Below are positions 1 to 29,418 of a DNA stretch of 29,418 bases, in pieces (the first letter of the stretch is position 1; the number at the start of each line of letters is the position of its first letter). The notes under the pieces are model-generated. The model was not told the origin of the DNA. It did no database searches and saw nothing but the letters and a program-made list of their open reading frames with translations. Both the position numbers and the translations under genes were made by a program. The stretch covers positions 1 through 29,418 of the IMG/VR virus record IMGVR_UViG_3300042865_001583; one strand, given 5' to 3'. This stretch comes from a virus.

Positions 1-480
1 ATGCGGACCAAAATCACAGCAGTAATCGTCGCAGCAGCTGTCATGGCATCAAGCCCGGCCTGGGCCCAGGGCGGAGGTGGCGGTGGAGGCGGTGGCAGCG
101 GAGGCGGTGGCGGTGGCGGTGCCGCAGGGGCTGGAGGCTCGGGCAGCGGGGGAACAGGAAGCAGCAGCTCGCCCGCCGGATCGGCGCAGAATGGCACCGC
201 TGGCACTCCTGACGCGGGGATTGCAAATTCGACTACGCGCGAGAATGGCGCGAACGATCGGAAGGCGGTCCCCTCGCCTTCAACGACGAACTCCTCATCA
301 AGCTCGCAATCGTATGGGCAGTCGCCGGCCGGCGCGGCGGCGACCAAGTCTATGAGCAGCACCAATACCGGAGTGATGGTGAACCCAAATGCTGCGCCTC
401 CGTCGTCTGACAATGGCAACGCAAGCGTCGCACCGGCCGGACGCGTAGGGGACAGGACGCCAAGCAGGGACGCTCGCTGA
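1..480 (+). CDS. exported Gly/Ser-rich hypothetical protein
   Basis: 159 residues. Residues 1-22 form a classical Sec signal peptide: positive start (MRTK), hydrophobic core of Ala/Val/Ile, and an AWA-Q cleavage site. The mature chain opens with two runs of glycine separated by a single serine (about residues 24-40), followed by a low-complexity Ser/Gly/Thr/Pro/Asn region with no cysteines and no recognisable fold. It is probably a secreted or periplasmic disordered protein; no function can be assigned. Glycine-rich exported proteins of this sort are frequent in Bradyrhizobium-like genomes (recollection, not a search). The ATG is the first base of the window, so its upstream signals cannot be examined and a longer start is possible. 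It is the first of the host-like + strand genes. Confidence 0.75.
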   Translation: MRTKITAVIVAAAVMASSPAWAQGGGGGGGGGSGGGGGGGAAGAGGSGSGGTGSSSSPAGSAQNGTAGTPDAGIANSTTRENGANDRKAVPSPSTTNSSSSSQSYGQSPAGAAATKSMSSTNTGVMVNPNAAPPSSDNGNASVAPAGRVGDRTPSRDAR

Positions 481-536
481 TAAGCGATGGCCGCATGCCC
501 TATGCGTGGGCCCGTTAAAAAATTGCCCAACTGATC

Positions 537-584
537 TTGACGTTAGATAACTCCGCTCTAAATTCGTTTTCGCCTTTAAACGAA
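537..584 (+). promoter_or_regulatory. sigma70-like promoter overlapped by an operator-like palindrome
   Basis: TTGACG at 537-542 and TAAATT at 559-564 are separated by 16 bases and sit 40-65 bases before the start codon at 603. A perfect 7-bp inverted repeat, TTCGTTT (563-569) and AAACGAA (578-584), overlaps the end of the -10 element and the expected transcription start. Its position suits a repressor site better than an mRNA hairpin, because transcription would begin inside it. The promoter is inferred from consensus match only. Confidence 0.4.
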
Positions 585-602
585 AGGAGTTAGGAGGCCC
601 AC

Positions 603-968
603 ATGACAAACCCTGCCATGTCGATTGAACAGATTCATGCAAACTCTCTACTCGCCGCCACGTTCAACCATCCCCGAGAAGTGCTCGCGAGCCCCTTCTT
701 GGACGTAGTCCAAAAGCGATGTGTCCTGGCCGCGTGGGCGTCTGACGCATTTGCTGTCGAGGGCAAGCCATGGCTGCGACAAATTCCCGGCTCGACATTT
801 GAAATAAGAATTGGCGACATCCTGTTAGCGCTCCGGGCTCTGGACGGGGATGATGGTCCGCCGGCAAAGCCACGACGGGCGCCATGCGGCACTTCCCCCA
901 AGCGCACCCGAGCTATTGGACAGACCGCATTTGAGCGGAAGCGTCTACGCAGTGACATTTACGTATAG
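603..968 (+). CDS. conserved hypothetical protein (alphaproteobacterial type)
   Basis: 121 residues. The start is well supported: two purine-rich stretches (AAGGAG and AGGAGG) precede the ATG, the nearer ending at 597. The N-terminal two thirds are compact and helical, with a Cys-Val-Leu-Ala-Ala-Trp-Ala-Ser-Asp segment near residues 42-50 and a second ordered stretch ending in ILLALRALDGDDG (about 72-84). The last 35 residues are basic and probably disordered. It resembles a small hypothetical family I associate with Bradyrhizobium, with no known biochemical role. It has its own promoter-like sequence upstream and a perfect hairpin directly after the stop, so it appears to be a single-gene transcription unit. 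No membrane segment or signal peptide is present. Confidence 0.7.
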   Translation: MTNPAMSIEQIHANSLLAATFNHPREVLASPFLDVVQKRCVLAAWASDAFAVEGKPWLRQIPGSTFEIRIGDILLALRALDGDDGPPAKPRRAPCGTSPKRTRAIGQTAFERKRLRSDIYV

Positions 969-972
969 GCTC

Positions 973-1021
973 TGACGCGTGAGGTGGAGCCCGCCATCCG
1001 CGGGCTCCCCCATGAGCGTCA
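973..1021 (+). terminator. strong nested hairpin after the 603-968 gene
   Basis: A perfect 9-bp stem, GGAGCCCGC (986-994) and GCGGGCTCC (1000-1008), encloses a 5-base loop. It is nested inside a second inverted repeat, TGACGC (973-978) and GCGTCA (1016-1021). It begins 5 bases after the stop codon, where a terminator is expected, but no T-run follows. It may therefore act as an mRNA-end stabiliser or a U-tract-less terminator. Confidence 0.5.
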
Positions 1022-1057
1022 GCTCGCCCGCTCATAAACGAAGCCGAAAAGCAGGCG

Positions 1058-1083
1058 GGAACTAAAACGGCATTTTATGCGTT
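1058..1083 (+). promoter_or_regulatory. EcfG (general stress sigma factor) type promoter
   Basis: GGAAC at 1058-1062 is followed by exactly 17 bases and then CGTT at 1080-1083. This matches the consensus known for the PhyR/EcfG general stress response of alphaproteobacteria. Transcription would start near 1090 and run rightwards. The nearest convincing downstream gene is at 1407, leaving a leader of about 320 bases or an unrecognised short gene between them. The motif match is seen; its function is inferred. Confidence 0.5.
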
Positions 1084-1406
1084 TTGCGCCGACCTAGCCC
1101 GACCGCAGTACGATGCGACAAGGCAGGGCTGTCAAAACCACGGAAATCTTTAATGCCTTGGGCGCTCTATTTGCCGTCAGCCGAACTCGCAGACGCAGTT
1201 CGGTCCGACCTCGTCAACCCGGAGAAAGTGCAGATTCGCGAAACGGATGAGTGGGCGGTTCCTCGCCTCCAACACGCCCCTGCATTGGCGCCACAGAAAC
1301 TCGCTAGGTCCGGCCTCAGCCACGCGCGCTAGGTCCAGAATCGTCTTGGGGACAGCGAGTGCGTCGACGCTGACAGCGGCCACGGAATCAGGGCAATTGC
1401 AGGCCG
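1084..1406 (+). other. 323-base interval without a decidable gene
   Basis: The interval follows the EcfG-like promoter. Several short reading frames compete here: a 45-codon frame from ATG 1113 to 1250 (+), a 59-codon frame from ATG 1153 to 1332 (+), and a 68-codon frame 1177-1383 (-). None has a convincing ribosome binding site and they overlap each other, so none is called. The + frame at 1153 has a reasonable hydrophilic middle but a low-complexity end. The interval could be a 5' leader, a stress-induced small RNA, or a decayed gene. Confidence 0.4.
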
Positions 1407-1661
1407 ATGAAAAACGTCGGACCCCGCCGCTTCGCCACAGCCGAAGCAGCAGCTGTAAGGCTCCTTGAAATCGCTCAAACCCTGCGCGTAGACCAAGGTC
1501 GCTTGCCTGTTGGAAAATGGAACAGCACGTTCCTGTGGCAGGACAAAGCTAGTGTCGAGGAATATTCCCTTGGCCGCGACAAGCTGATTGCCGACGGCGT
1601 TATCGTAATGCACGAGTGTGGCGGGTTCTTCATGTGGACCGCGGGTGCGATGCCTCGGTAA
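1407..1661 (+). CDS. small conserved hypothetical protein
   Basis: 84 residues, helix-rich, beginning MKNVGPRRFATAEAAAVRLL. The layout resembles a small soluble family frequent in Bradyrhizobium and Rhodopseudomonas: an N-terminal helix with paired alanines and a LLEIA segment, a central GRLPVGKWN-type strand, then a helix followed by an 'IADGVIVMHE' strand near residues 64-73. This likeness is from memory. Function unknown; the shape suggests a small winged-helix-like or nucleic-acid-associated fold, but that is a guess. The ribosome binding site is weak (AGG four bases before ATG). It lies 11 bases before the next gene and could be co-transcribed with it, possibly from the EcfG-like promoter upstream. 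Confidence 0.6.
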   Translation: MKNVGPRRFATAEAAAVRLLEIAQTLRVDQGRLPVGKWNSTFLWQDKASVEEYSLGRDKLIADGVIVMHECGGFFMWTAGAMPR

Positions 1662-1672
1662 CATCCATAATC

Positions 1673-1879
1673 ATGAAGCTTCGCGTTGGAGATATGTGTC
1701 GGCTCAATGACCTCGGGCGGGCACGCAGCCCGAAAACTCGCTGGGAGATTGCGCTCGTCGTCAGTGTGGTCGGTGACGGGAGGTCTTACAGGGTGCTTCC
1801 TCAGGGCCGGAACGATCCAGTCCGGATCCACGGCAGCTATCTCGAGCTAGCTCCTGATGACGACGCGGCCTCAAACTGA
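1673..1879 (+). CDS. small beta-rich conserved hypothetical protein
   Basis: 68 residues from ATG 1673. I chose this start because the protein becomes well ordered here (MKLRVGDMCRLNDLGRAR) and the upstream part of the frame overlaps the previous gene. The sequence alternates short strands: a VGD-C-RLN turn, a WEIALVVSVVGDG strand pair and a YRVLP strand, ending in a short acidic tail. The pattern suggests a small SH3-like barrel. It resembles a family of tiny proteins often seen in Bradyrhizobium (recollection). No catalytic residues, signal peptide or membrane segment are visible. It is probably in one transcription unit with the gene at 1407. Function unknown. Confidence 0.6.
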   Translation: MKLRVGDMCRLNDLGRARSPKTRWEIALVVSVVGDGRSYRVLPQGRNDPVRIHGSYLELAPDDDAASN

Positions 1880-1944
1880 AAAGCCATCCCTTTTCGCGTT
1901 TCGCTGAATTGGCTGGGCAGCGCGGTACCGCAAACACATGGCAG

Positions 1945-2094
1945 CTAGGTGCGCTTCTCGTCATCGAGTTTGGCCTCTATCTCGGCCACTAGTGCTCGCA
2001 CCTAATCAAACGGCATTTCGTCCAAGGCGGCGCATATCCTGAGCTTGTACAGCTCGATCACATTGTTGAGCTCTTCGTCTTGGCTGTCAGTCAT
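1945..2094 (-). pseudogene. small acidic helical protein gene interrupted by an in-frame TAG
   Basis: Reading leftwards from ATG at 2094, the frame gives a 30-residue acidic, amphipathic peptide (starts MTDSQDEELNN, ends ALDEMPFD). It meets TAG at 2002-2004, then continues in the same frame with VRALVAEIEAKLDDEKRT to a second stop at 1945-1947. Both halves have the same helical, charged character and join naturally as one 49-residue protein if the TAG were a sense codon; a single CAG-to-TAG change would explain it. It may be a decayed gene, an intact 30-residue peptide followed by chance sequence, or a sequencing error. No strong ribosome binding site precedes the ATG. It sits alone in a 410-base stretch between + strand genes. 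Confidence 0.5.
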
Positions 2095-2245
2095 CGATTG
2101 CCGCATTCCGAAACACGGTAGGAAGCGTTTACAACTACAAGATGCCTCACCCAAATTGGTGAAGCCGTTGCGGCACACTTGACCCAGTATTCGTACGGCG
2201 CATGCTTATAGGGTCTCATTGGTGCAGACCGCTCCCCAAATCAGG

Positions 2246-2273
2246 TTATACAAAAGTACGGATCATTTATAAC
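2246..2273 (+). promoter_or_regulatory. weak sigma70-like promoter before the zinc-ribbon gene
   Basis: TTATAC (2246-2251) and TATAAC (2268-2273) are 16 bases apart in a locally AT-rich stretch. They end 16 bases before the GTG at 2290, and AGGGG lies between. The -35 match is poor, so this is tentative. The rest of 2095-2245 shows nothing recognisable. Confidence 0.3.
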
Positions 2274-2289
2274 AGTTATAGGGGATAAC

Positions 2290-2472
2290 GTGACCGTCGC
2301 GAGCTTAGTTCCATGCCCAGTCTGCAGCCAGAGGCGTCATCTCATCTCCTTAGAGACTGACAAGGAAAGTAAAGGCGAGTTCAGGACATTCCGGTGCAGT
2401 TTATGCTCGACGACGTCGCGGTATTTGCTCCGCAAACGCATCGAACCCCGTCTCATTAGTTCAGGACCCTGA
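2290..2472 (+). CDS. small zinc-ribbon hypothetical protein
   Basis: 60 residues. The GTG start at 2290 is preceded by AGGGG with a 5-base gap, the best ribosome binding site in the area. Two cysteine pairs are visible: Cys-Pro-Val-Cys at residues 9-12 and Cys-Ser-Leu-Cys at 36-39. They are separated by about 23 residues containing an acidic/basic turn and an RTFRC strand, the usual arrangement of a small zinc ribbon. A basic C-terminal stretch follows (RYLLRKRIEPR). Such proteins usually bind zinc structurally and sometimes contact nucleic acid or a protein partner; no specific role can be given. It stands alone with its own promoter-like sequence. Nothing clear was seen between its stop and 2631. 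Confidence 0.6.
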   Translation: MTVASLVPCPVCSQRRHLISLETDKESKGEFRTFRCSLCSTTSRYLLRKRIEPRLISSGP

Positions 2473-2631
2473 GCGACGACTTGCTTTTTGCTTCTAGTCG
2501 CCCTGCAGAGTGAAAAAAAAGTCGCCATATATGTGCTGGGGCCAAGTCTAGGAGAAACGCTCCGAGGAGGATTGCTGCAAAGCAGCATTCGACCGACGTT
2601 TGGGAAAGCAAGACGTTCCGTCTCTCGTCAC

Positions 2632-2892
2632 CTATCTGAAACTCGGTGCCGTCCAGAGAACAGACGCCTCGATCTTCTCCGCTCGCGCTTCGGCCTCTTC
2701 GGCGGACTTGAGAAAGTGCTCTTTCACTCCGCTGCCCCTTGCCGTCGCAGCATCTTCGCGAAACCGCGCCGCGAGATCCCGCAGGGCGGCTGGATCAGGC
2801 TGCAAATCAAAACTCGCTTGGGATTCATCGCTCTCGATTGGATTTGCTCGATCCGCTCCGGGAATGACGGTCCCGTTTCTCTCAATCTTCAC
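2632..2892 (-). CDS. small helical hypothetical protein
   Basis: 86 residues on the minus strand. The GTG at 2892 is preceded by a strong GGAGG with a 7-base gap, which decides the start and strand over the longer + frames here. After a polar N terminus of about 30 residues, the chain becomes a charged helical hairpin: DPAALRDLAARFREDAATAR (about 33-52), then a second Glu/Ala/Lys-rich helix ending KIEAS (about 58-80). This resembles small coiled-coil proteins seen repeatedly in Bradyrhizobium-like genomes (recollection). No enzyme motif, signal peptide or membrane segment is visible. It is the only intact minus-strand gene of the left flank. Confidence 0.65.
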   Translation of the reverse strand: MKIERNGTVIPGADRANPIESDESQASFDLQPDPAALRDLAARFREDAATARGSGVKEHFLKSAEEAEARAEKIEASVLWTAPSFR

Positions 2893-3077
2893 TTACTGTC
2901 CTCCACTTTTTCTTGCATAAGCCTCTCAAACTGCGGGGGTTCCACGATGACCGGCGCTGGCGCATCTCGCTGAGATCGGGCCGCTATGTGCCGGGCGGCG
3001 GTCGGGTCTCACGTTGACGCTTCGGAACGAACAAGTGGCAATCCGTTTGAATCCGCCGTGAGTTAGTGGAGTTGCGT

Positions 3078-3365
3078 ATGTCCTGGGACACCCCGTTGCC
3101 CGCCCCTATTCCCGTGCCCGGCTTAAAGCCATTGTTGACGCTTCGGGACGCCGGCATGCTGATCCAAAAGCTGCCGGAATCCCAAGCTGACTTGCCCGCC
3201 TGGCAGACGGCCACCGAGGCACTACTGCTGGCCGCCCACGGTCGCGGCCCGCTGATGCATGCCCAAGTAGGCATGATGCGGGCCCTACATCCGCAAGATC
3301 GCGTCTACGACACCAGTCGAAAAGACCCGCATTGGGGCCGCCGAAAGCTGGTACGCGACCAATGA
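3078..3365 (+). CDS. conserved hypothetical protein, first of a three-gene overlapping cluster
   Basis: 95 residues from ATG 3078, chosen because GGAG lies six bases upstream; an in-frame start at 3066 has no such signal. The N terminus is proline-rich (TPLPAPIPVPGLKPLLTL) and leads into helices: a TLRDAGMLIQKLP segment and a WQTATEALLLAAHGRGPLM helix near residues 45-63. The end is basic (HWGRRKLVRDQ). No signal peptide or membrane segment is present. The helical segment with LLLAAHGRGP is the most distinctive feature, but I do not recognise a function. Its TGA overlaps the next ATG (ATGA at 3362-3365), so the two are probably translationally coupled. Confidence 0.65.
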   Translation: MSWDTPLPAPIPVPGLKPLLTLRDAGMLIQKLPESQADLPAWQTATEALLLAAHGRGPLMHAQVGMMRALHPQDRVYDTSRKDPHWGRRKLVRDQ

Positions 3366-3556
3366 GCCAGACGCACGACATGGAGCAGGTTTTGGCCACA
3401 CTTGAAGAGGCGAGGATGGTGGCGAGCCGCGCGACCGCCGAAGGGTTGAGCCAGACCGAGGCGCTGGAGCATCTGACGGCGATCCTCGACGACGCTGCTC
3501 TGGTTCGAAGTCTTTCGCGATTGCGACGTCGGCCCATCGAGAGATTTTCAACGTGA
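3362..3556 (+). CDS. small helical hypothetical protein, second of the cluster
   Basis: 64 residues starting at the ATG within the ATGA overlap with the preceding gene. The protein is almost entirely helical and amphipathic: MEQVLATLEEARMVASRATA, then a SQTEALEHLTAILDDAALV segment, ending in a basic tail (RLRRRPIERFST). The tail might contact nucleic acid or an acidic partner, but no known motif is present. It overlaps its downstream neighbour by four bases (GTGA at 3553-3556), so all three cluster members appear to be translated together. Function unknown. Confidence 0.6.
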   Translation: MSQTHDMEQVLATLEEARMVASRATAEGLSQTEALEHLTAILDDAALVRSLSRLRRRPIERFST

Positions 3557-3777
3557 CGCCCCGCCGCCTCGCAGAACGCATGCGGACCCGCCAACAAACC
3601 AACGATGGCTTTGTGCGGGAGACGTTCACCCTGCCCCGCGAGGCCGCCCGAGCGAAGGCCCGCGAGATCCTGCAGCTCTACCCGGCCGGCGGCTATTCGA
3701 CGACGGTCGAGTTCTGGTGCAAGCTCGAAGACGACCAGATCGAATTCACCATGCGTCGGCTACCGACGGCCGATTGA
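3553..3777 (+). CDS. small hypothetical protein, third of the cluster
   Basis: 74 residues from GTG 3553, inside the four-base overlap with the previous gene; an internal ATG at 3580 (MRTRQQTNDG) is an alternative start. The N terminus is strongly basic. It is followed by FTLPREAARAKAREILQLYP, a helix, and then a beta-like section (GGYSTTVEFWCKLEDDQIEFTMRRLP) with one cysteine. The helix-then-strands layout suggests a compact alpha/beta mini-domain, but no family is recognised. The gene ends the cluster, 35 bases before the next start. Confidence 0.6.
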   Translation: MTPRRLAERMRTRQQTNDGFVRETFTLPREAARAKAREILQLYPAGGYSTTVEFWCKLEDDQIEFTMRRLPTAD

Positions 3778-3812
3778 GCAAACTCTCGATCTGAACAATG
3801 GATAGGAAGAAC

Positions 3813-4031
3813 ATGGGGAAAACCAACATCTCAACGGCGAGAGAAGGAATCGATCACGTCAGCGTTCGATATCATCCCGCTGGCCACGGGGGCGCGCGCT
3901 TCGAAGTGCAACATTACCGCGAAACCGCTGGAGAGCTTTCTCCTAGTGAGCGGTTAGAAGTGATAGCGACGGCAAAACGGTTGGCCGAAGACTTCATCGT
4001 TGAAGCCGAAAATGAGATAAACGGTAGGTAG
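3813..4031 (+). CDS. small hypothetical protein at the prophage border
   Basis: 72 residues from ATG 3813, chosen because AGGA (3804-3807) lies five bases upstream; an in-frame ATG at 3798 would add five residues. The first half is beta-like (GIDHVSVRYHPAGHGGARFEV...), with a histidine/glycine-rich turn, and the second half is an acidic helix (SERLEVIATAKRLAEDFIVEAENEI). Function unknown. Its stop is immediately followed by the terminator that faces the prophage late operon, so it is the last gene before the boundary. Whether it belongs to the host or to the left end of the prophage cannot be decided here. Confidence 0.6.
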   Translation: MGKTNISTAREGIDHVSVRYHPAGHGGARFEVQHYRETAGELSPSERLEVIATAKRLAEDFIVEAENEINGR

Positions 4032-4036
4032 GCCAC

Positions 4037-4070
4037 AAAAAAGACCCGCTCTGCAGATCTGCGGAGCGGG
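4037..4070 (-). terminator. intrinsic terminator of the prophage late operon
   Basis: Read leftwards, CCCGCTC/GAGCGGG (4045-4051 with 4064-4070) continues through a G-U pair and GCA/TGC to a GATC loop, giving a stem of about 11 bp. It is followed on the minus strand by an uninterrupted run of six T (plus-strand A at 4037-4042). This is a textbook Rho-independent terminator for minus-strand transcription. It may also act weakly for the + gene ending at 4031, but there is no T-run on that side. Confidence 0.8.
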
Positions 4071-4092
4071 CCAGTTTCGTTGAGGCGCCAGA

Positions 4093-4139
4093 GACGAAGA
4101 AACGGCTTCGTCACCAGCTATCCGGGCTCATTCCCGGAT
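4093..4139 (-). repeat. two further hairpins between the last lysis gene and the terminator
   Basis: Two perfect 7-bp inverted repeats follow the RlpA-like gene's stop. ATCCGGG (4120-4126) pairs with CCCGGAT (4133-4139), and GACGAAG (4093-4099) pairs with CTTCGTC (4106-4112); both have 6-base loops. With the terminator they form three hairpins in under 100 bases. Neither has a T-run, so they more likely slow polymerase or protect the 3' end of the late mRNA. Confidence 0.5.
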
Positions 4140-4143
4140 CCGG

Positions 4144-4485
4144 TCATTCCACAGTGACGCGCGCCAATCCGCCCATCCCGATCGCGCGCGCAGCGGCGTG
4201 GCTGAGGTCGATGCACCGGCCGAGTACGAAGGGTCCGCGGTCATTGATGCGCACCGCGACGCTGAGGCCGTTGGCTCTATTCGTGACCGTGACGTGGCTG
4301 CCGAAGCGCCTGGTGCGATGGGCGGCCGTCATAGCGTGGGTGTTGAAGCGCTCGCCCGACGCCGTCCGGCGGCCATGGTAGCCATCCCCGACGCCATAGT
4401 GGCTGGCAGTGCAGGTCTCGGCAGAAGCAGGCATAACGAATAGCGCGCACAGCAAAGCTGCCGCGAGAGCGGTGATGCGTGTCAT
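4144..4485 (-). CDS. RlpA-like double-psi beta-barrel protein, exported
   Basis: 113 residues, preceded by AAGGA five bases before ATG. Residues 1-22 are a Sec signal peptide (hydrophobic Ala/Leu core, ending ASA-E). No lipobox cysteine sits at the junction, so it is probably soluble in the periplasm. The mature part is one RlpA-type barrel: [21 protein letters not shown], then the AMTAAHRT motif, the [22 protein letters not shown] block with the Asp expected near the active site, and [14 protein letters not shown] near the C terminus. Known RlpA proteins cleave naked glycan strands or bind peptidoglycan at the septum, and many carry a SPOR domain, which is absent here. As the last late gene after the endolysin and holin, it could help wall breakdown at lysis. 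A role as host-derived cargo is also possible. Confidence 0.85.
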
Positions 4486-4498
4486 AATTTCCTTGGGA

Positions 4499-4960
4499 TT
4501 ACTTGATGAGGAAAGCGATATCCCGCGTCCCGCCCGAGATGGGCCAGAGCTTCTGCAGCGGGTTGCAGGTATAGGTCGATGATGTGCGATACTTGGCTGG
4601 CCCGGCCTCGACGCCTTGTGGCACCCTCACCGGCTGGACGAAGCGATCCTCGCCTAATGGCAGGCCGGCATTCACGTTCAGGTCGTCCAGCTCGTAACGG
4701 GTATTGAACCGGTCGATGATAAAACGGTCGACCGTGACTGCGCAGGAACGGTGCCGGCGGACTACGTAATCCACTCTCAGCTCGCCGCCTGGCGCCACCA
4801 CCGGCGTGACAGGCTCTGCGGATATAATCACCGTCGGCATCTCGCGGTCGGTCGCGAAATAGCCAAGCGTCCCCCCGAGCGCCCACAGAACCGCCACGAA
4901 CGCGTATACGGCGAGCCGGTACCGAAGCGGCACGGACTCCTTCAGCGAAGCTTGAGCCAT
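4499..4960 (-). CDS. single-pass membrane protein of the lysis block
   Basis: 153 residues from ATG 4960, fixed by GGAGG seven bases upstream; a longer in-frame start at 5026 would overlap more of the previous gene and lacks a signal. An N-terminal hydrophobic helix lies at about residues 15-36 ([20 protein letters not shown]), after a basic stretch. The remainder is a beta-rich domain, probably on the periplasmic side, with two cysteines (CAVTV and TYTC contexts) that could form a disulphide. The topology resembles inner-membrane lysis accessory proteins such as spanin-like proteins, but no sequence signature supports that. It overlaps the preceding gene by 19 bases and precedes the RlpA-like gene by 13. 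Function unknown. Confidence 0.7.
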
Positions 4961-5328
4961 GCGGAAACCTCCTTGCCGACTGTTGCCATGGTGATGAAAG
5001 CCGCGATCAACCCGCCCAATCCCCATTTCATCAAAGTCCCTACGATTTTGATGGCGACGACGATCTTGATGCCCGACTTCAACGTTTCGACCTCATCTTC
5101 ACGAAGGTCAGCCAGCAGGTCGAATGTCTCAGGATGGGCCTGCGTAAGGAATCGCGTCAGCTCGGCGTGGCTGGGATCACCGAGCCGACGCAGGAATTCC
5201 AGTCCCATCGGCGTCATATCGCCGATGATGTCGGATAGCTGCAGCAGGTTGAGTCCCCGCTGCTCCGTGAGCATCGTAAGCGCAGCAAGCTGGGCCTCGG
5301 TCATATCGACTGGCTTGTGGCCCGGCAT
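4942..5328 (-). CDS. membrane-associated protein of the lysis block (possible second holin or regulator)
   Basis: 128 residues. The N-terminal 80 residues are soluble and helical, with an EAQLAALTMLTEQRGLNLLQ segment and a hinge of charged residues around 75-85 (DLREDEVETLKSG). Two adjacent hydrophobic segments follow at about 88-118 (IKIVVAIKIVGTLMKWGLGG and LIAAFITMATVG), with a short basic tail. A cytosolic domain tethered by a C-terminal hairpin is likely. Its place between the holin-like gene and another membrane protein suggests a lysis role: holin partner, antiholin or timing factor. No family match is evident, so this is context-based inference. It starts 13 bases after the holin-like gene and overlaps the next by 19. 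Confidence 0.65.
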   Translation of the reverse strand: MPGHKPVDMTEAQLAALTMLTEQRGLNLLQLSDIIGDMTPMGLEFLRRLGDPSHAELTRFLTQAHPETFDLLADLREDEVETLKSGIKIVVAIKIVGTLMKWGLGGLIAAFITMATVGKEVSAWLKLR

Positions 5329-5340
5329 TGCAACCTCTCG

Positions 5341-5982
5341 TCATTTCTTCTTCGCCGATAATGCAGCCACGACCGACGGCGCCGGATTAGGCTTTTGAGC
5401 GATTGTCGATGCCAGGTCAGCGAAGCGATCTGCGTTATTCTTCGATCCCGCCGACGAGCCGAAAAAGTAATTCACGATCTGCTGCTGACCGGCGGTCAGA
5501 GTGCCGAGCAGCAAGAGCAGGATCGGATTCTCCTTGATGATGTCGGTATTGGCGATCACCACCGCGAGGATCACGAAGAATGCGACGGTGTAGACGGTTG
5601 ATAGCGCCGCCACCCCGACGGCCATCGAAAAGAACTGCGTGCCGGCGGCGCGCGCATTCTGCGTATCGTCGGCTTGAATGCGGAACTGCTCAGTCTGCTG
5701 TTTCAGCTCTTCGATTTTGACTTGCGCTTGGGCGAGGATTTCCTGCCCGCGCTCGGCTTCGAGCTGCTGGAGCTTGCTCGCCGCGTCGGGGTCTTGCGCG
5801 ATGGCTTTGCCGACGGCTTCCGGCGTCGGGTCGGTGTTGAAGATGCTGGCAAGGGCGTCGCCGGCGATTCCGCCGATGGTAGCTCCAACTGGGCCGAAGC
5901 CAGCGCCAAGGACGCGGCCGATGGTTGGGGCGTAAGGAGCGACGGTTCCGGCGATTGATTTCCAGTCGAGATTGAGCTCCAT
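5341..5982 (-). CDS. holin-like phage membrane protein
   Basis: 213 residues from ATG 5982, chosen because AAAGGA lies eight bases upstream. Order of parts: a glycine-rich segment (about 24-45) containing FGPVGATIGGIAGDALAS; a charged helical stretch (AQDPDAASKLQQLEAERGQE and following, about 62-110); and two or three hydrophobic helices between about 115 and 175. The segment after the last helix, NYFFGSSAGSKNN, is a signature I associate with phage holin-like proteins, including the 3-TM holins described for gene transfer agents. The protein ends in a Lys-rich tail. Holins permeabilise the inner membrane to time lysis. It follows the endolysin, and its first 280 bases are also read out of frame by the endolysin's C-terminal extension. 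Confidence 0.7.
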   Translation of the reverse strand: MELNLDWKSIAGTVAPYAPTIGRVLGAGFGPVGATIGGIAGDALASIFNTDPTPEAVGKAIAQDPDAASKLQQLEAERGQEILAQAQVKIEELKQQTEQFRIQADDTQNARAAGTQFFSMAVGVAALSTVYTVAFFVILAVVIANTDIIKENPILLLLLGTLTAGQQQIVNYFFGSSAGSKNNADRFADLASTIAQKPNPAPSVVAALSAKKK

Positions 5983-6851
5983 GGCCAATGTCCTTTGGTG
6001 ATGCGGAAGACGATGAGGCCGGCGATTGCCAGGGCCAGGGATAGACCACCGATCCATGCGAGGATCGTCAGGGCCGAGATGCCGTGCTGGGTTGCCGCCG
6101 CGACGCCGCCAGCACCTGCGGTCGCGCCGACAGCCGTGAGCGCCTGAGCGGTTTTGTTTGCTGGCGCCTTCTCCTGCGGGACTGCAGCGCTGATGGCGGC
6201 CACGGTCTCGAGCTTCGCAATGACCGGATTATTCCCAGCCATCAGGTGCTGGCGATCGGCCAAGCCGTTCGTCCCGCCATTCCACGCCTTGACGCAGCCG
6301 ACGAAGTCATTGGCGTCGGCGAACCGATTGAGGTTCTTCCACGTCCAGAACGCTGCGCAGATCTCCGGCTGCGTATCGAGCTGGGAGGCCATCGAGGGCA
6401 CATCGACGACCGGCAGCCCCGTCAGCCGCTGCAGCGCCTCATAGCCGCCCCTGCCCGTCCATTGGGGGCCACCGCGGCCAATGAACGTCGATCCATCGGA
6501 CGTGCCGGGCCGGTTGCCCATACGGGCGCCGTAGATGTCGTCGAAGGCATGCTTTTGCCACCCAACGGCCTGCCCATATTTGGCGACGACCGCAGACGCG
6601 CTTTTGAACCGGTTCGGCCAGACCTGCGCCATCCGCGCGGCAGTATAATTGATGTTCTCGGTCAGGTTCGGAATGGTGAACCCGCCGCACTCATGCTCGA
6701 TATTGGCGAAGAAGAACGCCAGACGGTTGCGGGTGGCATTGATCCCCGCATTGGTCAGCACATCCTGTTTTGCCACGAAAGCATCCAGAACCACCTGTGG
6801 CGCGCGCGGGAAGATAGCCCGCATCGCCTCTTTAGTCAGCTTGATGGGCAT
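5703..6851 (-). CDS. GH19 (chitinase-like) endolysin with C-terminal membrane anchor
   Basis: 382 residues, with GGAG six bases before ATG 6851. Residues 1-205 carry the glycoside hydrolase 19 lysozyme signature: IEHECGGF with the likely catalytic Glu54, a second candidate Glu65 in NLTENINY, the FIGRGGPQWTGRGGYEAL loop, ICAAFWTWKNLNRFAD and the AWNGGTNGLADR motif near 189-200. These enzymes cut peptidoglycan glycan strands for lysis. A single transmembrane helix lies at about 259-283, followed by basic residues. After residue 290 the frame runs for 93 codons inside the holin gene, giving a Pro/Ser tail that becomes strongly Lys/Arg-rich. There is no N-terminal signal, so how the catalytic domain reaches the periplasm is unclear; holin passage or retention at the membrane are options. 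The enzyme call is firm; the tail as functional protein is uncertain. Confidence 0.85.
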   Translation of the reverse strand: MPIKLTKEAMRAIFPRAPQVVLDAFVAKQDVLTNAGINATRNRLAFFFANIEHECGGFTIPNLTENINYTAARMAQVWPNRFKSASAVVAKYGQAVGWQKHAFDDIYGARMGNRPGTSDGSTFIGRGGPQWTGRGGYEALQRLTGLPVVDVPSMASQLDTQPEICAAFWTWKNLNRFADANDFVGCVKAWNGGTNGLADRQHLMAGNNPVIAKLETVAAISAAVPQEKAPANKTAQALTAVGATAGAGGVAAATQHGISALTILAWIGGLSLALAIAGLIVFRITKGHWPWSSISTGNQSPEPSLLTPQPSAASLALASAQLELPSAESPATPLPASSTPTRRRKPSAKPSRKTPTRRASSSSSKPSAGRKSSPKRKSKSKS

Positions 6852-6955
6852 TTATGGCTCCATAAAAAATAGCGCGATGCCCGGACGGGTTCGCGGTTTG
6901 GACTCTTGCGGGATGGATTTGCGCCGATAGGATTCCCCAGCCGAATGGGGGACCG

Positions 6956-7054
6956 ATGTGCACTCTTGAAAAACTGCTTATTGGTCTCGGCGTCGCCGCG
7001 GCGGTCACTGCCGCGGCGTCCGGCACGCTCATCGTGCTGTCAGCGATGGCTTAG
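6956..7054 (+). CDS. possible 32-residue membrane peptide on the opposite strand
   Basis: A short + frame encodes MCTLEKLLIGLGVAAAVTAA followed by ASGTLIVLSAMA, a single hydrophobic helix after one charged pair. A purine-rich GGGGGA precedes the ATG with a short gap. It is directed against the late operon and lies 105 bases from the endolysin start. The next + frame begins 16 bases after its stop, so the two could form a mini-operon. Too short for firm support; it could be a small membrane toxin, a holin-like peptide or a chance hydrophobic frame. Confidence 0.35.
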   Translation: MCTLEKLLIGLGVAAAVTAAASGTLIVLSAMA

Positions 7055-7070
7055 GTCCGGGCCAAGTCCA

Positions 7071-7253
7071 ATGGGCGAAAACAAAGATCTTGTCGATGAA
7101 GTCCGGCGGCACATCGCAAGCGCGCCGGCAGGAGCCACTATCGACACCTTCGCATATGCGAACGCGATCGAGAGCGCCTTCGAAGTGTCGCTGCGCGACA
7201 TCCGGGCGATCATTCGGCGGGAGGCCCAAGCGCTACGGGTGGATTGCACCTAA
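7071..7253 (+). CDS. small hypothetical protein on the opposite strand
   Basis: 60 residues beginning MGENKDLVDEVRRHIASAPA. It is a soluble alpha-helical protein with a balanced charge pattern, a TFAYANAIESAFEVSLRDIR stretch and a basic end. Its composition is much more protein-like than the opposite-strand frames over the same bases. No strong ribosome binding site was seen. It may be translated after the 32-residue frame 16 bases upstream. It is oriented against the surrounding late genes and faces the RHH gene, with a hairpin between the two stops. This fits a small accessory (moron-like) gene. Function unknown. Confidence 0.5.
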   Translation: MGENKDLVDEVRRHIASAPAGATIDTFAYANAIESAFEVSLRDIRAIIRREAQALRVDCT

Positions 7254-7282
7254 GACGGGCTCCCGCGCTCACTCATCACGAC

Positions 7283-7310
7283 GGCAAAGTCAGCGCTTTC
7301 GCGCTTTGCC
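7283..7310. terminator. hairpin between convergent small genes
   Basis: GGCAAAG (7283-7289) and CTTTGCC (7304-7310) are perfect inverted repeats. Between them an alternative inner stem AGCGC/GCGCT can form. The hairpin overlaps the last codons and stop of the RHH gene and lies 30 bases beyond the stop of the 7071-7253 gene, where a shared bidirectional terminator would be expected. There is no T-run on either side. Confidence 0.3.
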
Positions 7311-7508
7311 ATCCTGCTCCAGTTTCGCAAGCTTCTCTTCAATCGCTTCGCGAATGAACTGCGCCATACCTTTGTCGCCCACTTGCGCGCGAATTCGGTC
7401 CTTCACCTCGTTGGTGATACGGACATTCGTTGATCGGACATTGAGTGGCGGGCGCCCCATGCGTCCGGAACTAACCGGTGCCGTAAAGTGTGTCAAACCG
7501 AGCTCCAT
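7290..7508 (-). CDS. ribbon-helix-helix DNA-binding regulator
   Basis: Up to 72 residues. The core from about residue 19 reads RPPLNVRSTNVRITNEVKDR, with VRSTNVRIT as the DNA-contacting strand, then two helices (EVKDRIRAQVGDK and MAQFIREAIEEKLAKLE) of an RHH/CopG-Arc-like dimer, and a basic tail. Such proteins bind short repeats as dimers of dimers and often autoregulate. An internal ATG at 7460 (MGRPPLN) is a plausible start: the RHH domain begins there, and TTGACA (minus strand, 7496-7491) lies 30 bases upstream. The 7508 start has no visible ribosome binding site and overlaps a palindrome. Three related palindromic sites occur at and beyond its 5' end. No toxin partner is recognised, so I call it a regulator rather than an antitoxin. 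Confidence 0.75.
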   Translation of the reverse strand: MELGLTHFTAPVSSGRMGRPPLNVRSTNVRITNEVKDRIRAQVGDKGMAQFIREAIEEKLAKLEQDGKARKR

Positions 7509-7549
7509 AAGCGGTGCCGCTTATTGACCATATAGACGGCACCGCTTAT
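7471..7549. promoter_or_regulatory. three related palindromic sites, likely RHH operators
   Basis: Site 1 (7507-7524), ATAAGCGGTGCCGCTTAT, is palindromic except at its centre. Site 2 (7532-7549) is its reverse complement with two differences. Site 3 (7471-7488) shares the core CGGTGCCG and most of one flank. The cores lie at 7476-7483, 7512-7519 and 7537-7544. They surround the RHH start region, site 2 lies inside the + strand promoter, and site 3 lies just after a minus-strand TTGACA. This is the layout of an autoregulated divergent switch. Confidence 0.6.
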
Positions 7550-7765
7550 AAACACAACCTCCACGTCACATCCCCGGCGCATGCCGGCAGCGCAAAGGTT
7601 GTCATGGACCCGCAAATCCGCATGCTGCTGCAACAGCATCTCGAATTCGCCAAGAGCTTCGGTCATCGGTCGCGGATTGGTCAGATCGCGGCCCCACTGA
7701 TCGAACACACCGAGCGAGCGCTCGACAGCAATTCGCCTACCAACAAAGTCAAAACAACCGAGCAT
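7493..7765 (-). CDS. alternative 90-residue frame after the tail fibre (competes with 7604-7774)
   Basis: From ATG 7765 the minus strand encodes MLGCFDFVGRRIAVERSLGV followed by a mixed alpha/beta stretch with four cysteines in all. It overlaps the tail-fibre stop by 17 bases and the RHH 5' end by 16, which is normal spacing for co-directional late genes. Against it: it reads straight through the promoter and two operator sites, uses several rare codons (ATA, TTA, AGG, CGA), and has no clear ribosome binding site. It excludes the + frame at 7604, and only one of the two is likely to be real. No family recognised. Confidence 0.35.
   Translation of the reverse strand: MLGCFDFVGRRIAVERSLGVFDQWGRDLTNPRPMTEALGEFEMLLQQHADLRVHDNLCAAGMRRGCDVEVVFISGAVYMVNKRHRLWSSV
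7524..7552 (+). promoter_or_regulatory. consensus-like sigma70 promoter embedded in the operators
   Basis: TTGACC (7524-7529) and TATAAA (7547-7552) are separated by exactly 17 bases on the + strand. Site 1 abuts the -35 element and site 2 fills the spacer and overlaps the -10, so occupancy would block transcription. It would drive the + frame beginning at 7604 and would run antisense into the tail-fibre gene. Confidence 0.55.
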
Positions 7766-7774
7766 CAGCCGTAG
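7604..7774 (+). CDS. possible 56-residue protein under the operator-controlled promoter
   Basis: The frame starts MDPQIRMLLQQHLEFAKSFG at ATG 7604, with AAAGG five to six bases upstream, about 45 bases after a consensus-like promoter. The product is soluble and helical with a polar, low-complexity end. It competes with a minus-strand frame (7493-7765) over the same bases; codon third-position GC does not separate them clearly. I favour this frame slightly because the promoter and binding site agree with it. It overlaps the last 26 bases of the tail-fibre gene tail-to-tail. If real, it is the target of the RHH regulator. Function unknown. Confidence 0.4.
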   Translation: MDPQIRMLLQQHLEFAKSFGHRSRIGQIAAPLIEHTERALDSNSPTNKVKTTEHQP

Positions 7775-9179
7775 CACCTGTCCCCCAGATGGCAGGGGTA
7801 TTGCTAGTCGTGTGGCTGATCGTGCACTGATCGACTGTAGTGCTGTCCGGACCGCCCGCAGATTGCCCATTTGGATTGGCGACCGCAGGTGGCGCGCGCT
7901 TTCGCCGTTTGAAGAGCCATGTAGCCTTGGATTCCGTCACGCCTGAACCAAACGTACCGATCAGACGCTGGAAGCCAAGGCCGGTAATGTTGCCGTCCAG
8001 CTTTTCGAACAGCCTCAGGCATAACAGTTCGGCATCATCCTTCGGCCTCATGATGAAGGGTAACCGCTCCGATGACGGAAGGTCGATGCCGGGAAGGACC
8101 AAAACGCCAGTAGCCTGGAATGTGTCCGTGGTCGCGGCAACGCCGTTCACGCTACCAGTCACCCCTGCATAGCCAGGCGCCGCGGTCGTTGCCCACGCCC
8201 CCGCGGTACCAAGCGTGCTGCTGCCACCTGCTACGCAGAGCTGAAGAACGAGACCCGATGCGGACGCATCCTTGATCCAGGTGCCCGACTGGTCACCTGG
8301 AATGGTGACTGTCTTCATTTCCCACGTGTCAGCAGCATTGACAGTGTACGAGAAGGGCCAGCAACGAGTTTGCGCGCTGTTTCTAACTGCGCCCGAATAA
8401 CTGCCGGCGCGATGCGCCTTCACCATGAATGCGAAAGATATCGAGGCAGCAGATCCTGTGCCCAACGCCAAACGCGAGACGCGTGTTCCTTCGATCGGAA
8501 ACTGCAACGAGAGTTGGTCATTCGCGCCGAGCGACGCCTGCGCAGTTGTGACAGAAATCTTCAGTGAGTTGCTGAAACCAGGCGGCGCATCGGTGACCTG
8601 CTGCGCGGTTGCAACGAACGTACCGCGGCAATTGGTGTAGCAGCCATCGATGACGTGTGTGGCCACGAGGGCATTGGTGGCCGTAAGCGTGGTCGCGGCG
8701 GTGCCCTTGTCCTCGCTGACCTCCATACCCCCATTGATATTCAGGCCGTGATATCCCATCGCGTCAAACGGTGCAGCATAGACATTGCTGCGGGCCAAGA
8801 CTTTCTTTGCTTCAGAGATGACCTGCGCGATATCGAAACGCAGCATGGCGTTCAGCACGTGAGCACCGGCATCGTTGAAGATATCCTTGGTGCCAGCGCC
8901 AAACGAAACCAGCGCGCCGCCGTTGGAGCTGGCCTTCACGGTTCCGGCCGTGCGGGCAAGGATGTTGCCTGTCTGCCATGGGCAGATCCCGACCTCGAAG
9001 TCGCTGCCGAGAATGATCGCATAATCGACAAGGTCGCCGTTCGCCATCGCGTGCGTGCCATCGACCGACTTCATTGCTGAAAAGCGCAAGAAATCGGAGG
9101 TCGCCGATAGCGTGTAATCTCCGGCACCAGTATCGGTCGAAGTCTCGCGCACGCGATCATTTGGCGGGATATAGACCAT
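7749..9179 (-). CDS. phage tail fibre / receptor-binding protein
   Basis: 476 residues. The N terminus (RVRETSTDTGAGDYTLSA..., about 8-125) is the standard fibre-attachment module of many siphophages: a first strand with ETSTDTG, an FSAMKS repeat, then WQTGNILARTAGTVKASSNG and VSFGAGTKDIF. The middle (about 180-370) is beta-rich with regularly spaced aromatic residues and resembles a carbohydrate-binding jelly roll, likely the part that touches the host surface. The C terminus has the LRLFEKLDG...TWLFKRRKR pattern seen at the ends of related fibres, followed by a Pro/Gly/Asn-rich tail. It is the last structural gene of the operon, one base after the preceding tail gene. Fine receptor specificity cannot be read from sequence. 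Confidence 0.75.
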   Translation of the reverse strand: MVYIPPNDRVRETSTDTGAGDYTLSATSDFLRFSAMKSVDGTHAMANGDLVDYAIILGSDFEVGICPWQTGNILARTAGTVKASSNGGALVSFGAGTKDIFNDAGAHVLNAMLRFDIAQVISEAKKVLARSNVYAAPFDAMGYHGLNINGGMEVSEDKGTAATTLTATNALVATHVIDGCYTNCRGTFVATAQQVTDAPPGFSNSLKISVTTAQASLGANDQLSLQFPIEGTRVSRLALGTGSAASISFAFMVKAHRAGSYSGAVRNSAQTRCWPFSYTVNAADTWEMKTVTIPGDQSGTWIKDASASGLVLQLCVAGGSSTLGTAGAWATTAAPGYAGVTGSVNGVAATTDTFQATGVLVLPGIDLPSSERLPFIMRPKDDAELLCLRLFEKLDGNITGLGFQRLIGTFGSGVTESKATWLFKRRKRAPPAVANPNGQSAGGPDSTTVDQCTISHTTSNTPAIWGTGATADARLF

Positions 9180-9180
9180 G

Positions 9181-9966
9181 TTAGAGGCGCTCCTTGATCG
9201 TGTATTTGCGTGAATTGATGTCTGGCATCGGGTATGGCGAGACGAGCGATTGAACGCCGGTGAGCAGGCCCCAAATTGAATCTCTTCCGAGATTTGTGCT
9301 GTCAGGATCGGTAATCAGCAGGACGTCGTCGGACTCGCCGTTGAGGAAGCTCATTTCCTCGGTGAAGCCGAGCGCCTCGTCCTCGGTTAGAAAATCGACG
9401 CTGAGATCCCACTGCCGCTGCTTCGCGCGCCGATCTATATAAACCACGCCATTTTCGTTGGCGGTTGGCTTGCTCTGATCGATACGAGAGCGGCTCCAGC
9501 CCGGAGAAAAGTTGATGCCCAACTGCGAACCGAGGCTGACCAGAACCCTCCCCGCCTCGACATACGGCACTCCCGGCTCCGTGACATCGAAGCGGACAAA
9601 GCGCGCGACATGCGGAGCATTCAGGCGCCTGATCAGATAACCGTACTTGCTGTCGATCAGCCCAGGCAGAGCGCCGCTATCAAAAACCTCACCCGCAAGG
9701 CCAGAGCTGTCGTTCATCGAAAGGCGTAAGCGCGCAATGGCAGCACTCGATAGATTCAGTCCGATCAGCGCAAATACATCAACAAGCTGCGGCCCGAGCA
9801 GATCAACTGTAACGGTCCATGAATTTTCGCCATTGTTGCGGCATTTCTTCGCGATCTGCGGCACCTGAGACGTCAGCCGCTGCGGCGGCGTTAGCGAGAG
9901 ATTTGACGACACGGTGACCAGCCCGGCATCTGCGAGATTCTTGTAGGCGAAGACGGCATTGCCCAT
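9181..9966 (-). CDS. phage tail protein, tip region
   Basis: 261 residues starting in the TAATG overlap with the previous gene. The chain is beta-rich throughout. Near residues 110-135 the sequence YLIRRLNAPHVARFVRFDVT is typical of a galactose-binding-like sandwich. A later section (YIDRRAKQRQWDLSVDFLTE) resembles the compact beta domains of phage distal tail proteins. No enzymatic motif or membrane segment is present. Its place between a large tail-tip protein and the fibre suggests a baseplate or fibre-connector component. The family is not recognised with confidence. Confidence 0.6.
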   Translation of the reverse strand: MGNAVFAYKNLADAGLVTVSSNLSLTPPQRLTSQVPQIAKKCRNNGENSWTVTVDLLGPQLVDVFALIGLNLSSAAIARLRLSMNDSSGLAGEVFDSGALPGLIDSKYGYLIRRLNAPHVARFVRFDVTEPGVPYVEAGRVLVSLGSQLGINFSPGWSRSRIDQSKPTANENGVVYIDRRAKQRQWDLSVDFLTEDEALGFTEEMSFLNGESDDVLLITDPDSTNLGRDSIWGLLTGVQSLVSPYPMPDINSRKYTIKERL

Positions 9967-11555
9967 TAGCCAAATCCGATCAGCTCGACGGTGTTGTCGT
10001 CGGTGTTGTCATTTATGCTGACATTGCGCAGCGGACGGCCTGCGCCGAGCCCAAAGCGCGGATGGGTCACGCGCACGTCGCGACCGATCTCATGCATGAA
10101 GATGTGGTCTTTGACCTTGTAGACGTAGAGATTGAAGTTCTGCCGATAGAGCGCGAGACAGCGATTTGCCTCCGCAACGGCGTCCACTTCGTCGCGGAAA
10201 TACGATTCCTTTGTCACCTCGATCGGCTTTTGACCGGAGGGCACCGAAACCGGAATGCTCGGCAGCGCGTAGCGTGTGTCTTTTGCCAACCAGGCAGCGA
10301 GATCCGGATCGACCACAGCGACCGATCCAGCGATATCGTCCTGTTTCGACCAATTGCGATCGTAGGCAATACGCCACGACGTCGGCGGCGGAGACAAGAA
10401 GTCAGGCAACGGCTGCCGGTCGATCGACAGGATATCACCATCCGCAGCGCCGTAGATGAACGACGGCACGTCCGAGCTGCTCGGCGCCAGCAAGATGCCG
10501 ATCTCGAACTTGCCTTGCGCTCGGCAGCCCGCCCAGCCACCAACGGACGCCATCAGTTTTTCGATGACGTCAGCGACGGTGTCCGACGCATCAGGCGCGA
10601 CATAGTACCCGATCGGCGCAGGCTGCTGCACATTCACAAGTTCAAAGGTGCCCGCCGCCAATCCGTCAGGAACCGCCATGATGGTCGCCACATCGATCAG
10701 CCGCCTGCAGATATCCGCCGTGGAAGCAACAAACCCGCCGAGATTGTCCCCCTGGACATCAAACCGGATTTGCGAGGACGGATTGCCGCCGATCCGCGCG
10801 CGGCCTTCAGCGAGACACGTCCCATACTGACTTGTGGTCAGCGCCGAGGAGCGCAACAGCGCTGTGGTGGCGTAGTCAGCCTTGAACGACAAAGCAGCGC
10901 CACGGTCGCGACAGGCGGTTACCGCCTGGATCGGTCCATCGCTCAGGTCATAGAGGTTCTCAGTCGGGATGACCAAGGCGCCCGGTATATTCCGCACATA
11001 TCCAAGCGGCCATGGCCGACGCTTGCCGGCGAGATCTGTGCCGCCCTCGAGTCCCCCGGTGCCGGCATAAACGCTGCGCTGAGCCGGCACGTCGAGCTTG
11101 TAGCTGTTGTCCTTAACCGTGATCGAGCCGCGGTCACGGCTGATGGCCCAGCGCACGCCGACGCCATCGAAGGCGAGGAAAGACTTAGACAGCAATCCGC
11201 CCTGCTCCATGATCCGCAGCGCTACGCGCCCGCCATCTGGCCGGTAGCGGTCAAAAAGATCGTCCTTCGCCCCGTCCGAGGCGATAATCTCCATGGTGCC
11301 GAAGCCGGATTGAAATCGACCAAGGCCATATTCACCGCCCACGATCGAGCGCTGATAATGCAGCGCAGTCACCAGCGTGCCTTCGATCGGCGTGTTCGCC
11401 GGTAGATCACTGGGCTCGGTGATGAAGTCTTCAGTCGAGAAGTAGACGACATAGGACGGATTCGAACTGACCGTCGCCGTCGCGCGGAACCACGACCTGA
11501 TCGATTCCTCGAAGGCGGAAACCGGAAAGACCGAAACAGGAGAAAAGCCGAGCAT
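9966..11555 (-). CDS. large phage tail-tip / baseplate protein
   Basis: 529 residues from ATG 11555, which shares one base with the previous stop (TGATG); the frame is open further upstream but would then overlap the neighbour. It begins MLGFSPVSVFPVSAFEESIR, nearly the same as the N terminus of the preceding gene product, followed by one copy of the 20-residue motif (SWFRATATVSSNPS) and a YVVYF strand. The rest is a mixed alpha/beta body with a repeated pattern of strands and DG turns (RYRPDGGRVALRI, SRDRGSITVKDNS). Near the C terminus, HEIGRDVRVTHPRFGLGAGR is the kind of segment seen in siphophage tail-hub proteins. Probably a baseplate hub component; the exact role is not proven. Confidence 0.65.
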   Translation of the reverse strand: MLGFSPVSVFPVSAFEESIRSWFRATATVSSNPSYVVYFSTEDFITEPSDLPANTPIEGTLVTALHYQRSIVGGEYGLGRFQSGFGTMEIIASDGAKDDLFDRYRPDGGRVALRIMEQGGLLSKSFLAFDGVGVRWAISRDRGSITVKDNSYKLDVPAQRSVYAGTGGLEGGTDLAGKRRPWPLGYVRNIPGALVIPTENLYDLSDGPIQAVTACRDRGAALSFKADYATTALLRSSALTTSQYGTCLAEGRARIGGNPSSQIRFDVQGDNLGGFVASTADICRRLIDVATIMAVPDGLAAGTFELVNVQQPAPIGYYVAPDASDTVADVIEKLMASVGGWAGCRAQGKFEIGILLAPSSSDVPSFIYGAADGDILSIDRQPLPDFLSPPPTSWRIAYDRNWSKQDDIAGSVAVVDPDLAAWLAKDTRYALPSIPVSVPSGQKPIEVTKESYFRDEVDAVAEANRCLALYRQNFNLYVYKVKDHIFMHEIGRDVRVTHPRFGLGAGRPLRNVSINDNTDDNTVELIGFG

Positions 11556-12193
11556 CAGGACGCCAGACGTTCGCGTGCAAATTCGGGATGGATCTCGACC
11601 ACGTAACGCCGCCGCACGCGCGCGTCGGTCAGCATTTCGAGGAAAGCTGTGGTGGGCGACGATGCGGTGAACGCCTCTGCGCGACACAGACTGCCGGAGA
11701 TGACGATCCTGCGGCCGTCCGATACGACAGTCGCACCTGCCACCACCATCGTCGATCCAAAGCCGACGAGCTTGCCGTTCGATGCCGCGGTCGCTTTGCC
11801 TTGGAACGGTGAATAACCGGCCGCGCGTTTGTGCGGCGTCGATGCCATGACAGCGGATGCTGCAAAGATTGCGATGCCGGCGGCACGCTTGTGAGGCGTC
11901 GACGCCACCCCAGCCGACGCCGACAGGATCGACCTACCGGATATTCGGATGCCAGCCGTGGAACCGACGTTTGCCTTGGCGCTATATACCGAGCCCGCGT
12001 TCAACAGCCGGCGGCCGTTGCTGCCCGTCACGGCAGATGCCGAGAATGCCGCGCGAGGCGCATAGATGCGGACCGAACCGCGGGAGACACCGACAGCGGC
12101 CGCAGCAAAAGCCGACTGGCCCGCGCGCACTATTCCGCCCTTGACCTCAAGCGCAGAGACAGGCGTCGTCGATATCGGGCTGAAGCCGAGCAT
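11555..12193 (-). CDS. tail protein built from about seven 20-residue repeats
   Basis: 212 residues. After the MLGFSPISTTPVSALE head (1-16), residues 27-180 consist of tandem units of 19-21 residues with the pattern S-x-[FYL]-x-A-x-A-x-x-x-S-x-x-x-x-R-x-x-G. Units start at about 27, 48, 68, 88, 108, 128, 147 and 168 (the last partial). Two adjacent units, 88-107 and 108-127, both contain ASTPHKRAAG, suggesting recent duplication. The regular alternation of hydrophobic and small residues suggests stacked beta strands. The C terminus (RVRRRYVVEIHPEFARERLAS) resembles the YVV strand of the next protein. The shared head, motif and YVV strand suggest the two genes are related by duplication. Probably a structural tail-tip or fibre-anchoring protein. 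Confidence 0.6.
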   Translation of the reverse strand: MLGFSPISTTPVSALEVKGGIVRAGQSAFAAAAVGVSRGSVRIYAPRAAFSASAVTGSNGRRLLNAGSVYSAKANVGSTAGIRISGRSILSASAGVASTPHKRAAGIAIFAASAVMASTPHKRAAGYSPFQGKATAASNGKLVGFGSTMVVAGATVVSDGRRIVISGSLCRAEAFTASSPTTAFLEMLTDARVRRRYVVEIHPEFARERLAS

Positions 12194-12208
12194 GAGTGCC
12201 GGTGATCC

Positions 12209-12631
12209 TTAGGCGTCGAGCGCCGCGCCGTAGCCGTTCGGACGCTCCGACATTGGACGGCCAAACTTGTTGCGATCGGCATGGCCGGCAGCGCCGACAA
12301 CCCATCGCTCAGGCGCCCCGTGGCGCGTCGCGATAGCCTTCATCTGGGTTTCCAGATCCTTCGTCAGATCCGCTTGCCGGATGCAGTGCCAGTCATTCCG
12401 AAGCGCCGCCATCTCCACCATGGCGGCGACCGCATCGTCGAACCGGTCGAAGGCGCACCAGTCGATCGCAAGGCACAATCCAAGCGGCAGGATGCTGATC
12501 TGCCAGAATGGCTCGGCATTGGCGCACCGATGCACGGCCAAGTCGCGATGCACCCAGCCCTCGGTGTCGAAACTCAGGTCGCCCTGCCACTGCGGGCCCG
12601 AGCGAAGCGTGATGGTGCGCCGCTCGATCAT
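12209..12631 (-). CDS. phage tail-region hypothetical protein
   Basis: 140 residues from ATG 12631, chosen because it forms an ATGA overlap with the preceding gene. The N terminus is beta-like (RTITLRSGPQWQGDLSFDTE). A hydrophobic stretch with FWQISILPLGLCLAIDWCAF (about 44-63) is followed by helices rich in Ala/Met and a polar, Gly-rich end (GHADRNKFGRPMSERPNG). The hydrophobic stretch is short and interrupted by polar residues, so it is more likely a buried strand pair than a membrane helix. Three cysteines lie in the middle. No known family; position among tail genes suggests a minor tail or assembly role. Confidence 0.6.
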   Translation of the reverse strand: MIERRTITLRSGPQWQGDLSFDTEGWVHRDLAVHRCANAEPFWQISILPLGLCLAIDWCAFDRFDDAVAAMVEMAALRNDWHCIRQADLTKDLETQMKAIATRHGAPERWVVGAAGHADRNKFGRPMSERPNGYGAALDA

Positions 12632-12897
12632 GCCGCGCTCAGCATGTCTTCCTGCCACCAGGCAGTGTCCGGACGGCCATTGTCGCCCTCGAACTCCACC
12701 TGATAGGCATTCACCTCGACGACGGTTATCACCAGCGCGTCTAACTTCTCCCCCTCGAATTGAGAGATATTCTGGGGCGTCACCTGGACAACCTTGGGGT
12801 AGTCGGCGTCAGGCGCACGGGCCACCACCTTGCCGGCGATCCCATTGCGCAGATTGACGGCCTGCCCGATTTCGAAAGCGTATTTGCGCGAAGCCAT
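12628..12897 (-). CDS. small phage hypothetical protein, tail region
   Basis: 89 residues, with AAGGAG five bases before ATG 12897. The sequence begins ASRKYAFEIGQAVNLRNGIAG, a beta-strand pattern with a GQAVNLRNG turn, and ends in an acidic, Trp-containing segment (DTAWWQEDMLS). It looks like a single small beta barrel (an SH3-like or OB-like shape), a common form for phage connector or chaperone proteins. Its stop overlaps the following start by four bases and it sits 9 bases after the gp80-like gene. Function unknown. Confidence 0.6.
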   Translation of the reverse strand: MASRKYAFEIGQAVNLRNGIAGKVVARAPDADYPKVVQVTPQNISQFEGEKLDALVITVVEVNAYQVEFEGDNGRPDTAWWQEDMLSAA

Positions 12898-12906
12898 GAT
12901 TGCTCC

Positions 12907-13308
12907 TTATGCGAAGGTGACGGAAAGCTGGTTGGCGGCCCAGCGGAAGCTGTCGCCATTGAGCAGCGTCCGGCTTGCCGTGTTTTGCACCCACAACAGC
13001 ATATTGCCGACCGTTGCAGCATCCTCTATGCCCGCATGGGTGACCGTGCCGGCGTCCGCCGTCACAGGCCCAATCTCGATAGCGGTAGCGTTGTCGGCCA
13101 ACCCGGAGGTCGCGTTGGTGGCATTCATGCTGGCCGTGATCGATACACGCGAATAGCCCGTCGCTGTGAGCTCATTGGCATGAGACCCGGTGTCTGTCGG
13201 GCTTGCCGTATGCAGCGACGCATAGGCCGCCGTGGGCTTGGTGTAGGAGGTGATGCCAAGAATATGGTCGTTGAGCTTTTTCTCGGCGTAGTCCGTCAAG
13301 TTCGACAT
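12907..13308 (-). CDS. phage tail protein resembling the gp80-like family
   Basis: 133 residues. The opening (MSNLTDYAEKKLNDHILGIT) followed by YASLHTASPTDTGSHANEL is the recognisable start of a small family of phage proteins often labelled gp80-like or tail-fibre-associated: a short helix, then a beta sandwich with repeated Ala/Thr strands. Residues about 95-130 contain a VGNMLLWVQNTAS strand and a terminal FRWAANQLSVTF strand. It directly follows the tape-measure gene, the usual place for such proteins. The family call is from memory of its N terminus; its precise role in the virion is unclear. Confidence 0.6.
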   Translation of the reverse strand: MSNLTDYAEKKLNDHILGITSYTKPTAAYASLHTASPTDTGSHANELTATGYSRVSITASMNATNATSGLADNATAIEIGPVTADAGTVTHAGIEDAATVGNMLLWVQNTASRTLLNGDSFRWAANQLSVTFA

Positions 13309-13325
13309 TGCGTCGGCTCCATGGG

Positions 13326-16300
13326 TTAGGCTGCGGCCAACACCAGCGTCAGCTTGCTGTTGAGGGCCTTGATCTCTTGCTTCATGTCGGAGATCGTCGC
13401 GCGCAGCTCCTCGTTGTCGCGCGCGAGTATCTCCGTCTGGCGGTTGATTGCAGCGCCGACCTCACGATAGCCGCCGGCGTCGCTACGAACATTGTCGTTC
13501 ATGTTGCCGCTGCGCATGGCGTCGAGCATCGGCCGGAATTGGCGCGTCTGATCAGCCGGCATCACATACTCGCCACCCGCCAGACCGATCGAACCACCTC
13601 CGGCATAGCGCGCAACAACGCTATCAACACCATAGATGCCGTTGCCCACGACACCGCCGCCGGCATAGCCCGGAATGATACCGCCATTCTGGAAGCCGAG
13701 CCAACTCCATGCTGAGCCGCCGCCAGTGTTCTGAGCACTGCTCCGAGCAATGGAGACCAGCTGGCCGATCATGTCTCCGAACTGCTGCGAGTGGAAATTG
13801 CCGATCTGAGCTGTGAGAACACCCAGGCCATTGATGGCATTGACGAAGCGATCAGCGAGTCCGTTGATTGCCGCAAGAAGCGAGTTTTGCGTTTCCATAT
13901 ACGACGTCTGCTGCAAAGCGAGCGCATTCTGCGCGGCCAATAACTGGTCGCTTGCGGCCGATGTCTGATTGATCGCGCTGACGATCCGTGACGTGCCGTC
14001 GCCCGCCCCGATTGCGCCGGGAAGCTCTTTCAGCGCAGTCGTGACTTGGTCATAGATCGCCGTGTATCCCGACGATGATGCATAAAAGCTCTTAGCCTGG
14101 TCGAGCAATGTGGTCGCATACTGAGTGATCGTTCCCAGCGCCCCTTCATCGCCAGATCGAGCCAAAGTCATTTGCGCCGTGAAGTTCGATTGGGCGGCCG
14201 CAAGTTGCTGTTGGGGCGATAACGTCGAATTGGTTCCAACGGTCAGGTTGTTGAGATAGTCGTTCAACGACTTAGCGAACGCCTGGACCTTCTGCGTCGC
14301 AGCAGCCAATGCCGTCGCGGACTGGCCAACCAAGCCATTGAATTGCGGAAAGAGATCAATAAAGCCGCCAAAGCTGTCCCCGATCAAACCCGCATCATCG
14401 ACGATCTTTTGCGCCTCTGCGCGGAAGACTGCAGCAACCTGCGCCTGGTCAAGGCCAAGCGATGCAGCGTCGGCGACGTCTTGCTGATACTGCTTCAACA
14501 ACGCTGCCGCATCGTTGAGATAGCCTTTCCCAGTGGCCGTATTTAGCCGTGTTGCCAGGCTTTCGGAGAATTTGGTTCGCAGGGCATCCATCGCCGCGAT
14601 GACACCCCTATTGATGGCGTCGGCGGCATCCCCCGACGACATACCAAGATCCGTAAGGGCCGATTTTAGCTGCACGGCTGTGCCGTTCATCTGCTGAATG
14701 GCCGTTGCTGTTTCTGTCAACACCGGCGGCTGGCCAAGCAGCGTGAGCAGATACTTTTGGGCGGCGGCCGTCGCCGCGGCGATCTCGCCCTCACCGCCAC
14801 CGGCAACCAGCGGCGCGCTGCCAGCCGCCGCGGCTATGCGATCGTTGGCATAAGCTACGCGCACGTCGTCGATGAAGCCTTTTAACGTATCCGCGACCTG
14901 CTTGACATTGTCCGAGGCACCGGCGAACGGCGAACTTGGCCCAAGCCCTTTGTCGATCGCATCAAGCATGCCGCCGAACGACTGGCGGAAGGCGTTCGTG
15001 GTGCGATAGACGCTCTGATTGAAGGAGTCGTACACTCGCCCGATGCTGGCGAAGTCCTTCGCTTTCTCTGCCTGCTGCGCGAAGCTCTGCACTTGCGACA
15101 GAAGCTGCTGGAATTTCACCGAAATACTGCCCTGCACACCGCCAGTCATTTGCGACAGGAAAGTCTCGAATGCCGGGCCTGCGGCCTTCCATTCAGCTTC
15201 GGCCTTCTCCAACTCCTTGCGGGATTTTTCGCTTGCTCCGAAAAGGCCACCAACAAGGCCCGTGATCCCACCAACAACAGCGCCAACGGGACCAAAGGTC
15301 GCGCCAGCCATGGCACCGCCGAGCGCACCGGTGAGTGCGTTGCCCGACTGATAGCCAGCAACGCCGGCACCAACCAAACCGAGAGCGCCCTGCGCCGAGT
15401 TCAGCGATTGACTTCCGAAAAAGCTGCCGCCTTGCATGAAGCGGGTGAGATTAGCCGACGACAGCTTCTGCACCAGGCCGGACGCTGCGGTACCGAGCGC
15501 CTTCATGGCGTCTTCACCGCGCAGCAAGCCTCCGACCAAGTCATTGGCAAAACCAGACGAGATATCCCGCGCCTCGCGCAGCTGGTTATTGAGGCGCATG
15601 CCCGCCGCTTCGGTCGAACCAAGCGCCGTAGCGACGTCGGGGTAGATCCCGCGCAGCTGCTGGGCGATCTGCACGTCGTCCTGTGACAGACCGCTGGTCG
15701 CGCGATCGAACGTGATCTGGTCGTTAACCTGCTTCTTCGCTAGCTCCTGCGCGCGCTTGCCAAGTTCCTCGTTGATCTTCTTGAGGCGCGCATATTCGGC
15801 CTCATCGAAGGCCGTCCGGTTCTGCGACGCCTGCTGCTCCAGCGCCTGACGCGCCTGCAGGTTCGCGCGCATTTCTGCCTGCTGTCCGATGGTCTTTCCG
15901 ACCATGTCGATTTCGAGCTGCATCGCGGTGACTGATTGACGAGCATACAGCTCACGACCACGGGCCGCTTCGCTCAGGGCCACACCGACGCCCTTGATGG
16001 CAATGGCGCGATCGCCCTCGGCCAACGCCTGCGCCTTCGTTTCTTCCGTCTCGCGCGCACGCTCGGCATTGAGGCGCTGCTGATAAGCCACATCACCCTT
16101 CGCCGCAGGGCTGAACGCCGACAGAGACTGCAACTGCAGCTGCTGGGCTTGGGTGGCCTGCTCGAACTCGGTCTTGAAGTTGCGTACCTTCGAGGTGGAG
16201 TTCTGGACTGCCTGGGCGAGCTGTTCATAGGTCACACCCATCGCCTTCAGAATCGGCGAAGCGGCACCACCCGACGTCTGGACGTCGATCATGGTACGCA

Positions 16301-18374
16301 CCAGCAGCTCGTTCTCGTTACGCAGCCGCTCGACTTGCGCGATGTCGGGCAGTTGCTGCTGAACGGCCTGCGCCTGAGCGAACGACCGCTGCCGATCCTG
16401 CGCGGCCTGCGTAGCCGCTGCATTGCGGTTCATCGCTTCGGTGATCTTGTCGATCTCGGCGCGCTGCTGCTCGATCTGGTTCGTGGTGCCGAGACCCTTG
16501 TTCACTGCTGCCGATCGACGCTCCGCGATCTTCTCCAGCTCCTGCAGCCGCGCCTGCGCCTGGGCCAGCTGATCATCCAACCCAAGCTTGAGACCGATAC
16601 CGGTCGCACGCGAGGCAGCTGCGCCGATACGATCCCAGACATTCGAAGCGACATTGCCGAGCGCCGTCCAGAACTTCGTCGAGGTGCTGAGAGTTTCATT
16701 GACGCCAACGAGGCTGCTTTCCACGCCGGCCTGCAACACGCGCTGTGCCTCCCAGACGCGGCCCTGCGCAGTCAGGTTCTGGATCTGCCGTTGCATGGAG
16801 GCGTCGAGAAAGCCCAGCCGTGCGTTGAGCTGCTCGGCGCCGCGCACGGGATCCGCATAGGCCTTGCCGAGCATCTTGGCTGCTTCGGCGGCCTCGATAC
16901 CGAATACGGTCGCGATATCGTGGCCGATCTTCACGATCGGCTCCAGATTGTCGCGACCGATCTTGCCCGTCGATGCCAGTTCGGCGGCGAACTCGCGTGC
17001 CTCACGGACCGAGAATCCGGTCAGCGAAGAGCTGGACTGGGCAACCGAGTTGATGCTGCCAACCGACTGCCCCGAAGCGCGCCCGGAACCAAGCAGCGAC
17101 ATCTGCACACGCTGCTGGCTGTCGAGATATGAATTGAGAGCCAGCGCCGCTCCGGTGATCGAAAGCGCCACGCCGCCGAAGACCAATCGCCCCGCGGTCA
17201 GGAATCGGCCGAGCCAATTGACCGACTGGTTCGCAAAGTCGCCGATCGAGGCCTTCGACGCCACGAAGACGTCGGCGATCTGCGAGCCCTGCTGCAACAT
17301 GACGGTGCCGAGGCCTTGGCCACCCTGCAGCGAGACGATGACGTCCTGTGCCTGCCGACCGAGGTTGATCAGCTCATGGCGCGCAAGCCCGACACCGACC
17401 GCGAGCTTGCCCGATGCAGCGCTTGTGATGTCCTGGGCGTCACGCACACCACGCAGCGTATTCGTCTGCTGAACGAATGCCGCCTTGGTGTCCATCACCG
17501 CGGCGGCGCGCTCGGCCTCGGTGATCGCGCCGACTTTCGCGGCGGCGTTGATCTTGGCCAATGTCTCCTTGTACTGCCGGCCTGCTGCATAGAGCGGGCT
17601 GTATTTGGCGCGCAGATCATCGAGCTGCTTCCCATACGCAGCGATGTCGGCGCCGCGATCGGGCGCGACGGTCTGCCGATCGACGATCGCTTGCGCGGCT
17701 GCCTTGCGGGCCGCACCGACGCGCTCCAGCGCCGAGATCTCGCTGTTGTAGGAATTGATCGCCTTGAGCCGAGCCTGAGTGGCAATCTCGATCGAGATCG
17801 CGCCAACGCGCTGCGCCTGGTCAATCTCGGTCAGCGAAGCCTTGTAGCGCTCCGATGCCGCGAAAACCGGATCGTATTTGGCCTGCAGCCGCGACAAGGC
17901 CTGACCATAGGCCTCGATATCGGCACCGCGCGCAGCGGTGTCCGAACCGCCCGTGACGCCCGTCATGGCATTGATGCGGGCCTGCATCTCGGCGGCGCGC
18001 TGCAGCTCGGCGGTCTGCCGTGCCGCCGCCAGCGACACCACGCCATGCTTGTCGGCGAGCAGCTGCAGGCTACGGGCATATTCGGCCGCCTGGATATGGC
18101 CCTGCTCGAACGCACGCTCGATGATGGACTGCCCCTGCGCATAGCGCTGCTCGGTCCGGAACGTCTCATCGATCGAGCGGCGCAGGCGATCGTAATTGCT
18201 GGCGGCCGAGAGCTGACGGCGGGCCGATTGCTCGGTCGTTACCGCCATGCCCTCGGCCGTCTGGGCGACCGTGGTCTGCGCGCGCGCGACCGCCTCCAGC
18301 TTCGTCCTGGTTTCATCCAGGCCGGAGCTGGAGCCGACAACTTCAATGCGGCGGATGGCGGAAACGGCGACCAT
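13326..18374 (-). CDS. phage tail tape-measure protein
   Basis: 1682 residues, the longest gene here. It is predominantly helical coiled coil, as required for a protein that spans the tail lumen and sets tail length. Residues about 149-195 and 240-285 are a 91-residue-offset duplication (RGADI-x-AYG-x-x-L...AKY-x-P-x-x-AA and ...VGAI). Around 331-380 is the conserved tape-measure section (RHELINLGRQAQDVIVSLQG, then TVMLQQGSQIADVF). A hydrophobic helix lies near 390-414. A second Gly/Ala-rich, membrane-seeking region (GALGGAMAGATFGPVGAVVG) lies about two thirds along and may insert into the inner membrane during DNA entry. The C terminus has the YAGGGVVGNG / YVMPADQT pattern typical of these proteins. 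It follows the G-T chaperone gene, the canonical order. Confidence 0.9.
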   Translation of the reverse strand: MVAVSAIRRIEVVGSSSGLDETRTKLEAVARAQTTVAQTAEGMAVTTEQSARRQLSAASNYDRLRRSIDETFRTEQRYAQGQSIIERAFEQGHIQAAEYARSLQLLADKHGVVSLAAARQTAELQRAAEMQARINAMTGVTGGSDTAARGADIEAYGQALSRLQAKYDPVFAASERYKASLTEIDQAQRVGAISIEIATQARLKAINSYNSEISALERVGAARKAAAQAIVDRQTVAPDRGADIAAYGKQLDDLRAKYSPLYAAGRQYKETLAKINAAAKVGAITEAERAAAVMDTKAAFVQQTNTLRGVRDAQDITSAASGKLAVGVGLARHELINLGRQAQDVIVSLQGGQGLGTVMLQQGSQIADVFVASKASIGDFANQSVNWLGRFLTAGRLVFGGVALSITGAALALNSYLDSQQRVQMSLLGSGRASGQSVGSINSVAQSSSSLTGFSVREAREFAAELASTGKIGRDNLEPIVKIGHDIATVFGIEAAEAAKMLGKAYADPVRGAEQLNARLGFLDASMQRQIQNLTAQGRVWEAQRVLQAGVESSLVGVNETLSTSTKFWTALGNVASNVWDRIGAAASRATGIGLKLGLDDQLAQAQARLQELEKIAERRSAAVNKGLGTTNQIEQQRAEIDKITEAMNRNAAATQAAQDRQRSFAQAQAVQQQLPDIAQVERLRNENELLVRTMIDVQTSGGAASPILKAMGVTYEQLAQAVQNSTSKVRNFKTEFEQATQAQQLQLQSLSAFSPAAKGDVAYQQRLNAERARETEETKAQALAEGDRAIAIKGVGVALSEAARGRELYARQSVTAMQLEIDMVGKTIGQQAEMRANLQARQALEQQASQNRTAFDEAEYARLKKINEELGKRAQELAKKQVNDQITFDRATSGLSQDDVQIAQQLRGIYPDVATALGSTEAAGMRLNNQLREARDISSGFANDLVGGLLRGEDAMKALGTAASGLVQKLSSANLTRFMQGGSFFGSQSLNSAQGALGLVGAGVAGYQSGNALTGALGGAMAGATFGPVGAVVGGITGLVGGLFGASEKSRKELEKAEAEWKAAGPAFETFLSQMTGGVQGSISVKFQQLLSQVQSFAQQAEKAKDFASIGRVYDSFNQSVYRTTNAFRQSFGGMLDAIDKGLGPSSPFAGASDNVKQVADTLKGFIDDVRVAYANDRIAAAAGSAPLVAGGGEGEIAAATAAAQKYLLTLLGQPPVLTETATAIQQMNGTAVQLKSALTDLGMSSGDAADAINRGVIAAMDALRTKFSESLATRLNTATGKGYLNDAAALLKQYQQDVADAASLGLDQAQVAAVFRAEAQKIVDDAGLIGDSFGGFIDLFPQFNGLVGQSATALAAATQKVQAFAKSLNDYLNNLTVGTNSTLSPQQQLAAAQSNFTAQMTLARSGDEGALGTITQYATTLLDQAKSFYASSSGYTAIYDQVTTALKELPGAIGAGDGTSRIVSAINQTSAASDQLLAAQNALALQQTSYMETQNSLLAAINGLADRFVNAINGLGVLTAQIGNFHSQQFGDMIGQLVSIARSSAQNTGGGSAWSWLGFQNGGIIPGYAGGGVVGNGIYGVDSVVARYAGGGSIGLAGGEYVMPADQTRQFRPMLDAMRSGNMNDNVRSDAGGYREVGAAINRQTEILARDNEELRATISDMKQEIKALNSKLTLVLAAA

Positions 18375-18408
18375 GATCGTCCAGTCGTTACGAGGTCATC
18401 ACAAGCCG

Positions 18409-18771
18409 TCAGACCGGCTTGTTCTTGTTTCCCGCTTCGCGTTCCCGCTCGGCCTGGTCGGCCCTGATCTTCAGATATTCACGGTCCAGTCCGCGGATCA
18501 GCGCGCTGAACTCATCGAAAGAAGCAAGGTCGTCGAGGCCGTAGCGCTGCGCGAAGCGGTCGATCGAGGCGAAGGGGATCGGCCCTTCGCTCATGCCAAG
18601 GGAGCGATCGGATGACAGGATCCAGAACGCATCCCAGATGAAATCGAGCGAGGGACCGAAGTCGGGCCGCTCCAGATATCCCAGAGGCACCTTACGGCCC
18701 TCGGCGAGCCAGCCCTCAAGGATCTCGATTTCACCGCTCCAGGCTAGGTACCAGTGGAGGTAGTCGTGGAG
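18409..18771 (-). CDS. T part of the tail assembly chaperone G-T fusion (made by -1 frameshift)
   Basis: This frame continues the G gene after a -1 slip at 18771-18777. It gives about 120 residues from LHDYLHWYLAWSGE to a basic tail. The section from PLGYLERPDFGPSLDFIWDAF through the SLGMSEGPIPFASIDRFAQR block and AQRYGLDDLASFDEF is typical of the T domain of siphophage tail chaperones. A GTG at 18690 could start it independently, but the frame is open back to the slippery site and the upstream LHWYLAWSGEIEILEGWLAE is protein-like, so the fusion (about 253 residues with G) is the better explanation. The fusion protein helps load tape measure and tube subunits during tail assembly and is absent from the finished tail. 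It ends 34 bases before the tape-measure gene. Confidence 0.8.
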   Translation of the reverse strand, partial: LHDYLHWYLAWSGEIEILEGWLAEGRKVPLGYLERPDFGPSLDFIWDAFWILSSDRSLGMSEGPIPFASIDRFAQRYGLDDLASFDEFSALIRGLDREYLKIRADQAEREREAGNKNKPV

Positions 18772-19169
18772 TTTCCCAAGTCAGCACCGCGCGCCGCGGC
18801 GGCCTGACGGCCAACGCGGCTCGATGCCCAGCCCACGGCATCGCGGAACGTGACGAAGTCGGGATCGTTCAGCAGCTCGGTCGCCTTTTCGACGCTGTAC
18901 GGCGTATCGTCAAGATTGCGCCAGCCGAGCAGCAATGCCTCGACACAGATCTTCGCCTCGATCTCATCGACCACTTCGGGCGGTAACCCATCCGGATTGT
19001 TGCGCACGTTGGCCGGCAGAGCGCGCAACAGCTTGGCGCGAAGCACGCGAGCCTGCGGGCAGCTCTGGCCGCGCACCAGTAGTTCGAGATCATCCATATC
19101 GGGGATGTTCTTGATCCACTCGCCCTCTGCCGAGACCTTGTGGTCAACCTTCATATTCGCAAGTTTCAT
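18744..19169 (-). CDS. tail assembly chaperone G
   Basis: 141 residues. Its ATG shares one base with the preceding stop (TAATG). It is helical, with a DMDDLELLVRGQSCPQARVL segment, a LLRALPANVRNNPDGLPPEV linker and an ICVEALLLGWRNLDDTPYSV helix. The end (GNSTTTSTGT) is low-complexity and lies beyond the frameshift site, so the fusion form replaces it. In lambda-like phages the short G form is made in excess and the G-T form at a few percent; the same arrangement is visible here. The function is inferred from position, length and the frameshift. Confidence 0.8.
   Translation of the reverse strand: MKLANMKVDHKVSAEGEWIKNIPDMDDLELLVRGQSCPQARVLRAKLLRALPANVRNNPDGLPPEVVDEIEAKICVEALLLGWRNLDDTPYSVEKATELLNDPDFVTFRDAVGWASSRVGRQAAAARGADLGNSTTTSTGT
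18771..18777 (-). promoter_or_regulatory. programmed -1 ribosomal frameshift site GGGAAAC
   Basis: On the minus strand the heptamer GGGAAAC has the canonical X-XXY-YYZ form and is exactly phased: codons 132 and 133 of the G gene are GGA and AAC, so tandem slippage to GGG-AAA leads into the T frame. It lies 9 codons before the G stop. A modest downstream inverted repeat (CTCCA/TGGAG) may form a stimulatory structure. Confidence 0.85.
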
Positions 19170-19486
19170 TATGCACCTGTCGGGGTTTGCTGACGGAGCC
19201 GGGGTGTTCCGTCTTTCATGAACTCAATGCGCCAGCCGTCGCAAAACTCGATCGCGGCGACGGGAGCGAGCGACTTCGTGACCGGATGTGCCATCACGAA
19301 ATCAGTTTTGGCAGCGACGATGTCGAGGTTCGGCATCAACAGCACGCACTGTGCCGTGATCATCTCACCGATCGTGACGGTCGCGCCGAATGCGATCGGC
19401 AGCATGTCGGAGACATCCTTGCCGGTCTCTGTGTCGATGAACTTGGTGCCGGCACCGCCGCCACCCTCGGATACAATCCGCAGCAT
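19169..19486 (-). CDS. phage hypothetical protein between tail tube and chaperone
   Basis: 105 residues. After a Gly-rich start (EGGGGAGTKF) comes a beta-rich section: DTETGKDVSDMLPIAFGATV, then TAQCVLLMPNLDIVA and the IEFCDGWRIEFMKDGTPRLR strands. The alternating strand pattern suggests a small barrel or minor capsid/tail component. No membrane helix. It lies between the tail tube gene and the chaperone pair, where some phages carry an extra tube-associated or neck protein. No family is recognised. It ends at the TAATG overlap with the G gene. Confidence 0.65.
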   Translation of the reverse strand: MLRIVSEGGGGAGTKFIDTETGKDVSDMLPIAFGATVTIGEMITAQCVLLMPNLDIVAAKTDFVMAHPVTKSLAPVAAIEFCDGWRIEFMKDGTPRLRQQTPTGA

Positions 19487-19571
19487 TATTCACCTGTCGG
19501 GTTGTCGGGATTTGTCGGGGGTGGGCGGCGATGCCCCGACGACACCGCCGCCCTCGCTCGCGAGCGATCTC

Positions 19572-20054
19572 TTATGAGCCCGCCGTCGGGGCGACTTCAG
19601 TGATGCCGGAGGTGACACCGCAGCCGAAGGTGCGGGTGACGACAGTGTCGTTTTCACCGCCGCTGCCCTGCTTCGACGTGATAAGCGCCATGAAGTAGTC
19701 GATGCCATCGGTGCCGGTCGCATTGAGGCGATCCGGATTGACGACCTTGATAGGGTAATAGAGGTTCGTGCCCTCGGCCGCGATCAGCGCGGCCTGACCA
19801 AGATCGGTCGAGTCCGGATAGACCACGATCTCGGTGTCGCCGGCATCGCGCGCGCCTTTGGCCTTGCGGATACGGCCATCGCCGACGACGGCGCCGGTCA
19901 CGACCGAAGCCTTGTCGCCATAGGACGGCGTGGTGCGGACCATGCCAATTTCGGTCCAGGCCAATGCCGCATAAGCGGAGGCATTGGCAGGCGTCACCGC
20001 CTGGGAGGGACCGATATAGATCTTCGTGCCGCTGGCAGTACGAATATTCCCCAT
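19572..20054 (-). CDS. phage major tail tube protein
   Basis: 160 residues from ATG 20054, with AGGAG seven bases upstream; the GTG just before it is in frame but too close to the signal. The sequence is beta-strand rich: GTKIYIGPSQAVTPANASAY at the N terminus, TEIGMVRTTPSYGDKASVVT, an acidic VVGDGRIRKAKGARDAGDTE segment, a NLYYPIKVV strand, and a final GCGVTSGITEV strand. This matches the tail-tube fold of siphophages, which stack hexamers to form the tail lumen. Its place ahead of the chaperone and tape-measure genes is the expected one. The exact family is not proven. Confidence 0.75.
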   Translation of the reverse strand: MGNIRTASGTKIYIGPSQAVTPANASAYAALAWTEIGMVRTTPSYGDKASVVTGAVVGDGRIRKAKGARDAGDTEIVVYPDSTDLGQAALIAAEGTNLYYPIKVVNPDRLNATGTDGIDYFMALITSKQGSGGENDTVVTRTFGCGVTSGITEVAPTAGS

Positions 20055-20123
20055 CACTGGGCTCCTGTTGCTGAAACGCCTTGCCCAAGGGCCCTTGATG
20101 GGCGTCGACGCGAAATCGCGCCG

Positions 20124-20333
20124 CTATTCTTTCGGGGCGGCCGCGGCGCGGGTGGCGCCGGCAACCGTGATGGCGCCGGCGAGCACGCGGCCTTGATAGG
20201 TGGCGTTATCGACGGCATCGATGTCGCGGCTCTCGCCCGGCTTGATGCTCTCCGTCGGCGGCACACCATCCTTGGCACTGCCCTTGACGATGAAATCCAT
20301 CACTTCGCGCGTGTTGTTCGTGATCTTCGGCAC
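20124..20333 (-). CDS. small phage hypothetical protein
   Basis: 69 residues from GTG 20333, chosen because AAGGAG lies eight bases upstream; the open frame extends to 20405 but overlaps the previous gene. It contains NTREVMDFIVKGSAKDGVPP, an IKPGESRDIDAVDNATYQGR segment, and a short Ala-rich end. The KPGE...IDAVDN pattern is typical of small beta-barrel phage proteins. It sits between the tail terminator and the tail tube gene. Function unknown; a minor neck or tube-associated part is plausible from position. Confidence 0.6.
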   Translation of the reverse strand: MPKITNNTREVMDFIVKGSAKDGVPPTESIKPGESRDIDAVDNATYQGRVLAGAITVAGATRAAAAPKE

Positions 20334-20346
20334 TCTGCAGTCTCCT

Positions 20347-20745
20347 TCAGAAGTTGAATGTGTAGGGAACGACCATGGACAGCTGGAAATAGTTGCCGTC
20401 CTCATTGTCGTCGTCGATCAGGGGCGAACTCGGCACCTGACACTCGACGCCGGCAAACTTCTGATCGCGGAACAGATCATCGAGCTTCTTGCTGCGCTCC
20501 ATCCCCTGCTGCAGGCCGATGCCGCGTGTTTCATTCAACACAAGCCGGAAGCCGCCTTCCTCGCGATAGATCGGCGCGTTCACCGCCATGCGGCGCCGAT
20601 CGGTGACGACCGGGTATTGCACCATCAGGAACGGCGAGCCGTCCGATGGTGGCTCGCCTTTGGTGTTGACGCCGAACACCGGAATGCCATCCCATGTCTC
20701 ACCGAGCCGCTCTTCCACAGCGACGGTGACCTGCACATCTGCCAT
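20347..20745 (-). CDS. phage tail terminator-like protein
   Basis: 132 residues. An N-terminal beta strand (VQVTVAVEERLGETWDGIPV) is followed by a loop (NTKGEPPSDGSPFLMVQYPV), an extended RRMAVNAPIYREEGGFRLVL strand, a helix with GLQQGMERSKKLDDLFRDQK, and a terminal YFQLSMVVPYTFNF strand. This alternation of a beta sheet with one conserved helix, with a final strand ending in aromatic residues, fits the tail-terminator (gpU-like) proteins that cap the tail at the head end. It is directly upstream of the tail-tube region, which supports the call. Confidence 0.7.
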   Translation of the reverse strand: MADVQVTVAVEERLGETWDGIPVFGVNTKGEPPSDGSPFLMVQYPVVTDRRRMAVNAPIYREEGGFRLVLNETRGIGLQQGMERSKKLDDLFRDQKFAGVECQVPSSPLIDDDNEDGNYFQLSMVVPYTFNF

Positions 20746-20749
20746 TGGA

Positions 20750-21418
20750 TCAAACCGTTACGATGATGGCGGGCTGCCGGCGCAACCACTCGGCCTCGGA
20801 TCGCGTCTTCCAGCCTCGCGCATGACGGCGCTTCGACATCCGCGTCTTGCTCGCCCATTGGTGGATGGCGCCAAACTGCGGCACCACGAAAGAGAACTTG
20901 ATCTTGGCGAGGTTGGTGAAGCGTTTCGACGCGAGTACCGCGACCACCTCATAGACGCCGGACTTCGCCTGCGCCGACAGGCCGCGCTCGATCTTGCGGG
21001 CATAGGGCTGAGTGTTGACGAAGATATACTCCCGCGCTTCCGGCACCATGGCGCCAAACTGCACCTCTACACCGTCGGCAAACAACACATGAGACCTGGA
21101 GTAACGGCCGGAGCGTTCGGGAGAATGCTGCACCAGCATCTGCTCGATCCACTCGATCACGTCGCTAACCAGCTCGAACTCGAATGCGATCGTGCCGCTC
21201 GGCTTCACGCCCGCTATGTCGGCACCGCGGCGGCCGTCCACATAGGTCTCATGGTCGGGCAGCCGGCCGAGCGCGCGTGTGTTGATCTGCTGCGCTTCTA
21301 CCAGCTGCGCCTGGGCGAAGCTGGCGATCGCTGCGCTCTGCGCCGCCGGCGACAGATCCTGCGACAGGATCAGCTCGACATCGCGGTCGATCGGCTGGAC
21401 GCGCGCCCGAACCGGCAT
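20750..21418 (-). CDS. phage neck / minor tail protein (gp10-like)
   Basis: 222 residues. The N terminus is helical (DRDVELILSQDLSPAAQSAA, then IASFAQAQLVEAQQINTRAL). Beta-rich sections follow, with FEFELVSDVIEWIEQMLVQH and SGRYSRSHVLFADGVEV, then EAREYIFVNTQPYARKIERG. The pattern around NTQPYARKIERGLS resembles the HK97 gp10-type neck proteins, in which a Tyr-Ala-x-x-[IL]-E-x-G segment is common. It lies between the head-closure gene and the tail terminator, the usual position for a head-tail joining protein. The assignment is medium-strength. Confidence 0.65.
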   Translation of the reverse strand: MPVRARVQPIDRDVELILSQDLSPAAQSAAIASFAQAQLVEAQQINTRALGRLPDHETYVDGRRGADIAGVKPSGTIAFEFELVSDVIEWIEQMLVQHSPERSGRYSRSHVLFADGVEVQFGAMVPEAREYIFVNTQPYARKIERGLSAQAKSGVYEVVAVLASKRFTNLAKIKFSFVVPQFGAIHQWASKTRMSKRRHARGWKTRSEAEWLRRQPAIIVTV

Positions 21419-21768
21419 CAGCCGCGGGCCGTGATGTCATATGCGATCAGCACGCCACCAACCCGGCGCGTCCTGTCATCGACCAACTCGATATTCTGGG
21501 TTTTGCCCCGGATAATCGCTTTGTCGGATCCGCCGGTGCTGAATGGCACTGGAAACCCCTTGGCCTCGACATCCTCGGCCAGCACAATCAGGCGGCTATC
21601 GCCCTGCTTGATGCCGCCGACGAGATCCTTTGGCTGATAGCCCGTCACTCGAGCAAGAACCTGCGCTTCGATCGGTGCGCCTGAAGGCACGTTCCGGCGC
21701 AACGTGATCACCTCACCGACATCGGCAATCATTTCGCGATAGTCGCGGCGGGCCTGGGCGGCGTCCAT
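21418..21768 (-). CDS. phage head-closure / stopper-like protein
   Basis: 116 residues from ATG 21768; upstream sequence in this frame is cysteine-rich and unlikely to be protein. It is a beta-rich protein: REMIADVGEVITLRRNVPSG, an IEAQVLARVTGYQPKDLVGG segment, and strands around KTQNIELVDDRTRRVGGV. The GEVITLRR opening and the later QVLARV strand are typical of siphophage head-closure proteins that plug the connector after DNA packaging. A tiny 15-codon frame (21766-21811) ends in TGATG overlapping its start and could couple translation. Its last base is shared with the next gene's start. Confidence 0.65.
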   Translation of the reverse strand: MDAAQARRDYREMIADVGEVITLRRNVPSGAPIEAQVLARVTGYQPKDLVGGIKQGDSRLIVLAEDVEAKGFPVPFSTGGSDKAIIRGKTQNIELVDDRTRRVGGVLIAYDITARG

Positions 21769-21820
21769 CAGATCAGCGCCTCGATCGCGACATATGAGTG
21801 CTGAACCATGGTCATCGCGC

Positions 21821-22357
21821 TCACACCCGCATCGTTTTGTACGGCTGCAGCAGGCTGTCGGCGACGCGCCGCATTGCGTCCGCTGCGCCATCTGGCAGGC
21901 TGTAATCCCAGCGACCGACACCGTCTACGGTCTTGCTCTTTACGGCACCCTCGTCATCCGGAACGGCATCACGCAGCGCGCCAGCCATCATAATGATGGC
22001 ATGTTTGATCTGGACCGGAACCGGCTGCGCAGCCTCACCGCCTCCATAGCCCGCGAGCCAGCGAAATTGTCGCGACCGTCCGTCGCTAGAAAGCGTATCG
22101 CTGACTGTCGAGATGTAGGGTGGCAGCGGCAGATCGGTGACATCGACCGAGCAATGCGCCGGCACCGTGATCTCCAGCGTTTGCCGTCCGATCGCTATGC
22201 CGTACAGGCCATAAGAGCCTTCGATCTGCGCTTGAGCGATCGCCAGCAACATGCTGACGTACGAATCCCCGTCGCCCGCCGAGAAGACCTTGGCCGCGCG
22301 CGCCTCGTCCGGCGTCACGACGGCGGTCGGTCTCTGGATGACGACAGGGATTTGCAC
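21821..22357 (-). CDS. phage head-tail connector protein (gp6-like adaptor)
   Basis: 178 residues from GTG 22357, with AGGA nine bases upstream. It has a helical N terminus with TPDEARAAKVFSAGDGDSYV and SMLLAIAQAQIEGSYGLYGI, a beta section (QTLEITVPAHCSVDVTDLPL), and a C-terminal helical bundle (HAIIMMAGALRDAVPDDEGA). The last residues (ADSLLQPYKTMRV) match the Leu-Leu-x-PY-[KR] ending that many gp6-like connector proteins share. These proteins form a ring below the portal and attach the head to the tail. Order after the capsid and before the closure protein supports this. Confidence 0.75.
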   Translation of the reverse strand: MQIPVVIQRPTAVVTPDEARAAKVFSAGDGDSYVSMLLAIAQAQIEGSYGLYGIAIGRQTLEITVPAHCSVDVTDLPLPPYISTVSDTLSSDGRSRQFRWLAGYGGGEAAQPVPVQIKHAIIMMAGALRDAVPDDEGAVKSKTVDGVGRWDYSLPDGAADAMRRVADSLLQPYKTMRV

Positions 22358-22361
22358 AGGA

Positions 22362-22613
22362 TCAGTCCTGCTGCTTCTTCAGGTTCGCCTCGACGGCTTC
22401 TTCTTCCGACAGATCCGGATCGTTGAAGTCGATGCGATTCTGGTCGGCCGTTGTGTCCTTGCGCGGGTCGTTGTCCACCGCGGGATGGTCGACATCGATG
22501 CCGGCGGTCTGGTTCGGCGCGCCGGACGGCGAGAAGGTCGTGGCGGGCTTGACGTTCGCCTTTTCCGAGCCGTGGTCGTCCTTCGCGGTCGTTTCGTTCT
22601 TGTGAGCGGCCAT
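22362..22613 (-). CDS. small acidic, disordered phage protein
   Basis: 83 residues, with AAGGAGG five bases before ATG 22613, the strongest ribosome binding site of the late operon. It is hydrophilic and almost entirely low-complexity, rich in Asp, Asn, Lys and Glu (DHPAVDNDPRKDTTADQNRI), with a short helix at the end (DLSEEEAVEANLKKQQ). It has no hydrophobic core or cysteine. The strong binding site implies substantial expression. It may act as a capsid accessory or scaffold-like protein, judged only by its place directly after the capsid gene. No family known. Confidence 0.6.
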   Translation of the reverse strand: MAAHKNETTAKDDHGSEKANVKPATTFSPSGAPNQTAGIDVDHPAVDNDPRKDTTADQNRIDFNDPDLSEEEAVEANLKKQQD

Positions 22614-22686
22614 GCTGGCCTCCTTTGATCGTGATGGCAGGGACGTATCCGGCGGGCCGCAGCCCGCCAGGTGTCTTGCGAGCCGC

Positions 22687-24105
22687 TTACGAGGCTGCGA
22701 CCTTCAGCGCCTTCATCGGCTCCGGATTGTAGACGCCGCCACCGACGCGCTTGACGGTGTAGAAATGCACGAACGGCTTGTTGGTGTAGGGATCGCGCAG
22801 CACCGAGATGCCGATGCGATCGATCACCAGGTACGTCGCTTCCATGTCGCCATAGAGAGCGGCGATGTTGCCAGCTGCGACCGCCGGCATGCCCGGGACT
22901 TCGACGATCGGAGCGCCATTCAGGGTCTGCGGTTCGCCGGCGATATAAGACGGCTGCCACAGATAGTTGCCCTGGCCATCCTTCAACTTGCGCGCTGCGC
23001 CGAGCGAGCCTCGGTTGATGTACAGCTTGGCATTCGCCGCAAAGTCCGACGGCAGGCTGTACATCAGGTCGATGAAGCCATCGCCGGAAAGCGCAGCGGC
23101 CGAGCCGGTGACCGTGGTCTTGATGTCGCCCCACGGATGACGGGCGGCATTGGCGGCACCGGTGACATAAGTCAGGATGCCATACGGCTTGTTCGTGCCG
23201 TCACCGGACAGGAACGCGATGCCTTCCTGGCGAGCGAACTCGGTGTCGACTTCGGCGGCGAGCCAATCCTCGAGATCGATCGCAGCATCATCGAGCAGCT
23301 GCTGGGAGATCGCGGGGTTGGCGTAGAGTTCGCCCGGCGAGAAGTCGAGCGAGCCGAAGGTGGGCGTCGAGGTCGCAGGACGCGATGCCGTTTCACCGAC
23401 CCAGCCGGAGCCGACAGCGCGGTCGTTGAACAGCTTCTTGAAGCCAGCCACCGAGATAGAGATGACCCGGGCATTCTGCCGGATCATCGAGATCTGCTTC
23501 AGCTTGTTGACGATGGTGCGGTCCCACTCGACCGGGGCCACGTAACCGCCCTCGCCATCCGTGCTCTTGGTGAGTGCCGCATTCGGCGTGCCGTGACGCA
23601 TGTTCGCCTTGAAGGCGGCGATATATTCCGGCGAGGTCGCTGGCAGGTCGCCGATGACGCTACCGCCGGCGGCATTGGCGGCCACTTTGGCGTTCAGGTC
23701 GTCGATCGCCTTCTGGAACGACGTCTGGAGGTCGCCGACGGCGTTGTTGACCTTGTCCAGCTTCTCCGCCGTGACAACGTCGGCAAAGCCTTTCTTCATG
23801 CCAGCGATTTCCTCGCTGTGGACCTTCTTGAACTCTTCGAAGGCAGCCTGGAGCTGGCCGAGCATGGCCTTGGGATCGCTTGCGTCTGCGCGCGGACGGG
23901 CGAACTGAACGGCACGCGGCAAGCTGGCGAGCGCAGTCGAGGCAGACATTGTCTTCGGCAGAATGAGTGCCGGTCGGATGCTTGCGGCCGGCACCGCCAA
24001 GCAGGCGGTCGCGACATGACCAGCGATGGAGGCGTCTGGGGTGAGCATGAAAGCGCACGCCAGCGCCGCGATGGCGCACAGCGCCACAACGTTTCGAATA
24101 TTCAT
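22687..24105 (-). CDS. HK97-fold major capsid protein with signal-peptide-like N terminus
   Basis: 472 residues; AAGGGG eight bases before ATG 24105 fixes the start. Residues about 6-21 (VVALCAIAALACAFML) form a hydrophobic stretch after a positive start, resembling a signal peptide or membrane helix, which is unusual for a capsid protein. A coiled-coil delta-like domain follows (about 78-140: EEFKKVHSEEIAGMKKGF and onward). The HK97 core begins near 165 (TDGEGGYVAPVEWDRTIVNK, VGSGWVGETASRPATSTPTF, ISQQLLDDAAIDLEDWLAAE) and ends with the YLVIDRIGISVLRDPYTNKP strand set. In HK97 the N-terminal delta domain is removed by the head protease encoded next door. An internal Met53 is an alternative start without a good binding site. 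Major building block of the head. Confidence 0.92.
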   Translation of the reverse strand: MNIRNVVALCAIAALACAFMLTPDASIAGHVATACLAVPAASIRPALILPKTMSASTALASLPRAVQFARPRADASDPKAMLGQLQAAFEEFKKVHSEEIAGMKKGFADVVTAEKLDKVNNAVGDLQTSFQKAIDDLNAKVAANAAGGSVIGDLPATSPEYIAAFKANMRHGTPNAALTKSTDGEGGYVAPVEWDRTIVNKLKQISMIRQNARVISISVAGFKKLFNDRAVGSGWVGETASRPATSTPTFGSLDFSPGELYANPAISQQLLDDAAIDLEDWLAAEVDTEFARQEGIAFLSGDGTNKPYGILTYVTGAANAARHPWGDIKTTVTGSAAALSGDGFIDLMYSLPSDFAANAKLYINRGSLGAARKLKDGQGNYLWQPSYIAGEPQTLNGAPIVEVPGMPAVAAGNIAALYGDMEATYLVIDRIGISVLRDPYTNKPFVHFYTVKRVGGGVYNPEPMKALKVAAS

Positions 24106-24117
24106 TGGAATTGCCCC

Positions 24118-25044
24118 TTATGAGCGGATGGTTGCCAGTAGTCCGGAGATGCCGGACCAATCGTCGCCAGCTTTTGGCTGGGTCGAGCCGCCTTTCGACG
24201 GTTCGAGGGCAGCGCCTGGCGTACCCTCTTCCGGAGCAGCGCCTGGCGTGCTCCTGATCGCTTTGATCTTCGCTCGCGCATCGGCGCGCGACATGCCGGC
24301 CGAGACCAGCGTCAATTCCATGGACCGCAGATCGTTGGCGGCGCGATCCTTCGCCTTGGCGTCAGGATCGTCCGTCACCGCGTCTGCGGAGAGCAACGCA
24401 TCGGCAAATCCACGCTCGATGGCCTGCGAGCCCGACATGTAGGTCTCGGCGTCCATCCATTTACCGACCTGCTTGGCATCTTGCCCAGTCCGCGCGGCGT
24501 AGAGATCGATCATCGCCTGATCGAACGGCTGCAGCCATTCGGCCGTCTCCGCCATGTCGTGCCGGTTCCCCACGGCGATGATCCAACAATTATGGATCAT
24601 GATGAAGGACGATGCGCCGATCTCGATATTGTCTCCAGCCATCGCGATAATCGATGCGGCCGAAGCCGCCATGCCCATAATCTTCACCGTCACCGGCTGC
24701 GGATGCTCGCGCAGCACGTTGAAGATGGCAATTCCTTCGAACATATCGCCACCGGGCGAATTGATCTGTACCTCAATCGGGCGCGGCCCGATCGCGCGCA
24801 GCGCTGAGGCTACGGATTTGGCAGTGATCCCGCCGCCGGACCAGAAGTCCTCGCCGATCACGTCGAACATTGTGATGACTGCGTCACCGACCTCAAGCGC
24901 CCGCAAGCCTGCGGCCTCGCTCGACCAACGGTCGAATACTTCCGGCTTCGTGAAGGCGTGGACGTCCTGTCGGACGGGCAACGGCATGGCGCCAGGGCGC
25001 GGCTTGGCCATCGCACGAGGGCGACGGCTATTCTTCGTCTTCAT
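24118..25044 (-). CDS. ClpP-type (S14) phage head maturation protease
   Basis: 308 residues from ATG 25044, preceded by GAGGA nine bases upstream and overlapping the portal gene by 17 bases; starts at 25101 and 25011 are less supported. The ClpP fold is clear: QINSPGGD at 93-100, the G-x-A-A-S nucleophile elbow with Ser128 (GMAASAAS), the MIHN motif with His151, and an ERGFADALL segment whose Asp215 fits the third triad residue. The enzyme removes the capsid delta domain (and scaffold) during head maturation. The C-terminal region (about 240-308) is low-complexity; it contains a nine-residue repeat (TPGAAPEEG / TPGAALEPS) encoded by a near-perfect 14-bp direct repeat at 24209-24222 and 24236-24249. 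This tail may serve as an internal scaffold, by analogy with fused protease-scaffold proteins. Confidence 0.9.
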   Translation of the reverse strand: MKTKNSRRPRAMAKPRPGAMPLPVRQDVHAFTKPEVFDRWSSEAAGLRALEVGDAVITMFDVIGEDFWSGGGITAKSVASALRAIGPRPIEVQINSPGGDMFEGIAIFNVLREHPQPVTVKIMGMAASAASIIAMAGDNIEIGASSFIMIHNCWIIAVGNRHDMAETAEWLQPFDQAMIDLYAARTGQDAKQVGKWMDAETYMSGSQAIERGFADALLSADAVTDDPDAKAKDRAANDLRSMELTLVSAGMSRADARAKIKAIRSTPGAAPEEGTPGAALEPSKGGSTQPKAGDDWSGISGLLATIRS

Positions 25045-26377
25045 CTTCGTCGTCCTCGGTTTCAGTCGGAGGCGGCACGGGCTTCGGCTTCGGATCTTCA
25101 CTCAGCGGAGGTCCGCTGTTGTTGCCCATAAGCCCCTGGCCGAGCTCGTCCGAGCCTTCGGTGTCAGATCGCGGCATATCCAGAAGATCGCGGACTTCGT
25201 TCTGCGTCATAAACGGCTTATGGCCGCCGGCGCCGAGTGCCTTGGAGAAGAAGTCTCCCTGCTCTGCAATAGATCCGCGTAGCAGCGCTCCGGCGTTGTA
25301 CTTGATCGAGAACTTCTCCTGATCCGCGTCATCGAGCAGCACGCGCTCCCCGGCTTGCTGCCACGCCTCGAACCATGGTCCGAGCGCGTATTGAACAAAG
25401 AATTGGCCGAGAGCATAAATGCCTGACCCCCAGCTCGTCTCGTCGACCATCAGAAGCGGTCGTGGCACGCCGGTGAAACGTGCGATCTCCTCGACCTGCA
25501 TCTTGCGGATCTCAAGCAGCTGCGCGTTGCGCGAGTTGCTCGCAATCGTCGACATCTTCATCCCCTCTTCGAGGATGAGGTTCTTGCCGGCGTTCTCGGC
25601 GCCTTCTTTCTCTTCCAGACTGCGCTTCAGCCGGATGTACGCCGCATCCGACATCTTTTGAGGATGCTCAAGCGCTGTGCCAGCCAGCATGCCGTTCTTG
25701 AACATGCGGCCAGCAGCGAGATCCGCGGCGAGCGCAAGGGCAATGGCTTCAGCGGCTTGCTTGACGACTGAAAGGCCGGATACTCCGTCAAGCGAGATGC
25801 CGCGCAGGTGCAGGATGTCCCGCGCCTCATAGTCGCGATATCCGCCACTTTTTGGCGTATATCGGTAGAAAACCGACCAATCATCGCGCTGTTTCGCTTC
25901 AACTCGATCCGGATCGAGGGGGATGAGCTGCGAAACAGTCTCCTTCCGAGCGCGCAGACTGTAGCTGCGCAGCACCAGAGCGTAAGCGTTGCCTTTGACC
26001 AGTGCCCGCAGCTGCATCAGGGCTTTGAAGTCAAAGGCCGACTGCCAGCTGTTCGGCTGTCGGTGCAGAACCTTATAGAGGCTGTGTTTGGTCGCCTTCT
26101 TCTTTGTATCTTCCACGATCAGCTGCAGCGGAAGCATGCCGATCGCGGAGCTGATCAAGGTCACCGCCCGGAACATCGCCGGGTTCTTCATTGCCCGCTC
26201 GACGTTGACCGAGATACCGGTCGCCGTCATGTCGCCGAGGCGCATCATTTCGATTAGGCGAGGATCGTCCAACGAAAGATATGCTGTCGACTGCGCCGCA
26301 TGGATGATGGGCTCTCGCCGCTCCGCCACCACGTCGCCGTTGCGGCGGAATACGTCAAGAATGCCCATCGGCCTCAT
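25028..26377 (-). CDS. phage portal protein (HK97 family)
   Basis: 449 residues; the ATG at 26377 overlaps the terminase stop by four bases (ATGA), and an in-frame ATG at 26368 is also possible. Recognisable blocks: RAVTLISSAIGMLPLQLIVE near 70-90, LYKVLHRQPNSWQSAFDFKA (about 100-120), NAYALVLRSY, the RDILHLRGISLDGVSGLSVV block, FKNGMLAGTALEHP, and the FTGVPRPLLMVDETSWGSGI segment. All are typical of HK97-type portals, which form the dodecameric DNA gate of the head. The C terminus is strongly acidic (TETEDDEDEDEE), which is common for portals and may contact scaffold. It follows the terminase and precedes the protease in the standard order. Confidence 0.92.
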   Translation of the reverse strand: MRPMGILDVFRRNGDVVAERREPIIHAAQSTAYLSLDDPRLIEMMRLGDMTATGISVNVERAMKNPAMFRAVTLISSAIGMLPLQLIVEDTKKKATKHSLYKVLHRQPNSWQSAFDFKALMQLRALVKGNAYALVLRSYSLRARKETVSQLIPLDPDRVEAKQRDDWSVFYRYTPKSGGYRDYEARDILHLRGISLDGVSGLSVVKQAAEAIALALAADLAAGRMFKNGMLAGTALEHPQKMSDAAYIRLKRSLEEKEGAENAGKNLILEEGMKMSTIASNSRNAQLLEIRKMQVEEIARFTGVPRPLLMVDETSWGSGIYALGQFFVQYALGPWFEAWQQAGERVLLDDADQEKFSIKYNAGALLRGSIAEQGDFFSKALGAGGHKPFMTQNEVRDLLDMPRSDTEGSDELGQGLMGNNSGPPLSEDPKPKPVPPPTETEDDEDEDEE

Positions 26378-28257
26378 ACCATCAGGATGCCGCGGGTCTC
26401 ATAAACAGAGGGCCCCTGCGCGCCGAGTTCATTCGTGGCCGCGCCGGCGGCCATGGCGGTCGTGACAATTCCGTCGATGCGACCGCGCGACTTTGCTTTG
26501 TCGAAGCAGCGGTTGTCCTGCCCATCAGCATCAATGATTGCATTTGCCGCACACATGTATGTCACCGGCGAATTATCGATCGTGATCGTGCCGTCGAGGA
26601 TATGGTCCTCAAGCCGCTCGATCGACGACGGCATGGTCAGCTGCTTCTCCTCGAAGACTCGCCGCTTACCCTGATTATGGCGAACCAGCTTCAGTCCGTT
26701 GCCTTCCGGCTTGTCCGGCCCCTCAAAGAGCCAGACCGGCAGGCTGATCTGTTCGCAAGCTGCGATGAAGTCGGCCATGCCCGCGACGTCGAACGCCATG
26801 AACTCGATATCGTGCTCGGCAACGAGCTTTGCGACCTCGGCCGCGGCGAACGTCTTGTCGATGGTGGCGCCAGGCACCGCCGTGAAGTCGACGTCGGGGT
26901 CAGCCGCCCACTCGACATACTTGGCGACGTCGCGACGCGCGCGGTCGGCCAGGCCGTTCTCTGTCGTCCAATACCAGGTCTTGACGAATAGGTGCTCCGG
27001 CTCGCCAGTCTCGGCGTTGGCGTCGCGCTTCCAGCACGCAGATAGCGCGGTCAGATCGTTCTTCTTCGACAAATCGAGCGACAGCCAGCACTTCTCGCCC
27101 TTGTGGTCGGCCGGATCGACCTTGGCCTGGACGGCTGCCCATGGCTCTTCGTCCATCCAGAAGCCGGCGACACCGAGCGGAATGCCGAAGTACAACCGCT
27201 TGACCGACATCGCCGTCGATAGGCGCTGCTTGGCCGTGTTGACCTCTCCGCGGATGTTCTCGATCGGAAACGTTATGTTGAGCGCCGGCAGCGCCTTCAC
27301 CCAACAGTCTTCGTTCTCGAACACCTTCTCGTGGTCAGCCTTGTCGACGCGCGCGATGAACGAGAACGCCTCGTCGTCGATGAACTCCCCACGCACCACA
27401 CGCTGATAAAACTCGGAATACTCGGTACCGACCAGCTGCGTCGAAGCAGGCGTGTTGGTCCCGAGCAGCATCAGCGCGTCGCCCGGCATCTTGGCGATGG
27501 CGCGCATCCACGTCTCAATCGAGTTGTTGCTCTTGAACTCGTGGATTTCGTCGGCGCTGACCAGCGTCGGCTTCGGGCCCGAGATCGCCTCGCCGTTCGC
27601 CAGCGACTGGAATACCGACTTGGTACTGGGGTGCTCGATCTTGAATGCGTTGTCGAGAAAGCCGCGGATCACGACCTCGCCGACGGACTCCAGCGTTGTG
27701 TTCTCCTCTGGATCGGTTCCAGGGATTGGGGACCGACACATGGCAGCGGCGTCCTTGAACAGGACGTTCGCCGTCTGCTTATCCTGTCCGATCGCATAGA
27801 CCTTGGCGCGCGGGACGCCGTAATAGCCCATCATGTACAGGCCGATGGCCGCCATCAGTGGCGACTTCGCCTGTCCTTTGCCGGTCTCAAGCCAGCCGGA
27901 GCGAAAACGCATCCGGCCACTTTCCTTGCGCCAGCCGAAAAGCGATCCGACAACAAACGCGTGCCAGGGCAACAGCTCGAATGGCTGGCCGACCTTGGCG
28001 CCCTCCGTGATCGACAAAGCGCTCGGGAAGAACCCGAAGGCATGCTCTGCTCGATCCGGCGCCCAATGCAGGCCCCGCGCAGCGCCGTCGACCAGATCTT
28101 TTAGATGACGCTCAGCAGCATGACGGGCCAGCTCACCGGAAACGATCTTGCCGTCAACGACATCCCGCGCCCACTGCGTCGTTCGATCACTTGGGAACCG
28201 CGCGGAGGTACCCGCCGCCGATGACCGACTGCTTTTGCTTCTGGACCTTGCCACCAT
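26374..28257 (-). CDS. phage terminase large subunit
   Basis: 627 residues from ATG 28257; no other in-frame start fits, so it overlaps the small-subunit gene by 71 bases. N-terminal ATPase: a Walker A-like ETGKGQAKS at 124-132, Walker B TLVSADE at 231-237, and the GTNT coupling motif near 266-269. C-terminal nuclease: SLDLSKKNDLTAL with Asp395 and Asp401, the AFDVAGMADF strand, and a late FDKAKSRGRIDGIVTTAMA segment whose Asp completes the metal site. The protein pumps DNA into the head and cuts concatemers. Length and motif spacing agree with the HK97-type large terminases. Confidence 0.93.
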   Translation of the reverse strand: MVARSRSKSSRSSAAGTSARFPSDRTTQWARDVVDGKIVSGELARHAAERHLKDLVDGAARGLHWAPDRAEHAFGFFPSALSITEGAKVGQPFELLPWHAFVVGSLFGWRKESGRMRFRSGWLETGKGQAKSPLMAAIGLYMMGYYGVPRAKVYAIGQDKQTANVLFKDAAAMCRSPIPGTDPEENTTLESVGEVVIRGFLDNAFKIEHPSTKSVFQSLANGEAISGPKPTLVSADEIHEFKSNNSIETWMRAIAKMPGDALMLLGTNTPASTQLVGTEYSEFYQRVVRGEFIDDEAFSFIARVDKADHEKVFENEDCWVKALPALNITFPIENIRGEVNTAKQRLSTAMSVKRLYFGIPLGVAGFWMDEEPWAAVQAKVDPADHKGEKCWLSLDLSKKNDLTALSACWKRDANAETGEPEHLFVKTWYWTTENGLADRARRDVAKYVEWAADPDVDFTAVPGATIDKTFAAAEVAKLVAEHDIEFMAFDVAGMADFIAACEQISLPVWLFEGPDKPEGNGLKLVRHNQGKRRVFEEKQLTMPSSIERLEDHILDGTITIDNSPVTYMCAANAIIDADGQDNRCFDKAKSRGRIDGIVTTAMAAGAATNELGAQGPSVYETRGILMV

Positions 28258-28732
28258 TGTTGCGCCGGCGCGGCGTGACGGTCAGCTCTGCCTCGGCGGC
28301 TGACGCCATCGCGTTCGCGTCCTTCAAAATTGTGAACCACGGATTGTACGCGGGCTGCTTCTTGCCCTTGCGCGGGAAGACCGCCCCCTCATCCGCGACG
28401 TGGCGCATTGCGATCTCATAGAGCACGTAGGAGTCGACCAGGCGCTTGACCTGACGCTCGTTGGCATTCGCCAACTTCTCGGAACTACGGAGTTCGCCGA
28501 TGATGATGCGCCACTGGCGCCGGGCGAGATCCTGGTCGAGCTCATCGGTGAACTGCGCCGCCCAATTCGGCTCGGTCAGCCCATCGACGACGGATAGCTC
28601 TGGCCGCGGCAGCGGTGCAGTCGGCGCCGATACCGCCGCAATCTTCGGCTTTGCTGGCCGCGGCGTCGGCTGCTGGCCTTTCGGCCTGCGCCCAGCGCCA
28701 CTTCGCTTACCACCCCACTGCTTGCCGGGCAT
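28187..28732 (-). CDS. phage terminase small subunit (P27 family)
   Basis: 181 residues, with AGGTGG just before ATG 28732. The N terminus is a basic, Gly/Pro-rich segment (GGKRSGAGRRPKGQQ), a common opening of P27-type small terminases. It is followed by a helical core with DELDQDLARRQWRIIIGELR, NERQVKRLVDSYVLYEIAMR, the FPRKGKKQPAYNPWFTILKD block and an ANAMASAAEAELTVTPRRR tail. The NPWFTILKDA...AELTVTPRRR arrangement is characteristic of this family. The protein recognises the packaging site and delivers DNA to the large subunit. It precedes the large subunit and follows the HNH gene, a classic packaging module. The 145 bases between it and HNH hold no gene. Confidence 0.85.
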   Translation of the reverse strand: MPGKQWGGKRSGAGRRPKGQQPTPRPAKPKIAAVSAPTAPLPRPELSVVDGLTEPNWAAQFTDELDQDLARRQWRIIIGELRSSEKLANANERQVKRLVDSYVLYEIAMRHVADEGAVFPRKGKKQPAYNPWFTILKDANAMASAAEAELTVTPRRRNNGGKVQKQKQSVIGGGYLRAVPK

Positions 28733-28877
28733 TTTCCACCTAAAACAGCGAATTCAACTTGATTTATTCGATAGCAACTGCAGGCACTTGCGAGGCCAAT
28801 TCTGAGCAAAACCCCGATGGGTCCCCCTTGAATTTTGGTCTCAGTGCGTATGCTTGTCCCACATCGGTGTCCGCTCC

Positions 28878-29243
28878 CTAAGCCTTGGACTTTTTGACCA
28901 CCCCCCGGGGGTCGCATCGGTTCCACGGATGCTCCGGGTCGAGCGGTCGGCCATGGACATCGGTCCCGTGAACGACGCGGTGGCCGAACTGCTCGGCCGT
29001 CCTGATCTTGTGGCACGGCTCGCAGAGGCACCGGATATTGCTGTCGTCATCCGACCCACCTTGCGACAGCGGGATGATGTGATCCGGCACCGTCGATGGG
29101 GTGATAATTCCCTTCGCATCGCAGTCTCGACATAGCGGCTCAGCCGCAAGGCGACGAAGACGCTGCGCTACACCGCGGCGGCCACGAAGGCGTCCAGGCT
29201 CAGGCTCTCGGTTACGATAGCGCCGATCAAGCGGTTTAGGCAC
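28878..29243 (-). CDS. HNH endonuclease
   Basis: 121 residues from GTG 29243, overlapping the upstream gene by eight bases. A strongly basic N terminus (RRYRNREPEPGRLRGRRG) is followed by the metal-binding framework: Cys-Arg-Asp-Cys near 38-41, the DHIIPLSQGGSDDDSNIRCL block with the catalytic Asp-His pair, and CEPCHKIRTAEQFG as the second Cys pair and final His. In HK97-like phages an HNH protein next to the terminase assists DNA cleavage at the packaging site, and its position here fits that role. It could alternatively be a free-standing homing-type nuclease, but the packaging context is more likely. A GC-rich palindrome lies in its last codons. Confidence 0.85.
   Translation of the reverse strand: MPKPLDRRYRNREPEPGRLRGRRGVAQRLRRLAAEPLCRDCDAKGIITPSTVPDHIIPLSQGGSDDDSNIRCLCEPCHKIRTAEQFGHRVVHGTDVHGRPLDPEHPWNRCDPRGVVKKSKA
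28900..28912. repeat. GC-rich palindrome near the packaging genes
   Basis: ACCCCCCGGGGGT is an odd-centred palindrome of 13 bases within the 3' end of the HNH gene. In HK97-like phages the cohesive-end site lies near the HNH and small-terminase genes, so it is worth noting as a candidate cos element. No further evidence supports that. Confidence 0.25.
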
Positions 29244-29418
29244 AGTCGCTGTCGGGGGCGATGTATGTGTGCTGTTCGTCCAAGATCACAAGCGAAGGCT
29301 TCACGCCGGACAACGCGACATTCGTCTCCAATGAGACGATGCCGCGATGCCGACGGATCCGCGCCTTGCCACCATCGGTGTACGTCCGACCAAATGATAG
29401 CGTGACCACGTTGCTCAT
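29236..29418 (-). CDS. small phage hypothetical protein at the window edge
   Basis: 60 residues; its ATG is the last triplet of the window, so upstream signals cannot be seen and a longer start is possible. It is beta-rich: NVVTLSFGRTYTDGGKARIR, then a RGIVSLETNVALSGVKPSLV section, then an acidic end (PDSDCA). It looks like a small single-domain protein. It overlaps the HNH start by eight bases and so belongs to the same operon. No family recognised; it may be the last early/middle gene before the packaging module. Confidence 0.6.
   Translation of the reverse strand: MSNVVTLSFGRTYTDGGKARIRRHRGIVSLETNVALSGVKPSLVILDEQHTYIAPDSDCA

Follow-up and report, generated by a model that had tools for sequence, protein, structure and literature searches.

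The GGGAAAC heptamer located near the 3' end of the gene encoding the chaperone G most probably directs programmed -1 ribosomal frameshifting in a tail-assembly-chaperone gene of siphophage type, a reading to which sequence comparison leads us to give a probability of about 0.95. The window, by which we mean the whole stretch of DNA analyzed, consists of the 29,418 nucleotides at positions 1 to 29,418 of the IMG/VR virus record IMGVR_UViG_3300042865_001583, and the features discussed here are listed in Table 1. The first-pass annotation of this DNA had proposed a lambda-like G-T fusion of tail chaperones; homology, gene order and conservation agree with that proposal, and its coordinates and counts were all confirmed.

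Table 1. Coordinates of the chaperone genes, the slip site and the neighboring tail genes in the window
Feature	Position	Strand	Matches and remarks
Tail terminator, upstream	20347..20745	-	Pfam Phage_tail_terminator_5, 2.7e-8
Major tail (tube) protein, upstream of G	19572..20057	-	PHROG 158 major tail protein, 1.3e-17
G, tail assembly chaperone of 141 aa, made by standard translation	18744..19169	-	PHROG 313; weak match of predicted fold to HK97 chaperone
Predicted slippery heptamer GGGAAAC, X_XXY_YYZ phase, G codons 131-133	18771..18777	-	In phase in relatives too
T domain, entered by the predicted -1 slip	18409..18777	-	Pfam PF23812 Phage_TAC_18; PHROG 3817; PHROG 8233
Short T ORF from mechanical calling, GTG start; likely not the real protein	18409..18690	-	Without the conserved GKL-containing start of T
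Tape-measure protein, 1682 aa	13326..18374	-	Pfam TMP_2, 2.3e-40

The G gene extends for 141 codons from its ATG at 19169 to the stop at 18744. Reading along the minus strand, the heptamer occupies 18777-18771; it begins with the last base of codon 131 and continues with GGA (codon 132) and AAC (codon 133), which is the exact X_XXY_YYZ phase that had been claimed for it. G continues for eight codons past the heptamer. A TGA two codons 5' of the heptamer closes the -1 frame, so that ribosomes translating this frame from further upstream cannot enter T. From the GGG, this frame is open for 122 codons, against about 120 estimated earlier, to the stop ending at 18409, and 34 bases separate this stop from the tape-measure ATG at 18374, the same distance as first reported. 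The predicted G-T fusion contains 253 amino acids, made up of G codons 1-133 and then LHDYLHW (junction ...GADLGN-LHDYLHW...). The G/T pair is placed between the major tail protein (PHROG 158) and the TMP_2 tape measure, whose gene directly follows T. A 105 amino acid gene at 19169-19486 on the minus strand, between the tail protein and G, had no significant family match. The last base of its stop codon is also the A of the G ATG at 19169, an overlap of one base which suggests that the two genes may be translationally coupled.

The identity of both halves of the putative fusion was examined at the protein level. T matched Pfam PF23812 (Phage_TAC_18) with an E value of 2.9e-15 and a score of 56.6 bits against a curated cut-off of 27, which bears out the T-like domain noted in the -1 frame from the letters alone, and it matched the PHROG 3817 tail chaperonin family at 9.8e-21. 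Phage_TAC_18 was the only Pfam family matched by T, and no Pfam family was matched by G. Residues 1-139 of G matched the PHROG 313 tail assembly chaperone family (8.8e-14), a family that was matched by all 16 of the 16 aligned G proteins. PHROG 8233, which is 271 positions long, matches G in its first half and T in its second half (position 140 on), and thus a fused product is already present among the deposited relatives. The best PDB match to the predicted fold of G was the HK97 tail assembly chaperone (2ob9), a weak likeness with no sequence match, in which the Z score of 5.5, the best of 131, is compatible with a mere common arrangement (101 aligned, rmsd 5.4, Foldseek E value 1.0). Tail assembly chaperones of other phages, including the Colossus protein, were among the best viral fold matches to G. 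The predicted structure of T, with a pLDDT of 66, was too uncertain for fold searching. Profile searches of the G and T alignments against solved structures gave no meaningful match, tblastn of G in phages found nothing, and a plasmid search returned no match.

Relatives were collected mainly by T alone, and never by the heptamer, using T peptides, tblastn in phage records, and PF23812, the last of these searched in a sample of genomes belonging to the same order and class as a Tardiphaga metagenome-assembled genome (MAG). Within each relative, T was located by a profile from which the slip-proximal columns had been removed; L057 and L060 were left out of the locus analysis. An in-phase canonical heptamer was present at the junction in 46 of the 46 loci in which a G-type ORF stands in the -1 relation to T, a count which includes the window and the near-duplicates L044 (of L027), L023 (of L010), L024 (of L012) and L017 (of L016). 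The heptamer was GGGAAAC or AAAAAAC in 44 of these loci, GGGAAAG in one (L032) and AAATTTT in one (L052). Four more distant junctions, which were read directly, were also in phase (GGGAAAC in L009, TTTTTTT in L039, AAATTTC in L042 and TTTTTTG in L045), and AAAAAAG is visible in L040, which is cut by a contig end. The first-pass annotation had proposed alignment of homologues as a check, and the heptamer proved to be in phase in all relatives with the -1 G/T arrangement. No unrelated sequence was found at this site in close relatives, and in no relative were G and T already fused in one frame, these being the two sequence-level outcomes that had been named as contrary to the proposal. Within the last 20 codons, a single in-phase site was present in every one of 15 divergent G genes, against three such sites in the remaining approximately 1,960 codons. 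The nearest relative of the window locus is a 97%-identical prophage copy in the separately assembled Tardiphaga MAG. A second, divergent prophage in the same MAG (L009, 806-1731) has its own G/T pair, with GGGAAAC at the junction.

The K and L of the GKL/KKL motif are invariant in the T alignment, though identity between the G proteins falls to 15%. In five loci (L012, L022, L025, L029 and L031), the T frame offers its first start codon at codon 69-96, which is already within the conserved core or past it; this implies that the whole T domain there could be produced only via frameshifting. The relatives RcSimone-Hastad and BL57 were deposited as joined genes. In one locus, L034 (1318-1740), the T-domain gene is shifted by +1 relative to the G ORF ahead of it and no canonical heptamer is present, which means either +1 frameshifting or a T with a separate start; the mechanism is therefore not universal across the wider T family. 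PF23812-type domains were also seen in L037 (1177-1794) and L041 (1411-1779), where no G ORF was detected upstream. The ORF just upstream in L037 resembles the C-terminus of a tape-measure protein.

The bare GGGAAAC sequence is not rare in the window, with two matches against 2.5 expected, and its presence alone is therefore uninformative. Phase is more restrictive: X_XXY_YYZ sites in which Y is A or T occurred in phase three times in the 6,338 codons of the window genes, from which approximately 0.006 would be expected in the 12-codon overlap of G and T. The comparative evidence on the heptamer is far stronger than this chance figure. The second GGGAAAC lies at 18427-18433 on the minus strand, in the X_XXY_YYZ phase of the T frame and eight codons before the T stop, and a slip at 18433-18427 would lead into a 64-codon frame that overlaps the tape-measure start. 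This second site is probably due to chance, as only the 97%-identical relative has it among the 20 that were checked.

Ordinary gene calling had been expected to split the pair, and the mechanical ORF caller indeed starts the second ORF at GTG 18690. It is very improbable that T is a separate gene translated from this GTG by means of its own ribosome binding site or coupling, with the heptamer incidental. GTG 18690 has GAGGG about 8 bases upstream of it, and an own start for T is given by ORF callers and in many deposited records; however, this codon is the first start in the T frame and lies 29 codons in, so that a protein beginning there would lose 29 residues, the invariant K and L among them. 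Several relatives lack any start codon ahead of the conserved core, and a separate T would leave the in-phase heptamer at 46 of 46 loci unexplained. Slightly less probable again is a real change of frame brought about by transcriptional slippage or by a single-tRNA mechanism in place of tandem tRNA slippage. Either would give the identical reading-frame outcome, and the AAAAAAC found in relatives is homopolymer-rich, but the relatives adhere strictly to the X_XXY_YYZ phase, for which slippage during RNA synthesis would have no need. GGGAAAC, with runs of only three, is also a poor site for transcriptional slippage. Finally, indel errors can break frames in metagenome contigs, but one continuous G-T gene broken by a sequencing or assembly error is refuted by independent records, since the same break with the same motif exists in many isolates and genomes and in the 97%-identical prophage of the separately assembled Tardiphaga MAG.

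For programmed tandem slippage, the slip at the window site, its rate and the chaperone action that we infer would take the following form. Most ribosomes would translate G as far as the stop codon at 18744, while on a minority the tRNAs paired with GGA and AAC would shift back by one base to GGG and AAA, yielding the 253 amino acid G-T fusion as a minority product. By analogy with phage lambda, G may coat the tape-measure protein, to which tail-tube subunits may be brought by the T portion of the fusion. No stimulatory hairpin better than shuffled sequence was found in the 60 and 80 bases 3' of the window heptamer (z of +0.9 and +1.1), and strong downstream structure was present in only some relatives (for example, L015 with z of -3.3 and L010 with z of -2.4). 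In E. coli, an AAC in the A site shifts less readily than AAG at A_AAA_AAx sites (PMC5009743), and the efficiency of slippage here may thus be low. Nearly all loci, from phages of alpha-, beta- and gammaproteobacteria, have AAC in the A site as opposed to the AAG favored in E. coli. It is tempting to see in the kept AAC a slip that is weak by design, needs no RNA structure and serves to set the ratio of G to G-T, but we consider this doubtful; a simpler reason is that its C is the first base of a leucine codon that is invariant in the T domain.

The heptamer of phage lambda is GGGAAAG, which differs from the GGGAAAC of the window. The two are alike in the -1 slip arrangement ahead of the tape measure: in lambda, a -1 slip in G gives a minority G-T fusion from a gene preceding the tape measure, and most of the product is G (PMC5009743). 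The earlier description of the site as lambda-like is apt as regards arrangement and mechanism; sequence kinship to the G family of lambda is outside that claim. A GGGAAAC site has been predicted for a G/T-type gene pair in the archaeal virus HCTV-1 (PMC5009743), and AAAAAAC is the site in Acinetobacter phage Loki (PMC5313236). In Burkholderia phage KL1, a GGGAAAC -1 site was predicted near the G stop of gp18/gp19, with a fusion of 264 amino acids (PMC3483164). KL1 resembles the window in having GGGAAAC in the G gene shortly before its stop, with a predicted G-T fusion, and the site in Achromobacter phages L016 and L017 is identical to that of KL1 and in the same place. The KL1 stop, however, directly follows the heptamer, in contrast to the further codons of G in the window, and in KL1 an additional gene precedes the tape measure, with none between in the window. 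GGGAAAC in Caulobacter phage Colossus and AAAAAAC in phiCbK were predicted in chaperones preceding the tape measure (PMC3556154). These two phages share the gene position with the window, but are large prolate-headed siphophages of low sequence identity to it.

In long-tailed phages, the G/G-T frameshift arrangement, by which one gene gives both a short and a long tail-building helper, is well established. The site in the window is supported as a correct and ordinary example of this arrangement, and leaves the understanding of tail assembly unchanged. The two split ORFs can now be given a joint annotation, as a single frameshifted chaperone gene carrying a named Pfam domain. Comparison of the relatives also clearly supports the view that PF23812 proteins normally form the C-terminal part of G-T and are not made from their own starts.
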